The position numbers were made by a program, and so were the translations under genes. A stretch of DNA of 62,376 nt from Candidatus Desantisbacteria bacterium CG1_02_49_89 (GTDB lineage Bacteria; Desantisbacteria; UBA1551): positions 1-62,376 of the forward strand of contig MNUP01000143.1 in the NCBI GenBank assembly GCA_001871075.1. The letters are read 5' to 3'. Under the pieces are notes generated by a model, which worked only from the letters and a program-made list of their open reading frames with translations, was not told where the DNA came from and searched no databases. Below are positions 1-62,376 of this stretch, piece by piece. Positions within the stretch are counted from its first letter, which is position 1. Each line of letters starts with the position of its first letter.

Positions 1-226
1 CTCGCAATGACAACTCAAAGCAGAATCAAATGTCAAGGGATTTATGTGACACCATACTAGTGTGGTGTCTCTAACAGTTCTTTACATTTGGGCTGTCATT
101 GCGAGGAGTGTTAACGACGAAGCAATCTCGACCTAAAAATCGAGATTGCCACGCTCCCTTTGGTCGCTCGCAATGACAACTCAAAGCAGAATCAAATGTC
201 AAGGGATTTATGCGACACCATACTAG
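1..226. repeat. 60-bp direct repeat around an imperfect hairpin
   Basis: Positions 1-60 and 167-226 are the same 60 bases with one mismatch (T47 against C213). Between them, 95-177 forms a long imperfect hairpin whose ends are GTCATTGCGAG and CTCGCAATGAC, the form of a dispersed palindrome seen in many environmental bacterial genomes. Each 60-bp copy ends in GACACCATACTAG; in the first copy this continues into a small palindrome (49-70). I see no gene in 1-449. The window starts inside the repeat, so further copies may lie upstream. Confidence 0.85.
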
Positions 227-302
227 AAACTGTTAAGCAAAGAATTTCCACGAAAACACTGAAGTACGGAAGCACAGAGAACTAATTCTTGGCTTCATAC
301 TT

Positions 303-372
303 GACACTTGATACTAACAAGATCATGAAACAAACAATCAAGCATTTTACAGGGATCTTCGATAGAGATTTA
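303..372. repeat. 70-bp perfect direct repeat, left copy
   Basis: This 70-base block is repeated without mismatch at 2811-2880. It starts GACACTTGATACTAAC and ends with the half-palindrome ACAGGGATCTTCGATAGAG, which recurs in many gaps of the window. The two copies bracket the Fic gene and the HEPN/MNT pair. The stretch 227-449 otherwise holds only degenerate repeat words such as CCACGAAAACACTGAAG. Confidence 0.9.
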
Positions 373-449
373 CAATGCTTTTGATTAAAGCAAAAAAAAA
401 GGTATTTTGAATCCCGCTGGATCACTGTAAAGGCCTGCCATCCAGGTTT

Positions 450-593
450 TTATTTCTTAGCCATTGCCGATAAATTGGTAATGTATTGCCGATAAATTGC
501 CGATAAACCGTAGGTTCTTGCCCTTGCACGGAAATCAGCGGATGTAGACGAATTGGCAATATTACTGCAAAAGCCCGAAATAGAATTAGACAT
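450..593 (-). pseudogene. Out-of-frame remnant of the Fic C-terminal domain
   Basis: Just beyond the Fic stop codon, the +1 frame stays open to a stop at 450-452 and encodes a tail containing TYGLSAIYRQYITNLSAM. This resembles the end of the C-terminal winged-helix region in many Fic proteins. It suggests the neighbouring gene lost its C-terminal domain through a frameshift or small deletion. The DNA here also carries three near-copies of GCCGATAAATT, which could have expanded by slippage. Identification of the tail is from memory of the family, so confidence is moderate. Confidence 0.4.
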
Positions 594-1488
594 AGATTAG
601 CGCAGATTCCTGCGGTTCGGTAGAAATCCCTTTCCTGGCATAACGAAGGGTTTCTTTCTTTGCTTCGTTAAAAACCTTTGACAACAATACGATAAAATAT
701 TCCATCCAGGGCGTCAGATCAGCTTTGTTCCTGCCTTCATAATAATTATGGCCTGCATTCACCGTCAGGGCATTATAATAACCTTCTAATTCCCTGGCGT
801 GATGCTCTTCCAGTGAAAAAAATCCGTTTAATCCATAGCCGTCCCGCTGCAGGATAAAAGTTGCCAGAAGCCTGGCAGTTCTTCCATTGCCGTCATAATA
901 AGGATGAATGGTGACGAACTGATAATGAAGCAACCCCGCGATAACAGGAGCGGGTAATTTTGATCTTTCAGCGTATTTAACCCACCCGGCTAATTCAGAC
1001 ATAAGTTTCGGCACATCCTTTGCAGCGGGAGGGAGATACACGATCGCATTAGTAACAGAATCTTTTACCGCGTTCTGTTCGGTTCTGTAGGGAGTCGGTT
1101 TTGCCCGCGCACCCCTTTCCACCAGGGCATGCAGGCGGCGGATCAAGCTTTCAGTGAGCGGTGCTTTCAGGGCAGCCCAGTCTTCCACCCGCAATAAAGC
1201 GTTCCAATAATTACGGACTTCACTTATATCTCTTTCTCTGCCATGAAATTTTACACGCTTTTGCCTGATAGCCTGTTCGGCCTGTTTTAATGTCAGCTTA
1301 TTGCCCTCAATGCGCGTGGAATAGTGTGTTGATCTCACGCGTGCCTTATTCCTCAGCTCCAGCGCTACAACAGGCGCAAGCAAGGTATTTTCTACCACAG
1401 CCCTGGCAGACTCTATTTCCATTAAACTGCGGGCGATCGCGGAAGTAATATTATAAATTGGTTTCCAAATTAAACATTTTTTTGGCAT
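586..1488 (-). CDS. Fic/DOC family protein with N-terminal inhibitory helix, C-terminally truncated
   Basis: Fic proteins transfer AMP or other phosphate-linked groups from nucleotides to target proteins. The core motif HPYYDGNGRTAR lies at residues 195-206 of 300, with the catalytic His at 195. The N-terminal motif STRIEGN (57-63) matches the (S/T)xxxE(G/N) inhibitory helix of self-inhibited class II Fic proteins, so the enzyme is probably held off until relieved. I chose the ATG at 1488 because AAGGAAT precedes it; the frame continues upstream to 1590 but runs through hairpin repeats. The usual C-terminal winged-helix domain is cut short, with a likely remnant in another frame downstream. 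It sits inside a segment bracketed by 70-bp direct repeats, which fits an acquired accessory gene. The target is unknown. Confidence 0.85.
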   Translation of the reverse strand: MPKKCLIWKPIYNITSAIARSLMEIESARAVVENTLLAPVVALELRNKARVRSTHYSTRIEGNKLTLKQAEQAIRQKRVKFHGRERDISEVRNYWNALLRVEDWAALKAPLTESLIRRLHALVERGARAKPTPYRTEQNAVKDSVTNAIVYLPPAAKDVPKLMSELAGWVKYAERSKLPAPVIAGLLHYQFVTIHPYYDGNGRTARLLATFILQRDGYGLNGFFSLEEHHARELEGYYNALTVNAGHNYYEGRNKADLTPWMEYFIVLLSKVFNEAKKETLRYARKGISTEPQESALIYV

Positions 1489-1507
1489 ACTCAATTCCTT
1501 AGTTAAC

Positions 1508-1701
1508 CCCCTGCAGTCCGATGCAACATCGGACTCAATGCAGGGGCCTGCGCCCGCCAATATTCGTGGCGGGCTGCGGCACGAAAGCACTCCGCCCGAT
1601 GGCCATCGGGGCGGGTGAAAGCGTGCGATGAATCACGCCCCTACAAAGGGCGGGCAAGCCCGCCCTTACGTAAAAATGTCCCGATGAATCGGGACCGCTA
1701 C
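1508..1701. repeat. Hairpin cluster: CCCTGCA element plus three variable-stem CTAC hairpins
   Basis: 1508-1546 is a hairpin with outer arms CCCCTGCA/TGCAGGGG and inner arms GTCCGATG/CATCGGAC. A Cys-Gly-rich reading frame across it is a shadow. A 16-base palindrome CCCGAT..ATCGGG sits at 1595-1610. Then come three hairpins in tandem: GCGTG/CACGC (1621-1644), GGGCGGGC/GCCCGCCC (1648-1669) and GTCCCGAT/ATCGGGAC (1678-1701), each followed by CTAC or TTAC. No gene is seen in 1489-1851. Confidence 0.85.
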
Positions 1702-1741
1702 AGAAACACGCAAGCCTACCCCCGCAGACCTCCCTCCTAAA

Positions 1742-1794
1742 AGATTTGCACCTTAAATATTGGCGCATCCGCCAATTCTTAAGGCGGAGGCGGG
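1742..1794. repeat. 53-bp inverted repeat, copy 1 (partner 7617-7669)
   Basis: These 53 bases recur as an apparently exact reverse complement at 7617-7669. The centre is a palindrome, ATTGGCG-catc-CGCCAAT, flanked by CCTTAA and TTAAGG arms, so each copy can fold on itself. It lies in the non-coding stretch between the Fic gene and the MNT gene. Confidence 0.85.
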
Positions 1795-1851
1795 CTGGGC
1801 GGGGGTCTTCGAAAAGCCCTGAGTTACGAAATCTCTTTGATTTGACACTTG

Positions 1852-2220
1852 TCATTTGGCACTATCTTTGTTCCTTCTATATAAAGCTGTATTCTCATAT
1901 ATAATTTTGCCGTTCTTTTTTATTTCTCCCAAAATATCCATATCATCAGCTTTTTTATATTCTTTTTCTGTGAATCCAAGCGCCTCAATTTCTGTTGTTT
2001 TGGTTTTCCATGCAATAGTTCCAAGCGCTACTAACCTGTCGAAATAATTCATGTTCTTAAAACCGTCAGAAACCACAGCTAAATCAATATCGCTGTATTT
2101 CTTATACCGGCCGTCAACGAATGATCCAAACAGCACAACCCTTTTTATAGCGAAGCGCTTATTAGTTTCTTTGATAAATTTATCTATAGTTTTTATAAGC
2201 TTAGTTTTTTCAGCAGCCAT
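1852..2220 (-). CDS. MNT-type nucleotidyltransferase domain protein (HEPN/MNT pair)
   Basis: This 122-aa protein is a minimal nucleotidyltransferase. The family motif is visible as GSFVDGRYKKYSDID at residues 32-46, with GS and the paired Asp residues 44 and 46 that bind metal and NTP. In characterised HEPN/MNT pairs the MNT protein acts as antitoxin, in some cases by AMPylating the HEPN partner. It overlaps the upstream HEPN gene by 28 bp, so the two are almost certainly co-translated. It lies in the repeat-bounded accessory segment. Confidence 0.85.
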   Translation of the reverse strand: MAAEKTKLIKTIDKFIKETNKRFAIKRVVLFGSFVDGRYKKYSDIDLAVVSDGFKNMNYFDRLVALGTIAWKTKTTEIEALGFTEKEYKKADDMDILGEIKKNGKIIYENTALYRRNKDSAK

Positions 2221-2591
2221 CTATATATCTCCATTGTATCAGAAATAATACCTGCGGCAATTTTGTAGCTTGAAATGTTCATCGCTTTTTTATATACCGG
2301 ATAACGCGTTATAATATAATATTTGTCAATTTTTATGATTTTGCTTATAATTTGTTTTGAAGGTTCAAGTTTAAGGATCTGGCATAATCTTTCTAATTTG
2401 TGAATATATGGCGGAACGGTTTTTTCGCGTTTGACGTAACCTGCCTTCAAGCATTTTTCCAGAGCTTGCTGGCATATAAAAGCACACCAGGTGTATCTGT
2501 GAGCCTTTAGCATAGCTTCAGCAGAAATTAAATCTTCTTTTGACATTTCCAACCAATATTTATAAACTAATTCAGGATTAATATTTTCCAT
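2193..2591 (-). CDS. HEPN domain protein (partner of MNT protein)
   Basis: The 132-aa protein is all-helical in appearance and matches the HEPN pattern: an N-terminal helix with a WLEMSKEDLISAEAML-type start, a CQQALEKCLKA helix near residue 45, and an RYP element near residue 95. HEPN proteins paired with MNT proteins are often RNase toxins with an Rx4-6H active site. Here the Arg is followed by YPVYKKAMN with no His, so the ribonuclease motif appears lost or displaced. It could be an inactive or differently acting HEPN protein. It is the first gene of the overlapping pair. Confidence 0.8.
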   Translation of the reverse strand: MENINPELVYKYWLEMSKEDLISAEAMLKAHRYTWCAFICQQALEKCLKAGYVKREKTVPPYIHKLERLCQILKLEPSKQIISKIIKIDKYYIITRYPVYKKAMNISSYKIAAGIISDTMEIYRWLLKKLSL

Positions 2592-3239
2592 TTTTTTGGC
2601 TTTTACAAATGACTACCTTTTAACCCCCTGCAGCTGCTGCGCAGCTCAATGCAGGGGCCTGCGCCCGCCAATAATCGTGGCGGGCTACGGCACGAAAGCA
2701 CTCCGCCCGTCTTTCAGCGGGCGAGACTTCGCCCACCTGAAAGGATGGGCGAGGAAAGCACGAAAAAAGACATTTTTGGCTTCTCTTACAGAGCCTACGT
2801 CGGCAAACTGGACACTTGATACTAACAAGATCATGAAACAAACAATCAAGCATTTTACAGGGATCTTCGATAGAGATTTAGACTACTATATCTTGCCTTT
2901 TAAATCTCATTAAATCCCTGTGAAAAAGCATATCTTTTAACAGGGATCCTGCTACGCTCTTCGAGCTTTCTACTACGCTAAAGCTTCGAAGAACAAGTCG
3001 AAGGGTAAATTATTAAAAGAGATTAAAAACATTTTTTACAGGGATCTTCGATAGAGATTTAAAATACAGTCATTTGTCCCACCCAGTAAGATTTCCTCCT
3101 TAAAGACTGGCGGACAAGGACGGGCAGGCATTAGTCATTTGTCATGAGTAAAAAACCATGGCTGAAACTATTAAATCTCTTTCGTAAGATCACTGAAAAG
3201 AAAGGTGGTTTAACTCCTGACACCCAAATTTTACAAATC
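2592..3239. repeat. Non-coding repeat mosaic
   Basis: I find no gene in this stretch. 2625-2657 is the second CCCCTGCA/TGCAGGGG hairpin, with a different inner stem (AGCTGC/GCAGCT) from the copy at 1508. It is followed by about 55 bases closely matching those after the first copy. 2811-2880 is the right copy of the 70-bp direct repeat. 2899-2960 and 3030-3062 are further copies of the AAATC..CAGGGATC palindrome family. Short reading frames here on both strands run through the repeats and look like shadows. Confidence 0.8.
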
Positions 3240-3524
3240 TTAGTAAGATTCCCCTCTTTCCTTAACAGTGAGCATAGATAGTATTTTTTCTTTTTCGTCA
3301 ATGGAATAAAAAAATCGCCAATCTCCAATGCGATATCTCCATACTTCATTATACTTGCCATGGAGTTTTTTTATGTTAAGGCCATAGTGGGGTTCTTCCT
3401 TTAATTGAGGATAAACATATTCAGCAAGCTTAAGTTTAATTTTTTCTTTGCGTCCTTTAAAGCCTTGGTGCTCTAACTTTTCAAGGAATTGGCTGGTTTC
3501 AAAAATTCTATACCTACCGCTCAT
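3240..3524 (-). CDS. RelE/ParE-family toxin
   Basis: A 94-aa protein of the RelE/ParE fold, whose members are mRNA interferases or gyrase inhibitors. The signature is the central strand WRYRIGDWRFFYSID and a C-terminal strand with a basic end (LTVKERGESY), close to the relBE/yafQ-like mRNA interferases. The start overlaps the antitoxin stop by 4 bp, the standard coupling of antitoxin-first modules. Whether it cuts mRNA cannot be settled from sequence alone. Confidence 0.85.
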   Translation of the reverse strand: MSGRYRIFETSQFLEKLEHQGFKGRKEKIKLKLAEYVYPQLKEEPHYGLNIKKLHGKYNEVWRYRIGDWRFFYSIDEKEKILSMLTVKERGESY

Positions 3525-3760
3525 ACAAACCTGCCTTTTCTTTCTTTTGCCTGCCTTAAACCAGTATTTAATTCCCCGATTAGTTTTTTATCCTTCTCTA
3601 TTTCTGCCATCTCCGCTGAATCAACAAAAATCTCTTCTTCAAGTTTCCTTAATGCCAGTGTAGTGATAAAATTACTAATAGAGCGGTGGTCCCTTTTCGC
3701 TCCAATTACAAATTTTTTATAAACTTCCCCGGGCAGCGCTAATGTAATATTCTTGCTCAT
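3521..3760 (-). CDS. Antitoxin, ribbon-helix-helix-like
   Basis: This 79-aa protein begins MSKNITLALPGEVYKKF, a short strand followed by a helix, as in CopG/Arc-type ribbon-helix-helix DNA-binding antitoxins. A charged C-terminal half (about residues 45-79) would wrap the toxin. The start at 3760 is set by a strong AAGGAGG site nearby; an upstream in-frame Met would leave this site inside the gene. The pair is likely autoregulated, since a consensus promoter lies just upstream. Confidence 0.85.
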   Translation of the reverse strand: MSKNITLALPGEVYKKFVIGAKRDHRSISNFITTLALRKLEEEIFVDSAEMAEIEKDKKLIGELNTGLRQAKERKGRFV

Positions 3761-3781
3761 GTTTCCTCCTTGTTTATACTT

Positions 3782-3809
3782 ATTATACATAGAAATAAGT
3801 TTTTGTCAA
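3782..3809 (-). promoter_or_regulatory. Sigma70-type promoter of the toxin-antitoxin pair
   Basis: Reading the minus strand, TTGACA (3809-3804) and TATAAT (3787-3782) are both perfect consensus hexamers with a 16-base spacer. The promoter lies 22 bases upstream of the antitoxin start. The near-palindrome TATAATAAGTATA overlaps the -10 box and could be the antitoxin's own operator. Confidence 0.75.
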
Positions 3810-3916
3810 ATATGGGATATTAAATTCCAGTACAATCCTGTTAAAGACTTTTTTACAGGGAACTTAAGAGAACTTAGATTGCTTTTAAATCACTGTGAAA
3901 AGCCTTTAAAGCATTT

Positions 3917-4240
3917 ACAGGGATCTTCGAACGGGATTTAGACTGCTGTTTTCAGGGCTCCCACCTTAAGAATACATCAGGGCTGAAGCCCTGAGTTACG
4001 AAATACGCGGGCTTGATAAATCAAGCCCCTACAAACGTGCGATGAATCGCACCGCTACAAAGGGCGGGTGAAATATCCGGGCTCAATGAATTGAGCACCT
4101 ACATACACGCAGGCTTAAGCCTGCGGCTACAAAGGGCGGGCAACCGCCCATGAGATGGGCGAGTTCTCTGAAGCCCGCCCCTACGTAAAAATGTCCCGAT
4201 GAATCTTATCCCTGCAGCGCCTCCGGCGCTTAATGCAGGG
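3917..4240. repeat. Tandem array of variable-stem hairpins
   Basis: No gene is seen in 3810-4242. 3917-3939 is a half-palindrome (ACAGGGATCTTCGAACGGG). Five hairpins follow: TCAGGGCT/AGCCCTGA (3977-3999), GGGCTTGAT/ATCAAGCCC (4009-4032), GTGCGAT/ATCGCAC (4037-4058), GCTCAAT/ATTGAGC (4081-4102) and GCAGGCTT/AAGCCTGC (4109-4130). Each ends in (C/T)TAC. Then come CGCCCAT/ATGGGCG (about 4145-4161), a degraded unit, and at 4209-4240 a CCCTGCA/TGCAGGG hairpin with inner arms AGCGCC/GGCGCT. The element lies downstream of the converging ends of no gene, being the 3' side of the kinase gene and upstream of the antitoxin promoter. Confidence 0.85.
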
Positions 4241-4242
4241 AC

Positions 4243-6228
4243 CTACGAATCAGAACGGGGTTGATGATTCTCCGGGGATTTTTTCTTCTTACGGTGTCTT
4301 TTGCCGGAGAAGAATCTTTTAATTTTATGCCACCAGGTCCTTTCGCCTTGTTCCTCGCCGTTACTGTAATTATAGTCGTAGTAATAGTTGTAATACTTGT
4401 TATAATAATACTTGTTCGTTGCCCCGCTCTTTGTTTCGTTAAGGACCACCCCGAGTATCGGCGTTTTTATTTTTTTAAGCTGTTCCACAGCCCTGTTCAG
4501 CATCCCCTTGGCGACTTTGCCTACCTGATAAACCAAGACGACCCCATCCGATATTTCGCTTAACAGGATGGCGTCGCTGACAGGAAAAATGGGAGGCGAA
4601 TCAAGGACAACAAGGTCAAACTTAGACCTTACGGTTCCGATCAATTCCTTGAAATCCTTTGAATTTATTAAATTGCTGGGGTTGTAGGGAATTGTCCCGC
4701 AGGTAATAACCTTCAGGTTGCTGCGGACAAGTGTGTTTTCCTGCGAGCTTACGTTAAGCCTGCCTTTTATCTCTTTAAAATGGCTATTGATATCACTGGA
4801 ATTTACTACTAAATCCGTCAGGCCGGGTTCGCGCTCAACCCCGAACATCTGGTGTATAGCCGGCTTCCTGAAATCCGTTTCAAGAAGGAGGACTTTCAGG
4901 TTTGACTGTGCGCAGATGATCGCGAAGTTTGAAGCGGTAAGCGTCTTGCCCTCACCTGAGATGGTGCTTGTGAACAGGACAACCTTGCTCGCGCCTTCTT
5001 TTATGCCGGAAACCCTCATACTCACCTGGAACCTGCGGTAAGCTTCCGCGAACACGGATGTCGGGCTGTAGAGAATAAGATTCCTGCTGATGAGTTCATT
5101 ACTCTCGTCTTTATCCGGATCTCCGTTACCTTTCCCGTTTATGCTTATGAAAGGGATCATTCCAAGGACAGGAAGATGCAGGTATCCTTCCACTTCCTCG
5201 ATCGTGCCCATTGAAGTATCAAGGTTATCCCGGATGCTTGCAAAGCCTAAACCTGCCATCAGGCCCGCTATGATCCCGACCATCATATTCAACGGCTTGT
5301 TGGGAATAACCGGGTTTTCAGGCGTCATAGGGAAATTGATAACGGTCACAGGGGAGAAATTCTGCGCTTCGGATATAAGGGCTTCCTTATACCTCGTATT
5401 GAGCGTAATTATTTCATTCTCAGCCATAGTAACTTCCATTTTCAATCTTTCCTTCTCCGCTTCCAGCACCGGGAGTTTCTTTAAGGTGCCCTCGATCTCT
5501 TTTATCTGTTTTCTCTGGTTGATCACAGAAAGGTGATTTTCCGTGTATTTGTCTATAAGGACAGGCAGCTGCATTTGTAAATTGGCAAGCTTAGATTTCA
5601 ACAGTTCCCCGGATTCAATGGCGCGCGCCTTTTCCGACTCTTGAAACTTGATCAAGTCCTGCTGGGCTTTATCCCGCGATCCCTTTGCCAGGACGATCTG
5701 GTTTTCCACAAAACGCCGGACTTCCACGGCTTCCCGGCTCTGTTCCTGGAAGCTTGCCTCTTTATAAACCTCGATAAGGGTGTTTGCCAGAAAAACAGCG
5801 TTTTCAGGTTTTCTACCGGCAAAATCTATCTTTACAAGATCTTTTGTCCCCTTCTGGGAAACAACGGTTATTCTGGAATTTAAATATGCGATGCTCTTTT
5901 CAACATCTAAAGGAGAGGAATCAACGCCGATAAGCCCCATTCTCAAGGCCGTGTTTTTCAACACGCCTGAGCTTGTTATTGATTTCAGCTCGCTTTCCAG
6001 GTTCTGGTCCCTGGAAGAAAAGAAATCCTCTATTGACCTGGGCGCCGAAGCGAATTTTATCCTTATTATCGCGGAAGCCTTATAAACGGGGATCTTGTAC
6101 TCGGTATAGATAAAAGTCAGGGCAACAGCCGCAGCCAGGCAGCAGACTATCGTCCATCTCTGCCTGGAAAAGATCCTCAGGTATTCGGTGATATCCATTT
6201 CTTTGTCAGGCGATCCGGTTTCCAGCAT
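4243..6228 (-). CDS. Polysaccharide co-polymerase with C-terminal BY-type tyrosine kinase
   Basis: This inner-membrane protein combines the Wzz/GumC chain-length domain with a bacterial tyrosine kinase and controls capsule or exopolysaccharide polymerisation and export. A first membrane segment lies near residues 26-42 and a second near 313-332, with a coiled-coil-rich periplasmic region between them. The kinase half has Walker A STISGEGKT (421-429), Walker A' LLLETDFRKP (447-456) and Walker B LVVLDSPP (539-546). It ends in a cluster of ten Tyr (607-621), the usual autophosphorylation site, then a basic tail. The start follows AGGAGG. It sits downstream of the Wza-type gene on the same strand, as in capsule operons, but no glycosyltransferases are nearby. 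Confidence 0.92.
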   Translation of the reverse strand: MLETGSPDKEMDITEYLRIFSRQRWTIVCCLAAAVALTFIYTEYKIPVYKASAIIRIKFASAPRSIEDFFSSRDQNLESELKSITSSGVLKNTALRMGLIGVDSSPLDVEKSIAYLNSRITVVSQKGTKDLVKIDFAGRKPENAVFLANTLIEVYKEASFQEQSREAVEVRRFVENQIVLAKGSRDKAQQDLIKFQESEKARAIESGELLKSKLANLQMQLPVLIDKYTENHLSVINQRKQIKEIEGTLKKLPVLEAEKERLKMEVTMAENEIITLNTRYKEALISEAQNFSPVTVINFPMTPENPVIPNKPLNMMVGIIAGLMAGLGFASIRDNLDTSMGTIEEVEGYLHLPVLGMIPFISINGKGNGDPDKDESNELISRNLILYSPTSVFAEAYRRFQVSMRVSGIKEGASKVVLFTSTISGEGKTLTASNFAIICAQSNLKVLLLETDFRKPAIHQMFGVEREPGLTDLVVNSSDINSHFKEIKGRLNVSSQENTLVRSNLKVITCGTIPYNPSNLINSKDFKELIGTVRSKFDLVVLDSPPIFPVSDAILLSEISDGVVLVYQVGKVAKGMLNRAVEQLKKIKTPILGVVLNETKSGATNKYYYNKYYNYYYDYNYSNGEEQGERTWWHKIKRFFSGKRHRKKKKSPENHQPRSDS

Positions 6229-6258
6229 GTTTGAAATCCTCCTTTCCTTTTAGAAGAT

Positions 6259-6365
6259 GATTACAGCGATTAAAGACCGATGTCAGCGATAAAAACATTT
6301 TTTACAGGGATCTTCGAACGGGATTTAAACTACTGATATCAGGGCTGAAGCCCTGAGTTACGAAA
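6259..6365 (-). repeat. Composite leader upstream of the tyrosine-kinase gene
   Basis: Read in the direction of the kinase gene, this leader holds three repeat modules in order. First is the hairpin TCAGGGCT..AGCCCTGA (about 6340-6364). Next is the half-palindrome TTAAATCCCGTTCGAAGATC (about 6306-6328). Last are two 12-mers, ATCGCTGACATCG (6290-6278) and ATCGCTGTAATC (6270-6259). The ribosome binding site follows. The same order occurs upstream of ptsI, and the last two modules recur upstream of the PTS IIA gene. Confidence 0.75.
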
Positions 6366-6385
6366 GCTGTAACTGTAATAAATCA

Positions 6386-7351
6386 TCAGGGCAAATCCAT
6401 GACTTCCTTGATTATGTAGTTCAGGTAATAGATCACCTGCAAAGGCGGCAGGATCTGCGACGCAAAGGTTGTGACATTACCGAGAACGGAACGCGGCACG
6501 TAAACAATATCCCCGGAAAGCAGAGCGATGTCTTCCTTCGGGCCGGGGCGGGAAAGAGCCCTGTCAAAATTCGCGTGGATCGTTTTCGGGTTCACGTCTC
6601 CCCTTACAACCCTGATGGATGAAGGGGACGCGGACGCCTTGAGCCCCCCGGCGCAGGCGATAAGCGCAAGCAGGGTGGGCGCTCTCCTCTCGTCGTATAA
6701 CCCGGGCTGTGGAACCTCCCCGAAAATAAACACCCCTCTTGACTTTGTCAGTTCGGGCACATAAACAACATCCCCGGGCTGCAGCTGCACATTCCTGCTC
6801 TGTGTGTCCGCGGAGAGCAGGTCTTCAAAATCTACAAGTTCAATGCCGGAAGTGTTTTTCCGGAATATCTTTACCTCGCCGGGAGAAGCCTCTCTTGTCA
6901 GGCCGCCTGCCTCTGACAGGGCTTCAAGGAGGCCTTCTCCCTGCATGTGGGCATAAGAACCGGGCGCCCTTACGCTGCCCAGCAGGAAAACCTTCTTATC
7001 CCCAGTTTTTTTGAGTATTATGGTAACCTTCGGCTTTTTAACGTATTCCGAGATCCTGGCTTGTATCGACGCTGCCAGCGAAACAGGCGTCTGGTTTTTC
7101 GCGGCTATGTCGCCGACAAGAATGTATGATATCTTCCCGTCAGGCCGCACAATTACATCACGGGTAAGTTCATCGTAACCCCACACGGAAATTTCCAGTA
7201 TGTCTCCGGCATCAATAAGGTATTCATAAACAGGCCCTTGCGCGGATGTGTCTGACTGCGGCTGCCCGGTAACCGCGGCAGGCATTTCACCTGCCTGCAG
7301 GCACACGGCTGTGAAAAGAATGAAACAGAATATAAACAATTTGCGAAGCAT
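6386..7351 (-). CDS. Polysaccharide export outer-membrane protein, Wza/SLBB family
   Basis: Proteins of this family form the outer-membrane channel for capsule or exopolysaccharide export. The 321-aa sequence starts with a signal peptide (MLRKLFIFCFILFTAVCLQA). The export-domain core YLIDAGDILEISVWGYDEL begins near residue 45. Two SLBB-type segments follow: KVFLLGSVRAPGSYAH at about 125, and GVFIFGEVPQPGLYD at about 205. There is no lipobox Cys at the cleavage site, unlike E. coli Wza. A hydrophobic C-terminal stretch is present. AAAGGAGG precedes the start and a promoter lies 60 bases upstream. It pairs functionally with the downstream co-polymerase/kinase. Confidence 0.9.
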   Translation of the reverse strand: MLRKLFIFCFILFTAVCLQAGEMPAAVTGQPQSDTSAQGPVYEYLIDAGDILEISVWGYDELTRDVIVRPDGKISYILVGDIAAKNQTPVSLAASIQARISEYVKKPKVTIILKKTGDKKVFLLGSVRAPGSYAHMQGEGLLEALSEAGGLTREASPGEVKIFRKNTSGIELVDFEDLLSADTQSRNVQLQPGDVVYVPELTKSRGVFIFGEVPQPGLYDERRAPTLLALIACAGGLKASASPSSIRVVRGDVNPKTIHANFDRALSRPGPKEDIALLSGDIVYVPRSVLGNVTTFASQILPPLQVIYYLNYIIKEVMDLP

Positions 7352-7410
7352 ACTGCCTCCTTTGTAGTGTCAGAGTATCAAAGTGAAAAAAAGTGATAAT
7401 ATTGTATACT

Positions 7411-7439
7411 ATTATATACTAAAAAATAAGAAAAGTCAA
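7411..7439 (-). promoter_or_regulatory. Sigma70-type promoter of the polysaccharide export gene
   Basis: On the minus strand TTGACT (7439-7434) and TATAAT (7416-7411) are separated by 17 bases. The start codon of the export gene is 60 bases downstream, behind an AAAGGAGG site. The -10 is perfect and the -35 has one mismatch. Confidence 0.7.
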
Positions 7440-7490
7440 GTTTCGCGGGTAGCGAACCCTTGTATCGTGCATCGTAACATCGTAGCATCG

Positions 7491-7858
7491 CCCGCCCCGA
7501 TGGTCCTCGGGGCGAGGTCTCGCCCCAAAGGGGCGGATAACATCGTTTTTTAGATACATCAGGGCTGAAGCCCTGAGTTACGCAAACTGTAACTATAACT
7601 CAGACCTTTTCGAAGACCCGCCTCCGCCTTAAGAATTGGCGGATGCGCCAATATTTAAGGTGCAAATCTTTAAGGATGGAGGTCTGATAAATACATCAGG
7701 GCGAGCCCTCGCCCCTTTGGGGCGGGCGAAATACGCGGGCTTGATAAATCAAGCCCCTACACCGCAAAGTTACCCCCGCAGACCTCCCTCCTAATAAAAC
7801 TGGCGGGTCTTCGAAAAGGTCTGCCCTACGAAAACACGCAAAGCTACTACGAAAGATG
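7491..7858. repeat. Non-coding repeat mosaic between export gene and ptsI
   Basis: I see no gene here. The stretch holds tandem CATCG words (7465-7490) and a compound GC-rich hairpin, GCCCCGATGGTCCTCGGGGC followed by CGCCCCAAAGGGGCGG (7491-7540). Next are the TCAGGGCT hairpin (7559-7581), the second copy of the 53-bp inverted repeat (7617-7669), and GGGCTTGAT/ATCAAGCCC with its CTAC tail (7737-7760). One more hairpin, GGGGCT/AGCCCC (7863-7877), runs into the 3' end of ptsI. Confidence 0.8.
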
Positions 7859-9598
7859 TTATGGGGCTGAAGCCCCTACTCCCAAAACTGCGGCTTTAAG
7901 GAAAGATTCGACTTCACCTGCCGTGGAAAAATTCATTGCTTTTTCAGCGATAATTTTCGCTTCGCTTAGTTTCGTATTGTTAATGACCTGCTTTACCGCC
8001 GGTATCGAGAACGGGCCCATGCTGAACTCGTCCAGACCCATACCGACAAGCAAGGGCACGAAAAACGGGTCACCCGCCATCTCACCGCACATGCTGACCT
8101 TTATGCCCGCGTTATGCCCGCCTGCTATCACCCTCTGCACAAGGCGCAGGACCGCGGGATGCAGGGGCTCGTAAAGATAGGCTATTTTTTCATTTACCCT
8201 GTCTATGCCAAGCGCGTACTGGATAAGGTCATTTGTCCCGATGCTGAAAAATTTCGCTTCCTTTGCCAGCAGGTCGGCTATCATAACCGCGGACGGGACC
8301 TCTATCATAACCCCGACCTCCAGGCCCCGGTTGAATTCAACGCCTTGCGAAGAAAGCTCCTCCCTCACGGAATCCAGGATGCGGTTTGCCCTCCTGAGCT
8401 CATCCATGCCCGAGATCAGCGGGTACATTATTTTTAGATTACCGAACGCGCTCGCGCGCAGGATCGCGCGCAGCTGGACCCTGAAAATATCCGCAAGTTC
8501 CAGGCACAGCCTGATGCCCCTGAATCCGAGCGACGGGTTTATCTCCTGGGACAGGTTCAGCTGGGAAAGGAATTTATCGCCGCCCAGGTCAAGGGTCCTT
8601 ATAGTCAGCGGGCGGGGGTCCATCAACCGCGCAACGTTCCTGTATGCCTCAAACTGTTCCTCCTCGTCAGGCAGGTCGTTACGGTTAAGGAACAGGAATT
8701 CAGTGCGGTACAGGCCTATGCCTTCCGCTCCGTATTGCAGGGCTGATCCAACCTCTTCCGGCACTTCTATGTTCGCCATCAGGCTGACCCTGTGCCCGTC
8801 AACGGTTATCGCGGGCTGCTCCCTCAGCTGGGAAAGCCCGGTTGATATTTCAATGAACTTTTCCCTGTCCTGCTTATACCTTAAGAGGACGTCTTCGCCG
8901 GGATTTACCAGGACGGTCCCGGTGTTGCCGTCCACAACAATGATGTCACCGGGATCAGCCTTTTGTGTGATATCCTTCAGGCCGACAACCGCCGGGATCT
9001 CGAGAGAACGCGCCATTATGGCGGTATGCGATGTCCTCCCGCCCATGTCGGTCACAAACGCGATAACCTTCTCCCTGCGCATCTGCGCGGTGTCCGACGG
9101 GGCAAGGTCTGCCGCAACCACTATCGTCTCTTCCTTCAGGTCCGCCAGTATTTCCCTTTCCCTGCCCAGGAGCTTATGCAGTATCCTTCTTCCGACATCA
9201 TGGATGTCAGCCGCCCTTTCCTGCAGGAACTGGTCTTTTGACCTCAGGAAGCTATCCGTGATCTCCTCTGTTGCCTCCCACACGGCAGCTTCCACGTTGC
9301 AGCGGCTGGCCTTTATGGTCCTGCGGATCTTGTCTATGAATATCGGGTCACCGAGCAGAAGGAGGTGTGCCTCGAATATCCGGGCGTTCTTAAGCCCGAT
9401 GGACCTCACCATTTTCTCCCTCAGCTCGTTCAGCTCTTTTCTTGAATCCCTCAGAGCGGCATCGAGCCGGGAAAATTCCTGTTTTATCCCTGCCTTGGGA
9501 ACAGTGTATCTCTTGATCGCAAAGTCTTCCTTATCCAGGAAAAAGGCTTTGCCGATCGCTATCCCGGGAGAAGCGGCTATCCCTTTCAATTCTAACAT
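7859..9598 (-). CDS. ptsI: PTS enzyme I (phosphoenolpyruvate-protein phosphotransferase)
   Basis: EI takes phosphate from phosphoenolpyruvate and passes it to HPr in the cytoplasm. The phosphohistidine lies in GGRTSHTAIMARS (His191), the PEP-binding barrel carries EVPSAVMIADLLA and the C-terminal active-site loop CGEMAGDP. I chose the ATG at 9598, which has AGAGGAA upstream and gives 579 aa; the open frame extends to 9691 but runs through leader repeats. The last residues, GVGASAP, and the stop are encoded by a GGGGCT..AGCCCC hairpin of the dispersed family, so the original C-terminus was probably replaced. HPr follows the usual partnership but lies upstream in transcription order. Confidence 0.95.
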   Translation of the reverse strand: MLELKGIAASPGIAIGKAFFLDKEDFAIKRYTVPKAGIKQEFSRLDAALRDSRKELNELREKMVRSIGLKNARIFEAHLLLLGDPIFIDKIRRTIKASRCNVEAAVWEATEEITDSFLRSKDQFLQERAADIHDVGRRILHKLLGREREILADLKEETIVVAADLAPSDTAQMRREKVIAFVTDMGGRTSHTAIMARSLEIPAVVGLKDITQKADPGDIIVVDGNTGTVLVNPGEDVLLRYKQDREKFIEISTGLSQLREQPAITVDGHRVSLMANIEVPEEVGSALQYGAEGIGLYRTEFLFLNRNDLPDEEEQFEAYRNVARLMDPRPLTIRTLDLGGDKFLSQLNLSQEINPSLGFRGIRLCLELADIFRVQLRAILRASAFGNLKIMYPLISGMDELRRANRILDSVREELSSQGVEFNRGLEVGVMIEVPSAVMIADLLAKEAKFFSIGTNDLIQYALGIDRVNEKIAYLYEPLHPAVLRLVQRVIAGGHNAGIKVSMCGEMAGDPFFVPLLVGMGLDEFSMGPFSIPAVKQVINNTKLSEAKIIAEKAMNFSTAGEVESFLKAAVLGVGASAP

Positions 9599-9610
9599 AG
9601 ATTCCTCTGT

Positions 9611-9734
9611 GATTACGGTGATTTCTAAAAAAATGATTACAGTGATTATTAGAAGATGATTACGGTGTTGAAACTTTTTACAGGGATTCAAAGAGATTTA
9701 AACTGCCGTTTTCAGGGCTAAAGCCCTGAGTTAC
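9611..9734 (-). repeat. Composite leader upstream of ptsI
   Basis: In the direction of ptsI this region carries the hairpin TCAGGGCT..AGCCCTGA (9734-9712), the half-palindrome TTAAATCTCTTTGAATCCC (about 9701-9680), and three near-copies of ATCACCGTAATC (9667-9658 partial, 9646-9635, 9622-9611). The ptsI ribosome binding site follows. The module order is the same as upstream of the tyrosine-kinase gene. 9751-9785 adds a GCCCGCC/GGCGGG palindrome whose near-identical copy is inside the archease gene. Confidence 0.8.
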
Positions 9735-9800
9735 TTATGTATGACGTACAGCTTGCCCGCCAATTTTACTGGGCGGGACTTACGACGCTCGACGGCATTA

Positions 9801-10064
9801 CTATTCTTCACCGAATTTGTCTTTTATGAGCTTTTCAAGTTCTTCCAGCGCCTGTTCTTCGTCAGGTCCCGCGGCCTTTATCGTTATGCTGCTGCCGGAC
9901 GTGGCGCCCAGCATCATCATTCCCAGGATGCTCTTCCCGTTCACCTCAATGTCACCCTTCCTGACCTTGACATTGGACTGGAACTTACCCGCCAGCTGCA
10001 CAAAGGTGGCCGCGGAACGGGCGTGTAATCCCGCTTTATTAGTGATCTTGACGGTGGTTTGCAT
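9801..10064 (-). CDS. ptsH: HPr phosphocarrier protein
   Basis: HPr relays phosphate from enzyme I to IIA proteins, and in bacteria with HPr kinase it is also a regulator. The 87-aa protein has the EI-dependent site GLHARSAATF (His14) and the kinase site NGKSILGMMML (Ser45). Both phosphorylation sites are intact, matching the hprK gene 4 kb downstream. It is transcribed ahead of ptsI on the same strand, separated by about 200 bases of repeats. Confidence 0.95.
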   Translation of the reverse strand: MQTTVKITNKAGLHARSAATFVQLAGKFQSNVKVRKGDIEVNGKSILGMMMLGATSGSSITIKAAGPDEEQALEELEKLIKDKFGEE

Positions 10065-10157
10065 TGAATACCTTATTTATGAATTATGAATCAAAAACAA
10101 GGATTTTTTATTTAAAATTAACTCCTTGCAGTTAATTCATAACTCATAATTCATAAC

Positions 10158-12230
10158 TCATAATTTTTTTATTTCAAGGATGATCTCGTTCTCCCACTTT
10201 CCCCCCGGGGGGATCGAGATCTTCCAGTGCGGCAGGATAGTTGAACCCTGGTACGTCTGTTCTATGCCGCTCTCCGACTGAGTAACCGTGTAGATCGGGA
10301 AGCGCCACACAACCGGTTTTTCCCTGAACGACAGCGAAAGGCACAATCCCTGCCAGCCGTCTATAAGCCTGACCTCGCCTGCACCTGCCGTCTCGCCGGT
10401 TGAGGCAAGGCTGCTGTCCTCCAGGGCCGCTCCCGGTATCTCGAAATATCTTTTCGGGTCATTGCCCGCGAGAAGCGTAAGGTTAAACTCAACGCCGAAA
10501 ATAAAGTGCTTCTCTTCCCGGGCCCGGTTTGAAATAATATAGCCCGCGCTTAACGCGGACCCCTGCTTGCCCAGCATGACTGTTTTTTCAACGCTGATGC
10601 CGCCTTCTTCCCTGGACATTTCCACTCCGGCGCCATTCCTGTCTTTTTTTATCCTGTACGCGTACGGCGAGAAAATAAAACCCGTGACCGGCGGCGAATC
10701 CCTGAATGCCGGTATATCCATGCCTTCCCGCAGGAAATGGTCTATCAGAGAAACTCTCCTGTACAGGTCATATTTCAACAGCTCCTCAAGACCCTCTGTC
10801 TTGAGCTTGAACATCTCGTGGATGCTCTTTACGCCGCCTTCCCTGCCGCCGCGCGCAGACTCTCTTATCTTCGCGTGGTATTCTTCAAAACGCCGCGTCA
10901 TTGTGTCCGTAAAATTAAAATAAGGGCCCGCCTTGTAATCCAGCTCGAACATCTGGCCGCCCGAGAACGGGCTTATCACCGCGCTGAGCGCGCTGTTTGA
11001 CAGGATGACCTCAGGCTTACCGTCCTTGTTGAGATCGGTCTCCTCAACGCTCACCCAGTCTTCCCGGCCGCCGCGCAGCTCTTTGTCCGCTATGGCTTCG
11101 GCATGGATCAGGTGCGAATAGCAGGCGCCGCGCAGGTAATTAAGGTACAGCCCGCCGAAGATCCCGTGCCAGTAAGGGTCGTTGCACTGGCCCTGCAGCA
11201 GCTCGTCCCGCGCCTGCCTGAACGCCGCGTTTCCCGGCAGATCCTTCAGTTCCCTGACCTTCGCGCTGACGAAAAGCATCTTCTTGTGAAGGTTGTTTGA
11301 TTCCGGGTATTTTACCAGGAAATTCCGCCAGAATCCTTTTGACCACTCAAGCATTTCCTTGTATGAACCGGGCGGCAGGTATATCATGCCTCTTGAAAGA
11401 TGCTTGCGCATTGCTTCTGAAAGGGTCAGCGTCCTTATCCAGGGGTTTTCATCCAGGAGCTGAAGGAATTTTACAAGCCATCCTTCCTCGTAAACCCACT
11501 TGTGGGTCCCGGGCCACACGCCGAACTTTTCCCCGTCATCCACCAGGGTTATGAGCCTGGGATCCCCGTTTTCCTCGCTCTGCGAGCCATGCCGAAGGTC
11601 CTGCCGAAGGTCCTGGCGAAGTGTCTGCTCAAAAAACTCAAGGACCTGGTCTATGCCCTTGAACGGAACAAGGTACCTGAGCTTTTCATTTATGGGGAAA
11701 ATGCTGAGGGGCATCCCCTCTTCCTCAGTTGTGAAATAACCGTGTATATCTCGGTCGTTAAGCCCTGCCAGCCTGAAATGGTGGTCATCCACCAGCGTAA
11801 AATCAATGCCCGCCGCGCGCAATGCCCTGGGCAGGTGCGGCTCCCAGACCCTTTCGGCAAGCCAGGCTCCCTTCGGGCTGCATCCCAGTTTCTCCCTGAG
11901 GAGAGAGGACATCAGCCGTATCTGCGCGGCCTGGTCTTCCTCGGGTATGGACGGCAGTATGGGCTCGTAAATGCCGCCGCCTATCGCCTCTGCCTGGCCG
12001 GAATCCACCATTTCCTTCAGCATCCGCAGAAATTCCGGGTGATTCTCGCCGAACCATTTCAGAAGTATGCCGCAGTAGTGGAACGATATCCTGATCCCGG
12101 GGTGTTTCCTCACCATTTCGATGAAAGGAAGATATGACTTCCTGTAACAATCCTCGAAGACGTGGCTGAAATTCCCCACCGGCTGGTGGCAGTGGATGCC
12201 GAATACGAAGTCTATCTTCTTATTATCCAT
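10158..12230 (-). CDS. GH57 amylase / 4-alpha-glucanotransferase-like enzyme
   Basis: GH57 enzymes of this type cleave or transfer alpha-1,4-glucan chains. The 690-aa protein has the motif HCHQPVGNF (13-21), GGGIYEPILP near 85, the nucleophile motif WLAERVWEP (Glu126) and the acid motif DDGEKFG near 231. A C-terminal beta-rich half (from about 370) matches the extra domain of Thermococcus-type glucanotransferases. The ATG at 12230 is preferred to a TTG twelve bases upstream; neither has a strong binding site. A small in-frame tandem repeat (LRQDLRQDLR, near 205) sits in a surface insert. It adjoins the branching enzyme, so glycogen turnover is the likely role. Choice between amylase and transferase is uncertain. 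Confidence 0.88.
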   Translation of the reverse strand: MDNKKIDFVFGIHCHQPVGNFSHVFEDCYRKSYLPFIEMVRKHPGIRISFHYCGILLKWFGENHPEFLRMLKEMVDSGQAEAIGGGIYEPILPSIPEEDQAAQIRLMSSLLREKLGCSPKGAWLAERVWEPHLPRALRAAGIDFTLVDDHHFRLAGLNDRDIHGYFTTEEEGMPLSIFPINEKLRYLVPFKGIDQVLEFFEQTLRQDLRQDLRHGSQSEENGDPRLITLVDDGEKFGVWPGTHKWVYEEGWLVKFLQLLDENPWIRTLTLSEAMRKHLSRGMIYLPPGSYKEMLEWSKGFWRNFLVKYPESNNLHKKMLFVSAKVRELKDLPGNAAFRQARDELLQGQCNDPYWHGIFGGLYLNYLRGACYSHLIHAEAIADKELRGGREDWVSVEETDLNKDGKPEVILSNSALSAVISPFSGGQMFELDYKAGPYFNFTDTMTRRFEEYHAKIRESARGGREGGVKSIHEMFKLKTEGLEELLKYDLYRRVSLIDHFLREGMDIPAFRDSPPVTGFIFSPYAYRIKKDRNGAGVEMSREEGGISVEKTVMLGKQGSALSAGYIISNRAREEKHFIFGVEFNLTLLAGNDPKRYFEIPGAALEDSSLASTGETAGAGEVRLIDGWQGLCLSLSFREKPVVWRFPIYTVTQSESGIEQTYQGSTILPHWKISIPPGGKWENEIILEIKKL

Positions 12231-12312
12231 TGCAAAAGTCAAAATGTCCCTAAGGGATTCCTGCGTTTAGATTTCATAAAAATCTGCGGGAACAAATTGC
12301 AAAATTTAAAAG

Positions 12313-12400
12313 TAAAAAATAAACCACGGAGACACGGAGGCACAGAGAATCAATTTCTTGCTTTCAACTTTTAACCTTTAACATTTAACTTTCAACTATT
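12313..12400. repeat. Degenerate word repeats between the two GH57 genes
   Basis: The gap 12231-12406 holds an ACCACGGAGACACGGAGGC word series (12313-12347) followed by near-repeats of TTTAACCTTTAACATTTAAC (12365-12400). Related series occur at 20645-20695, 29868-29882, 50311-50336 and 14445-14485. No gene or clear promoter is visible. Confidence 0.7.
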
Positions 12401-12406
12401 GTTTAA

Positions 12407-14059
12407 TCACTCGCGGCACGCGAAAATATTATAATCCAGGTCAGCGAACAGATTGTCCGCGCCGTTTACCCGCGCAACCAGGTTCCCCAGTTCCTCGTCG
12501 CCCGCCCCGGAATCGACAAGCCCGCATATCGCGTCGAAATTCTCGCAGTGCCGGGAAAACCTTTCGCGTCCGTATTCCTTTGCCTGGCCTGTTGTCACCA
12601 GGAAAGGCCAGTCGCTGGACTCAAGCAGGAGGAGTTCCCTTCCGGCCTGGTCCAGGGCATCCTTAAGTATCCCCGCGGCACCGCCGTACCTGGCAACCAT
12701 CTCCTCCATTTTCTTTTCTCTCTCGTGGATATGCACCCACATCTTCTCTGTCTCTGAATTCAGCCACACGTGATGGTAACCGCCGGCCCCCCAGGAAGTT
12801 TCGGGAAGCTTGATGGCCTGCTGCGGCGGGTGCTTTTCCAGATAACCGCCCAGTGTGGTAATCTCTATGCCGTTTTCCGCGAGCGAAAGCGCCCTGAGGG
12901 CCTTTTCCAGGAACATAACGCCCTCAAACCACCAGTGGCCGAAAAGCTCCGAGTCATAAGGGGCAACAACTATGCCGAACGCGCCGCCTCCGGCTGAGCT
13001 GAAATCCGAAAGCATCCGGCCCACCATTCCCGTGAGATGCGAAGCATTCTCACAGACCCTGGAATATATTTTTTCCCTGGCGTAAATTTCTTTCTCTCCC
13101 AGCCCCGCTTTCGCGTTCGTGATCTTCCAGTATTGCAGCCCTGACTCTGAATCCTTTTTATGGAATTCCCGGTAATTGCCGTCTCCCGGGTAGCCGTATT
13201 CACCCGACCAAACCTGCATGCCTGTCCGGCGGTTCCTGGCAAAAACGCTGCATTCCGATCCAAGGACGTAGGGAAGCAGGCTGGTCCTGGACCCGGGCTC
13301 CCCCTTCTGTTCCAGCGTGAATTTCTTCGCTCCCGGTGCAGACGTGCGGCTTGCCGGGAAACTTTCGCCGCCTTCGAAAGCGTGCGTATCAACTATAAAA
13401 AAATCTATGCCGGCAGACCTCAGGAACTCATCGATCCCCTTCTTCAGGCGGGAACTGCCGTCCTCGCGCATTTCGTAGGAAGGGCGGTAAGCGCATTCGG
13501 GAAGCCAGAAACCTTTCGGTTTCCTGCCAAGGTATTTTTCATAGGTCCTGACCCCTGTTTCCACCTGGGCGTATATGGAAGAATCCCTGATAAGAAGCGG
13601 CAGGTAGCCGTGCGTTGCCGCGCTCGCTATGATCTCAAGATAGCCGGCATCCTGTAGATCCCTGAACGCGCCCGTAACATTTCCCCTGTAAACTGAATCG
13701 AAGCTCCTGAGCGTTGAAGAGTAAAACTCCCTGTAGAACCGCGCTATTTTCAGCATCGCCGCGTCTGACGAGAATCTTTTTATGTCGGATTCGGCGCGGC
13801 TTATCCTGTCGGCAACATATACCCTGAACTGCGAAAGCATGTATTCGTCCGCCATCTGCTCCAAAAGAACCGGCGTCAGGCTGATCGTCAGGCTTGCCCT
13901 GCACCCGTCCCTCCTGAGGCTGTTTAGCATGTCAAGTATGGGAATATATGTTTCTGCCATCGCCTCGTAGAACCATTCTTCCCCGAACGGCCATACCCCG
14001 GCTTTGCGGACGAAAGGCAGGTGGGTATGCAGGACAAAAGCGAACGCTCCTTTTTTCAT
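12407..14059 (-). CDS. GH57 1,4-alpha-glucan branching enzyme
   Basis: This 550-aa protein resembles the GH57 branching enzymes of Thermococcus and Thermus, which introduce alpha-1,6 branches into glycogen. It begins with VLHTHLPFVRKAG and then GVWPFGEEWFYEAMAETY, hallmarks of the group. The nucleophile motif FWLPECAYRP lies near residue 195 and the acid motif APYDSELFGHWWFEG near 365. The C-terminal helical domain typical of these enzymes follows. With the adjacent GH57 amylase/transferase it suggests synthesis and remodelling of storage glucan. No glycogen synthase is in the window. Confidence 0.9.
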   Translation of the reverse strand: MKKGAFAFVLHTHLPFVRKAGVWPFGEEWFYEAMAETYIPILDMLNSLRRDGCRASLTISLTPVLLEQMADEYMLSQFRVYVADRISRAESDIKRFSSDAAMLKIARFYREFYSSTLRSFDSVYRGNVTGAFRDLQDAGYLEIIASAATHGYLPLLIRDSSIYAQVETGVRTYEKYLGRKPKGFWLPECAYRPSYEMREDGSSRLKKGIDEFLRSAGIDFFIVDTHAFEGGESFPASRTSAPGAKKFTLEQKGEPGSRTSLLPYVLGSECSVFARNRRTGMQVWSGEYGYPGDGNYREFHKKDSESGLQYWKITNAKAGLGEKEIYAREKIYSRVCENASHLTGMVGRMLSDFSSAGGGAFGIVVAPYDSELFGHWWFEGVMFLEKALRALSLAENGIEITTLGGYLEKHPPQQAIKLPETSWGAGGYHHVWLNSETEKMWVHIHEREKKMEEMVARYGGAAGILKDALDQAGRELLLLESSDWPFLVTTGQAKEYGRERFSRHCENFDAICGLVDSGAGDEELGNLVARVNGADNLFADLDYNIFACRE

Positions 14060-14095
14060 TGAAAATCCTTTTTAACCACAGAGAAATACACTTTT

Positions 14096-14420
14096 TTACA
14101 GGGATTCACGAGATTCATAATGCCGTCGTGCGTCATGCGTCGAACGTCTTACGTAAATACCGTCGTATGTCGTAGGTCATACGTTTAAAAGATTCATGCG
14201 CACGACGCAAGACGTACGACGTTCGACGTGAAACGAACGACGTACGACTTACGACGTAAGACGGAATCTAAATCTCTTTCGAAGATCACTGTAAAAAGCT
14301 TTTACAGGGATCCTGCGAGCGGGATTTAAACTGCTGTTCCAGGGCTGAAACCCTGAGTTACATTGCAAACCTAAAGGTTTGCCCTACGAAAACTAATAGC
14401 AGAGCAAGCTCTGCCACTAC
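14096..14420. repeat. Large palindromic word repeat, inverted half-elements and three hairpins
   Basis: The gap 14060-14479 has no gene. 14121-14263 is a long imperfect palindrome made of CGTCGTGCGTCATGCGTCG-like words on the left and the reversed words CGACGTACGACTTACGACG on the right. 14267-14330 is a two-armed unit, AAATCTCTTTCGAAGATCAC facing TTTTACAGGGATCCTGCGAG. Three hairpins follow: CAGGG/CCCTG (14340-14361), GCAAACCT/AGGTTTGC (14365-14387) and GCAGAGC/GCTCTGC (14399-14420), each with a TTAC or CTAC tail. 14440-14485 is TTTAACCTTTAACC-type sequence. Confidence 0.8.
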
Positions 14421-14479
14421 CAAAACACGCAGACCTTCTGGTTTTCAACCTTTAACTTTTAACCTTTAACCTTCAACGT

Positions 14480-15421
14480 TCAACCGTTATCGGACTGCAG
14501 CGCGCGCCTTTTTAGGCTCTCGTTGAGCTCGAAGGCGCTGAGCACGCCCATTTTTTTCAGGCGGTAATTCATTGCCGCGACCTCAATAATAATTGCCAGG
14601 TTCCTTCCGGGCCTGACAGGTATTATTAATTTAGGAAGCTGTATCCCCAGGATCGAACACTTGCTATCTTTCAGGCCCAGCCTTTCATAGGACTTGCCCT
14701 TTTTCCATTCCTCCAGGAAAACCACCAGCTCTATTCTTTTCTTGTCTCTGATACCCCTTGTCCCGAAAAGGTTCTTGATATCTATTATGCCAAGCCCCCT
14801 GATCTCCATATGATGGCCTATCATGTCGTTTGAACTGCCGCTCAGGGTCCTTCCGGGCTCTGCTTTCATCTTTATCACGTCGTCGGCTACCAGCCTGTGC
14901 CCCCTTTCGATCAGTTCCAGGGCAGTCTCGCTCTTCCCCATTCCGCTGTTGCCCTGTATAAGGACCCCCACTCCGTACACCTCAACAAGGTCGCCGTGGC
15001 ACGTGTAAACCGGGGCAAGCTCTGACGCAAGCGAAAAGGTCAGCTTGCTTATGAATTCCTGTGTCTCCATGTCCGTCGAAAATAACGGAGTGGAGTATTT
15101 CTCGCAGAATTTCAGTATATCGGGCGGCGGCTTAAGGTTTTTCGTCATTATAATGCAGGGCAGGTTTGTGGAAAAAAATTCGCGCAGGCGCTCCCTGCGT
15201 GTTCCGGGTTTCAGTCCGCGCAGGTACGAAAATTCGGTCATACCCAGTATCTGCATCCTTTTCGAAGGGAAATACTGGAAATAACCGCTGAAAGCCAGGC
15301 CTGGACGGTTTATTTCGGAAAAAACAACCTTGCTGCCAAGCCCCTTCCCGCCGGCTACCAGCCTGAGCCTGAGGTTTTTTTTCTCACTTTCAAAAATATC
15401 GCGGACGGTAAGCTGTGCCAT
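14480..15421 (-). CDS. hprK: HPr kinase/phosphorylase
   Basis: HprK phosphorylates HPr on the regulatory Ser and removes that phosphate, linking carbon status to gene control. The 313-aa protein has the catalytic His region CHGDLVEVYGVGVLIQG (His142), a P-loop GNSGMGKSE (157-165), the catalytic Asp pair in LVADDV (180-181) and the signature MEIRGLGIIDIKNLFG near 205. All key residues are present. It lies upstream of the GH57 genes, HPr and EI in transcription order, and downstream of the PTS IIA gene, a layout common in diderm bacteria without a full sugar-transporting PTS. Confidence 0.95.
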   Translation of the reverse strand: MAQLTVRDIFESEKKNLRLRLVAGGKGLGSKVVFSEINRPGLAFSGYFQYFPSKRMQILGMTEFSYLRGLKPGTRRERLREFFSTNLPCIIMTKNLKPPPDILKFCEKYSTPLFSTDMETQEFISKLTFSLASELAPVYTCHGDLVEVYGVGVLIQGNSGMGKSETALELIERGHRLVADDVIKMKAEPGRTLSGSSNDMIGHHMEIRGLGIIDIKNLFGTRGIRDKKRIELVVFLEEWKKGKSYERLGLKDSKCSILGIQLPKLIIPVRPGRNLAIIIEVAAMNYRLKKMGVLSAFELNESLKRRALQSDNG

Positions 15422-15530
15422 CCCACCCCCTATAAATCCAGTGTCCAGTCAAAACAATTATAAATGTAAAACAGATTCCTTCATTTTACATTTTTAATTT
15501 TAAATTTTTAATTGAACATTGTCACTGCAG

Positions 15531-15998
15531 TTAAATAAGCGTGTCTTCTTCTGCTATTACCTTCACTACTTCCTGCGTATTTGCCGCTTTGCGGAGAACC
15601 GACCTGAAATATTTATGCTTCAGCAGCCTCGAGATCTTCGCAAGCGCCTTTATGTGCAGGCTCGAGGCATCCGTCGGTGCCACCAGGAGAAACAGCAGGT
15701 ATACGGGCTTTCCGTCAAGAGCGTCAAACGCAACGCCGTCATTGGACTTGCCGAAAGCAGCCACTACTTCCTTGACCGCGTCGGTCTTTGCGTGGGGGAT
15801 CGCTATCCCCTGCCCTATACCCGTGGAGCCCAGCTCTTCCCTTTCAAGAAGGACCTTTATAACCTTCTCACTTTCAGACGGCTCCAGCTTCTTTGATCTT
15901 ACAAGAAGCTCCACTAACTCCTGGATCGCTTCCTTCTTCGTTTTACTGGCAAGCTCGACCGAGATTGCCTCCTTCGGTAGAAAATCCAATATCTTCAT
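15531..15998 (-). CDS. PTS IIA protein, PtsN/fructose-mannitol type
   Basis: A stand-alone IIA domain of 155 aa that accepts phosphate from HPr. The active-site motif GIAIPHAKTD places the phosphohistidine at 69. There is no attached IIB or IIC and no membrane segment, so it is probably a regulator (as PtsN is in the nitrogen PTS) rather than part of a sugar permease. It lies just upstream of hprK. The ribosome binding site is AAAGGAGGGTG, and the leader carries the ATCACCGTAATC 12-mers also found at ptsI. Confidence 0.9.
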   Translation of the reverse strand: MKILDFLPKEAISVELASKTKKEAIQELVELLVRSKKLEPSESEKVIKVLLEREELGSTGIGQGIAIPHAKTDAVKEVVAAFGKSNDGVAFDALDGKPVYLLFLLVAPTDASSLHIKALAKISRLLKHKYFRSVLRKAANTQEVVKVIAEEDTLI

Positions 15999-16025
15999 GC
16001 ATCACCCTCCTTTTTACTTAAATAT

Positions 16026-16130
16026 GATTCCAGTGATTATTAAAGAGATTACGGTGTTAAAGCTTTTTTACAGGGATTTAAAGAGATTTAAGAGGCTGAA
16101 ATACATTACAGTTTAAATCCCGTTGAATCC
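16026..16130 (-). repeat. Composite leader upstream of the PTS IIA gene
   Basis: In the direction of the gene: an AAATC half-element (about 16092-16072) ending in CCCTGTAAAAAAGC, then CACCGTAATC (16057-16048) and ATCACTGGAATC (16037-16026), then the ribosome binding site. 16105-16140 is another inverted half-element, TTAAATCCCGTTGAATCCC. This is the third leader with the half-element followed by 12-mers. Confidence 0.7.
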
Positions 16131-16210
16131 CTGTTAAAAATTTCTTTGCATCGAATAGACCTAAATTTTACATTTTACAATTTGCATTTTACATTTTGCA
16201 ATGATTCAGT

Positions 16211-16777
16211 TTATGGTTCTAAAAGCCCGTATTTCCCGTCCTTGCGCTTGTAAATTATATTAAGCCTGTAATTATCCGCGTTCTGAAAAACCAGAAAGAT
16301 ATTCCCGGAAAGGTCAAGCTGCGCCTTCGCTTCGTCCACGGTCATCGGCTTGGTTACCGGTATTTTTTTAACTACGACGCCTTCGGGCGCGCCCTCGCCC
16401 GGGCCCGGCGCGTATCCTGCGCCTGAAGCGGCAAGCATTTCTTCTTTATCATGTGTCGCGCCAAGCATTGATCTTCTTTTCTTTTCGCTTTTGAGCTTAT
16501 CCTTGAATTTCCTGGCCTGTTTTTCAAGCTTTTCTTTTACCGCGTCAATTGAAGCGTACATGTCAGACGTTGAAGCCTGGGCGTAAATAACCGTTCCCTT
16601 CCCGGTCCCGCCTATAGTGACTTCCGCGAGGAACATTTCCCTTTCCGCGCCGAGGATCGCGTTAGCCCAGTCGCCATCCCTTCTGAAATATTTTTCGAGG
16701 GACAAGATCCTTTTTCTGATATAAGCCTTGATGGGGTCCGTGAGCTCAATGTGCTTTCCGGTGATCGAAATGTCCAT
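16211..16777 (-). CDS. hpf: Ribosome hibernation promoting factor, long form
   Basis: Long HPF binds the 30S decoding region and dimerises ribosomes into inactive 100S particles in stationary phase. The N-terminal domain starts MDISITGKHIELTDPIKAYI and runs to about residue 105. The C-terminal dimerisation domain (about 130-188) includes KPMTVDEAKAQLDLSGNIFL and FQNADNYRLNIIYKRKDGKYG. The linker between them carries a Gly/Pro-rich stretch. The adjacency to ptsN-like and hprK genes matches the common hpf-ptsN-hprK arrangement of diderm bacteria. Confidence 0.93.
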   Translation of the reverse strand: MDISITGKHIELTDPIKAYIRKRILSLEKYFRRDGDWANAILGAEREMFLAEVTIGGTGKGTVIYAQASTSDMYASIDAVKEKLEKQARKFKDKLKSEKKRRSMLGATHDKEEMLAASGAGYAPGPGEGAPEGVVVKKIPVTKPMTVDEAKAQLDLSGNIFLVFQNADNYRLNIIYKRKDGKYGLLEP

Positions 16778-16811
16778 GCCCTCTCCTTTGAACAGAAATT
16801 ATGAATCAGGG

Positions 16812-18428
16812 CTAAAGCCCTGAGTTATCCGCCCCGATGTCCATCGGGGCGAGACCTCGCCCCGAAGGGGCGGGCAATAGAAATCCTTGTTGTTGATTCA
16901 TAATTGATTTAATGGCGTAAGGCACTTTTTCGGCGATATCGGAGGCGATAACGCCTATTTCGCCTTTTTCTTCAGCCGCAAGGTCTCCGGCAAGGCCGTG
17001 GATATACACGCTGGTTTTAGCTGATCCAAGCGCGCTTATTTTCTGCCCCAGCAAAGCGGCCATGATACCGGCCAGCACGTCCCCGCTGCCCCCGGTCGCC
17101 ATACCCGGATTACCTGTAAGGTTAATCCACACGTTTCCTTCCGGGCACGCGATCACTGTCCTCGCGCCCTTCAGGACCGTGACAACCCCGTATTCAGCGG
17201 AAAAATCCTTTGCTGCCTCGATCCTGCGGGACTGGATCTCCCCGATCGTTTTTCCTGTCAGGAACGCCATCTCCCCGGGGTGCGGGGTGATTATCGTCGT
17301 AGATGCTTTTCTTTTTTTGAGTATTTCCGCGTTCCCCTTCAGCGCGAATATCGCATCAGCATCTATGACCATCGGTTTCCCGATGCCTTCTATTATCTCT
17401 ACTGCCAGCCTGCAGGTTTTGCCGGCCCTGGAAAGCCCGGGCCCTACGGCAACAGCGTCAGTTTCTTCCGAGAACCTGAGTATTTCTCCGAAAGCTTCTT
17501 CGCCAAGCGACCGGTTCTCGGTCTCCGGCAGGGGTTTCGTCATTGCCTCTGTCAGTTTTATTTCAAGTATGTTATTAAGGCTTGCGGGCACACCCGCTGT
17601 TACAAGCCCCGCGCCGCTCCGCAGCGCTCCCAGGCATGCCAGCGTTGTCGCGCCCGTCATCCCGGCTGAACCTGAAATTATGAAAACGCGCCCGTACGTG
17701 CCTTTGTGCGTGTCCTGTTTCCTTGGTTCCAAAACTGAAGCCGCGTCTTCCCGGGTTATCATATTCAACCAGGATGTACCAACCAGGCCCCGCGGTATAC
17801 CGATATCAAGCACCTTTATTTTTCCCGCGTATTCCGCTCCCGGAAAAAGCATCAGGCCTTTTTTCGGCAGTCCCAGGGTAAAAGTGTGATCCGCCGCGAC
17901 GCAGGCGCCGTTCACTTCTCCGTTATCCGCGTTAAGGCCGGACGGGACGTCAATGGAGATCTTCAGGGAATCAGTGCTGTTCAGTAAACTTATTGCTTCC
18001 GCTTCTATTCCTTTTATCTCTCCCCTGAAACCGGTCCCGAACAGCGCGTCGATAACCGCGCCGCAATCCCGCAGGTCCCGCGCTAATCCACCGGTTGCCT
18101 TCACGCTATGGACGTTGCCGCCGGACTTCCTGAGCAGGCCAAGGTTCTTCTTCGCGAGGGGTGAGAGATCTTTTACGTCATTAAAAATAAACACTTCAGG
18201 GCTGGTCCCTCTTTCCCCGAGGTGCCTTGCCGCCACAAAACCGTCTCCGCCGTTGTTGCCCTTTCCGCACAGGACGCATATTTTCTTCCTTTTAAAGCCG
18301 GGCAGCAGCTTTATGGCCTCGAGCGCCGCGTTCCTGCCGGCGTTTTCCATCATCTGGGCGCGGCTCACCCCGTGCTTTTCAGCCGCTTCCTCGATCCCGG
18401 CCATTTCTTTTGCGGTTACTACTCTCAT
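16812..18428 (-). CDS. nnr: Bifunctional NAD(P)H-hydrate epimerase / ADP-dependent dehydratase
   Basis: This repairs hydrated NAD(P)H. The N-terminal epimerase half (1-220) has the motif CGKGNNGGDGFVAARHL. The C-terminal ribokinase-like dehydratase half has NPGMATGGSGDVLAG near 450, the catalytic Asp region. The fusion is standard in bacteria. The last 30 residues or so (after AIKSIMNQQQG) and the stop are not family-like: they are read from a repeat whose GCCCCGATG..CATCGGGGC and AGGGCTTTAGCCCT palindromes occur elsewhere, and the stop TAG lies inside the second palindrome. The natural C-terminus was therefore probably replaced or extended by a repeat. Confidence 0.93.
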   Translation of the reverse strand: MRVVTAKEMAGIEEAAEKHGVSRAQMMENAGRNAALEAIKLLPGFKRKKICVLCGKGNNGGDGFVAARHLGERGTSPEVFIFNDVKDLSPLAKKNLGLLRKSGGNVHSVKATGGLARDLRDCGAVIDALFGTGFRGEIKGIEAEAISLLNSTDSLKISIDVPSGLNADNGEVNGACVAADHTFTLGLPKKGLMLFPGAEYAGKIKVLDIGIPRGLVGTSWLNMITREDAASVLEPRKQDTHKGTYGRVFIISGSAGMTGATTLACLGALRSGAGLVTAGVPASLNNILEIKLTEAMTKPLPETENRSLGEEAFGEILRFSEETDAVAVGPGLSRAGKTCRLAVEIIEGIGKPMVIDADAIFALKGNAEILKKRKASTTIITPHPGEMAFLTGKTIGEIQSRRIEAAKDFSAEYGVVTVLKGARTVIACPEGNVWINLTGNPGMATGGSGDVLAGIMAALLGQKISALGSAKTSVYIHGLAGDLAAEEKGEIGVIASDIAEKVPYAIKSIMNQQQGFLLPAPSGRGLAPMDIGADNSGL

Positions 18429-18552
18429 TTCTTTTCCTTAAAAAAGATACTGGATCCTGGATACTGGATGTCCCAAAGGTCCCAAGGGGATCCCTTTGGA
18501 AGATCCCTTCGGGAAATGATGAAATTCGAAAACATTCTGTAAAACTGCACAA

Positions 18553-18641
18553 GAATGTTGCCCGAAGGGCAAAGTTATGAGTCAGGGCTAAAGCCCTGAG
18601 TTACGATTTAAAGCCTTGTTATTAATTCATAACTCATAATT
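18553..18641. repeat. 89-bp inverted repeat, copy 1 (partner 54743-54831)
   Basis: These 89 bases occur as the reverse complement at 54743-54831 with a single mismatch. Weaker similarity continues for some 25 bases on the outer side (ATTCGAAAACATTC). Within the unit are GCCCgaaGGGC, the AGGGCTaaAGCCCT hairpin and an ATTCATAACTCATAATT end. The gap 18429-18639 has no gene besides this. Smaller relatives occur at 10075-10160, 16800-16905 and 21850-21895. Confidence 0.9.
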
Positions 18642-19014
18642 ATTTTTTAAAAATAATTGCATTGGCGACCGCGTAATCCTTGCAGTGCGATATGCTGACC
18701 AGCACCTTCCTGCCTCTCAATCTTTTCTTTTGCCTTTCGCCCACCCTGACTTCAGCCACGCCGTCGCCGTTATTTATTATTTCAAAATCGGTCCACTTCA
18801 ATCCCTTGCGCCAGAAACCTGTTTTAAGCGCTTTGGCTATCGCCTCTTTCGCGGCGAATCTTCCGGCGAAATGCAGGAGCGGGAACCTTTTAGATCCGCA
18901 GTATTTCTTTTCATTCCCGGTAAAAACCTTCTTAAGGAAGCCATCTCCCCATTTCCTGAGCGCCGCCCTGATCTTTTTTACCTCAACGATGTCTATTCCG
19001 ATCCCTTCGATCAT
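18640..19014 (-). CDS. acpS: Holo-[acyl-carrier-protein] synthase
   Basis: AcpS transfers 4'-phosphopantetheine from coenzyme A to acyl carrier protein. The 124-aa length is typical. The two metal-binding motifs are visible: GIGIDIVEVKK at residues 4-14 and FAGRFAAKEAIAKAL near 50. The C-terminal VLVSISHCKDYAVANAI matches the family. It lies between phoH and the NnrE/NnrD gene, often a neighbour of AcpS. Confidence 0.95.
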   Translation of the reverse strand: MIEGIGIDIVEVKKIRAALRKWGDGFLKKVFTGNEKKYCGSKRFPLLHFAGRFAAKEAIAKALKTGFWRKGLKWTDFEIINNGDGVAEVRVGERQKKRLRGRKVLVSISHCKDYAVANAIIFKK

Positions 19015-19056
19015 TTCCTCTTCTTTGCCGCGAAGGCGCTAAATTACAAAAATATT

Positions 19057-20010
19057 TTATCCTTTATTGTTCGCGCTGTATTGCTCGTATGCCCGTACGA
19101 TCTTCTGGACGAGTTCGTGGCGGACAACGTCCTCCTGGGTGAGGTACGCGAAGGATATGCCTTTAATGCCTTTCAGGACTCCCTGGATCTGCACCAGCCC
19201 CGATTCCTTGTCATCCTCAAGGTCCACCTGCGTTATGTCCCCGGTGATAACCGCCCTGGAACCGAAACCCAGCCTTGTCAGGAACATCTTCATCTGTTCC
19301 CGCGTCGTGTTCTGCGCCTCGTCAAGAATTATGAAAGAATCGTTCAGGGTCCTGCCGCGCATGAAAGCCAGCGGAGCTATTTCAATTATGCCCTTTTCTA
19401 TGAAGTTTGTAAGCTTCTCCACTTCCATCATTTCATACAGCGCGTCATAAAGAGGCCTGAAATACGGGTCCACCTTCGCGTTGATGTCTCCGGGGAGGAA
19501 TCCGAGTTTTTCTCCTGCTTCAACAACAGGGCGCGTAAGTATGATCCTCCCTATCTCCCTGCCGAGAAGGGATTTGACAGCCATTGCCATGGCAAGGTAC
19601 GTCTTGCCGGTTCCCGCGGGCCCTATGCTGAAAATAAGGTCGTTTTCCTGGATCGATTGCAGGTATTTCTGCTGGCCGGCGGTTTTGGGGTGTATAACCT
19701 TTTTCTGCGTGGGTATTTCGTATTCCGCCGCGCGTTTTAGCGCAGGGCCCGGCATGGTGTTGGACCTTACCGTGTTCCCTACGTCCCTTTCCTCCACTTC
19801 CCTGCCGCTTTTCGCTATGTCAATGAGCTGGAGCACTATCCGCGACGCGTTTTCAACATCATCCTTCTCGCCTCTGATTATTAGTTCATTTCCGCGGGGT
19901 ATCAGTTTCACGGAAGTAAGCTGCTGGTTAAGCATCCTTACGTTGCGGTCGTTCTGCCCGAAGAGCTTCAGGCTTTCATCAACACTCCCTATTACCATCC
20001 TGTTTTCCAA
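19057..20010 (-). CDS. phoH: PhoH-like ATPase
   Basis: PhoH-family proteins are cytoplasmic ATPases thought to act on RNA; the precise role is unsettled. The 317-aa protein has an N-terminal region with RNA-binding character (about 1-100), Walker A GPAGTGKTYLAMAMAVKSL near 130, Walker B SFIILDEAQNTTREQMKMFL near 230, and the conserved TRLGFGSRAVITGD near 255. In many bacteria it is next to ybeY; here ispF lies upstream and acpS downstream. Confidence 0.92.
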   Translation of the reverse strand: MENRMVIGSVDESLKLFGQNDRNVRMLNQQLTSVKLIPRGNELIIRGEKDDVENASRIVLQLIDIAKSGREVEERDVGNTVRSNTMPGPALKRAAEYEIPTQKKVIHPKTAGQQKYLQSIQENDLIFSIGPAGTGKTYLAMAMAVKSLLGREIGRIILTRPVVEAGEKLGFLPGDINAKVDPYFRPLYDALYEMMEVEKLTNFIEKGIIEIAPLAFMRGRTLNDSFIILDEAQNTTREQMKMFLTRLGFGSRAVITGDITQVDLEDDKESGLVQIQGVLKGIKGISFAYLTQEDVVRHELVQKIVRAYEQYSANNKG

Positions 20011-20101
20011 ACCGCCCCCCGTCCCTTCCTTGCTTCAGTATCAAGTATCAAGTATCAGGTATCAAGTTTAATACTAAAATTCAAATCTTCAGACGGGACA
20101 C

Positions 20102-20572
20102 TTATTTTAATTTGACTGCGGCGACCGCGATGCATGCTATCGCCCTGCCCCTGCCTATTGACCCCAGCTTTTTCGCGGTAGTTGACTTTACGCTGACTGC
20201 CGATATTTTGATGCCAAGCACCCCTGAAATATTTTTTCTCATCTGCGCCAGGAAAGGCGACAGCCTGGGAGATTCAGCGATAACCGTCGCGTCAATATTG
20301 CCTGCCCTGTATTTTTTCCGCGAAAGCATCTTCCTGACTTTTCCCAGCAGGACCAGGCTTGATATGCCCTTATACTCCCTGGTGGAGGGAAAATGACGGC
20401 CTATGTCCCCGAGAGCGCATGCCCCCAGCAGCGCATCGCACACCGAATGGACAAGCGCGTCACCGTCTGAATGGCCTTCCAGGCCGAGGCTGAAAGGCAC
20501 AGCCACGCCTCCGAGTATGAGCTTCCTGCCCCGCATAAGCGGGTGCATGTCAAAACCTATCCCGACCCTCAT
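20102..20572 (-). CDS. ispF: 2-C-methyl-D-erythritol 2,4-cyclodiphosphate synthase
   Basis: IspF makes the cyclic diphosphate of the non-mevalonate isoprenoid pathway. Zn ligands are in GFDMHP (Asp8 and His10) and EGHSDGDALVHSVCDALLG (His42). DIGRHFPS, DATVIAESPRLSPF and the C-terminal KSTTAKKLGSIGRGRAIAC also match. I chose the ATG at 20572, giving 156 aa, the normal length, with GGAG upstream. Further in-frame starts up to 20623 would add an unconserved tail. No other pathway gene is in the window. Confidence 0.93.
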   Translation of the reverse strand: MRVGIGFDMHPLMRGRKLILGGVAVPFSLGLEGHSDGDALVHSVCDALLGACALGDIGRHFPSTREYKGISSLVLLGKVRKMLSRKKYRAGNIDATVIAESPRLSPFLAQMRKNISGVLGIKISAVSVKSTTAKKLGSIGRGRAIACIAVAAVKLK

Positions 20573-20644
20573 TACGCTTCGCTCCATATTACGGATGCAT
20601 ACGGATGAGATGATCGGATGCAAACGAATATTATACAGAGTCAG

Positions 20645-20700
20645 AGAGTCATAGAGTCAGAGTAAATACTCTGTGCCTCCGTGTCTCCGTGGTAATTTTT
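20645..20700. repeat. Word repeat between ispF and pilT
   Basis: The gap holds AGAGTCATAGAGTCAGAGT words followed by CTCTGTGCCTCCGTGTCTCC, the reverse complement of the CACGGAGACACGGAGGCACAG series seen at 12313 and 50311. I see no promoter or gene. Confidence 0.6.
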
Positions 20701-20755
20701 AAAATCCGTATCAATCCGATCTTCCTTCGGTCTGTTTGAATCCGCTACCCGTATT

Positions 20756-21808
20756 TTAAATGCTTTGGCGCAGGCTGGACACGTTGCTCGCTTTTGCTAT
20801 AGCCACCGTATAACTTATCAGGCCTTCCTGGTAAAGGTTTTTAAGGGAATCGTCCATTGTCTGCATCCCGTATTTTCCCCCGGTCTGCATAGCGTTCATG
20901 AGCTGGTGGGTCTTGGCCTCTCTTATCAAAGTTCCCACCGCTGAATTGTTTATCAGTATCTCGCACGCTACAACCAGGCCCCTGCCGTCCTGCCTTGAAA
21001 GAAGCTGCTGGCTTACTATGCACTCCAGGGAACCCGCAAGCTGCGCGCGGACCTGCTGCTGCTGCTCCGCGGGGAAAACGTCTATTATGCGGTTCGCGCT
21101 CTGCGCCGCGTCAAGGGTATGCAGGGTGGCAAGCACGAGGTGCCCTGTTTCAGCCGCTGTAAGGGCGAGCGCTATGGTTTCCATGTCCCTCATTTCACCC
21201 ACGAGTATTACGTCCGGGTCCTGGCGCAGCGCGTATTTCAGGGCGTTCGCGAAAGAAAGCGTGTCTATACCCAACTCCCTTTGCGAAATTATGCTCAGTT
21301 TATCCTTGTGCACGTATTCGATGGGGTCCTCTATGGTGACAATATGGGCTTTACGCTCGCTGTTTATCAGGTCCAGCATAGCGGCAAGCGTGGTTGATTT
21401 TCCCATACCCGCGGGCCCGGTTACAAGCACAAACCCCTTCTGCTTCCTTGCGACGTCAAAAAGAACCTTGGGCAGCCCAAGTTTAGAAAGTTGCGGGACT
21501 TCCGAGGGAATGACCCTCAGCGCGACCGAAACGTAGCCCCTCTGCCAGAAAGCGTTGCCCCTGAACCTGTATTTGCCGTGCTCGTAAGAAAAATCCAGCT
21601 CCCTGTTCTCCTCAAGCTTTTTCTGCTGGTATTCCCTGATCATGCTGTAAACAAGGCCCTTCGCCTCCGGGCCGGACAGCGGCGGGTCATCCGTAGCAGT
21701 GAGCTCTTTCTGTATGCGCAGTATGGGCGGCTTCCCTACGGTAATATGGACATCCGTGGCATCCCTTCCGGTAGCTTCCTCCAGAATATCGTCTATCGTC
21801 TTCGTCAT
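20756..21808 (-). CDS. pilT: PilT-type ATPase (twitching/retraction)
   Basis: PilT-type ATPases drive type IV pilus retraction. The 350-aa protein has the N-terminal PAS-like region, Walker A GPAGMGKSTTLAAM near 130, the Asp box IVTIEDPIEYVH, Walker B DPDVILVGEMRD near 205 and the His box TLHTLDAA. The C-terminal VGTLIREAKTHQL corresponds to the AIRNLIRE motif needed for retraction. No other pilus genes are near, so it is isolated here. Confidence 0.93.
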   Translation of the reverse strand: MTKTIDDILEEATGRDATDVHITVGKPPILRIQKELTATDDPPLSGPEAKGLVYSMIREYQQKKLEENRELDFSYEHGKYRFRGNAFWQRGYVSVALRVIPSEVPQLSKLGLPKVLFDVARKQKGFVLVTGPAGMGKSTTLAAMLDLINSERKAHIVTIEDPIEYVHKDKLSIISQRELGIDTLSFANALKYALRQDPDVILVGEMRDMETIALALTAAETGHLVLATLHTLDAAQSANRIIDVFPAEQQQQVRAQLAGSLECIVSQQLLSRQDGRGLVVACEILINNSAVGTLIREAKTHQLMNAMQTGGKYGMQTMDDSLKNLYQEGLISYTVAIAKASNVSSLRQSI

Positions 21809-21971
21809 TCTTTACCTCCGTAAATACAGTCATTAGTCATTTGAAAAAGATAATTATGAATTATGAATTATGAATCAACAGCAAGGTTTTTATTTCAACT
21901 GTATTAATCCGTTGTATTAATCCGTGGGTATCCGTGGCTGAATGTAGTTCTCCGGGAACTCTGTGGTTTGG

Positions 21972-23072
21972 TCAGAAGATGGTTTCTTCGGTTTCCTTGT
22001 TAAAAACGTGGCATTTGTCCATGTTGAAAACGGCTTCAACTGCCTGGCTGACCTCAGTCTTGTCGTGGGACTGTGTCTTGATAATAAATGAATTCTTCCC
22101 CGTGTTGAGGTACATGCAGATCTCGGAACCCATCGGCTCAACGACTTCCGCAACGGCTTTCACTATATTGTCCGCGCTGCCGGAAAAATATATTTTATTG
22201 TAAATATCCTCCGGCCTTATCCCCAGGGTCACTGTCCTGCCGGCAAAAGCATTCATGGGCTGAGCCTTATCTTCCGGCACTTTTACTTTAAATGACCCTT
22301 CATCCAGCAGGATCCCGCTCCCCGGATCTTCGACCGCGCAGTCAAAAAAGTTCATGGGGGGCGTTCCTATGAATCCGGCCACGAATTTATTTTTCGGGCT
22401 GTCATAAAGCGTTATGGGGTCCGCTATCTGCTGGATCAGGCCGTCCTTCATCACGACTATCCTGTCACCCATGGTCATCGCCTCCACCTGGTCGTGGGTC
22501 ACGTATACCATCGTTGTCTGCAGCTTGTCGTGAAGCTTGCTCAGTTCCGCCCTCATCTGCACCCTCATCTTGGCGTCCAGGTTGGAAAGCGGTTCGTCGA
22601 ACAGGAACACCTTGGGTTTGCGCACTATACACCTTCCCACCGCAACCCTCTGCTTCTGCCCTCCGGAAAGCTCGCCCGGCTTCCTGTGTAAAAGCTCGCT
22701 GATGCCCAATATTGCTGCCGCTTCCTGGACCCTGGCGTCTATTTCTTCTTTTCTGTATTTGCGCAGGCGCAGGCCGAACGCCATATTCTCATAAACGTTC
22801 ATGTGGGGATAAAGGGCGTAGTTCTGGAAAACCATCGCTATGTCCCTGTCCTTAGCCGGTATGTCATTCACCAGGACATCCCCTATATAGACTTCGCCCG
22901 AGGTTATCTCTTCTAATCCTGCCACCATGCGGAGGGTCGTGCTCTTGCCGCAACCCGAAGGGCCGACAAGCACCATGAATTCCTTGTCCTCCACCCGGAA
23001 CGACACATCGTTGACCGCCTTCACGTCTTTGCCGAAAACTTTGGTTACGTTCCTGAAAATTACCCCGGCCAA
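21972..23072 (-). CDS. ABC transporter ATPase, MalK/UgpC family
   Basis: The 366-aa ATPase energises sugar or glycerol-phosphate import. It has Walker A GPSGCGKSTT near residue 39, signature LSGGQKQRVAVGR, Walker B VFLFDEPLSNLDAKMR and the C-terminal OB-type regulatory domain of MalK/UgpC proteins (from about 240). No permease or binding-protein genes are adjacent, so it probably serves several distant transporters, as is common for MsmK-type ATPases. The start is a TTG at 23072 behind AGGAGGAAGAAG. A near-perfect consensus promoter lies upstream. Confidence 0.93.
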   Translation of the reverse strand: MAGVIFRNVTKVFGKDVKAVNDVSFRVEDKEFMVLVGPSGCGKSTTLRMVAGLEEITSGEVYIGDVLVNDIPAKDRDIAMVFQNYALYPHMNVYENMAFGLRLRKYRKEEIDARVQEAAAILGISELLHRKPGELSGGQKQRVAVGRCIVRKPKVFLFDEPLSNLDAKMRVQMRAELSKLHDKLQTTMVYVTHDQVEAMTMGDRIVVMKDGLIQQIADPITLYDSPKNKFVAGFIGTPPMNFFDCAVEDPGSGILLDEGSFKVKVPEDKAQPMNAFAGRTVTLGIRPEDIYNKIYFSGSADNIVKAVAEVVEPMGSEICMYLNTGKNSFIIKTQSHDKTEVSQAVEAVFNMDKCHVFNKETEETIF

Positions 23073-23129
23073 CTTCTTCCTCCTGTAATCTATATAATAA
23101 ACTCTAATATATTTAGTGGTGAAATTTAT

Positions 23130-23158
23130 ATTATACCATAATAATTATTTTTTGTCAA
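23130..23158 (-). promoter_or_regulatory. Consensus sigma70 promoter of the MalK-like gene
   Basis: On the minus strand TTGACA (23158-23153) and TATAAT (23135-23130) are both perfect and 17 bases apart. The start codon is 58 bases downstream. It separates this gene from the epimerase gene upstream, making the ATPase an independent unit. Confidence 0.8.
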
Positions 23159-23161
23159 GTA

Positions 23162-24064
23162 TTATTTGCACGCATGCGCACGCAGCAGGTACATAAAATA
23201 TTCGTCCAGATACCTTCGGCCTGAAAATTCAAATTTAATGGCGCTCCTGAGTTTTTCATTGCTTATTATAAAAGGTTTTATCCCCGCGCCGAAATCCGAG
23301 ATCTTACACTTTAAATTACCCAGTTCAGCTATGCGCCTCGCCCCCTCCACTGTCTCAAGGTAGAAATCCACAAGGTTGTAGGTCTCCCCGCCAGTGTTTT
23401 CCTTTCCCAGGGAGAGCGAAACCGCATCCGCAACGTCGTTCGCGCTTACCACCATTATGCCGGCGCCGCGCGGCAGCCTCAACTCCCCTCCTGCGCGTTG
23501 CGCACGCAGCGCTTCTATGATCTCGGGCCAGGTATGGTGTTTTTTACGGATCTCTCCGAACACAGCGGCCAGCCTGAATACGGAAGTGTTCATGCCATAA
23601 CGCAGGTGGTAATACCGGCAATACTCTTCTACCGCGGCCTTATAAACTCCCGCCTGTTCCCTTGGGAACAAAGGATGTTTCTCGTCAACGGGTATATACA
23701 GCGGCTTCTCCAGCCCGTACACGAGGATCGAGCTTATGAAAATGAACTGCTTTACTCCGGCAGAGCGTGATCTCTCAAGCAGGAGGAAGCTGCCCAGCGT
23801 ATTCGACCTGAAAAAAAGCTCCTCCTCCGCCTCGGAAGGAAGGCCCCCGCAATGGACCACCGCCTCCATTCCCCGGACGCATTCCGAAAGGGACGTTCCG
23901 CCATCCAGCAGGTCTGACCTGAAAGGCTCAGCGCCAGCTTTGGCCGCCTTCTCCGCGTCCGCGTCCGAACGGACCATCGCCCTCACAGAGTGCCCGCAGG
24001 CAGTAAGTTTCCTCAGCAGGTACCCGCCTACAAATCCGGTAGCGCCGGTAAGCAGGATCTTCAT
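23162..24064 (-). CDS. NAD-dependent epimerase/dehydratase family protein
   Basis: A 300-aa extended short-chain dehydrogenase. The nucleotide-binding motif GATGFVGGYLL lies at residues 7-17, and ISSILVYG near 110 matches the family strand. The usual active-site YxxxK is altered: the Lys of AGVYKAAVEEY aligns with the family Lys, but the position four residues earlier is Ala rather than Tyr, with a Tyr next to the Lys instead. Activity may be changed. It could act on nucleotide sugars or lipids; nothing nearby decides. Confidence 0.8.
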   Translation of the reverse strand: MKILLTGATGFVGGYLLRKLTACGHSVRAMVRSDADAEKAAKAGAEPFRSDLLDGGTSLSECVRGMEAVVHCGGLPSEAEEELFFRSNTLGSFLLLERSRSAGVKQFIFISSILVYGLEKPLYIPVDEKHPLFPREQAGVYKAAVEEYCRYYHLRYGMNTSVFRLAAVFGEIRKKHHTWPEIIEALRAQRAGGELRLPRGAGIMVVSANDVADAVSLSLGKENTGGETYNLVDFYLETVEGARRIAELGNLKCKISDFGAGIKPFIISNEKLRSAIKFEFSGRRYLDEYFMYLLRAHACK

Positions 24065-24103
24065 TTTGTCTTTTTAGTGCCCTCCATTTCTACTAGTTTT
24101 GCC

Positions 24104-24235
24104 CCTCACCCCATCCTCCGAAGGAGTCCGCATGACTCTTCGGAGAGTCCTTCGGACCTCTCCCTCCCTCCACCAAGATCGGCAGCTTGCCCGCCAGTCA
24201 TTTTGGCGGGGGTCTTCGACAAGGGGCGAGGGTAA
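24104..24235. repeat. Palindromic repeat (related copy inside mfd)
   Basis: The outer ends are CCCCTCACCCCATCCTC and GGGGCGAGGG. Inside are CTTCGGAGAGTCCTTCGGA and the GCCCGCCAGTCATTTTGGCG palindrome. The ends resemble those of the in-frame insert in mfd at about 38681-38795, and the inner palindrome matches the one at 9757-9779 and the archease insert. No gene in 24065-24252. Confidence 0.75.
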
Positions 24236-24252
24236 TTTTTTTGATTTTATTC

Positions 24253-26607
24253 TTAAGGGATCCTTGAAAGAAGGCTGCGCGCGTAACCTGCCTGGGGAGA
24301 ATTGGCAGGGGCGATCTCCAGCGTTTTCTGGAATTGCGCCTTCGCTTCAGGGTACATCCTGGCAACGTAATAAACGCTTCCCAGATTGTTATAGGCATCG
24401 ACATATCCCGGGTTTGACGCGATAGCCTTTTTATAGGTCTCTATGGCTTTAGGGAACATGCGCTTCTGGTAATACGCGTTCGCAAGGTTGTTAAAGGCGT
24501 CCACGTTGTTGCTGTCAACCTCCAGCGCCCTGAAATAGATCTCAATGGCCCTGTCATACATGCCTTTCGCGTAATACGCGTTCCCCAGGTTTATCAGGGA
24601 CTGGATCGTCTTAGGGTTTATCTTAAGCGCCTCCTCGTATTCCTGTATCGCCTTATCCACCATTCCCCGCTCCTTATAAAGCAGGCCCAGCTGGTTATGG
24701 AAAAGCTCGGCTTCAGAATAAGAACTGAGCGCGATCGCCTTTTTCAGCCTTTCTTCTGATCTCTCTATGAACTTGTTGTCGTAAGCCATCCCGTAGAACA
24801 GGTATGACTGCCCGGAATTGTAATAATATCCCGCGTAATAAGGGCATAAAGCAAGCGCCTTGTCAAAGTTATCCACTGCCGCCTGCATATATTCCTTTTT
24901 TTCCTGCTCGGTTATCCAGAGCTCCCTGCCCAGATTGCCGCAGAAAGTGCCGACCTTTGTGTAATAGATATCGTTCAATTTTTCTTTCTGTATCGCTTTC
25001 CTGTATTCTTTAATTGCCGCGCTTACGTAAATCCTTTTCTGATTTACGTCCTGCGTTCTTTCATAGGACCGCTCCAGCCTTACCCCCCTGTTGTAGTGGA
25101 TATTCCCCAGGAAAGGATCAAGCGTAAAAACCGTCATAAAAGGTATCAGCACCGCCGCGCCGACCGCAGGTGCCGCGACTTTTAACCATCCCTTCGGGAG
25201 TCTGAGAATTACTGTATCCTCTGCGCCCTGCGCCTGACGAGCGGCCTTATCCTGTCCGGGGTCCTTGCCCGGGTCCTGAAGCGCCTGGGCGCGCAGCCTT
25301 TGCGGCATGACCGCTATTATAGCCGGCATCAGCCAGAACGCGAGCGTTGTTTCCGGGCGGTAAAACGGAAAATCAAAGACCATCTGCACCAGTATCCCGC
25401 CCAGCGAACACATCGCCCCTGTTGCCAGCCACTTCCAGAACGTGTCTTTCGATGCCTTCAGGATACGGATCCCTTCCGCGAAAAAGACGAACAGCATCCA
25501 CGCGAAAGCAGCCAGGCCTACCAGCCCGGTCTCAGAACCTATCTGCAGAAAATCGTTATGCGCGTAACGGGGTGTTTCCACGAAAGTGAAAACTTCCTTC
25601 ATCTCGGGGACCCTGTATCCCGGGTAAACGTTATAAAAAGTGCCTGTCCCCGTCCCGGTCAGCGGGTGGTCCTTAAGGATATTGGCTGTTGATTTATAGC
25701 ACAGGAGCCTGAACCGGATATTCGTGCTTTTAAGATTGGCGCTCTCCCTTATGCGGCTCATTGTTGTTCCTGTCACAAAAGAAAGGGCTATCATAATGAC
25801 TACCGCGGCAGCTGATATGGAAATGATCCAGGTCTTTACCGTTTTCTTCAGCTCGCCTGATATGAGAATAAAGAACATGAAGAGCAGGAGCGAAAACACA
25901 AAACCCAGGAATCCGGCCCTGGACTGCGTCATGAACAGGAACGCTACACCCATAACAACCAGTATCCCAAGCACAGACCTCCACTCCCTCCTCGCGACAG
26001 ATATGAACACGAGTATGACGGGTATCAAAGCCACAAGGTATCCGGCGTAGAAATCAGGGTTGCCCAGAGTTGAATCCACTCCTGTCCTTCCGCCTGCCGG
26101 GGCAAGCATGTCTATCTGGAACCTCTGAAGCAGGCCGTAGAAATTTACGGCGCTGAAAGCCACGGACAAAATTATAAGCGCAAGCGTCATTTCCTTCTTT
26201 GTTCTCACAAAATTGGCGAACAGGAAGAAAAACAGCACGTAGAAGAAGATCCTGTACAGATCAGCAAGTGAAATCAGCCTGTCCATGCTGGCTATCACCG
26301 AAACAGCGCCTGCCGCAAGAACTGCCAGCACCGGAAGGTTCAGCGGTGTTTTCGACCACCTGAATTCTCCTGTTACAATTGACTTTATTATTAATATAGC
26401 AAGTGCAATGATAAGAGGCATTTGTGTGAAGAATATCTTAATAGGAAAAAACAGCTCGTGCCCTCCCCTGAACCACGGCGAGAACACGGCCGGGACAGCG
26501 GCAAGAACAGTAAAAAGGCAAGCTCGGATCGCGCTGTCAAACGCCGCGCCCGGCTGTTCCGCTTTTTGCCGCTGCAATTGTTTTTTAGGCTGGTTTTTCG
26601 CCTGCAT
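24253..26607 (-). CDS. O-antigen ligase/polymerase-like membrane protein with C-terminal TPRs
   Basis: A 784-aa protein. About ten hydrophobic segments fill residues 30-480, with the O-antigen ligase (Wzy_C) signature region around HPLTGTGTGTFYNVYP and ETPRYAHNDFLQIGSETG. The C-terminal 300 residues are tetratricopeptide repeats; several consecutive units are near-canonical (for example INPKTIQSLINLGNAYYAKG). Such proteins polymerise or ligate surface glycans or glycosylate proteins. The start at 26607 is chosen for the CAGGAG site in front; the upstream frame is repeat-derived. It is immediately downstream of rtcB without an evident functional link. Confidence 0.85.
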   Translation of the reverse strand: MQAKNQPKKQLQRQKAEQPGAAFDSAIRACLFTVLAAVPAVFSPWFRGGHELFFPIKIFFTQMPLIIALAILIIKSIVTGEFRWSKTPLNLPVLAVLAAGAVSVIASMDRLISLADLYRIFFYVLFFFLFANFVRTKKEMTLALIILSVAFSAVNFYGLLQRFQIDMLAPAGGRTGVDSTLGNPDFYAGYLVALIPVILVFISVARREWRSVLGILVVMGVAFLFMTQSRAGFLGFVFSLLLFMFFILISGELKKTVKTWIISISAAAVVIMIALSFVTGTTMSRIRESANLKSTNIRFRLLCYKSTANILKDHPLTGTGTGTFYNVYPGYRVPEMKEVFTFVETPRYAHNDFLQIGSETGLVGLAAFAWMLFVFFAEGIRILKASKDTFWKWLATGAMCSLGGILVQMVFDFPFYRPETTLAFWLMPAIIAVMPQRLRAQALQDPGKDPGQDKAARQAQGAEDTVILRLPKGWLKVAAPAVGAAVLIPFMTVFTLDPFLGNIHYNRGVRLERSYERTQDVNQKRIYVSAAIKEYRKAIQKEKLNDIYYTKVGTFCGNLGRELWITEQEKKEYMQAAVDNFDKALALCPYYAGYYYNSGQSYLFYGMAYDNKFIERSEERLKKAIALSSYSEAELFHNQLGLLYKERGMVDKAIQEYEEALKINPKTIQSLINLGNAYYAKGMYDRAIEIYFRALEVDSNNVDAFNNLANAYYQKRMFPKAIETYKKAIASNPGYVDAYNNLGSVYYVARMYPEAKAQFQKTLEIAPANSPQAGYARSLLSRIP

Positions 26608-26634
26608 TGCTTCTCCTGATGAGAATCGTTGAAC

Positions 26635-26706
26635 TTCGTTGTAACATCGTTTTAAAATCGTTAACGATTTTAAAACGACTCTATAACGATTTAACAACGA
26701 TTTAAC
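26635..26706. repeat. CGATTTTAAAACG palindromic word repeat
   Basis: The short gap between rtcB and the TPR gene is a palindrome built of AAAATCGTTAACGATTTT and neighbouring ACGATTTAACAACG words. It can fold into a long AT-rich hairpin and might act as a transcript end for rtcB. Confidence 0.6.
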
Positions 26707-26710
26707 GTTG

Positions 26711-29686
26711 TCAGCCTTTAATAACCCCTATCGGCCTCATTTTCGCGACCTTCCTTGAAAGGCCGGCTCCGTGCACGACATTCACGACGTCGTTCACGTT
26801 CTTATACGCTTCCGGGATCTCCTCCATAAGGGTTTCTATCTCGGCCGAACGCACGATAATGCCCTTTTCTGAGAATTCCTTCAGGAGCGGCCTTTCGCGG
26901 CTTGCCCTGATGGCAGCGTGCCTTGACATCAACCTTCCCGCGCCGTGGCATACCGTGCCGAAAGTTTCTTTCATCGCAAGCTCGGTCCCGGCCAGCACGT
27001 ATGAATTCCTTCCCATGTCCCCGGGGATCAGCACCGGCTGGCCGGTTTTCGCGTAGAGCCCGGGAAGTCCAGGGCTTCCTGACGGGAAAGCCCTGGTCGC
27101 GCCTTTCCTGTGGACGCATACCTTCTGCTTTTTCCCGGATACATAGTGCTCCTCGAACTTCGCGACATTGTGAGCGACGTCATATACCTGCTTCATACCA
27201 AGCGATTCCGCGCTTTCCCCAAAAACTTCCTCGAAGACCTTCCTTGTCCAGTGGGTTATGCACTGCCTGTTCGTCCAGGCGTAATTGGCAGCCGAAGCCA
27301 TTGCCTCGAAATAGTCCCTGCCCTCCTTTGAACTAATGGGAGCGCAGGCAAGCTGCTTGTCCGGGAGCTGTATCCTGTATTTCTGGACCGCGCCCTGCAT
27401 AACGACTATGTAGTCGTCGCAGACCTGGTACCCGAAACCCCTGGAACCGGTATGGATCATCACGACTATCTGGTCCTTTTCGATCCCGAAAACTTCCGCG
27501 GTTTCCGGCTCAAAGATCTCCTCCACTACCTGCACCTCCAGGAAATGGTTTCCCGCGCCCAGGGTCCCAAGCTGTTTAAGCCCCCTGTCCGTGGCTTTTT
27601 TGCTTACTTTGTCCGGGTTGGCTCCCTGCATAGAACCGTTCTCCTCAGTGAATTCAAGGTCTTCCTTCCACCCGTATCCCCTGTCAACCGCCCATTTCGC
27701 GCCCTTTGTCATAACCTTCGCTGCTTCGGAATAATCAAGGTGTATGCCGCCCTTTGAACCGACGCCTGAAGGTATCGCGCTGAAAAGAGCGTCTACAAGA
27801 ATTCCCACCTTATCCTTAACGTCTTTAATGTGGAGATCGGTCCGCAGCAGCCTGACGCCGCAGTTTGAAACAACAAAATTATTTGCAGTGAAATTGTGGT
27901 CCCTGTGATCCACGGTAAAGTCATAGACATAACCGCTGAAATCTACCTTTTCGATCTTCTCGATCCTGTCCCATACATAGACAGTGCGCTCCAGCCCCGC
28001 CGAGATCTCTTTTTTATAACCAGAATACCCCGGGAAATTGAGCGCGATCCTCGGTTTTTCTCTCCCCTCGTAAAGCGACCTTTCCAGAAATCTTCTGTTG
28101 ACGAATTCCGAACTTAGCTCAGAATAGATCCTTGAAGGACCTTCGCCGGCCTGATGCATTGCCAAAGCCGTCCGCGCCGCGAAATCCCTTTTTCTGACCA
28201 CTTTGCCTTTGACCCTCAGATACTGAACCACGGCGTTACTTTCATCTCTCTTGTTTTTGTTATATTCAAAATTCACGGTTTCGTAGAACCTTATCAAATT
28301 TTCCGCGTCATTGCTGACAACAAGGCGCAGGCGATGCGAAATATCTCTGTTCTTGTTTATATGTTCTTCTCTTTCACCTATTTTTTGCAGTGTGACCCCG
28401 AACCCTGAAAGAAGTAATCCGATCTGCCCGAGAAAACGCCTGGCATTATCCGAGAGTTCCTTCAATTTATTCATAGAGACGCAGGGGGAATGAAAATTAA
28501 ACTGGTTCGGGATAGGTTTCGGGCTTGACATTTCCGCGCCAAAAAATGAAGCAAGGAACAACCGTTTCTGCCAGAGAGGCGCGTTAAAGATCCACTGCGG
28601 AACTTCATATTCCTGGCTGACTTTTTTCCCCTGAGGCACGCCCAGTGAAACCAGCAGGCCCGCAAAAACTGTTCCGACAACCTTTATCATATGTTCATTA
28701 TGGACAAATTCATAATGGTCATAGGAAGTATCTATTTTGCAGTTCCTGACACGGGTGTAGACCCTGGAAGGGGTAAACCCGAGTTTCAGAATATCCCTGC
28801 GTATATCTTCAAGGTCCTCGGGCTTGCCGTAGAATTGCGTCACTCCCTTGCCTGTTTTGTGCTGGAAATATATCGTTCCGTCCCCGAACACATAGCCCAT
28901 AATCTTTAACAGGTACGGAACCTGCGGAGAATTATACCTGATCGGCATGCAGTTCCTTTTCCCGAGAAACGTCATTGCCTGTCTCAACCCGGAACCCCGC
29001 AGGCCTTTGCCGAATCTCATAAGCACGGTTTTGATCTTTTGTTCATTAATAATGATTTTTTCACCCGGATCCTCGTAAGGCACGCCTGTAAAATGCCGGA
29101 CAGCAACGGTGTCCCCGCCTGCCAGGTCTTTTATCGGCACCATTCCGTCGGGAGTCCAGAAAGGATGGTCCGCGGTTGCCGTTACCTCCCTGCCGCTGCA
29201 GGTTTTTAGCCTGTAAATCTGGTTTTGTGGTTTTATTTTAATAAATCTGCCGATAGAAGCAACCGCTGCCGAAGATTCAGCGAGAACCACGGAACTCAGG
29301 CTTATCTCTCTCCATTTTTTTTCGAACTCTTCTATCGGCATATAGTAACCATGCTCGCACGTGATCTTCGTATCGCCCGGGAGGCAGTTTATGTCATAAC
29401 CCACCCCGCCAGGAGAAATGACCCCCTGTTCGGGATCCGTGGCTGCAACTCCCCCTATCGCGAATCCGTAACCCCAGTGTATATCCGGCATGCCAAAAGA
29501 GAAATTTATTATTCCGGGAAGATAAGCAACATTCCTAACCTGGTTCAGGCTCTGCTCTTTCCTGATATCAGCCATGAGTTTCTCGTCCGCGTACACAATG
29601 CCAGGGACGCGCATCCCTTCTTCCTTCGGGAGGCGCCATCTGTACTCATCCATTTTTTCTATTTTACCCTGCCATTGTTCACCCAT
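26711..29686 (-). CDS. rtcB: RtcB RNA ligase precursor containing an intein
   Basis: RtcB joins 2',3'-cyclic-phosphate or 3'-phosphate RNA ends to 5'-OH ends using GTP and Mn2+. The start at 29686 has GGAGGAG in front, giving 991 aa. N-extein residues 1-100 include GGVGYDIN; the C-extein (609-991) begins CGVRLL. It carries the metal/GMP motifs LGTLGAGNHFLEVQ, MIHTGSRGFG, YDVAHNVAKFEEH and CHGAGRLMSR (the guanylylated His). Between them is a 508-aa intein at residues 101-608. The exteins give a 483-aa ligase, the normal size. Archease, its cofactor, is encoded 2.3 kb upstream. Confidence 0.95.
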   Translation of the reverse strand: MGEQWQGKIEKMDEYRWRLPKEEGMRVPGIVYADEKLMADIRKEQSLNQVRNVAYLPGIINFSFGMPDIHWGYGFAIGGVAATDPEQGVISPGGVGYDINCLPGDTKITCEHGYYMPIEEFEKKWREISLSSVVLAESSAAVASIGRFIKIKPQNQIYRLKTCSGREVTATADHPFWTPDGMVPIKDLAGGDTVAVRHFTGVPYEDPGEKIIINEQKIKTVLMRFGKGLRGSGLRQAMTFLGKRNCMPIRYNSPQVPYLLKIMGYVFGDGTIYFQHKTGKGVTQFYGKPEDLEDIRRDILKLGFTPSRVYTRVRNCKIDTSYDHYEFVHNEHMIKVVGTVFAGLLVSLGVPQGKKVSQEYEVPQWIFNAPLWQKRLFLASFFGAEMSSPKPIPNQFNFHSPCVSMNKLKELSDNARRFLGQIGLLLSGFGVTLQKIGEREEHINKNRDISHRLRLVVSNDAENLIRFYETVNFEYNKNKRDESNAVVQYLRVKGKVVRKRDFAARTALAMHQAGEGPSRIYSELSSEFVNRRFLERSLYEGREKPRIALNFPGYSGYKKEISAGLERTVYVWDRIEKIEKVDFSGYVYDFTVDHRDHNFTANNFVVSNCGVRLLRTDLHIKDVKDKVGILVDALFSAIPSGVGSKGGIHLDYSEAAKVMTKGAKWAVDRGYGWKEDLEFTEENGSMQGANPDKVSKKATDRGLKQLGTLGAGNHFLEVQVVEEIFEPETAEVFGIEKDQIVVMIHTGSRGFGYQVCDDYIVVMQGAVQKYRIQLPDKQLACAPISSKEGRDYFEAMASAANYAWTNRQCITHWTRKVFEEVFGESAESLGMKQVYDVAHNVAKFEEHYVSGKKQKVCVHRKGATRAFPSGSPGLPGLYAKTGQPVLIPGDMGRNSYVLAGTELAMKETFGTVCHGAGRLMSRHAAIRASRERPLLKEFSEKGIIVRSAEIETLMEEIPEAYKNVNDVVNVVHGAGLSRKVAKMRPIGVIKG
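27863..29386 (-). other. Intein with LAGLIDADG endonuclease inside RtcB
   Basis: The 508-aa intein starts at Cys (CLPGDTKITCEHGYYMP, block A) and ends ANNFVVSN before the C-extein Cys. Block B is VTATADHPFWTPDG (His of the TxxH motif). LAGLIDADG-type segments are LLKIMGYVFGDG and LFLASFFGAE, so a homing endonuclease domain is present; its second motif has Gly-Ala-Glu in place of the usual Asp/Glu pattern. The penultimate residue is Ser rather than the common His. The junction Cys+1 is the conserved Mn-binding Cys of RtcB, the same insertion point as known archaeal RtcB inteins. Confidence 0.92.
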
Positions 29687-29821
29687 TTCTCCTCCACTGC
29701 GTATCAACGTATCAACGTGTCAACGTGTCAGAGTTTTTACTCGTACATCGTTCTTCGTGCATCGTGCATCGCAAACAATTCTCTGTGCCGTAGGGTCATT
29801 GACCTGGTTCTGACCCGAAGG

Positions 29822-29861
29822 TCCCTGCGTTATAGCTCCGGCTTCATCGGAGCTGCAGGGA
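29822..29861. repeat. CCCTGC/GCAGGG hairpin with variable inner stem
   Basis: Outer arms TCCCTGC and GCAGGGA enclose inner arms AGCTCCG and CGGAGCT. A five-base bulge (GTTAT) is on the left, where the copies at 1508 and 2625 have their bulge on the right, so this copy is inverted. The gap 29687-29960 also holds GTATCAACGTGTCAACG and CATCGTGCATCG words and a CACGGAGGCACTGAG-like segment. No gene seen. Confidence 0.8.
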
Positions 29862-29960
29862 ACTCAGTGCCTCCGTGGTATATCATTTATTCGTATGCAT
29901 CCCGCCTCTTCGGCGGATCGCCGTAGTGGCGACCGTCTGCATTTATACAATCCGTCTGAA

Positions 29961-32024
29961 TCAGAAAAAAGTAAGCATGTTCGACCTGAAGCTCCAGTAG
30001 CCGATCACGGAAAAGCCCGAGGGGGCTTTCAGGAAAGCAAGATCAAACCCCCAAAGCCCTAAAGAAGTGTTTATGAGGAACGTATCCGGCGTAAACAGGG
30101 GAAAAGAAGCCTCTATCGCGAATTTTTTCGTGCCCCAGGGAACGTTCATGTCAAACCCGACGAACAGCGCGTGCGAATCGCTCCCGATGCTCCAGTTCTT
30201 CGAGAGTTGGCCCTGATTGGTTCTGTCGGCATAATGGATCTCTTTCAGAAAACTGTTTAAGAAACTCCCGTACAGGTAGCCGAAATGAAAGCCAAAATCA
30301 CCCACCTGTTTGCTTCCCACAGCGTAAAAATCCATTATCCAGGGAGCGCCTGAAAGCTCCATCAGATCGAACGATTCGCCTATTGATTTGAACAGCCAGC
30401 CCCTTGTGCCGAAAGCGATCGTAGGCATCCAGTCTTTCTTATCGAACTCAAGCGGCAGTCTCCTTATAAAAAGAGAGGAGCCGCCCAGCTGCTCCTGCAG
30501 TTCAGGCCTTAAAGGCGGCATCGGCAAAGACTGTTCTCCGCCGAACAGGAGCAGTAAAAAATGCGTGAATTCTTCAAGTATGGGTTTTGCAAAAGAATAT
30601 TTAACGTCCGCGCCGAACATAAAGATCCTGTAGGGAGTAAAAAAGGAAGGTTGCTTATTAGCGTATCCGAAAATTTCTCCTATATAAAAATTGAAAAGAA
30701 AATCTGCGTTAAAACCTGTTTCCCAGTCATGCTTAGGGCTCATCCTGACGTACGCGGTGGGCATCAGGGAAAGCCCCGCCCTTAGCGGAGGAATATAAGC
30801 CGGAATAACCGGCGGAACGGTTTCCTTTGCAGCGGTTACACCCGCAGCTCTCTCCACTATTTGCGCGTAATCCAGCCCGGAGATCCTGTAAGCAATATTC
30901 CTGGCAGAAATACGCAGGCTGTCCCCGCTGGTTCCCGTGCATTGTTCGGTCTCTTCTTTTTCAACCAGGCCTGACTGGACATCTATAAGCTGAAGGGTAA
31001 TAACGGAAGTTTCGCCGGTTTTTTCCAGGGAACCCGCGAACATTTTTTTCGCGTTGAGAAGCCTGCCCGCCTCCAAAATACACTCCAGTGAAATGCAGCC
31101 GGCAAGCTGGAACGACTTACCCCTCAGGATCTCCTGCATATCTCCGCGCGCAAGCACCTTATATTTTTTGGCGCTTTCTATCTGAGAACGCAGATGATCT
31201 GACAGGACAAAAGCGGTATCTGCCAGCGAAACATCCTTTGCTTCCAGGTCCATTACCGCGGCAATGACCGCCTGCTGCTGGGCGGCGGCAGTATCAACAA
31301 CGGATTGGATATTAACCCCTTCTTTTGCAGGAAGCCCTGCAATTTTGTTTGCAATATTCCTCACCGAAACAAGAAGGGTGTCTTCCTCGCATTTAGCGCA
31401 CTCTTCAGTCTCTGCCTTTCCTATTTTGCCTGATTCCACATCAATAATTTTAAGAGTTATAACATAGGTAACGCCTATTTTGGTAACTACACCCGCGAAC
31501 ATTTTGCGCACGCCCAAGAGCTGGCCGACTTGGACAACGCATTCGTTACTTGTGCAGCCTGAGAGCTGGAGCTTCTGCTCCTTCAGGAGATCTTCTACAT
31601 TTTCGCGTGTCACGATATCAAACTTCTGCGTGTTGATAAGCTGAACCCTTAGGTAGTCGGACAGAGATTTTGCCACGCCCGCAGAAACTCCTTCCTGCGC
31701 CTCCAAATCCATCACTGCCGCGGTTGTCTTTTGTTCCTGCATGGTAATATGGGTATCCACAACTGAAGCAGTTTCCAGAACCGCGGTTGCCTGGACCGTT
31801 GCCGTATCGAGTGCGGTTTTTATCTGCGCCGTATCCTGTACAAATGCCGCGGCAGTTTCGGATCTCATCTGTTCAGTATCGCCGGCCTGAAAAACGGCTG
31901 TCTCCGGTTTGATGGCAGTTGTCTCCTGAGAAAAACAGGCCCCGGTTGCCAGCATCCAGATTCCGGCTATAGCAGCAAAAACGTATGACGTTCGACGTAT
32001 GACGTTCGACGGTTTTCTATACAT
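29961..32024 (-). CDS. Secreted protein with two CsgG/LpoB-like domains and a C-terminal barrel-like region
   Basis: The 687-aa protein has a signal peptide (about 1-33, ending TGACFSQE). Two homologous domains (about 103-210 and 255-370) follow, each with VMDLEA, a SDxLRxQL helix, the pattern LSGCTSNECVVQVGQLL or LAGCISLECILEAGRLL, and a strand ending TLKIIDVESG or TLQLIDVQSG. This pattern is shared with CsgG/LpoB-type envelope proteins. The last 300 residues are rich in alternating aromatic strands and may form a beta-barrel. The ATG overlaps the archease stop by 8 bp. The signal peptide's RTSYV region is encoded by two copies of a dispersed GTCGAACGTCATAC word. Function unknown. Confidence 0.8.
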   Translation of the reverse strand: MYRKPSNVIRRTSYVFAAIAGIWMLATGACFSQETTAIKPETAVFQAGDTEQMRSETAAAFVQDTAQIKTALDTATVQATAVLETASVVDTHITMQEQKTTAAVMDLEAQEGVSAGVAKSLSDYLRVQLINTQKFDIVTRENVEDLLKEQKLQLSGCTSNECVVQVGQLLGVRKMFAGVVTKIGVTYVITLKIIDVESGKIGKAETEECAKCEEDTLLVSVRNIANKIAGLPAKEGVNIQSVVDTAAAQQQAVIAAVMDLEAKDVSLADTAFVLSDHLRSQIESAKKYKVLARGDMQEILRGKSFQLAGCISLECILEAGRLLNAKKMFAGSLEKTGETSVITLQLIDVQSGLVEKEETEQCTGTSGDSLRISARNIAYRISGLDYAQIVERAAGVTAAKETVPPVIPAYIPPLRAGLSLMPTAYVRMSPKHDWETGFNADFLFNFYIGEIFGYANKQPSFFTPYRIFMFGADVKYSFAKPILEEFTHFLLLLFGGEQSLPMPPLRPELQEQLGGSSLFIRRLPLEFDKKDWMPTIAFGTRGWLFKSIGESFDLMELSGAPWIMDFYAVGSKQVGDFGFHFGYLYGSFLNSFLKEIHYADRTNQGQLSKNWSIGSDSHALFVGFDMNVPWGTKKFAIEASFPLFTPDTFLINTSLGLWGFDLAFLKAPSGFSVIGYWSFRSNMLTFF

Positions 32025-32475
32025 CAAATATTACTCTCACTTTATACGCAAACCGCGTATCCCGCCCAGCAAAATTGGCGGGCAAGCTGCGTATCGCGTA
32101 TCGTTTAATCTCAAGCTGGTAATATGTAACTGCCTTGATCTCGGTTTTTAGGTGATGTTTTACCGGACTTATTTTCTCGCCGCTCGCTTTGCCGGTAAGA
32201 GAATATTTCCCGGAAATTTTGACCCTGAACTTACCGAATAGTATTTCTTCTTTGTTTACCCGGTAGAGCAGTTCGGTCAGCCAGTGGTGCATTAGGTCTT
32301 CAAGCGTCTTCGCCTTAACTCTGACAGCCGTACTTTTCGCCGGCTTCACTTCTGCCGAATCGCATAAAACGGCGAACATGCCGGACGCGGCATTCTCAAA
32401 AAGCCCGTTCAGGTTTTTCCCGTATGCCTCGATCCCGGCGTCAGCCGTATGGTCTATCAGTTTGTATTTTTTCAT
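32017..32475 (-). CDS. Archease (RtcB cofactor) with a repeat-encoded insert
   Basis: Archease speeds RtcB guanylylation and turnover. The 152-aa protein has the N-terminal motif DHTADAGIEAYG, the helix LEDLMHHWLTELLYRVNKEE, and the C-terminal VRVIFDV, whose acidic residue helps bind metal. Between the strand KAVTYYQLEIKR and VRVIFDV is an atypical stretch, YAIRSLPANFAGRDTRFAY. It is encoded by a palindrome (32061-32089 and flanks) nearly identical to one between ptsI and ptsH. The reading frame remains open. gatC is upstream; the CsgG-like gene overlaps downstream. Confidence 0.92.
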   Translation of the reverse strand: MKKYKLIDHTADAGIEAYGKNLNGLFENAASGMFAVLCDSAEVKPAKSTAVRVKAKTLEDLMHHWLTELLYRVNKEEILFGKFRVKISGKYSLTGKASGEKISPVKHHLKTEIKAVTYYQLEIKRYAIRSLPANFAGRDTRFAYKVRVIFDV

Positions 32476-32481
32476 ATATTA

Positions 32482-32566
32482 GATTTCAGCGATAAAAAAT
32501 CCCGATTACATCGATGGAAAAAAAATTAAATTATCGCTGCAATCGTCTTTTGAAATCGCTGTAATC
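32482..32566 (-). repeat. Four-unit 12-mer leader upstream of archease
   Basis: Read with the gene: GATTACAGCGAT (32566-32555), GATTGCAGCGAT (32544-32533), then ATCGATGTAATC (32515-32504) and ATCGCTGAAATC (32493-32482). The first pair is complementary to the second, so the leader can fold into a stem ending near the start codon. The DUF3786 gene at 58155 has the same arrangement. Confidence 0.75.
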
Positions 32567-32852
32567 ACTCGATTATTCTTGGGACCTTGAAATGCCCCCT
32601 GTCCTTGGCAGGCGCGTTCGAAAGCGCTTCTTCCCCGCTCAGGGACGGGCCGGCTTTGTCCTGCCTGAAAACGTTTTTAAGCCGGACCGCGTGGGTTGTC
32701 GGTTCAACGCCTTTAGTGTCCAGCTCGCTCAGCTTGTCGATGTAAGCGAGTATCTTGTCCAGCTGGGCCGTGAATTCCTCTTTCTCGTCTTCGGTCAGCG
32801 CCAGCCTCGCAAGGTTAGCTATATATTCAACTGCCTTCCTGTCTATCTTCAT
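32565..32852 (-). CDS. gatC: Asp/Glu-tRNA(Asn/Gln) amidotransferase subunit C
   Basis: GatC is the small subunit of the enzyme that amidates misacylated Glu-tRNA(Gln) and Asp-tRNA(Asn). The 95-aa protein begins with the family pattern MKIDRKAVEYIANLARLALT and continues LDKILAYIDKLSELDTKGVEP. The C-terminal part has the FRQDKAGPSLSGEEALSNAP segment. GatA and GatB are not in the window. It stands alone between the protease-like triplet and archease. Confidence 0.95.
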   Translation of the reverse strand: MKIDRKAVEYIANLARLALTEDEKEEFTAQLDKILAYIDKLSELDTKGVEPTTHAVRLKNVFRQDKAGPSLSGEEALSNAPAKDRGHFKVPRIIE

Positions 32853-32864
32853 TTTTAACCTCTT

Positions 32865-34217
32865 TTAAGTCGAATGCATCGCGGTAATATATTTTTTAGG
32901 CCAACTTAGAATCCTCTTTTTCCTGCTGTATGCTTCTTTAAAAGCGTCGTAAAAAGTCTCTAAGGAATCAATATTTTTTTTAAAAATCTTGTCTATCTCG
33001 TAATCCTCTTTAAGACCCATTGATTCTGCAAGGCCTTTTTTCATCGCTGATTTTATCCTGACCGTCCCGAACCTTTCAGACAGAGACGCTCCAAACAACG
33101 TCTCGAATTCGTCCTCAACCGGAAATTCCGGCTCTGAAGGCTTCTCTTTTACGACAACCCCGAATTCAGTCTCCTTTCCATCCCTTTCTATGACAATTTT
33201 TACTGTATCACCGATATTCATCACAAGAATAGCACTCTGCAGCTGCCAGATATTTTTAACCTGCGCACCGTTTATTTTCCTTATTACATCGTATTTCATC
33301 ATGAGCGGTCTAGTGTCAGCCACCGCAGCCACGATTACGCCCTCTTCAACCGTTATATTTTTCTTCTTCTCATCCTTCAGCCAGTCCTTGAGCTCCGTTG
33401 AAATGCAAAGGACCGCGATCCCGATCCAGGGTCTTTTTATCTGTTTAGTTTTTATGCCTTTGATTATTTCAGACGCCAGAGTGGACGGTACGGCAAAATT
33501 CAGGCCTTCGGAGTATTGCTTTGAGTAACCCGTGTAAGTTACTCCTATAACCTCACCTTTAGAATTGAGCAGCGGGCCTCCGATGCTGCCGGGATTTATG
33601 GCAGCATCTGTCTGCAAAAGACCCTCATATTCAAGGTAATCAAAACAGCGGTCTCTGGCGCTTATGATACCGCGCGTAACGGATTTTTCCAGGCCAAGCG
33701 GGTTCCCCACCGCGAACACCTGTTCCCCGACGGTAATATTCTCGGAATTTCCGAGCTTCAACGGAACAAAGGAGCATTCGGTTTCAACCTGCAGCAGGAC
33801 CAGACAGGAGGCATAATCCTGCATAAAAATCCTGGCTCCGTATTCCTTCTTGTCCGACGACATGATCTTGATCTCTTCTATCTCGTCTGTATCGTTGAAA
33901 AATCCATTGCACGTCATAACATAGCATACCGTGTCAATTTTGTCCGCGACAAAACCAGAACCTACATCGGTAAACTGGGATGCTCTCTCCTTTTTAACGC
34001 GTATTCCCACCACGTTCAGCGCTGCATCCCCGATAACTTTGGTCACGCTGCCTTCATCGGTCTTCTGCCCGGCCTGCGTGAGCCTGGCCCCGCAGCCTGT
34101 GCAGAACTTGTTCGCACCGTCGTTTTTCGTCCCGCATTCCGGGCAGAAAGCGGCTAATGCGATCCCCGAAACAAAAATCAAAGTGACCGCAAAAAGAAAC
34201 AGTAGTATTTTCTTCAT
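32865..34217 (-). CDS. Zinc-ribbon/trypsin-like/PDZ protein with degenerate catalytic triad (pseudoprotease)
   Basis: The 450-aa protein is a paralogue of the next two genes: signal-like hydrophobic N-terminus, zinc ribbon (CPECGTKNDGANKFCTGCG), trypsin-like domain and PDZ. Aligning it with them shows all three catalytic residues changed: the His of TNAHVI is Gly in MTCNGFF, the Asp of DYATDIAVL is Cys in DYASCLVLL, and the Ser of NPGNSGGP is Ile in NPGSIGGP. The fold appears conserved (FAVGNPLGLEKS, GLLQTDAAINPG), so it is probably a non-catalytic regulator or binding protein. It is the last of three tandem genes. The start lacks a strong ribosome binding site. Confidence 0.88.
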   Translation of the reverse strand: MKKILLFLFAVTLIFVSGIALAAFCPECGTKNDGANKFCTGCGARLTQAGQKTDEGSVTKVIGDAALNVVGIRVKKERASQFTDVGSGFVADKIDTVCYVMTCNGFFNDTDEIEEIKIMSSDKKEYGARIFMQDYASCLVLLQVETECSFVPLKLGNSENITVGEQVFAVGNPLGLEKSVTRGIISARDRCFDYLEYEGLLQTDAAINPGSIGGPLLNSKGEVIGVTYTGYSKQYSEGLNFAVPSTLASEIIKGIKTKQIKRPWIGIAVLCISTELKDWLKDEKKKNITVEEGVIVAAVADTRPLMMKYDVIRKINGAQVKNIWQLQSAILVMNIGDTVKIVIERDGKETEFGVVVKEKPSEPEFPVEDEFETLFGASLSERFGTVRIKSAMKKGLAESMGLKEDYEIDKIFKKNIDSLETFYDAFKEAYSRKKRILSWPKKYITAMHST

Positions 34218-34251
34218 GTTATTTTCATATTAACTGCCTACCCTGCGGATC

Positions 34252-35712
34252 TCAGGTGGAATTCATGGCAACGTATTCCTGCCTCCACGGGTAATAATAT
34301 TTTGACCATTCACCCCCGTCGTTTTTGTTGAAATATATTTCCCATTCAATATATTTCAATTCATAGTTATAAGCGCTCCTGAAAGCATTATAAAAATTTT
34401 CCACCGAACCCGTTTCAAGCCGGTCCCCGCCCTTTTTCTTATTGACAAGAACCGTCGTTATCTCCCAACCTTCTTTAAGGCCCATGCCCACCGCGAGGCA
34501 TTTGGACCTTACCTTTTCTATTTTGGCTCCGCCGCTGCCCTTGGAGAACGTTGCGCCAAACATGATGTCAACCTCATCTTCAACCGGAAATCTTGCCTGC
34601 AAAGGTTTCTCGGTCATCTTGACCTTGAAATTCATCTCTTTTCCGTTTCTTAGCACGGTTACGCTTAGTTCGTCGCCGATCTTTCTGCCCAGAATTTCTT
34701 TTTGCAAATCCCAGACCTTTTTTATTGACATCTCATCCAGTTTTACAACAATATCTCCCTTCTTAAAAGGAAGCTCCTTGCCTTCGGCAATGGACGCTAT
34801 AAACACCCCGTCTGTCTCGGTAATTTTTCTTTCATGCGCGGCCTCTTCCCATTGCTTCAGATCCGGCGTAAGGTCCTGGACAGCGATCCCGATCCACGGG
34901 CGCTTTACCTTGCCAGCCGGAATGTATTTCATGGTATCCAAGACAAGCGGCGCCGGAATGGCGAAGTTCAAGCCTTCTGTGTACCACTTTGAATAACCCA
35001 GGGAGGTAACACCCACAACTTCCCCCCGCATATTGAAAAGCGGGCCGCCGCTGTTACCGGGATTAACAGCTGCATCCGTCTGGAGAAGACCTTCGTATTC
35101 ATAGCAGCCCAGGTATCTTCCCTTTGCGCTTATTATCCCGGAGGATGTAGATCTTTCAAGCCCTATGGGATTTCCTATCGCGAATACTTTTTCTCCTGAT
35201 TGCAGGATGTCTACATTGCCGAATTTCACGGGAACTATGCCTTCCGCCTGGATCCTCAATACGGCAAGGTCAGCCTGATAATCACAGAGCAGTATCCCTG
35301 CCTCGTATTCTTTCTTGTCCGACATGACAACTTTGACTCCCTCAAGGTCCTCAGGGTCGTCAATCACGTGCGCATTCGTTATAATATAACCTTCCTTGCT
35401 GACTATAAAGCCTGAACCCATATCCTGATACTGAGCGTTAAGCTCGTTTTTGAGCGTGCGGACAAGCACTACGGAGGGAGCGACTTTCTCAACTATCTTC
35501 GGTAATTCGTCATCTGCGTCAGTTTTTGCTTCCTTCCCGGTCTTTGCTGTTCCTTCCGCCTGCTTAAGCTTCGCCCCGCAGCTTGTGCAGAACTTCGCGG
35601 AATCGTCGCATTTGGTTCCGCATTCAGGACAAAAACCGGCGAAGTCCAATGCTGCCGTAAAAATAAACACACTCACCAAAGCAAAAATAATAAAGAACAA
35701 ACGTTTGCCCAC
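34252..35712 (-). CDS. Zinc-ribbon HtrA-like serine protease with PDZ domain
   Basis: A 486-aa HtrA/DegP-type protease with an N-terminal hydrophobic signal or anchor (KRLFFIIFALVSVFIFTA), then a zinc ribbon, CPECGTKCDDSAKFCTSCG. The catalytic triad is intact: His in IITNAHVID, Asp in DYQADLAVL and Ser in NPGNSGGPLFN. A PDZ domain follows (about 295-375, with KGDIVVKL) and a C-terminal extra domain of about 90 residues. The GTG at 35712 is chosen because AGGAGG precedes it by six bases. Zinc ribbons are usually cytoplasmic, so a ribbon after a signal or anchor is odd. It is the middle gene of the triplet. Confidence 0.88.
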   Translation of the reverse strand: MGKRLFFIIFALVSVFIFTAALDFAGFCPECGTKCDDSAKFCTSCGAKLKQAEGTAKTGKEAKTDADDELPKIVEKVAPSVVLVRTLKNELNAQYQDMGSGFIVSKEGYIITNAHVIDDPEDLEGVKVVMSDKKEYEAGILLCDYQADLAVLRIQAEGIVPVKFGNVDILQSGEKVFAIGNPIGLERSTSSGIISAKGRYLGCYEYEGLLQTDAAVNPGNSGGPLFNMRGEVVGVTSLGYSKWYTEGLNFAIPAPLVLDTMKYIPAGKVKRPWIGIAVQDLTPDLKQWEEAAHERKITETDGVFIASIAEGKELPFKKGDIVVKLDEMSIKKVWDLQKEILGRKIGDELSVTVLRNGKEMNFKVKMTEKPLQARFPVEDEVDIMFGATFSKGSGGAKIEKVRSKCLAVGMGLKEGWEITTVLVNKKKGGDRLETGSVENFYNAFRSAYNYELKYIEWEIYFNKNDGGEWSKYYYPWRQEYVAMNST

Positions 35713-35788
35713 AACACACCTCCTGTCCGTTCTGAACCACTTTCGCCGGACAGTGCCATCCTGCTTACCGAAACTCAAACATGTCTGC

Positions 35789-37228
35789 CTATGTTGATAA
35801 GACTGAAACTATATACTCCTCCCAGTCTTTATAGTAATTGCCTGATCCGGGGCTGTAGCCAAGCTTCCACTCCAGTCGTTTCCTTTCATAATTATAACTG
35901 CTCCTGAATGCCTGCAGAAAATTTTCTACCGAACCCGTCTCAATCTGGCTTCCTCCTGTTTTTTTATTAAACCACACGTACCGAATTTCATATCCCGTTT
36001 TAAAACCAAGATGTTCTATTAAACCATCGGGTTTAACCTCTTCTATCCTGACCCTTCCGTTCTGTTCCTTGAAAACGCCACCCAGTATAATATCGGCTTC
36101 GTCCTCAAGGGGGAATTTTACCTCCAGGGGCTTTTCCGTCAATCCGATCTTGACATTCATTTCTTTGCCGTCGCGTTTTACGGTTAAATTAACCTCGTCC
36201 CCTATTTTCAATTTCAGGATCCCTGTCTGTAAATCCCATATTTTCTTAACAGGAGAACCGTTCAATTTTACTACTATATCACCTTTTTTCAATAACAGGT
36301 TCTTATCTTCCGCGATCGATTTGACAAGGACGCCCTCTGATTCTGTTATTTTCTTCTCGAAGACCGATTCTTCCCATTGCTTATTTGCGGGTGTCAGGTC
36401 CAGAACGGCAATCCCTATCCACGGGCGTTTTATCTTGCCCGATTTTAAGTATTTGAGAACATCCTGCGCGTAAAGGACGGGTATTGCTAGATTCAGGCCC
36501 TCAGTGACGCTTTTAGAATATCCAAGCGAAGTTATGCCTATCACTTCACCCTGCATGTTGAAAAGCGGGCCGCCGCTGTTGCCCGGGTTGATTGCCGCGT
36601 CGGTCTGGAGAAGACCTTCGTATTCATAACAACCCACGTATCTTTCTTTGGCGCTTATTATCCCGTTGGTGGTTGACCTTTCAAGCCCTAAGGGATTCCC
36701 GACCGCAAAAACCTTTTCCCCTGATACAAGCTTCTCAGCATCGCCTAATTTTACCGGAATTAGGTTCGCAGCCTGTATCTTTAATACTGCAATGTCAGTG
36801 GCGTAATCGTTGATAATGAGCTTTGCCTCATATTCTTTTTTATCCGACATAACTACATTTATCTTTTCAAGCTCATCCGGATCTCCAATAACGTGGGCGT
36901 TTGTAATAATATATCCTTCTTTATCCACTACAAAGCCCGAGCCCCTGTCCTGGAACTGGGCATTCAACTCATTTTTCAGAGTTCTCACCAGTATAACTGA
37001 AGGAGCAACCTGCTCAACCATCTTAGAAAGGTCGGCATCGCCTCCGGGTTTGGATGGCTTTTCTGCTTTTCCTTCACCTTCCGCCTGCTTAAGCTTCGCC
37101 CCGCAGCTTGTGCAGAACTTTGCGGAATCATCGCACTTGGTCCCGCATTCAGGGCAGAATCCCGCAAGGACCGTGCCTGCGGCCAGAAGCATACCTAATA
37201 CAAGAACAAAAACCAGGACCTTTTTCAT
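35789..37228 (-). CDS. Zinc-ribbon HtrA-like serine protease with PDZ domain
   Basis: First and least diverged gene of the triplet, 479 aa. It has a clear signal-like N-terminus (KKVLVFVLVLGMLLAAGTVLA), the ribbon CPECGTKCDDSAKFCTSCG, His in IITNAHVIG, Asp in DYATDIAVL and Ser in NPGNSGGPLFN. The PDZ domain and the extra C-terminal domain follow as in its paralogue; the end segments ENFLQAFRSSYNYE and, in the neighbour, ENFYNAFRSAYNYE are clearly homologous. The ATG at 37228 is chosen over one 18 bases upstream by analogy with the neighbour's start. Likely envelope protein quality control. Confidence 0.88.
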   Translation of the reverse strand: MKKVLVFVLVLGMLLAAGTVLAGFCPECGTKCDDSAKFCTSCGAKLKQAEGEGKAEKPSKPGGDADLSKMVEQVAPSVILVRTLKNELNAQFQDRGSGFVVDKEGYIITNAHVIGDPDELEKINVVMSDKKEYEAKLIINDYATDIAVLKIQAANLIPVKLGDAEKLVSGEKVFAVGNPLGLERSTTNGIISAKERYVGCYEYEGLLQTDAAINPGNSGGPLFNMQGEVIGITSLGYSKSVTEGLNLAIPVLYAQDVLKYLKSGKIKRPWIGIAVLDLTPANKQWEESVFEKKITESEGVLVKSIAEDKNLLLKKGDIVVKLNGSPVKKIWDLQTGILKLKIGDEVNLTVKRDGKEMNVKIGLTEKPLEVKFPLEDEADIILGGVFKEQNGRVRIEEVKPDGLIEHLGFKTGYEIRYVWFNKKTGGSQIETGSVENFLQAFRSSYNYERKRLEWKLGYSPGSGNYYKDWEEYIVSVLST

Positions 37229-37334
37229 AACACACCCCCAGGGCAAACCTTTCTGGGTCAGATACGCATGGATATAGATACTTCCAACGATATTTCAATC
37301 TATGAAATCTGTTTTTAAATCGTGTCCCTAAAGG

Positions 37335-37437
37335 ATCCCCGCTTTCTGCTTTCACCCCTAGAAATCGCGAATGCGATTTCAGGGACTCAAGTCCTGGAAA
37401 TGCTTTGCATTTCACAGGGTAAGAAAGCAGCGGGGAT
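37335..37437. other. Cloverleaf-like structured element in the divergent gap
   Basis: A long-range stem, ATCCCCGCT plus GCTTTC (37335-37343, 37348-37353), pairs with GAAAGC plus AGCGGGGAT (37423-37437). A four-base bulge lies on the left arm. The stem encloses three hairpins: GAAATCGC/GCGATTTC (37361-37380), GGAC/GTCC (37383-37394) and GAAATGC/GCATTTC (37397-37413). It lies in the 400-bp gap between the divergent protease triplet and mfd, about 107 bases upstream of the protease start. It might be a structured leader or a compound repeat. Confidence 0.7.
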
Positions 37438-37444
37438 AATCAAG

Positions 37445-37464
37445 GATGGCATTTTTGTGCCATC
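37445..37464. other. Perfect 7-bp hairpin
   Basis: GATGGCA (37445-37451) and TGCCATC (37458-37464) enclose a TTTTTG loop. It adjoins the cloverleaf element. No T-tract follows on either strand, so a terminator role is not clear. Confidence 0.6.
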
Positions 37465-37506
37465 TTAAATAATTATATCAGAAATCGACTAAAAGTCAAG
37501 GAAAGG

Positions 37507-37535
37507 TTGATTTTTTTATATATATATGATATATT
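37507..37535 (+). promoter_or_regulatory. Candidate promoter of mfd
   Basis: TTGATT (37507-37512) and TATATT (37530-37535) are 17 bases apart in an AT-rich run. The mfd start is about 93 bases downstream. Two mismatches in the -35 and one in the -10 make this a tentative call. Confidence 0.45.
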
Positions 37536-37628
37536 TAATATATACCCTTAAAATACAATTATGAGTTATGAGTGAGTACACTAATGAAGGAATTTCATTA
37601 TTTAACAATATAATTTAAAGGCTCTGAT

Positions 37629-40600
37629 ATGAACAATATAATTTCATTATTAAAGGATAGGGCGCAGTTCAAAGCCCTTTCAAAGATCATGGGGTCCGGA
37701 TCCGCGGTCCGGATCTCAGGCATGTGGGGAAGCTCCGGCTCCTGCCTTGCCGCGGCATTGAAGGAAAAAACCGGCAGAAGCCTGGTGATCGTAGTGCCCG
37801 AAGAAGAGATCGAGGAGGTCAGCCTTGATCTTGCCGCGCTGGGCTTTGATGATATACTTCTTTTCCCCCAGAAGGAAGTGCTGGAAAATGAGAACCTGCC
37901 GGAATATTCAGAAATAACAAGCCGGCGCATCAGCACTCTTGCGGCCCTCTCAGAAAAAACCTTTTCCGCGAAAAATTCTTTCACCATAGTGACATCCCCG
38001 AAAGCGATCCAGGAAAAACTGCCGCGGGTTGGAACTTTTGCCGGAACTGTCAGAAAATTCAGTCTCGGGGAAAAGATCAGCCGCGAAGACCTTATAAAAT
38101 ATCTGTCCGGCAGCGGGTACGTAAGATCTCCGCAGGTCATGTTCTCCGGTGATTTCAGCGTGAGGGGCGGGATAATAGACGTTTGCGCCGCCTCGCGGGA
38201 AAAACCTGTCAGGATAGAAATGCTGGGTGACGAGATCGTTTCCCTGCGGGAATTTGACATTGAAACACAGACATCCGTCAGAAAGATCAGCGAGATAATA
38301 ATCCCGCCCGCGGCGGAAACTCAGCCGGGAGACGAGTGGCAGATCCTTCTCGACTACATCCCGCAGGACAGCACCGTAATGATCCACGAACCGTTTTCAG
38401 CCGATAGCGGCGGGGTAAGCCAGGCCCTTAAAAATCACAGGGCGGTATACCTTAACCGCTCCGCGTCTGACGAACCCGGCGTAATAAATTTCAACATGCA
38501 GCCCGTGCCCCTGGTCTATCAGCCGGACAGCGGGTACAAAGAAAACCGTATTTCTTCCCTTATATCCGAGATCAAGAATTTCCACAAAATAAACTGTTCC
38601 GTCCTGCTCCTCGCGGAATACCGGGGGCAGGCAGAAAGAATGGTTGAACTTCTGAAAGAATATGACATCATCGCGGGACTATCCCCTCACCTCAATCCTC
38701 TCCCTCATACAACACCCCCATCTCAATCTTCCCCCATTGAAGGGGGAAGAAGAATTAGGAATAATGAAGTTAACGGGGCGAGGAAGAATAAGGAAGAAAC
38801 GATCATAAACGTGCTGGATATATCGCACGGGTGGGTGGACCCGGGCTGCGGGATCGCGGTAATAGTCCTTAAGGAGATCTTCGGGGTTTCCAGGGTAAGA
38901 AAACATAAAAACATCTCCCGGAAGGATTTCCTGGCAAAGGGCTGGTCTGATTCCGAGCCCGCTGACTCCTTCCTGCGGGGCGATTACATAGTCCACATCA
39001 ATTACGGCATAGGGCTGTTCGGCGGGATGAAAACGATACCGGTTGAAGGAAGCATGCAGGACCTGTTCATGGTCGAATACGCGGAAGGCAACAAGCTTTA
39101 TGTGCCGCTTGAGCAGATGAACCTTCTGCAGAGATACATCGGAAGGCTTGACCCTCCCCCGCCCCTGAACCACCTCGGCTCAACGCGCTGGCAGAACATA
39201 AGAAAGCGCACAAAAGAATCCGTCCGGGAATACGCGAAGGAACTCCTGGAGCTCTACGCGTGGCGCAAGTCCCTGCAGGGCTATTCGTTCTCGAAGGATT
39301 CTCACTGGCAGCAGGAATTCGAAATGGATTTTCCCTACGAGGAAACCGCGGACCAGCTGCGCACCATACAGGAAGTGAAGGACGACATGGAAAAGGACGT
39401 GCCGATGGACCGGGTGGTCTGCGGCGACGTGGGATACGGAAAAACAGAGGTCGCGATGAGGGCCGCCTTCAAATCCGTTACCGACGGAAAGCAGGCGGCG
39501 ATCCTGGTCCCCACCACAATACTGGCAGAGCAGCACTTCCAGACGTTCTCCGAAAGAATGGCGCCCTACCCCGTCAGGATAGGAATGCTGAGCAGGTTCA
39601 ATTCAGGGGAAGAACAGGAAAAAATACTGAAGGAGATCTCAGAAGGCAAAATAGACATAGTCATAGGCACTCACCGCCTGATCCAGAGCGACGTGAAATT
39701 CCCCAACCTCGGGCTCCTGGTGGTGGACGAGGAACAGCGCTTCGGCGTGGCGCAGAAAGAATATCTGAAGAAAGTGAAGAAAAACGTGGACGTGCTCTCG
39801 CTGAGCGCGACCCCCATCCCCCGCACTCTTTATATGTCCGTGCACGGCGTCAGGGACATGAGCATAATCGGCACTCCCCCTCCCGAACGCCTTTCCATCA
39901 AAACATTCGTGACTGAATTCAGCCCGCAGGCGGTCAGGACCGCGATCCTCAGGGAAATGGAAAGGAAGGGACAGGTATTTTACGTGCACAACCGCATCAG
40001 GACCATAGACGTGCACCTCCGCAACCTGCAAAACCTTGTGCCTGACGCCCGCATCGCGGTCGCGCACGGCCAGATGGACGAGGAGAAACTGGAACAGATA
40101 ATGCTGAAATTCCTCAGCCGCGAATACGACGTCCTCCTGTCAACGGATATCGTCGGCGCGGGGCTTGACATAGCGAACGCGAACACCATCATCGTCACGG
40201 ACTGCCAGGATTTCGGCCTTGCCCAGCTCTACCAGCTCAGGGGGCGGGTCGGGAGGACCGGCCACCAGGCATACGCCTACATTTTCTACAACCCGGCCAA
40301 GGTCGCGACTGAATCCGCCCGCAGGCGGCTGAAGGCGGTCTCGGAATTCGTCCAGCTCGGTTCAGGCCTGCGGCTCGCGATGAGGGACCTTGAAATAAGA
40401 GGCGCGGGCAACCTTCTGGGCAAAGAACAGCACGGCCATATCCAGAGGGTCGGGCTTGAGCTTTACTGCAAAATGCTGGAGGACGCGGTATCTGAATTAA
40501 AAGGAGAACCGGCAGAGGAAGAAATTGAACCTGTTCTGAACCTGAAGATAGATGCCTTCCTGCCGGATGAATATATAGGGAGCAGCGAGCAGAAAACTGT

Positions 40601-40919
40601 TTTGTATAAGCGCATGGTTTGCGCAAGAAACCTTGAGGAAATAAACGATTTTAGAAATGAGATGAAAGACAGGTACGGCGAACCGCCAAAACAGGTCCTC
40701 CGGCTCATGGAACTGCTGGAAATAAGGATTCTTGCAAGAAACGCAGGCGTTAAATCTGTTGAATTAAAGGAAAATTATATATTATTTACAACAGACGCAG
40801 AAAATTTTAAATTTGAAATTCCGCGGAATTCAAACACGCTTGACCAGGCAAAAAAACACCTGCTTGCCCTGCCCCGGACCGTCAAAAACAGGAGTGACGC
40901 GAAAAAAAATCAGTCTTGA
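37629..40919 (+). CDS. mfd: Transcription-repair coupling factor
   Basis: Mfd removes RNA polymerase stalled at DNA damage and recruits UvrA. The 1096-aa protein has the UvrB-like N-terminal region, the RNA-polymerase interaction domain (about 470-540, [13 protein letters not shown]), and RecG-like motor motifs: [16 protein letters not shown] (Walker A), [14 protein letters not shown] (DEEQ box), [10 protein letters not shown] and [13 protein letters not shown]. The C-terminal TRCF domain starts near 985. An atypical insert (about residues 352-389) is read from a palindromic repeat, ends CCCCTCACC and GGGGCGAGG, related to the one at 24104. It falls in the linker before the RNA-polymerase domain. 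Confidence 0.95.
38681..38795 (+). repeat. In-frame palindromic insert within mfd
   Basis: The insert begins ATCCCCTCACCTCAATCCTC, has an internal TTCCCCCATTGAAGGGGGAA palindrome and ends GGGGCGAGGAAG. The start and end resemble those of the intergenic repeat at 24104-24235. It encodes a low-complexity stretch ([17 protein letters not shown] and following) unlike Mfd. The exact boundaries are estimated. Confidence 0.7.
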
Positions 40920-40970
40920 TTTTCATCTCTATTGCATAATATTTGATTTATATAATTTAAACCACGAAAT

Positions 40971-40998
40971 TTGACATTTATAGAAAATGTGATATAAT
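40971..40998 (+). promoter_or_regulatory. Consensus sigma70 promoter of the Wood-Ljungdahl cluster
   Basis: TTGACA (40971-40976) and TATAAT (40993-40998) are perfect hexamers 16 bases apart. The transcript would begin near 41005, where GTTATTA (41005-41011) faces TAATAAC (41045-41051), a stem ending one base before the AGGAG site (41052-41056). This may affect translation of the first gene. Confidence 0.8.
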
Positions 40999-41062
40999 AA
41001 AAACGTTATTAGTTATTAAATGGCACCGCTCTCGGGACTGATTGTAATAACAGGAGATGAAA

Positions 41063-43072
41063 ATGGTGGAAATCAAAAAAACCGGACTGAAACCCAAGGA
41101 AGAAATAATTGAATTGCTTGAAGGAAAAAATAAAATATTCGTGATCGCCTGCAACAAATGTTATAAGGAATACACGGACGAAACCAACGAGGAACTGGAT
41201 CAATTCCTCAAGCTCATGCAGGAAAACGGAAAAAACGTTGTGGGGACAGCCCGCATAGATTTTCTCTGCAACGGACAGACCGCCGGGAAGAAAATTTCTG
41301 AATTTAAAAATATGGATGAAGCTGAAACGATATGCGTCGTTTCCTGCGGCATCGGCGCCCAGACCACCATGGCGACGCTTGACGGAAAACCTGTCTACAC
41401 GGTATCTGACTCATTGTCCATAGCCGACAACGCCACCACGCCGCAGGCTTATCACGGAATCTGCATATTCGGGCAGAAGTGCGCTGCCTGCGGGCAGTGT
41501 TACTTGAACTTCACGGGCGGGATATGCCCTATCGTCGAATGTTCCAAGAGCCTGATAAACGGGCCGTGCGGGGGCGCGAAAAACGGCAAATGCGAGATTT
41601 CCAAGGAGCATGACTGCGCCTGGGAGAAAATATATGAAAGGCTTTCAAAGCAAAACAGGGTGCAGGATTTCATCTTCCTTCAGGTAAACGTCAATGATTT
41701 TTCAAAACCGACCGTTGAACAGACGAACGCGCTGATAAAGGCAGTCAGGGACAAAAGGGATGAAAATTTCTACGGCGGGCTCCACCCGTATTCAAACAAG
41801 GATTCCACCACAGACCTTCCCATAACCGCTTTTCCTGAACCGGAAACCGTTGCGATACTCCTGAGCCAGCATACAGGCAGGATATGCGAGCCGCTTGTAA
41901 AAGCAGGCGAAAAAGTCAAATACGGCCAGAAAATCGGAGAGGCAGGCGCGCCGGTATCCGCCCCAGTCCATTCAAGCGTGAGCGGCGAGGTCATTGCAGT
42001 GGAACCCCTCCTCCATCCTGCTCTAAAAAAAGAAGTGCCCGCAATCATAATAAAATCCGACGGCAAAAACACGCCGCATGAATCAATCGTGCCAAACGAC
42101 CCCGAGAAACTGCCTGCTGAAAAACTGCTTGAAATCATCCGCGAAAAAGGAATCGTCGGGCTGGGCGGCGCGATGTTCCCCACCCACATCAAGCTCAAAC
42201 CCCCGAAACCCGTAGATATCCTGATGATAAACGGCTGCGAGTGCGAGCCCTACCTGACAGCGGACGAAAGGGTCATAATCGAACGGACCGAAAAGGTGTT
42301 TTCAGGCATCCACATAATAGCTAAAATACTGCAGGTAAAAAAGGTGTATTTCGCAGTTGAAGACCATTCACAGAAAGCTATTGCAAAAATAAGGGATTAC
42401 ATCATGCAGAACCCGATGGAGGAAGACCTTTCACTTGTGGAATTAAAAACCAAATACCCGCAGGGGGCTGAAAGGATGCTGATAAAGAAAATCACGGGCC
42501 GCGAAGTGCCCCGTGGAGGGCTTCCCTTTGAAGTGGGAGTCGTTGTAAGCAACGTGGGGACATGCGCCGCGGTATCAGACGCTGTAAGAGAAGGAATGCC
42601 GCTCGTAAAAAGAGTTATAACGGTCGCCGGGGAAAATATCGGGAAACCCGGCAACTACGAAGTGAAAATCGGGACCAGCGTAAAGGACATAATAGCATAC
42701 TGCTCGGGTTCCTTGTCCGGCTTTGATTTCATCTCCTACGTGCTGAAGATGGGAGGACCGATGATGGGCGTCCAGCAGCAGACCCTTGACGTGCCGGTCA
42801 TTAAGGGCACTTCAGGAATTGTAGTCTTCAAGAAAGCCGATATAGAACAAGACATAGCCCGCCAGTGCATACAGTGCGGCAGGTGCGTGGACGTCTGCCC
42901 CATGGAACTGTCTCCCCTGCATTTCATATTCTGCGCAAAACAGGAGAAATGGGAAAATACGGCTGCATACAACGTGAAGGATTGCATAGAATGCGGCTGC
43001 TGCGATTACATATGCCCGTCAAAACTGCCGATAGTGGAAATAGTGAAAAAAGCGAAGCAAAAAATAAAATAG
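41063..43072 (+). CDS. MetV-RnfC2 fusion: methylene-THF reductase zinc/Fe-S subunit fused to RnfC-like NADH-binding subunit
   Basis: The N-terminal part (about 1-215) is a MetV-type domain with IACNKCYKEY, CGQCYLNFTGGICPIVEC and CAWEKIYERL, like the separate MetV encoded next. The rest is RnfC-like. A barrel-sandwich (AFPEPETVAILLSQHTG), the flavin/NADH motif VGLGGAMFPTHIKL, an SLBB-like segment (IGTSVKDIIAYC) and two [4Fe-4S] motifs (CIQCGRCVDVCP, CIECGCCDYICP) follow. In Acetobacterium the separate RnfC2, MetV and MetF form the NADH-dependent methylene-THF reductase. This looks like a fused version. The start at 41063 is chosen for spacing from AGGAG; an ATG six bases earlier is too close. 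Confidence 0.88.
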   Translation: MVEIKKTGLKPKEEIIELLEGKNKIFVIACNKCYKEYTDETNEELDQFLKLMQENGKNVVGTARIDFLCNGQTAGKKISEFKNMDEAETICVVSCGIGAQTTMATLDGKPVYTVSDSLSIADNATTPQAYHGICIFGQKCAACGQCYLNFTGGICPIVECSKSLINGPCGGAKNGKCEISKEHDCAWEKIYERLSKQNRVQDFIFLQVNVNDFSKPTVEQTNALIKAVRDKRDENFYGGLHPYSNKDSTTDLPITAFPEPETVAILLSQHTGRICEPLVKAGEKVKYGQKIGEAGAPVSAPVHSSVSGEVIAVEPLLHPALKKEVPAIIIKSDGKNTPHESIVPNDPEKLPAEKLLEIIREKGIVGLGGAMFPTHIKLKPPKPVDILMINGCECEPYLTADERVIIERTEKVFSGIHIIAKILQVKKVYFAVEDHSQKAIAKIRDYIMQNPMEEDLSLVELKTKYPQGAERMLIKKITGREVPRGGLPFEVGVVVSNVGTCAAVSDAVREGMPLVKRVITVAGENIGKPGNYEVKIGTSVKDIIAYCSGSLSGFDFISYVLKMGGPMMGVQQQTLDVPVIKGTSGIVVFKKADIEQDIARQCIQCGRCVDVCPMELSPLHFIFCAKQEKWENTAAYNVKDCIECGCCDYICPSKLPIVEIVKKAKQKIK

Positions 43073-43085
43073 CGGGAGCCCCAAA

Positions 43086-43706
43086 ATGTTCATACTTGAA
43101 ACAAAACCGAAGGAAGAACTGGAAAAACTTTTAAAGCCCGGGGTCTGCGTCATAAAATGCATAGGCTGCCGGGAGATAAGCCTGCCTGAAGAAAAAATAG
43201 AGGAATTGTTGAAAAACCTGGAGCTGGATGCAAAAGACGTGCTCGCGGTGGATTACCTGTGCAACGCCGATTTCACGAAGAGCCGCCTTCTGAAATACAA
43301 AAGCGAGATCGATAAATGCAATTCAATACTTGTTTTTTCCTGCGGGGTCGGGCTCCAGGTGCTTGCCGGCATGCTTGAGGAAAAAAGCGCGGTCCAGGGC
43401 TTAAACACGATATATATAAGCGGGCGCGGTCTGGCACCCTCTGATTACGACTGCGACCAGTGCGGGGAATGCCTACTGAACCTTACGGGGGGAATCTGCC
43501 CGGTGACGCAGTGCAGCAAGGGACTCCTCAACGGTCCCTGCGGCGGGGCTAAAAACGGAAAGTGCGAAATTTCAAAGGACCTGGATTGCGCCTGGGAAAA
43601 AATATACAAAAAGCTCGAAGCATCGGGAAGGCTGGACAGTTATTTCAGGAAAATGAAAGTAAGGGATTACTCGAAAGCGCTTGCCAAACCCAAACAACCT
43701 GTGTAA
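43086..43706 (+). CDS. metV: MetV-type subunit of methylene-THF reductase
   Basis: A 206-aa protein of the MTHFR C-terminal (MetV) family. It has the N-terminal CVIKCIGCREISLPEE, VFSCGVGLQVL, and the C-terminal Cys set CDQCGECLLNLTGGICP, CSKGLLNGPCGGAKNGKC and CAWEKIY. These Cys residues probably bind zinc or [4Fe-4S] and contact MetF. It is a paralogue of the N-terminal part of the upstream fusion, with 13 bp between the genes, and lies directly before metF, so the complex may hold two different MetV units. Confidence 0.88.
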   Translation: MFILETKPKEELEKLLKPGVCVIKCIGCREISLPEEKIEELLKNLELDAKDVLAVDYLCNADFTKSRLLKYKSEIDKCNSILVFSCGVGLQVLAGMLEEKSAVQGLNTIYISGRGLAPSDYDCDQCGECLLNLTGGICPVTQCSKGLLNGPCGGAKNGKCEISKDLDCAWEKIYKKLEASGRLDSYFRKMKVRDYSKALAKPKQPV

Positions 43707-43771
43707 CCAGGCAGCAATAATCCGCATAACCGGAATTTAAATCCGCGCAATCACCTGAAGGGAGGCACGAG

Positions 43772-44653
43772 ATGAAGCTCACGGAACTGATTAAAAAGAA
43801 GAATTTCGTCGTAACGTCGGAAATAGGCCCGCCCAAGGGCTGGCAGGTGGAGCATCACCTGGATGAAGCAAAGAAATATTTTGCCGGAATCGTGGATGCG
43901 GTAAACGTCACTGACAACCAGTCGTCTGTGATGAGGTTCGGTTCCCTTGCCACCTGCCATATGCTGAAAGACAGGGGTATGGAACCCGTGTTTCAGGTTA
44001 CATGCCGCGACAGGAACAGGCTTGCGCTCCAGTCAGACATACTCAGCGCAGCAGGGCTGGGAATTGAAAACCTCCTCCTGCTGACAGGAGACCACCCGAA
44101 ACTCGGTGACCACCCCGGCTCAAAGCCGGTGTTCGACCTGGACTCAGTGTCCCTCACCCATGCTGTCAGACAGATGGAGAGCGGCGTTGACCTCGCGGGC
44201 AACAAGCTTGACGGCGACCCGCCGAAGTTCTGCAAGGGCGCGGTCGTATCGCCGTGCGCAGAGCCGCTTGAACCCCAGCTGATGAAAATGGAAAAGAAAA
44301 TCAATGCCGGGACGGAATTCTTCCAGACCCAGGCAGTGTATGAACCCGAAAAGTTCGCCAGGTTCATGGAAAAAATCAAGGGCTGGAACGTGCCGGTGCT
44401 CGTGGGCATAGTGATACTGAAATCCGTGGGGATGGCGAAATTCATGAACGAAAACGTTGCCGGCGTTTTTGTCCCCGACCCTCTCATAGAAGAACTGAGG
44501 AAAGACAAGGAGAAGACGAAATCAGGGCAGACCGGGGTGGAGATCGCGGCAAGGCTGATAAAAGAGATGAAGTCCATGTGCCAGGGCGTGCATATCATGC
44601 CGCTGGGCTGGGACCAGCATGTTCCGGCGATACTGGACGCGGCTGGATTATAA
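43772..44653 (+). CDS. metF: 5,10-methylenetetrahydrofolate reductase
   Basis: MetF reduces methylene-THF to methyl-THF, the last methyl-branch step. The 293-aa TIM-barrel protein has the N-terminal Glu of VVTSEIGPPKGW, VNVTDNQSS near 48, LLLTGDHPKLGDHPG near 105 and TEFFQTQAVYEPEKF near 185. It is preceded by a good GGGAGG site and followed by cooC after three bases. The short acetogen-type form needs MetV and probably the RnfC-like module for electrons. Confidence 0.93.
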   Translation: MKLTELIKKKNFVVTSEIGPPKGWQVEHHLDEAKKYFAGIVDAVNVTDNQSSVMRFGSLATCHMLKDRGMEPVFQVTCRDRNRLALQSDILSAAGLGIENLLLLTGDHPKLGDHPGSKPVFDLDSVSLTHAVRQMESGVDLAGNKLDGDPPKFCKGAVVSPCAEPLEPQLMKMEKKINAGTEFFQTQAVYEPEKFARFMEKIKGWNVPVLVGIVILKSVGMAKFMNENVAGVFVPDPLIEELRKDKEKTKSGQTGVEIAARLIKEMKSMCQGVHIMPLGWDQHVPAILDAAGL

Positions 44654-44656
44654 AAA

Positions 44657-45418
44657 ATGAAGATAGCGATAAGCGGGAAAGGCGGAGTCGGGAAAACCAC
44701 CCTTGCCGCCCTTCTTGCTAAAATCTACTCTGACGGCGGGAAGAAGGTTTTTGCCATAGACGCTGACCCGGACGCGAACCTTGCGATGACGCTCGGCTTT
44801 CCGGACCCGTCAAAGATCGTCCCCCTGGTCCTGATGAAAGAACTGATTGAGGAAAGAACGGGAGCGAAGCCCGGGGCATCCTCTCCCCTCTTCAAGCTCA
44901 ACCCCAGAGTGGACGACATCCCCGATAAATATTTCGCGGAGCACGACGGGATAAAGCTCGCCGTGATGGGAACCGTCAGGGGCGGAGGGCTGGGATGCAC
45001 CTGCCCGGAGAACGCGTTCCTGAAAGCCCTTCTTAGACACCTTATCGTTGACCGCGAAGAGGTCGTTATAATAGATACGGAAGCCGGGATAGAGCATCTG
45101 GGCAGGGGAACCGTGGAGGCAATAGATAAGCTCATTGTGGTCGCAGAGCCCGGCTTAAAGAGCATAGAAACGGCGCACAGGATAAAAAAACTGGCTCAGG
45201 ATATAGGAATAAGGAACATTGCTGTTGCCGGAAATAAAATACGCAACCTCCCGGACAGAAAATTCATAGAGGACAACCTGAAGGATTTTGACATTCTCGG
45301 CTATATCCCTTATGATGAAAAGATAATACAGGCAGACATGGACAAGGCAGCGGCGTTTGAATACGCGCCCGAAATACTCGAAGACGCCAAAAAAATACTC
45401 GCCAACCTCCGGGCATAA
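44657..45418 (+). CDS. cooC: CooC-type nickel-insertion ATPase
   Basis: CooC/AcsF-type ATPases mature the nickel sites of CODH or acetyl-CoA synthase. The 253-aa MinD-like protein has the deviant Walker A GKGGVGKTT at residues 7-15, the switch FAIDADPDANLAM, the Cys motif LGCTCPE near 114 used for dimer metal binding, and VVIIDTEAGIEHLGRG. It lies between metF and the ferredoxin gene, 4 kb upstream of acsD and cooS. Confidence 0.92.
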   Translation: MKIAISGKGGVGKTTLAALLAKIYSDGGKKVFAIDADPDANLAMTLGFPDPSKIVPLVLMKELIEERTGAKPGASSPLFKLNPRVDDIPDKYFAEHDGIKLAVMGTVRGGGLGCTCPENAFLKALLRHLIVDREEVVIIDTEAGIEHLGRGTVEAIDKLIVVAEPGLKSIETAHRIKKLAQDIGIRNIAVAGNKIRNLPDRKFIEDNLKDFDILGYIPYDEKIIQADMDKAAAFEYAPEILEDAKKILANLRA

Positions 45419-45430
45419 TCTGTGAAATCA

Positions 45431-45931
45431 ATGAAAAAAATAATATTCGTGGATGTGAAAAAGTGCCTTGGGTGCAGGACCTGCGAGCTGGAATGCGCGG
45501 TGGCACATTCAAAATCAAAAGACCTGCTCGGGGCAACCAAAGAAAGTTCCCCTCCCCGCCACAATATTGACGTGGAAAAGATAAACGAGTTCATAGTGCC
45601 CCTGCAGTGCAGGCACTGCGAGGACGCCCCCTGCGCAAAGATATGCCCTACCCGCGCGATTGAAAGGCTCGGTGAAGACGAACCCGTCCTCTTTAATAAG
45701 GACAAGTGCATAGGGTGCAAGTGGTGCATCGTCGCCTGCCCGTTCGGGATCCTGAAAATGGACAGGAAGGGAAAAGTAATCATAAAGTGCGACTTCTGCG
45801 CCGAGCGGCTCAAAAAGGGAGAGGAGCCTGCATGCACGTCCTCCTGCCCCACCGGGGCGCTGAAGTTTGTGTCCCCTGACGAAATCAGGAAAGAACGCAA
45901 AAAGAAATATTTAGTTGAACTGACGGGATAA
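45431..45931 (+). CDS. CooF-like polyferredoxin
   Basis: A 166-aa protein with four [4Fe-4S] motifs: CLGCRTCELEC, CRHCEDAPCAKICP, CIGCKWCIVACP and CDFCAERLKKGEEPACTSSC. This is the HycB/CooF pattern of electron-transfer subunits. It could carry electrons between CODH and the NuoEFG-like proteins that follow. The ATG at 45431 is chosen; a GTG nine bases earlier is possible. Spacing to cooC is 12 bases. Confidence 0.88.
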   Translation: MKKIIFVDVKKCLGCRTCELECAVAHSKSKDLLGATKESSPPRHNIDVEKINEFIVPLQCRHCEDAPCAKICPTRAIERLGEDEPVLFNKDKCIGCKWCIVACPFGILKMDRKGKVIIKCDFCAERLKKGEEPACTSSCPTGALKFVSPDEIRKERKKKYLVELTG

Positions 45932-45949
45932 CCGCAATCAAGGAATAAG

Positions 45950-46444
45950 ATGGAAGATAAGAAAGCAAGGGAAATTCTGGAGCATTATAAATACGAGCAG
46001 AACCAGCTGATACACATACTGCAGGACATCCAGACCGAATACAGGTACCTGCCCAGGGAAACGCTCTCTTTTGTTTCGCGCGAGCTGAAAATTCCCCTGT
46101 CAAGGGTTTACAGCGTGGGGAATTTCTACAACGCGTTCAGTTTAAAACCAAAAGGCAGGCACCTGATAAGCGTATGCCTTGGAACGGCCTGCCACGTAAG
46201 GGGCGGGAAAAGAATCTCCGAGGAAATAGAAAGAGTGCTCAATGTAAAATCCGGGGGGACTACGCCGGACCAGGAATACACCCTTGAAACCGTCAACTGC
46301 GTCGGCGCATGCGCCCTTGGACCCGTCATAGTCGTTGACGGGAAATACCACGGGCAGATGACCTCCGCCAAGGCAAAAAAACTGCTGTCCGCAATGAAGG
46401 ACAGCGGCGGGAACGGCAAGAATGGAAAGAATAAAAAATCCTGA
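45950..46444 (+). CDS. NuoE-like [2Fe-2S] subunit
   Basis: A 164-aa thioredoxin-like ferredoxin of the NuoE/HydC/HndA type. An N-terminal helical domain ([20 protein letters not shown]) precedes the [2Fe-2S] ligands [11 protein letters not shown] and [10 protein letters not shown]. It overlaps the next gene by 23 bp. With the two following genes it forms a diaphorase-type module. Confidence 0.92.
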
Positions 46445-48275
46445 AGAACTTGAAGCCCTGAGAGGTTCTCTCGCTAAAGCAGAGAAACCGGAAACGGTCT
46501 GCATCTCGGTGTGCCTCGGCACAGGATGCCAGGCATACGGCAGCGCGACAGTCGCGGAAGCACTGGACCAGGAAATCAGGAAACAGGGATTGTCAGAAAA
46601 AATAAAGGTGAAAAATACCGGGTGCCACGGTTTCTGCGAGAGAGGACCGATCCTCGTCATAAGGCCCCGGGGAATATTCTACCAGAAAGTCAAACCGGAA
46701 GACGCACCCGAGATAATCGGCAAAACCGTCCTCGGGGGAGAAATCATTGAAAGACTGCTCTATGTAGAGCCGGGCACAGAGAAAAAAGTTATTTATGAAA
46801 AAGACGTTCCCTTCTACAGGAAGCAGAGCCGAATTATTTTCGGGAACAACGGCTCCATTGACCCCGCAAGCATCGCAGACTATATCCGCATAGGCGGCTA
46901 CTCAGCCCTTTCAAAAGCGCTCTTCAAAATGTCACCCGACGGGATAATCGAGGAAATAAAAAAATCAAACCTCCGGGGCAGGGGCGGCGGCGGGTTCCCG
47001 ACTGGCGTGAAATGGGAAAGCTGCAGGAAGGCGCGCGGGGAACCGAAATACGTTCTGTGCAACGCTGACGAAGGCGATCCGGGAGCGTTCATGGACCGCA
47101 GCCTGCTTGAGGGCAACCCCCACAGCGTGCTGGAAGGAATGATAATCGGCGCTTTCGCCATCGGTGCAAGCGAAGGGTACATTTACGTCAGGATGGAGTA
47201 TCCCCTTGCAGTTGAAAGGCTGAGGACAGCAATCGCCCAGGCAGAGGAATGCGGCATGCTCGGGAAGAACATACTCGGCTCGGGTTTCAGCTTCACGGTT
47301 AAAATCAACCGCGGAGGCGGGGCTTTCGTGTGCGGGGAATCCACCGCGCTCATGGCGTCCATAGAAGGAAGAGTCGGTGAGCCCAGGACAAAATACATAC
47401 ACACTGCCGAAAGCGGGTTGTGGGAAAAACCATCAAACCTGAATAACGTGGAAACATGGGCAAATGTCCCATTGATTATCAACAGCGGTGCGGACTGGTT
47501 TACAAAAATAGGCACTGCGGGCAGCAAGGGCACGAAGATATTCTCCCTGGTCGGCAAAATAAATAACACGGGGCTGATTGAAATACCCATGGGAATGACC
47601 CTCAAGGAAATCATTTACGACATAGGCGGCGGGATTCCCGGAGGGAAGAAATTCAAGGCTGTCCAGACAGGCGGTCCTTCGGGCGGCTGCATTCCCGAAA
47701 AGTTCATAGACCTGCCTGTTGATTACGACGAATTGACGAAAGTCGGCTCAATGATGGGCTCGGGCGGCATGATTGTGATGGATGAAGGCACGTGCATGGT
47801 GGATCTTGCAAAATATTTCCTGACATTCCTCGCAGACGAATCCTGCGGTAAATGCGTTCCCTGCAGGGAAGGAGTGCACAGGATGCTGGAAATCGTCACT
47901 GAAATCACAGAAGGCAATGGAAAGGAAGAAGACGTCCCACTCCTGGAAGAAATGTCAAAGACCATTGTGGATACGTCGCTGTGCGCCCTTGGCGGAACAG
48001 CTCCAAACCCTGTAATGAGCACGATAAAGTATTTCAGGAATGAATACGAGGTACATATAAAAGACAAAAAATGCCCTGCCGGAGTATGCAGGGCGCTGAT
48101 TATTTACGACGTACTCGGGGATAAATGCACCGGGTGCGGCGCCTGCCTGAAAGCCTGCCCTCAGGAAGCAATCTCCGGCGAAAAGAAAAAACCGCATAAG
48201 ATTGACCGGAAGAAATGCATAAAATGCGGCATATGCAAAGATATCTGCAGATTTGACGCGGTTCAGATAAAATAG
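46422..48275 (+). CDS. NuoF-like NADH-binding flavoprotein (HydB/HndC type)
   Basis: The 617-aa protein has the HydB domain order. An N-terminal [2Fe-2S] thioredoxin-like domain ([20 protein letters not shown]) comes first. Next are the FMN/NADH motifs [15 protein letters not shown] and [14 protein letters not shown], an SLBB segment, and the N3-type [4Fe-4S] motif [12 protein letters not shown]. Two C-terminal [4Fe-4S] motifs follow, [12 protein letters not shown] and [11 protein letters not shown]. This form is known from bifurcating hydrogenases and NADP-reducing complexes. No hydrogenase subunit is nearby. Confidence 0.92.
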
Positions 48276-48296
48276 CAGAGCAGATATAGAGGTTTT

Positions 48297-49067
48297 ATGT
48301 TAAAGGTAACGATTGACGGGATTGAGGCAGAGGCTGACAAAGAAATAACAATACTCCAGCTTGCCAAAAAGCTCGGGGTAGAAATCCCTACCCTGTGCCA
48401 CCACGACGCCATAACCACATACGGCGCCTGCCGTGTCTGCACGGTTGAAGCGGGCATCCCCCGCTCGGACGGAAAGCTGCGCGTGCGCATGGTGACTGCG
48501 TGCAACTACCCCATCAGGGACAACGGCATAGTCATAAACACGAAATCCGAAAGGGTGCTTGCGAACCGCAGGATGATCCTGGAACTGCTCCTTGCGCGCT
48601 GCCCCAACGCAAAAAAGATAAAAGACCTTGCAGCTGAATACGGAGTTTTAAAATCAAGGTTCCCCTCTGAGAATCCTGAGGAGGAATGCATACTCTGCGG
48701 CCTGTGCACCAGGGTCTGCCAGGAAATTATAGGCAAGAGCGCCATAAGCCTTGTCGGGCGCGGATTTGAAAGGAAAGTGCTGGCGCCCTTTGACGAACCG
48801 TCCCAAGACTGCATTGCGTGCGGCGCCTGCGCGTATATCTGCCCCACCGGCGCAATAAAAATAGAGATTGAAGACGGAAAACTCCTTATTAAAAACTGGA
48901 AGACAAGCCGCGAGCTTGCAAAGTGCCTTATATGCGGGGAATACGCGGGTCCAGAAGCAGTCCTGCAGTATATAAAGGAAAAAGCGGCTTTGCCTGACGA
49001 TATTTACCTGCTGTGCGACAAATGCAGGAGAAAAAAACTGCAAAAGGAACTGATTGCCTCTGCTTGA
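48297..49067 (+). CDS. NuoG/HydA N-terminal-like Fe-S protein without a catalytic domain
   Basis: A 256-aa protein equal to the electron-wire part of HydA or NuoG. It has the [2Fe-2S] motif CHHDAITTYGACRVC, two [4Fe-4S] motifs (CILCGLCTRVC, CIACGACAYIC), and a C-terminal CLICGEY..CDKCRRKK pair. The His-Cys cluster motif normally near 110 is missing (ARCPNAKK instead), and there is no H-cluster or molybdopterin domain. It therefore probably links the NuoEF pair to another acceptor, such as ferredoxin, CODH or the MetFV proteins. Confidence 0.85.
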   Translation: MLKVTIDGIEAEADKEITILQLAKKLGVEIPTLCHHDAITTYGACRVCTVEAGIPRSDGKLRVRMVTACNYPIRDNGIVINTKSERVLANRRMILELLLARCPNAKKIKDLAAEYGVLKSRFPSENPEEECILCGLCTRVCQEIIGKSAISLVGRGFERKVLAPFDEPSQDCIACGACAYICPTGAIKIEIEDGKLLIKNWKTSRELAKCLICGEYAGPEAVLQYIKEKAALPDDIYLLCDKCRRKKLQKELIASA

Positions 49068-49088
49068 GCTGCAGCGTGGAGGGAAAAA

Positions 49089-49268
49089 ATGGAAGAAAAA
49101 AAGGAAATACTCGGGGAGACTTATGAACCTGGAAAACCAACGGAACCGTATAACTGGCGTAAAAAAATAAAAGGCAGGGATGAAATGCTCAGGTACCTGG
49201 CGGCCAGCGAACGGTACTGGTACTCAAAGGAATGGTTCGGCAGCGAAAAGCGCAAAAATCCCGCGTAG
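49089..49268 (+). CDS. Small acidic/basic protein of unknown function
   Basis: A 59-aa frame directly after the NuoG-like gene, starting behind a good GGAGGG site with 21 bases between the genes. It is hydrophilic, without membrane segment or Cys, and has an aromatic stretch, ASERYWYSKEWFG, near the C-terminus. Placement and ribosome binding site argue it is real. I do not recognise it. It may be a small subunit of the preceding NADH-linked module. Confidence 0.65.
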   Translation: MEEKKEILGETYEPGKPTEPYNWRKKIKGRDEMLRYLAASERYWYSKEWFGSEKRKNPA

Positions 49269-49327
49269 CTGCAGTCCATGGTCCATAGACCATAGTCCAT
49301 AGCAAACAAACAATTTTTATTTGCTTA

Positions 49328-49361
49328 ACACCGTAATCGTTAGTTAATAATCACCGTAATC
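49328..49361 (+). promoter_or_regulatory. Paired ATCACCGTAATC 12-mers in the acsD leader
   Basis: ACACCGTAATC (49328-49338) and ATCACCGTAATC (49350-49361) sit just upstream of the AGGAGG site of acsD. Identical 12-mers, also paired with a spacing of about 22, precede cooS (50392-50403, 50414-50425) and acsE (57104-57115, 57126-57137). They could be a regulatory site or a dispersed repeat. Confidence 0.65.
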
Positions 49362-49380
49362 ATATTTTTAAGGAGGAAAA

Positions 49381-50310
49381 GTGGACATACCCAAAATAAA
49401 ATATTCCGGCAGAATAAAAGAAATCAGCGTGGCGGGAGGCGCCGTTACGGTCGGGGGTGAAACCTCCTACCCCTTCCACCTTTTCGAAGGCGAAATGCCT
49501 CACAGGCCTATGATCGCTATGGAAGTTTTTGACTCGCCGCAGGACGAATGGCCCCAGGCCTGCCTTGAGCCTTTCACAGACGTGATGAGATCCCCTTCTG
49601 CCTGGGCTAAAAAATGCGTTGAAAAATTCGGAGCTGAAATGATATGCCTGCAGCTGGCAGGCGCTGACCCCAACGGGCTGAACAGGGCGGCCGGTGAACT
49701 GATCCCTGCCGTAAAGGAAGTCGCGGCGTCAGTAAACGTGCCGGTCATAGTCTGGGGATGCGAGAATGACGACAAGGACGCTGAGGTCCTGCCCAAAGTC
49801 GCCGAATCGATCCAGGACAAGAAGATCATCATAGGGCCTGCGACAGACAAAAATTACAAAAAAGTCGGCGCGGCCTGCATAGCGTACGGCCACACGGTTG
49901 TCGCTTCCACCCCCATCGACATCAACCTCGCGAAACAGCTCAACATACTCCTGGGGGACCTGGGGGTCCCCGATTCGCAGATAATAATTGACCTTAACAT
50001 AGGCGGCTGCACTATAGGCTACGGGCTTGAATACACCTATTCTGTCATGGAAAGGCAGAAACAGGCCGCTCTTTCCCAGCAGGACGAAAAACTCCAGTTC
50101 CCGGTCCTGTGCAATTTCGCCCGCGATGTCTGGAAGAAAAGGGAGATCACGCTCGATGACGAAAAACTCGGGGACAAAAAGAAACGCGGCATACTTTTCG
50201 AGGCGATGACCGGGTGCATGCTGGCGATCGCCGGAGCCGACATACTCGTGATGCGCCACCCCGAAGCGGTCAGGCTTCTTAAGAACATGATAAACAACCT
50301 TACAAAATAA
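49381..50310 (+). CDS. acsD: Corrinoid iron-sulfur protein small subunit
   Basis: The small CFeSP subunit, with AcsC, holds the cobamide that carries methyl groups from methyl-THF to acetyl-CoA synthase. The 309-aa TIM-barrel protein has FEGEMPHRPMIAMEVFD near 39, MICLQLAGADPNG, VWGCENDDKDAEVLPKV near 123 and IIDLNIGGCTIGYGLEYTYS near 202. It starts with GTG behind AAGGAGG. The leader has the 12-mer pair. Confidence 0.95.
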   Translation: MDIPKIKYSGRIKEISVAGGAVTVGGETSYPFHLFEGEMPHRPMIAMEVFDSPQDEWPQACLEPFTDVMRSPSAWAKKCVEKFGAEMICLQLAGADPNGLNRAAGELIPAVKEVAASVNVPVIVWGCENDDKDAEVLPKVAESIQDKKIIIGPATDKNYKKVGAACIAYGHTVVASTPIDINLAKQLNILLGDLGVPDSQIIIDLNIGGCTIGYGLEYTYSVMERQKQAALSQQDEKLQFPVLCNFARDVWKKREITLDDEKLGDKKKRGILFEAMTGCMLAIAGADILVMRHPEAVRLLKNMINNLTK

Positions 50311-50441
50311 CCACGGAGGCACGGAGACACAGAGAAATCTGTTCTGGTTATAAACTTGACACTTGATACTTGACTCTTGATACTAAAAATAATCACCGTA
50401 ATCGCATTTTGAAATCACCGTAATCATGAAACGGAGAAAAT

Positions 50442-52376
50442 ATGAGCGAAAAAAGCGCGGACAATTCAATGGGACCACTTATAGACAAGGCAAAAGCGGA
50501 TAAAGCGGAGATCTGCTGGGACAGGCTGGACGAGCAATCGCCCCAGTGCGGGTTCGGAAAGCTCGGCATCTGCTGCAGAATCTGTGCAATGGGCCCCTGC
50601 AGGATAGACCCATTCGGCGAAGAGGCTGACTGCGGCGTATGCGGAGCAACGGCGGATACCATCGCGGCCAGGAATTTCGCGCGGATGATCGCGGGCGGGG
50701 CAGCGGCGCATTCGGACCACGGCAGGGCTGTTGCGGAACTTTTTATCGCCGCGGCGCAGGGCAAGGCGCCGGGATACGAAATAAAGGACGAACAGAAACT
50801 GCTGCAGGTCGCGATGGACTTCGGGATACCCGTTGAGAACCGCACTATCCGGGATATAGCGCTTGACATAGGGAAAACCGCGCTTTCCCAGTTCGGCCAG
50901 CAGGAAGGAGAACTGCTGTTCGTCAAAAAAGCTCCTCTTAAAAGGCAGGCGGTATGGAAGGAAAACGGCGTCACTCCGCGCGGGATAGACAGGGAGATCG
51001 TCGAGGTTATGCACCGCACGCACATGGGAGTTGACCAGGACCACAGGAATGTACTGCTGCAGGGAACCCGCTGCGCCCTGGCTGACGGATGGGGCGGCTC
51101 TATGATCGGGACAGAGCTGCAGGACATACTTTTCGGAGCCCCTGTGCCGGTTATAGGAAAAGTCAATCTCGGCGTCCTTAAGGAAGACGAGGTGAATATA
51201 ATAATCCACGGCCACGAACCCCTGCTGTCTGAAATGATAGTCAACGTGGCGCAGGACAAAGAAATGCTTGAATACGCAAAAACAAAAGGCGCGAAAGGCA
51301 TCAACCTCGCAGGCATCTGCTGCACCGCAAACGAACTTCTGATGCGCCGCGGCATACCCATCGCAGGCAATTTCCTCCAGCAGGAACTGGCGATAGTCAC
51401 GGGTGCGGTGGAAGCGATGGTTGTTGACGTGCAGTGCCTTATGCAGTCTTTACCAATAGTAGCGCAGTGCTACCATACGCAGATCATAACAACTTCGCCG
51501 AAAGCGAAAATACCCGGCGCGATACATATTGAGTTCAGCGAGCGCGACGCGCCCGGGTCCGCGAAGGAAATAGTGCGCAGGGCGATAGATAATTTCCCCA
51601 GAAGGAAAGGCAAACCGAATATCCCCAAGGAACAAATGGACCTGATAGCCGGTTTTTCGCACGAAACGATCAACTACCTGCTCGGCGGGAAATTTCGCGG
51701 CTCATACAGGCCTTTGAATGAAAATATCATAAACGGCAGGATACGCGGGGTTGCGGGAGTTGTAGGCTGCAATAACCCGAAGGTCCCCCACGACGAACTC
51801 CACGTCGCGATGGTGAAGGAACTCATAAAGAACGACGTGCTGGTCCTGCAGACAGGGTGCGCGGCAATAGCCTGCGCGAAAGCAGGACTGCTCCTGCCTG
51901 AAGCCGCAAAACAGTATGCCGGCTCGGGCCTTGCTGAAGTATGCGAAGCTGTAGGCATACCGCCTGTCATCCATATGGGTTCATGCGTTGACAACTCAAG
52001 GATACTGATCGCAGCGGCCGCCATGGTCAAGGAAGGCGGGCTTGGCGACGACATCTCCGACCTTCCTGTCGCGGGAGCGGCGCCCGAATGGATGAGCGAA
52101 AAAGCCATTTCGATAGGTCATTATTTCGTTGCTTCAGGAGTTTTCACCGTGTTCGGGGTCACCTGGCCCACCCTGGGCAGCCAGGCGCTGACAAAAACAC
52201 TTTTTGAAGAATACGAGCAGACCTTCAGGGGAAAATGGGCTTTTGAGCCTGACCCGGTGAAGGCCGCGAAAATGATGATCGAGCATATAGACAAAAAACG
52301 CAAGGCTCTCGGCATAGACAAGGCGCGCGAAAGAGTGCTGTTCGACATGCAGAAACGCAGGGAGCTTGGCAGTTAA
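50442..52376 (+). CDS. cooS: Anaerobic carbon monoxide dehydrogenase
   Basis: The Ni-Fe-S enzyme that interconverts CO and CO2; called AcsA when paired with AcsB. The N-terminal Cys set for clusters D and B is CGFGKLGICCRICAMGPCR followed by CGVCG (about 36-68). C-cluster ligands lie in ICCTANELLMRRG (near 292), VQCLMQ (near 330), and the C-terminal LQTGCAAIACAKAG and MGSCVDNSR. The 644-aa length is typical. It carries the 12-mer pair in its leader; the gap from acsD also holds CACGGAGGCACGGAGACAC and TTGACACTTGATACTTGAC words. Confidence 0.95.
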   Translation: MSEKSADNSMGPLIDKAKADKAEICWDRLDEQSPQCGFGKLGICCRICAMGPCRIDPFGEEADCGVCGATADTIAARNFARMIAGGAAAHSDHGRAVAELFIAAAQGKAPGYEIKDEQKLLQVAMDFGIPVENRTIRDIALDIGKTALSQFGQQEGELLFVKKAPLKRQAVWKENGVTPRGIDREIVEVMHRTHMGVDQDHRNVLLQGTRCALADGWGGSMIGTELQDILFGAPVPVIGKVNLGVLKEDEVNIIIHGHEPLLSEMIVNVAQDKEMLEYAKTKGAKGINLAGICCTANELLMRRGIPIAGNFLQQELAIVTGAVEAMVVDVQCLMQSLPIVAQCYHTQIITTSPKAKIPGAIHIEFSERDAPGSAKEIVRRAIDNFPRRKGKPNIPKEQMDLIAGFSHETINYLLGGKFRGSYRPLNENIINGRIRGVAGVVGCNNPKVPHDELHVAMVKELIKNDVLVLQTGCAAIACAKAGLLLPEAAKQYAGSGLAEVCEAVGIPPVIHMGSCVDNSRILIAAAAMVKEGGLGDDISDLPVAGAAPEWMSEKAISIGHYFVASGVFTVFGVTWPTLGSQALTKTLFEEYEQTFRGKWAFEPDPVKAAKMMIEHIDKKRKALGIDKARERVLFDMQKRRELGS

Positions 52377-52533
52377 TCAAGTTAAAATTCAAATTGCAAA
52401 ATGTCCCTAAGGGATTCCCGCATCTTGTCCAGATAGGTAATCGGGACTGCGGGAATAAAAGTCAAATTTAGCAGGAATTCCATAAATTTAAAATTTGAAA
52501 TTTGAAATTTGAAATATTTTTAAAGGAGAAAAC

Positions 52534-54738
52534 GTGTCCAAGATAATCGCATCGGCCGCGATAAGAGGCGCTTACAAACTGGTTGAAAAAGCTGAAAAAA
52601 AATATAGGGAAGCGGCCGGCAGGTTCGGCCCTAAAAAGGAAGTGGGATTTCCGAATACCGCCTACTATCTTCCGATCATATACGGAATAACCGGGATACC
52701 CGTGAAAACCGTCGCGGACATGGAAACCGTCCTGAAAGAGTGCCGCAGCCTGCTCCCGCCCTTCGTTAAAGAAGACCATCCCCTCCCCTATCTCGCCCCG
52801 GCATTAGACGCGGGAATGGCAGCGCTCTTCGCCGAGGAAATAATAGAAGCTGTCAGGTACCTCGAACAACCGGACTTCTACACGAAGGGAGAAGACCCGG
52901 CGGAAGGAAAGATCTGGCTTGGCGCCGCGGACGACGTAATAATGAGGAAGCGCGGAGTGGAATTCGTTGACGGCACGGCTCCCGGATTTGCGGCAATAGC
53001 GGGAGCCGCCCCTGACCCCAAAACAGCGGCAAAGATAGCGCAGGAACTGCAGGAAAAAAATCTCTACGTATTCATGTGCGCCGAGCACAACGGGAAAAGG
53101 TTTTCGGAACAGCTGGCAGAGGCAGGCGTGCAGGTGGGCTGGCCTACAAGGCTGGTGCCATTCGGGCCTGAAATCTCCGCTGCGGTCTTCGCGATAGGCT
53201 TCGCGACAAGGGCCGCAATGTCGTTCGGCGGGGTGAAACCCGGAGAATACAGGAAAATACTTATTTATAATAAGGACAGGATCTTCGCTTTCGTGCTGGC
53301 ACTTGGATATGTTTCCGAAGAGTGGTACGCGACCGCTGCCGGAGCCATCAACTGGGGTTTTCCCACTATAGCCGACACCCCTATCCCCCAGGTCCTTCCA
53401 ACCGGGATATGCACCTATGAACATGTCGTTTCAAACGTTCCCCTTGACCAGATAGTTGCCAAGGCGATAGAAGTAAGGGGCTTAAAAGTAACACAGGCGG
53501 AAGTTCCCATACCCGTGGCATACGGTCCCGCGTTTGAGGGAGAAAGGGTCAGGAAGGAAGACCTTTACGCGGAAGCCAGGGGCGGCGTGACAACCGTGTG
53601 CGAATGGGTCACTTCCGGGGCGATGGACGAAATTGAGGACGGAAAGATCGAAGTCATAGGCCCTGACCTGGACGCCATTCCCGCCGGCTCGCAGTTCAGC
53701 ATGGCAGTTGTCGCGGAGGTCGCGGGCAGGAAGATGCAGGAGGATTTTGAGCCCATACTGGAACGCCAGATCCACCATTTGACAAACTACGCCCAGGGAA
53801 TAATGCACATCGGCCAGAGGGACATCGCGTGGCTGCGCGTAGGAAAAGCAGCGAAGGAAAAAGGATTCATGCTGAAACACATAGGTTCCATCCTGCACGC
53901 CAAGTTCCACCAGGACTTCGGCAGGATATTCGACAAGGTCCAGGTAAAAATATACACCGACGAGAAAAAAGTAAAGGAGATCATCGGGCAGGCACGTGAA
54001 GTATACAAGAAAAGGGACGCGAGGATCGAGGGAATGACGGACGAAACAACGGAAGTGTATTATTCATGCACGCTCTGCCAGTCTTTCGCCCCTTCGCACG
54101 TGTGCATGGTAAGCCCCGAAAGGACCGGCCTTTGCGGCGCGTATAACTGGATGGACTGCAAGGCGTCCAACGAGATCAACCCGACCGGGCCCAACCAGCC
54201 GGTGGAAAAAGGCGAAACGCTGGACGCGAAGTTCGGGCAGTGGAAGGGCGTGAACGAATTCGTGCAGAAGGCTTCGAGGGGTAAAATAGACCACTACAAT
54301 TTTTACAGCGTTGTCAACGACCCGATGACGACCTGCGGCTGCTGCGAGTGCATCTGCGTGATCCTGCCGATGTGCAACGGGGTAATGACCGTGAACCGCG
54401 AGTTTGACGGCATGACGCCCTGCGGGATGAAATTCACGACTCTCGCGGGCACCATAGGCGGGGGCCTGCAGACAGCGGGCTTCGTGGGCCATTCAAAATA
54501 CAATATCTGCCAGAGGAAATTCATAACCGGGGACGGCGGCATAAAAAGGATCGTGTGGATGCCGAAAATGCTCAAGGAAGAAATAAGGGAAAGGCTTATA
54601 AAGCGCGGGGAGGAGGCCGGGATGCCGGACCTTATCGACAGGATCGCTGACGAAACCATAGGCACTACCGAGGAAGCGATACTTCCGTTCCTGCAGGAAA
54701 AAAAGCACCCCGCGCTTGAAATGGATGCTCTTATATAA
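52534..54738 (+). CDS. acsB: Acetyl-CoA synthase (CO-methylating)
   Basis: AcsB condenses CO, the methyl group and CoA to acetyl-CoA. The 734-aa protein is the bacterial long form: an N-terminal domain for CODH binding, then the A-cluster domain with CTLCQSFAPSHVC, GLCGAYNWMDCKASNE and CGCCECICVILPMC, which supply the Ni-Ni-[4Fe-4S] ligands. It starts with GTG behind AAAGGAG. The gap from cooS holds CAAATTTAAAATTTGAAATT-type words. Its C-terminus (LPFLQEKKHPALEMDAL) is as in the family. Confidence 0.95.
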   Translation: MSKIIASAAIRGAYKLVEKAEKKYREAAGRFGPKKEVGFPNTAYYLPIIYGITGIPVKTVADMETVLKECRSLLPPFVKEDHPLPYLAPALDAGMAALFAEEIIEAVRYLEQPDFYTKGEDPAEGKIWLGAADDVIMRKRGVEFVDGTAPGFAAIAGAAPDPKTAAKIAQELQEKNLYVFMCAEHNGKRFSEQLAEAGVQVGWPTRLVPFGPEISAAVFAIGFATRAAMSFGGVKPGEYRKILIYNKDRIFAFVLALGYVSEEWYATAAGAINWGFPTIADTPIPQVLPTGICTYEHVVSNVPLDQIVAKAIEVRGLKVTQAEVPIPVAYGPAFEGERVRKEDLYAEARGGVTTVCEWVTSGAMDEIEDGKIEVIGPDLDAIPAGSQFSMAVVAEVAGRKMQEDFEPILERQIHHLTNYAQGIMHIGQRDIAWLRVGKAAKEKGFMLKHIGSILHAKFHQDFGRIFDKVQVKIYTDEKKVKEIIGQAREVYKKRDARIEGMTDETTEVYYSCTLCQSFAPSHVCMVSPERTGLCGAYNWMDCKASNEINPTGPNQPVEKGETLDAKFGQWKGVNEFVQKASRGKIDHYNFYSVVNDPMTTCGCCECICVILPMCNGVMTVNREFDGMTPCGMKFTTLAGTIGGGLQTAGFVGHSKYNICQRKFITGDGGIKRIVWMPKMLKEEIRERLIKRGEEAGMPDLIDRIADETIGTTEEAILPFLQEKKHPALEMDALI

Positions 54739-54742
54739 ATAA

Positions 54743-54831
54743 AATTATGAGTTATGAATTAACAACAAGGCTTTAAATCGTAACTCAGGGCTTTAGCCCT
54801 GACTCATAACTTTGCCCTTCGGGCAACATTC
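54743..54831. repeat. 89-bp inverted repeat, copy 2 (partner 18553-18641)
   Basis: Reverse complement of the block at 18553-18641 with one mismatch, lying between acsB and acsC. It contains the AGGGCTttAGCCCT hairpin and GCCCttcGGGC. It splits the acs genes by 162 bases; whether the operon is transcribed through it is not known. Confidence 0.9.
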
Positions 54832-54900
54832 TCGTGTGGCTTGCTGAATGTTTTCGAATTCCATCATTCATAATTCATAATTAATCTTCGGAGGGAAACA

Positions 54901-56247
54901 ATGGCTTTGACAGGGATTGAAATTTTCAAGAAACTGCCCAAGACCAACTGCGGGAAATGCGGGGTTCCGACCTGCCTTGCTTTCGCGATGCAGCTGGCCG
55001 CGGGCAAGGCGGAACTCAGCGCCTGCCCGTTCGTGAGCGACGCGGTAAAAACCGAGCTTTCCGAGGCGTCAGCGCCGCCGATACGGCAGGTCGTTATAGG
55101 GACCGGGGACAGCGCCGTTAAAACCGGGGGCGAGACCGTGCTTTTCCGCCATGAAAAGACTTTCGTCAACCCCGCGGCTCTTGCTGTCCTTATTTCAGAT
55201 GAAATGAACGACGCGCAGGTTGAGGAAAGAATAAAAAAGTTCAGCGAACTTCGCTACGAAAGGGTCGGGCTGACCCTTAAACCGGACCTTATAGCCGTAA
55301 AAGACACGAAGGGAGATCCCGGGGCGTTCGCGGCCCTTGTAAGCAGGATCACGGGCAGAACAAATGCCGCCCTGATCCTGATGAGCCTGAAACCTGAAGT
55401 CATTTCCGCCGGAGTGAAAGCCTGCGCAGGCCAGAAACCCCTTATTTACGCCGCTACCGGGGATAACGCGGAAGCTATGGCAGGGATCGCGAAGGAAAAC
55501 TCCTGCCCTCTCGCTGTCCGCGGCAGGGACCTGGACGAAACTGCCGGGCTTACGCAGAAACTCGAAGCTGCGGGGATCAGGGATATGGTGATCGACCCCG
55601 GCTCAAGAAGCGCGAGGCAGGCCCTGGAGGATGAGGTCGCGGCAAGGCGCGCTCCCCTGCTGAATAAATTCCGCCCTCTCGGGTTCCCGACAATAACATT
55701 CCCCTGCGAGATGACGCAGGACCCGATGGAAGAAGCGCTTATCGCGTCAATCCTGATCGCGAAATACGCAGGCATAATAGTCCTTTCCGATCTGGCAGGC
55801 GAAAGCCTCTTTCCCCTGCTCGTCACAAGGCTCAATATATTCACAGACCCGCAAAGGCCGATGGCCACCAGGGAAGGTATTTACGAAATCGGCAAGCCCG
55901 GCGATAACTCCCCGGTCCTTGTCACGACCAATTTTTCGCTCACCTACTTCATAGTTTCCGGTGAGATCGAAACAAGCCGGGTCCCCTCCTGGCTCCTTGT
56001 CCAGGACGCTGAGGGACTTTCAGTGCTCACGGCCTGGGCCGCGGACAAGTTCGTCGCGGAGACCATCGCGGCGCTTGTGAAAAAAACCGGGATAGCGGAT
56101 AAAATAAAACATAAAAAGCTCGTGATACCCGGAGCGGTGGCGAGGATATCCGGGGAACTTGAGGAGGAACTGCCGGGATGGGAAATAATAATTGGGCCGC
56201 GCGAAGCGGCCCACATACCCGCGTTCCTGAGGCAGTGGAAAACATAA
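54901..56247 (+). CDS. acsC: Corrinoid iron-sulfur protein large subunit
   Basis: AcsC holds the [4Fe-4S] cluster that re-reduces cobalt, and the cobamide domain. The 448-aa protein starts with the cluster motif KTNCGKCGVPTCLAFAMQLA (near 17-36), continues with a TIM barrel and ends with a Rossmann-like corrinoid domain (from about 325). GGAGG precedes the start. It follows acsB after the 89-bp repeat. Confidence 0.95.
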   Translation: MALTGIEIFKKLPKTNCGKCGVPTCLAFAMQLAAGKAELSACPFVSDAVKTELSEASAPPIRQVVIGTGDSAVKTGGETVLFRHEKTFVNPAALAVLISDEMNDAQVEERIKKFSELRYERVGLTLKPDLIAVKDTKGDPGAFAALVSRITGRTNAALILMSLKPEVISAGVKACAGQKPLIYAATGDNAEAMAGIAKENSCPLAVRGRDLDETAGLTQKLEAAGIRDMVIDPGSRSARQALEDEVAARRAPLLNKFRPLGFPTITFPCEMTQDPMEEALIASILIAKYAGIIVLSDLAGESLFPLLVTRLNIFTDPQRPMATREGIYEIGKPGDNSPVLVTTNFSLTYFIVSGEIETSRVPSWLLVQDAEGLSVLTAWAADKFVAETIAALVKKTGIADKIKHKKLVIPGAVARISGELEEELPGWEIIIGPREAAHIPAFLRQWKT

Positions 56248-56252
56248 TTTCA

Positions 56253-57104
56253 ATGGAGAATAAAAAATTCCACAATCTTGCGGTGGTATTAAAAAAATAC
56301 TTAGCGTGGAATTCCTTTATAATTGTGGTAAAAGAATGCGCGACCTGGTGGTGGATGGTGCTGGAGTTCTGCGACGCTTTCCAGATGCTTAAAAATATGC
56401 AGGTATTGTTCAAGACCCGGAACGGAGCGAAGTATCTTGTAAAATTCCATTACATACACATCCCGACCATATATGAGATCTACATTATGGGTGTTTACAA
56501 CAGGGGCTTGCAAAATATTACGACCGGCGGGGTCGTAATAGACATCGGGGCGCATATAGGTATATTTTCCGCGCTTGCGGCAAAAACCGCGCGGAATGTC
56601 AGGGTTTACGCGTATGAACCGGCGCGGAACAATTACCGGACGCTTCTAAAGAATATGGAGTTGAGCGGCCTTTCATCAACCGTTACGGCGTATAACCTTG
56701 CGGTATACGGCAGAAAAGGGAAAGTGACGATCTTCAACGATCTAAGCACCGGACATTCCATCACGTTCAACCAGTACGGGAAATACTCGGAAGAGATTGA
56801 GGCTGTGACACTGGCGGACATTTTTGAAAGCAACGGAATTGCTGCCTGCGATCTTCTTAAGATCGACTGCGAGGGAGCTGAATTCGACATTTTGGGCGCG
56901 GCTGGAGCGGATACCTTCGGAAAGATCAAGAACATTATAATGGAATACCATATAACCGAGGAAGAGTTTTCGAAGGCAAAAGATAAAAAAATAATTGATC
57001 TGAAAAAAATGCTGGAGGGGTTCGGGTTCATTGCTGACATGGAAACACCTGTTCTTTTCTGGGGATTGTACGCCGGCCACCTCTACGCCCATAAAATGAT
57101 TTAA
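56253..57104 (+). CDS. FkbM-family SAM-dependent methyltransferase
   Basis: A 283-aa protein with an FkbM methyltransferase domain: the SAM-binding motif VVIDIGAHIGIFSALAA near residue 92, then VYAYEPARNNYRTLLKNMEL and the acidic DLLKIDCEGAEFDIL near 200. It starts five bases after the acsC stop, so it is part of this operon. FkbM proteins usually methylate sugars or small molecules and are not expected in a Wood-Ljungdahl cluster. It might be a chance insertion or modify a cofactor or glycan. Its target cannot be inferred. Confidence 0.85.
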   Translation: MENKKFHNLAVVLKKYLAWNSFIIVVKECATWWWMVLEFCDAFQMLKNMQVLFKTRNGAKYLVKFHYIHIPTIYEIYIMGVYNRGLQNITTGGVVIDIGAHIGIFSALAAKTARNVRVYAYEPARNNYRTLLKNMELSGLSSTVTAYNLAVYGRKGKVTIFNDLSTGHSITFNQYGKYSEEIEAVTLADIFESNGIAACDLLKIDCEGAEFDILGAAGADTFGKIKNIIMEYHITEEEFSKAKDKKIIDLKKMLEGFGFIADMETPVLFWGLYAGHLYAHKMI

Positions 57105-57161
57105 TCACCGTAATCTGTTTTTAAAATCACCGTAATCATATTTAAAAAAAGGAGAACGAAA

Positions 57162-58034
57162 ATGATCATAATAGGAGAAAACCTGAACGTTATGTCTTCG
57201 GTCCTTGGGCCGGCTATAAAGAACCGCGACGCAGGCCCTGTCACTGAAATGGCTCTGAAAGAAAAAAACGCGGGTGTTGATTACATAGACCTGAACATGG
57301 GCCCGGCAAGGAAACAGGGCCCTGAAACAATGGAATGGCTGGTTAAAACCGTCCAGGAAGCGGTGGACACCCCCCTTTTCCTCGACACGATGAACACCGA
57401 GGCGATAGAGGCGGGACTGAAAGCATGCAGGGGTGAAGCCGTCATCAATTCCATATCTCTTAAACCCGAGGTTATCAAAGCGCTGCTGCCGCTGGCATCG
57501 AAATACAACGCAGGTTTTGTGGGGCTCCTGCTCAGTTCTGACGGGATACCCAGGGACGCGAACGAAAGAGCCGCCCTGGCAGTTGAGCTTATGACAAAGG
57601 CCGCCGAGGCCGGCATTTCCCCTGAAAGGATATGGCTGGACCCCATAGTGCTGCCCGTGTCTTCCCAGCAGGACCAGGTCAAAGGATGCACGGGCTTCAT
57701 GGAAATATTCAGGGACATTGCGCCGGGATGCAGGTCCACCTGCGGGCTTTCCAACGTTTCAAACGGAGCCCCTCCGAAACTGCGCCCCATCCTTAACAGG
57801 ACATACCTTATGATCCTTGAGAAATACGGGATGTATTCCGCCATAGCGGATTCTTTCGACGGGGAACTGAACCGGATAGCGAATGGCAAAAGAAACGATG
57901 CCGGAAAGATCGTGCGGGAGATCATGGAAGGCAGGGAACCCTCCCCCGCGAACCAGGAGGAAACCGACTACGTAAAAACTGCAAAAGTGCTCCTGGGGCA
58001 GTCTCTTTACTCGCATTCCTGGCTTAAACTTTAA
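57162..58034 (+). CDS. acsE: Methyl-THF:corrinoid iron-sulfur protein methyltransferase
   Basis: AcsE moves the methyl group from methyl-THF to the cobalt of CFeSP. The 290-aa pterin-binding TIM barrel has IIGENLNVMSS at the start, YIDLNMGPARKQG near 45, LFLDTMNTEAIEAGL near 73, and SNVSNGAPPKLRPILN near 200. AAAGGAG precedes the start; the 12-mer pair is in the leader. It follows the fkbM-like gene. Confidence 0.95.
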   Translation: MIIIGENLNVMSSVLGPAIKNRDAGPVTEMALKEKNAGVDYIDLNMGPARKQGPETMEWLVKTVQEAVDTPLFLDTMNTEAIEAGLKACRGEAVINSISLKPEVIKALLPLASKYNAGFVGLLLSSDGIPRDANERAALAVELMTKAAEAGISPERIWLDPIVLPVSSQQDQVKGCTGFMEIFRDIAPGCRSTCGLSNVSNGAPPKLRPILNRTYLMILEKYGMYSAIADSFDGELNRIANGKRNDAGKIVREIMEGREPSPANQEETDYVKTAKVLLGQSLYSHSWLKL

Positions 58035-58038
58035 ATAT

Positions 58039-58124
58039 GATTTCAGCGATAAAAAATAGATTGCAGCGATAAAAAATTTCTTGGTATTCATCGCTGACAT
58101 CGGCAGTTGAAAATCGATGTAATC
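58039..58124 (+). repeat. Four-unit 12-mer leader upstream of the DUF3786 gene
   Basis: GATTTCAGCGAT (58039-58050), GATTGCAGCGAT (58059-58070), ATCGCTGACATC (58090-58101) and ATCGATGTAATC (58113-58124). The first two units are complementary to the last two, so the leader can fold back. The arrangement matches the archease leader at 32482-32566. Confidence 0.75.
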
Positions 58125-58154
58125 ATCATTTAATCATATTCGACTGGAAGGAGA

Positions 58155-58754
58155 ATGGAAACATCGCTTGAAATAACGATAGAACAACTTAGAAAGATCG
58201 ACATCGCCGATGCGTGCCGCAAAAGCGGCGCGGACATGGCGGAAGATCCCAAGGGTGACAAGGTCATTACCCTGCCCTATCTCGGCGATGAATATCTGAT
58301 AAGCTTTCCCGGGAGCGAAATTACGCTCGGCGGCGCGAAAATAACGGACGCCGGCATAACGATAACGCTGCTGCATTATCTGATAACCAGCAAGGGAACT
58401 CCTTTGTCAGGCAGACTGATAGACTTTCGCCAGATCCCTGACGGCAATTTCTACTATCCGGCCTTTGAAACTATAGTCCATAAACCTTTTATCAAGGCCT
58501 TCGGCGCAGAACCGGGGAAATTTATCAGTAACGGCATATCGGCGGGCGGCTTGGATGCGGGGCTGAAAGACCTTTCATTGAAATTCATCGCCCTGCCACG
58601 CGTTCCCGTGACAACAGTCATTTACAAAGGCGACGGTGAATTCCCGCCTGATTGCAAATTCCTGTTTGACTCAAGCATCAAAGATTATCTCTCTACGGAA
58701 GCCGTAATGAAAGTATGCGAAAGACTGGTAAAAAAGCTCGGGGGTTCCGGATGA
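58155..58754 (+). CDS. DUF3786 domain protein
   Basis: A 199-aa soluble protein of the DUF3786 family, which is often encoded next to acetyl-CoA-pathway and corrinoid genes but has no settled function. The start METSLEITIEQLRKI is followed by YLGDEYLISFPGSEI and the core LLHYLITSKGTPLSGRLIDF near 75, which is the recognisable family stretch. No Cys cluster or membrane segment is present. It overlaps the next gene by 4 bp (ATGA), so it probably works with the corrinoid activator. Confidence 0.8.
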   Translation: METSLEITIEQLRKIDIADACRKSGADMAEDPKGDKVITLPYLGDEYLISFPGSEITLGGAKITDAGITITLLHYLITSKGTPLSGRLIDFRQIPDGNFYYPAFETIVHKPFIKAFGAEPGKFISNGISAGGLDAGLKDLSLKFIALPRVPVTTVIYKGDGEFPPDCKFLFDSSIKDYLSTEAVMKVCERLVKKLGGSG

Positions 58755-60472
58755 AAAATTTCGCCGTAACATTCTATCCGGACGGCAAAAAAATATCGGT
58801 GCCCGAAGGCACGAGCGCGCTCAAGGCTGCAGCCGCGTGCGGCATTTTTTTTCATTCGTCCTGCGGCGGCGAAGGGATATGCGGAAGATGCAGGATACTC
58901 ATAAGGAAAGGCAGCGTTCCACAGTCAGGGGCGGAAGGAAAGATCTCGGAAAAAGACCGCAAAAAAGGATACGTCCTTGCGTGCCGCGCGTCGATACTCA
59001 GCGACGCGGAGATAGAGATCCCCCCAGAATCCAGGCAGGCAAAAGAACAGATACTGACCGAGGAATACGGAAACATTTTCACCACTGAAGAAGCAATAAA
59101 GGAAAAGGACAGGCAGGCGGCATTTCCCCTGTCCCCTCTTGGGGTGGGACCCGGGGATGTGTCTGCCGGGAATTTCGGCATTGCCGCTGACATAGGAACC
59201 ACCTCCGTCGTAACAAAACTCGCTGACCTTTCCACCGGCGAAATCCTGGGCACGAAAGCCGCGCGCAACACCCAGGCAAGGCACGGAGATGATATAATCA
59301 CGCGTATTATCTTCGCCGAAAAAACCGAAGGCCTTGAAGAACTCCACCGCCTTATAATCGATAATTTAAACGGCCTTATATCCGCGCTTGCGGATGAAGC
59401 CGGGATCAAAACTGACGAGATCCGCGCGATCGTATGCGCGGGTAATACGACAATGCTCCACCTTCTCCTGAAGATCAATCCGGCGTATCTGAGGCGGGGA
59501 CCCTGCACTCCCGCAGCCGCATCTATGCCTCTGATAAGAGCATCGGAAACCGGGATCAGGATAAATCCCGGCGGGCTGCTCGCCTGCCTTCCCGGAGTGT
59601 CAAGCTACGTCGGCGCGGACATTGTCGCGGGGGTGCTGGCAAGCGGGATATACGAAGAAAATAATCCGTGCCTCCTCATAGATATGGGGACGAACGGCGA
59701 GATAGCGCTGGGCAGCAAGGAATGGCTTGCCTGCTGCGCGGCTTCCGCAGGCCCTGCCTTTGAGGGAAGCGGGGTGCGCTGCGGCGTGTGGGCTATGGAA
59801 GGCGCGATACAGAAGATCGAAATAAACCCGGTAAACGGCAAAATAAAGTACTCGACGATCGGGGGCGCGAAACCGATCGGCATCTGCGGTTCCGGTTACA
59901 TAGAATGCATCGCTGAAATGCTGAGGTCCGGCATTATAGACAGGTCAGGCAGGATAAAGGAACACGGCATACCCGGGAACGCCCCGACTGACATACGCAA
60001 AGGAACCGACGGCCTGGAGATGGTCCTTGTAAAAGCGAAAGAAAGCGCTTCGGGAAGCGATATAGTGATAACCCAGGCCGACATCACGAACCTGATCCTT
60101 TCAAAAGGCGCGATCTACACCGCGGCAAGCGTGCTGCTCAAAAAAACGAATTTGAAATTCAGCGAGGTCGAGAAAATCTACCTTGCCGGAGGGTTCGGCA
60201 GCTACCTCAGCATCGACAAATCGATCTGTATCGGACTGCTTCCGGACGTGCCGAGGGAAAAATTCAGGTATATCGGCAACAGCTCGCTCGCGGGAGCGAA
60301 ACTCTCCCTGCTGTCAGGCAGGGCGATGGAAGAAGCGGGCGCCATCGCTAAAAAAATGACCTACATAGAATTGAGCACCGAGCCGTCTTTTATGAACGAT
60401 TACACCGGCTCGCTGTTCCTGCCTCATACCGACCTGGACCTGTTCCCCACTTCATGCCTGCTGAAGAAATAA
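58751..60472 (+). CDS. acsV: Corrinoid-protein reductive activator (RACo/AcsV)
   Basis: RACo re-reduces inactive Co(II) corrinoid protein at the cost of ATP. The 573-aa protein has an N-terminal [2Fe-2S] ferredoxin domain (SSCGGEGICGRCRIL, near 35-49), a linker, and an ASKHA-type ATPase domain with AADIGTTSVVTKL near 150, CAGNTTMLHLLL, LIDMGTNGEIALGS and LAGGFGSYL. The ATG at 58751 overlaps the previous stop; the open frame further upstream is a shadow. It closes the acs cluster. Confidence 0.93.
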   Translation: MKNFAVTFYPDGKKISVPEGTSALKAAAACGIFFHSSCGGEGICGRCRILIRKGSVPQSGAEGKISEKDRKKGYVLACRASILSDAEIEIPPESRQAKEQILTEEYGNIFTTEEAIKEKDRQAAFPLSPLGVGPGDVSAGNFGIAADIGTTSVVTKLADLSTGEILGTKAARNTQARHGDDIITRIIFAEKTEGLEELHRLIIDNLNGLISALADEAGIKTDEIRAIVCAGNTTMLHLLLKINPAYLRRGPCTPAAASMPLIRASETGIRINPGGLLACLPGVSSYVGADIVAGVLASGIYEENNPCLLIDMGTNGEIALGSKEWLACCAASAGPAFEGSGVRCGVWAMEGAIQKIEINPVNGKIKYSTIGGAKPIGICGSGYIECIAEMLRSGIIDRSGRIKEHGIPGNAPTDIRKGTDGLEMVLVKAKESASGSDIVITQADITNLILSKGAIYTAASVLLKKTNLKFSEVEKIYLAGGFGSYLSIDKSICIGLLPDVPREKFRYIGNSSLAGAKLSLLSGRAMEEAGAIAKKMTYIELSTEPSFMNDYTGSLFLPHTDLDLFPTSCLLKK

Positions 60473-60483
60473 TCCCGTGTAAC

Positions 60484-60512
60484 TTGCATTTAATACGATT
60501 TTAGTATATAAT
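60484..60512 (+). promoter_or_regulatory. Sigma70-type promoter of the YjbQ gene
   Basis: TTGCAT (60484-60489) and TATAAT (60507-60512) are 17 bases apart. The start codon is 22 bases downstream with AGGTG in front. It separates this gene from the acs cluster. Confidence 0.65.
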
Positions 60513-60533
60513 ATCTAATATAGTAGGTGCAAT

Positions 60534-60941
60534 ATGGGATTTCTGACAATAAAAGCAAATTCTCACAAAAAAGAAGAGATCGTCAAAATAACAGAAGCCG
60601 TCGCGCAAGAAGTCGGGAAAGCCGGCGTTGAAAACGGCGTTTGCATACTTTTTGTGCCGCACACTACCTGCGGGCTTATTATCAACGAGAACGCGGACCC
60701 GGCTGTACCCAGGGATATGATAATAGGGATCAATGCTTTTCTGCCCCACGATGCGATCAGCGAATTCCGCCACGTGGAGGGAAACTCCCCTGCCCATATC
60801 AAGACCAGCCTTGTGGGACAGTCCCAGATACTGCTGATCGAAAACGGGAACCTTGTGCTGGGCACCTGGCAGGGTATTTTCCTGGCTGAATTCGACGGGC
60901 CCAAAGAAAGAAAGATATTGATCAAGATAATAAAAGAATGA
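60534..60941 (+). CDS. YjbQ/UPF0047 family protein
   Basis: A 135-aa protein of the YjbQ family, small trimeric enzymes with reported thiamine-phosphate synthase activity in vitro; the physiological role is unclear. Conserved motifs are CILFVPHTTCGLIINEN near 37, DPAVPRDM near 55, AFLPHDA, RHVEGNSPAHIKTSLVG near 80 and LGTWQGIFLAEFDGP near 112. The His residues of HTT and GNSPAHIK likely bind metal. It has its own promoter. Confidence 0.92.
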   Translation: MGFLTIKANSHKKEEIVKITEAVAQEVGKAGVENGVCILFVPHTTCGLIINENADPAVPRDMIIGINAFLPHDAISEFRHVEGNSPAHIKTSLVGQSQILLIENGNLVLGTWQGIFLAEFDGPKERKILIKIIKE

Positions 60942-61208
60942 TTTTACAGGGAACCCTCCACCAAGATTGGCGGGCAGGCTTAAGAGAACTTAAGAGAACT
61001 TAAAAAAACCTTTTCCACGAAAACACGAAAGTATCACGAAAACACGAAACAAGACTTTTTCACAGGGATTTAAAGAGATTTAAAAAGATTAGCCACGGAT
61101 TCACACGGATCATATTAACGTATGACGCTAGACGCACGACGGTAGTTTAAATCCCGCTCGAAGATCCCTGTAAAAATGTTTGTCTTATAATATGATTAAG
61201 GAGCTTGC
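60942..61208. repeat. Repeat mosaic upstream of ssb
   Basis: No gene seen. The stretch holds AAGAGAACTTAAGAGAACTT (from about 60981), CACGAAAACACGAAAGTATC words (61017-61050), AAAGAGATTTAAAAAGATT, an ACGTATGACGCTAGACGC word (61119-61142) and an AAATCCCGCTCGAAGATCCC half-element (61149-61168). A TATAAT at 61186-61191 may be the -10 of ssb, but no good -35 is visible because the half-element occupies that position. Confidence 0.7.
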
Positions 61209-61616
61209 ATGAATAAGATCATGGTGTCGGGAAATCTTGTCAGGGACGCGGAACTCAGGTACACGCCTAACGGCACGGCAGTGGCCGAATTCAGGATGGG
61301 CATCAGGGACGATCTGCTCAAGAAAAGGGAGAACCGCACGGTGTTTATAGACGTAGTCCTTTTCGGCCAGCGCGCCGAGGCTTTGCACAAGTACCTGATG
61401 AAAGGCAAATCGATGATGGTTGAAGGAAGGCTTGACATCAGGATCAACAAGAACCAGGACGGGCGGACCTTCACCAACATTCAGGTATACGCGAACAGCC
61501 TTGAATTCCTGGGCAAAAAAGACGAAGTAACTGAGCAGACAGAAGAAGCAACGGTTGAAGAATCCGTTCCCGAACCTGAAACCCACGAACAGCCGCCCGA
61601 GGACGCCCAACAATAA
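61209..61616 (+). CDS. ssb: Single-stranded DNA-binding protein
   Basis: The 135-aa protein has the OB fold of bacterial SSB: MNKIMVSGNLVRDAELRYTP at the start, FRMGIRDD, VFIDVVLFGQRAEALHKYL near 45 and MMVEGRLDIRINKNQDGRTF near 76. The tail (105-135) is acidic. It ends PPEDAQQ, lacking the usual DDIPF-like tip that recruits partner proteins, so it may be a secondary SSB. There is no rpsF or rpsR gene beside it, another sign it is not the canonical locus. AAGGAG precedes the start. Confidence 0.92.
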   Translation: MNKIMVSGNLVRDAELRYTPNGTAVAEFRMGIRDDLLKKRENRTVFIDVVLFGQRAEALHKYLMKGKSMMVEGRLDIRINKNQDGRTFTNIQVYANSLEFLGKKDEVTEQTEEATVEESVPEPETHEQPPEDAQQ

Positions 61617-61649
61617 ATGCTTTGAACCACGGGTAAACACTGTTGTAAC

Positions 61650-61672
61650 TCAAGGCTTTAGCCTTGATACAA
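61650..61672. repeat. Variable-stem hairpin after ssb, possible terminator
   Basis: TCAAGGCT and AGCCTTGA form a perfect stem around TT, followed by TACAAATTTTCC. Compared with the common TCAGGGCT form, both arms have changed together, so complementarity is preserved. The modest T-run downstream could allow termination between ssb and the porV-like gene. Confidence 0.7.
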
Positions 61673-61691
61673 ATTTTCCAGGAGGCACAAG

Positions 61692-62376
61692 ATGAAAAGA
61701 GCAAATGCAGGACCTAAGTTGTTACTGCTCTTCACTTTTTTCCTTCTGCTATCTACCGCATCGCTTGCCGCAGACTCATTCACGTTGCCCATGAACATTA
61801 TTGATGTAGGTCCCAGGGCACAAGGTTTTTCAGGTGCTTTCACCGGAATAGCAGATGACGCATCCGCATTCTACTGGAACCCCGCCGGATACAGATTTTT
61901 TGAAAGATACGGTATATCTTCTTCTCACACCTCCGGTCTTAGTTACTGGAGAGGATATGTTACCTACAACTATCCCCTGGGCGCCATTACCGCGGTCCGT
62001 TCCGCATCAGGCTTAAGCTGGGACGGAATAGATGGAAAAGGAACCGCAGACCTGTTCATATTTACGCAAGCGCTGCCTTTGGGCGATGTATTTTCCGTGG
62101 GGTTCAACCTTAAGGGATTAAGCCAGGACAACGGAGAATCCTTAGGTTACGGCTGCGACCTTGGCGCTCTGCTGAGAACGCAGTATTTCCGCCTCGGGTT
62201 TACAGCCCAGGACCTTGTATCCTACGTGGGAAAAACAAAATCTAATCCGGTATACAGGATCGGCGTCGGCATAGGGCCATTCAGCACGGTTATGATCGGC
62301 GCCCAGGTTGACCTGATAGACCTCAGCGCCTTTCAGGCAGGCATGTTCCTGCCCCAGATACGCACCGGAATTGAAG
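61692..62376 (+). CDS. PorV/PorQ-like outer-membrane protein (UPF0164), truncated by window end
   Basis: The first 228 residues are present and the frame is still open at the last base. A signal peptide (about 1-27, LLLLFTFFLLLSTASLAA) is followed by the family motif IDVGPRAQGFSGAFTGIADD and then SAFYWNPAG near residue 63. Amphipathic strands typical of an FadL-like beta-barrel follow. PorV-type proteins take part in type IX secretion or act as outer-membrane channels; many bacteria without type IX secretion have paralogues. AGGAGG precedes the start. Confidence 0.88.
   Translation, partial: MKRANAGPKLLLLFTFFLLLSTASLAADSFTLPMNIIDVGPRAQGFSGAFTGIADDASAFYWNPAGYRFFERYGISSSHTSGLSYWRGYVTYNYPLGAITAVRSASGLSWDGIDGKGTADLFIFTQALPLGDVFSVGFNLKGLSQDNGESLGYGCDLGALLRTQYFRLGFTAQDLVSYVGKTKSNPVYRIGVGIGPFSTVMIGAQVDLIDLSAFQAGMFLPQIRTGIE

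Follow-up and report, generated by a model that had tools for sequence, protein, structure and literature searches.

Variable hairpins in a Desantisbacteria genome are most likely GTAG- and GTAA-tagged REP elements mobilised by RAYT transposases

Introduction

REP (repetitive extragenic palindrome) elements are very small hairpins of non-coding DNA, which a domesticated transposase is believed to spread. REPINs (Bertels and Rainey 2011) are said to be two head-to-head elements that are separated by a short spacer of fixed length and copied together.

Variable palindromes behind a GTAG tag are part of the published definition of REPs (PMC3686654, PMC3733652). REP stems are known to vary with pairing retained, described as "selection for complementary mutations" (PMC2817692), and "alternative complementary stem residues" have been reported within REP families (PMC3733652). 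In REPs that are perfect palindromes, cleavage drops strongly when the stem contains mismatches and certain loop bases are essential, and swapping stem letters with pairing kept has a moderate effect or none (PMC8266576).

Here we analysed a stretch of 62,376 nucleotides (the window) from Candidatus Desantisbacteria bacterium CG1_02_49_89, in which successive hairpins with differing stems and a constant CTAC tail had been noticed. Based on their sequence features, we conclude with a probability of roughly 0.92 that these hairpins are GTAG/GTAA-tagged REP elements, short and non-autonomous; RAYT (TnpAREP) transposases encoded elsewhere in the genome most likely move them as single-stranded DNA. 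This identity follows from the layout of the units, their copy number, their extragenic location, and the presence of RAYT genes inside or between REPs of two classes.

Results

Layout and stem classes of the hairpins

On the minus strand, the constant tail of the units becomes a leading GTAG (or GTAA) tag, and each unit consists of the tag, exactly 9 nt, a TY loop, and another 9 nt. This is the standard layout of a GTAG REP, and its constant part comprises tag, 9-nt spacing and loop. The five hairpins at 3976-4130 share one orientation, their 9-nt arms pair over at least the inner seven positions, and the loop is TC or TT, except for TA in the last of them (Table 1). In agreement with the original prediction, the five (starting at 3977, 4009, 4037, 4081, and 4108) are perfectly self-complementary over 7-9 bp around a loop of 2 nt (0 at 4108), and each is followed, 0-2 nt on, by (C/T)TAC, the complement of the GTAG/GTAA tag. 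The same prediction held that they are not a standard REP element, which is contradicted by the tail itself, since CTAC is the complement of the REP-defining GTAG (PMC3686654, PMC3733652). All sequence-level features that define GTAG REPs were found in the hairpins, including a GTAG-type tetranucleotide at the 5' foot of the palindrome, replaced by GTAA in one large class, and a short, mostly perfect, variable palindrome with a short loop. A CRISPR array was rejected, as it had been before, because there is no constant repeat, the stems differ between units, and the spacing is irregular.

Table 1 Hairpins of the window, with positions counted from its first letter.
Positions	Strand	Unit	Loop	Remark
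1648..1669	-	GTAA-tagged palindrome GGGCGGGC-tt-GCCCGCCC		tag-to-loop distance 8
1678..1701	-	GTAG-cg-GTCCCGAT-tc-ATCGGGAC
3976..3999	-	REP, GTAA, (C)TCAGGGCT	TC
4009..4032	-	REP, GTAG, GGGCTTGAT	TT	AT-apex class
4035..4058	-	REP, GTAG, cg + GTGCGAT	TC	AT-apex class
4079..4102	-	REP, GTAG, gt + GCTCAAT	TC	AT-apex class
4107..4130	-	REP, GTAG, c + CGCAGGCT	TA	CT-apex class
4134..4184	-	longer GTAG hairpin, GTAG + GGGCGGGC ... GCCCGCCC		second stem-loop inserted at apex; sequence read directly
4210..4246	-	composite bulged hairpin CCCTGCA...TGCAGGG		behind GTAG-gt
6338..6361	-	REP, GTAA, CTCAGGGCT
7558..7581	-	REP, GTAA, CTCAGGGCT
7737..7760	-	REP, GTAG, GGGCTTGAT
9711..9734	-	REP, GTAA, CTCAGGGCT
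14338..14361	-	REP, GTAA		one T:G pair in inner stem (half-changed copy)
14364..14387	-	REP, GTAG, GGCAAACCT
14397..14420	-	REP, GTAG, TGGCAGAGC		GC-apex class
16805..16828	-	REP, CTCAGGGCT		tag altered to ATAA
18581..18604	-	REP, GTAA, CTCAGGGCT
54780..54803	+	REP, GTAA, CTCAGGGCT
61645..61668	+	REP, GTAA, CTCAAGGCT

The stems had been called unrelated. We found that they can be grouped into about four classes, each keeping its foot, apex and loop and varying in about three base pairs: GTAA with CTCAnnnCT; GTAG with a CT apex (GGCAnnnCT, CCGCAGGCT and kin); GTAG with an AT apex (GGGCnnnAT, CGGTnnnAT); and GTAG with a GC apex (TGGCAGAGC, CTGCAGGGC). The original prediction was to be refuted if the stems traced to one ancestral sequence, which they do within each class and not across classes. 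The earlier view that the palindrome is kept rather than its exact sequence is supported. In the GTAA class, only A or G occurs at two of the three variable positions of the tag-side arm. The most variable class is AT-apex, with eleven stem sequences in 22 copies, and its members (GGGCTTGAT, GTGCGAT, GCTCAAT) dominate the cluster in which the hairpins were first noticed. A species of the same order (G001) carries the same GTAA-CTCA class, the commonest core being GGA there and GGG here. The tag reads ATAA in eleven copies, all with stem CTCAGGGCT (at loci L033, L038, L043, L056, L248, L253, L256, L274, L286, and L287 and at 16805 in the window); these may represent a sub-lineage that has changed its tag and is active.

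Most of the other sites listed in the original prediction were recovered, with three corrections: 1621-1644 is not a perfect palindrome, the unit at 14338-14361 has one T:G pair in its inner stem, and the hairpin placed at 61650-61672 exists (61645-61668) in the opposite orientation, with its GTAA tag on the plus strand. The window also holds copies at 6338, 9711, 16805, 18581, and 54780 that had not been listed.

The gene at 4243-6228 codes for a Wzz/GNVR polysaccharide chain-length protein with a fused P-loop NTPase domain. Two longer GTAG-tagged hairpins (4134-4184 and 4210-4246) extend the cluster as far as the TAG stop codon of this gene (4243-4245), which is contained in the GTAG tag of the adjoining composite hairpin. 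Composite bulged hairpins of this form, in which CCCTGCA...TGCAGGG encloses an apical stem that varies and the tail is CTAC or CTGC, occur in the window at 1509-1545, 2626-2656, and 4210-4246. The 1.01 Mb read contains seven of them, and they resemble a second REP type with an imperfect palindrome. A gene for a ParE-like toxin (3243-3524) is located just past the REP cluster. Elsewhere in the window there are repeated multi-hairpin blocks CGCCCCGATGG..CGGGGCGAGGTCTCGCCCC with overlapping alternative stems (7493-7535, 7699-7724, and 16830-16872), and a perfect 32-bp palindrome TCGTTTTAAAATCGTTAACGATTTTAAAACGA (26647-26678) with a second inverted repeat close behind it (26694-26711). A query of a phage collection with the 3976-4246 cluster gave no match.

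Abundance and genomic location

Abundance was assessed in 837 kb of sequence chosen regardless of hairpin hits, though partly to include contigs with RAYT genes. A set of 1.01 Mb adds stretches around covariance-model hits and is hence enriched for such hits. The window alone contains 18 palindromes with a (C/T)TAC tail, compared with 1-5 in ten shuffles. When no tag was assumed, GTAG, GTAA and overlapping tetramers such as TAAC were the most enriched beside palindromes in 583 kb (GTAG 60 vs 3 and GTAA 52 vs 2 in shuffled sequence). In the 837 kb we counted 54 GTAG and 52 GTAA units with the exact 9-nt tag-loop distance, a 2-nt loop, and seven perfect inner pairs, while the same criteria returned about 0 in the shuffled 837 kb; such palindrome-plus-tail units are thus far above chance. 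Few units had tag-to-loop distances of 8 or 10. A covariance model of the hairpin gave at least 164 matches at E<=1 across the 2.48 Mb genome, with 150 of 725 candidates scored, so that there are many copies per genome, and the 1.01 Mb set, enriched for model hits, contains 212 perfect GTAR units with 31 distinct tag-plus-stem combinations. The units are mainly extragenic: 115 out of 145 were located outside large open reading frames, which cover 82% of the sequence.

RAYT genes in this and other genomes

The original prediction proposed looking for a REP-associated transposase gene, and RAYT genes were found. The genome encodes about eleven Y1-type transposases, including RAYT-family Y1/HUH members (PF01797). 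The protein from contig C23 scored 99.7 bits against the NCBIfam model REP_Tyr_transpos (NF047646, cut-off 80). The C23 pair, a gene on C111 and one MPR-type gene on C13 exceed this curated cut-off for REP-associated tyrosine transposases, and the RAYT on C57 (71.5 bits) falls below it, so the cut-off alone fails to separate the members flanked by REPs. The best solved relative of the C23 protein is E. coli TnpAREP (4er8), to which it aligns from its residue 26, ending soon after the domain. Its HLH motif and Y130 align on the HUH motif and on Tyr115, the catalytic residue of the E. coli enzyme.

Inverted cognate REPs flank the RAYT genes of two classes. The two near-identical genes on C23 (L018, 1717-4460) are each surrounded by alternating GTAA REPs, in arrays whose tandem periods are 25 and 60 bp, and the C57 gene lies between inverted GTAG CTGCAGGGC REPs of the GC-apex class. 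A RAYT flanked by AT-apex REPs was looked for in the genome and none was found; it could be missing from the assembly, which is 93.5% complete in 150 contigs.

We then analysed 80 loci encoding homologues of the C23 protein in many phyla (Deltaproteobacteria, Acidobacteria, Chloroflexi, Planctomycetes and others). Hairpins tagged with GTAG or GTAA were found at 66 of them, mostly within 700 bp of the gene and again most commonly with the geometry of 9 nt plus a 2-nt loop. Within the ±700 bp flanks, GTAG was by far the top tag, preceding 225 hairpins against a median of 10 per tetramer. The three closest homologues (57, 52, and 49%) have mostly GTAA-CTCA REPs, and the more distant ones have GTAG almost throughout. 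The hairpin model matched 20 of 95 genomes, our own included, and nearly all of the 20 also had a RAYT match. MPR-type Y1 transposases were considered as cognate enzymes and rejected, as they showed no association with tagged hairpins (GTAG 1 and GTAA 1 in 30 loci). With these results, a sparsely sampled bacterial phylum gains several RAYT/REP classes, and a GTAA tag and CTCA foot prove to be common to the C23 RAYT and its three closest homologues, across phyla.

Inverted and tandem neighbours

Close neighbours in inverted orientation were found to avoid identical stems. With stems shuffled within class, 13.6 of 34 such pairs in the genome were expected to be identical and none was; the corresponding numbers were 0 of 28 (7.5 expected) in the same-order relative G001 and 9 of 83 (29.9 expected) at the 80 RAYT loci. 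It should be considered that inverted dimers are copied as units, leaving only about 11-13 independent types per genome. Tandem neighbours behaved differently, sharing identical stems in 22 of 34 cases in G001 (10.6 expected) and 36 of 48 at the RAYT loci (30.4 expected). In our own genome, tandem neighbours are mostly of different classes, and 1 of 30 pairs was identical. Since only inverted identical pairs form a long perfect palindrome, selection against palindromes is the simplest reading: inverted neighbours most likely avoid the same stem because identical units that face each other together form a perfect palindrome just under 50 bp long, which is cut or deleted. Removal by SbcCD-like nucleases or by deletion would favour stem diversity. 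A heterodimer preference of REPs, said to be without obvious explanation, and the SbcCD idea have already been published (PMC3733652). What is new here is a number for the preference and a tandem control, which point to avoidance of long palindromes. A more speculative extension, which we consider rather doubtful, is that diversity of REP stems is actively favoured, as facing neighbours must differ to avoid a long perfect palindrome and hairpin-templated correction keeps the arms of each unit matched ('pair within, never pair between').

Why both arms change

By analogy with the biochemistry of other RAYTs, the enzyme would require the tag, a loop base and a mismatch-free stem and would tolerate differing stem sequences. 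This fits the earlier suggestion of an enzyme that reads the structure, given the RAYT/TnpAREP genes in the genome and the published TnpAREP biochemistry (PMC8266576). Stems could then drift provided that both arms drift. Because stem mismatches reduce cleavage and paired swaps are tolerated, only paired versions should multiply or persist. Stems may thus differ and yet stay paired because the tag, the loop and the pairing matter more than the letters of the stem.

Judging from the copies themselves, a stem would change in two steps, each an ordinary transition, with a G.T or A.C pair in between. Nine tagged elements with one mismatch were found beside a known stem, all of the transition type (6 G·T and 3 A·C, zero transversions), and three of the nine combine one arm from each of two known stems. 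These intermediates suggest that stepwise mutation explains the change in both arms. Base-pair counts were taken on copies chosen for pairing and are supportive only. Close relatives were sought with a 550-aa protein from the window, and none nearer than the same order was found.

The original prediction also offered arm-to-arm copying, in which a polymerase switches template in the extruded hairpin and rewrites one arm from the other, so that a one-arm mutation is transferred and stems diversify while staying perfect. Such copying would likewise yield few intermediates, and tagged 9-nt units with one mismatch are indeed barely above chance (7 and 10 vs 7 and 7 expected), in contrast to the 54 and 52 perfect ones. 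Per base, stem pairing is also somewhat better kept than the tag, a difference based on small numbers in which the eleven ATAA copies may be one lineage. However, half-changed copies are present, all of the transition type predicted by point mutation, and three stand precisely halfway from one known stem to another; in the GTAA class, two of the three variable pairs change A/G only; and decay is also slight in the tag, for which no partner arm exists, and not clearly different from that of the stem at these small numbers. Mutation plus selection suffices, and copying, which is not needed, is an improbable account.

More improbable still is that the hairpins act mainly as RNA, ending or stabilising transcripts downstream of genes, with selection on RNA folding keeping the arms paired. 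In its favour, the gene at 4243-6228 has the 3976-4246 cluster directly behind its stop and on its own strand, the units are mostly extragenic, and some REPs do act on mRNA (PMC3733652). Against this, only one hairpin in the cluster is terminator-like, which equals the rate in shuffled sequence, and G.U pairs, harmless in RNA, are rare here. An RNA role would also leave the fixed tag, the 9-nt ruler and the association with RAYTs unexplained. An Rfam search of the window gave no match. Chance palindromes in intergenic DNA, reflecting nothing beyond the general frequency of short palindromes, are practically impossible, given that 106 perfect tagged units were counted where shuffles gave about 0.

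Comparison with known REP systems

The REP elements described here share with the GTAG REP super-family (Di Nocera, De Gregorio and Rocco 2013, PMC3733652) a GTAG-type tag at one end, stems of mostly 6-9 bp with short and often TY loops, intergenic location, alternative complementary stem letters within families, HH/TT/HT arrangements, and the heterodimer preference. They differ in belonging to a genome that, as far as is known, lies outside the listed phyla, in having one large GTAA class, and in forming head-to-tail trains of mixed classes spaced about 26-33 nt apart, a mildly unusual arrangement for REPs. With the Group 3 REPtrons (TnpAREP of Stenotrophomonas maltophilia and Marinomonas; PMC8266576) they share short perfect palindromes, a tag and a short loop, as well as a RAYT with an HUH motif, an aligned tyrosine, and inverted flanking REPs. 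In REPtrons the RAYT cleaves its own REP as single-stranded DNA and spares the complement, and the Group 3 enzymes are distinguished from E. coli TnpAREP by an N-terminal extension and the lack of a long C-terminal tail. The REPs, BIMEs and RAYTs of Stenotrophomonas (PMC2817692, PMC3686654) likewise comprise several RAYT/REP classes per genome, hybrid clusters, and palindromes kept with differing stems, and some have similar sequences (SM12 GTAGAGTCGAGCTTGCTCGACT; Pent1 TGTAGGAGCGGATTCATCCGCGAT), whereas the stems and the organism are different. The inverted dimers found here resemble REPINs in their head-to-head arrangement, their short spacer of fixed length and their copying as one unit. 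Unlike in REPINs, the two halves here always have different stems.
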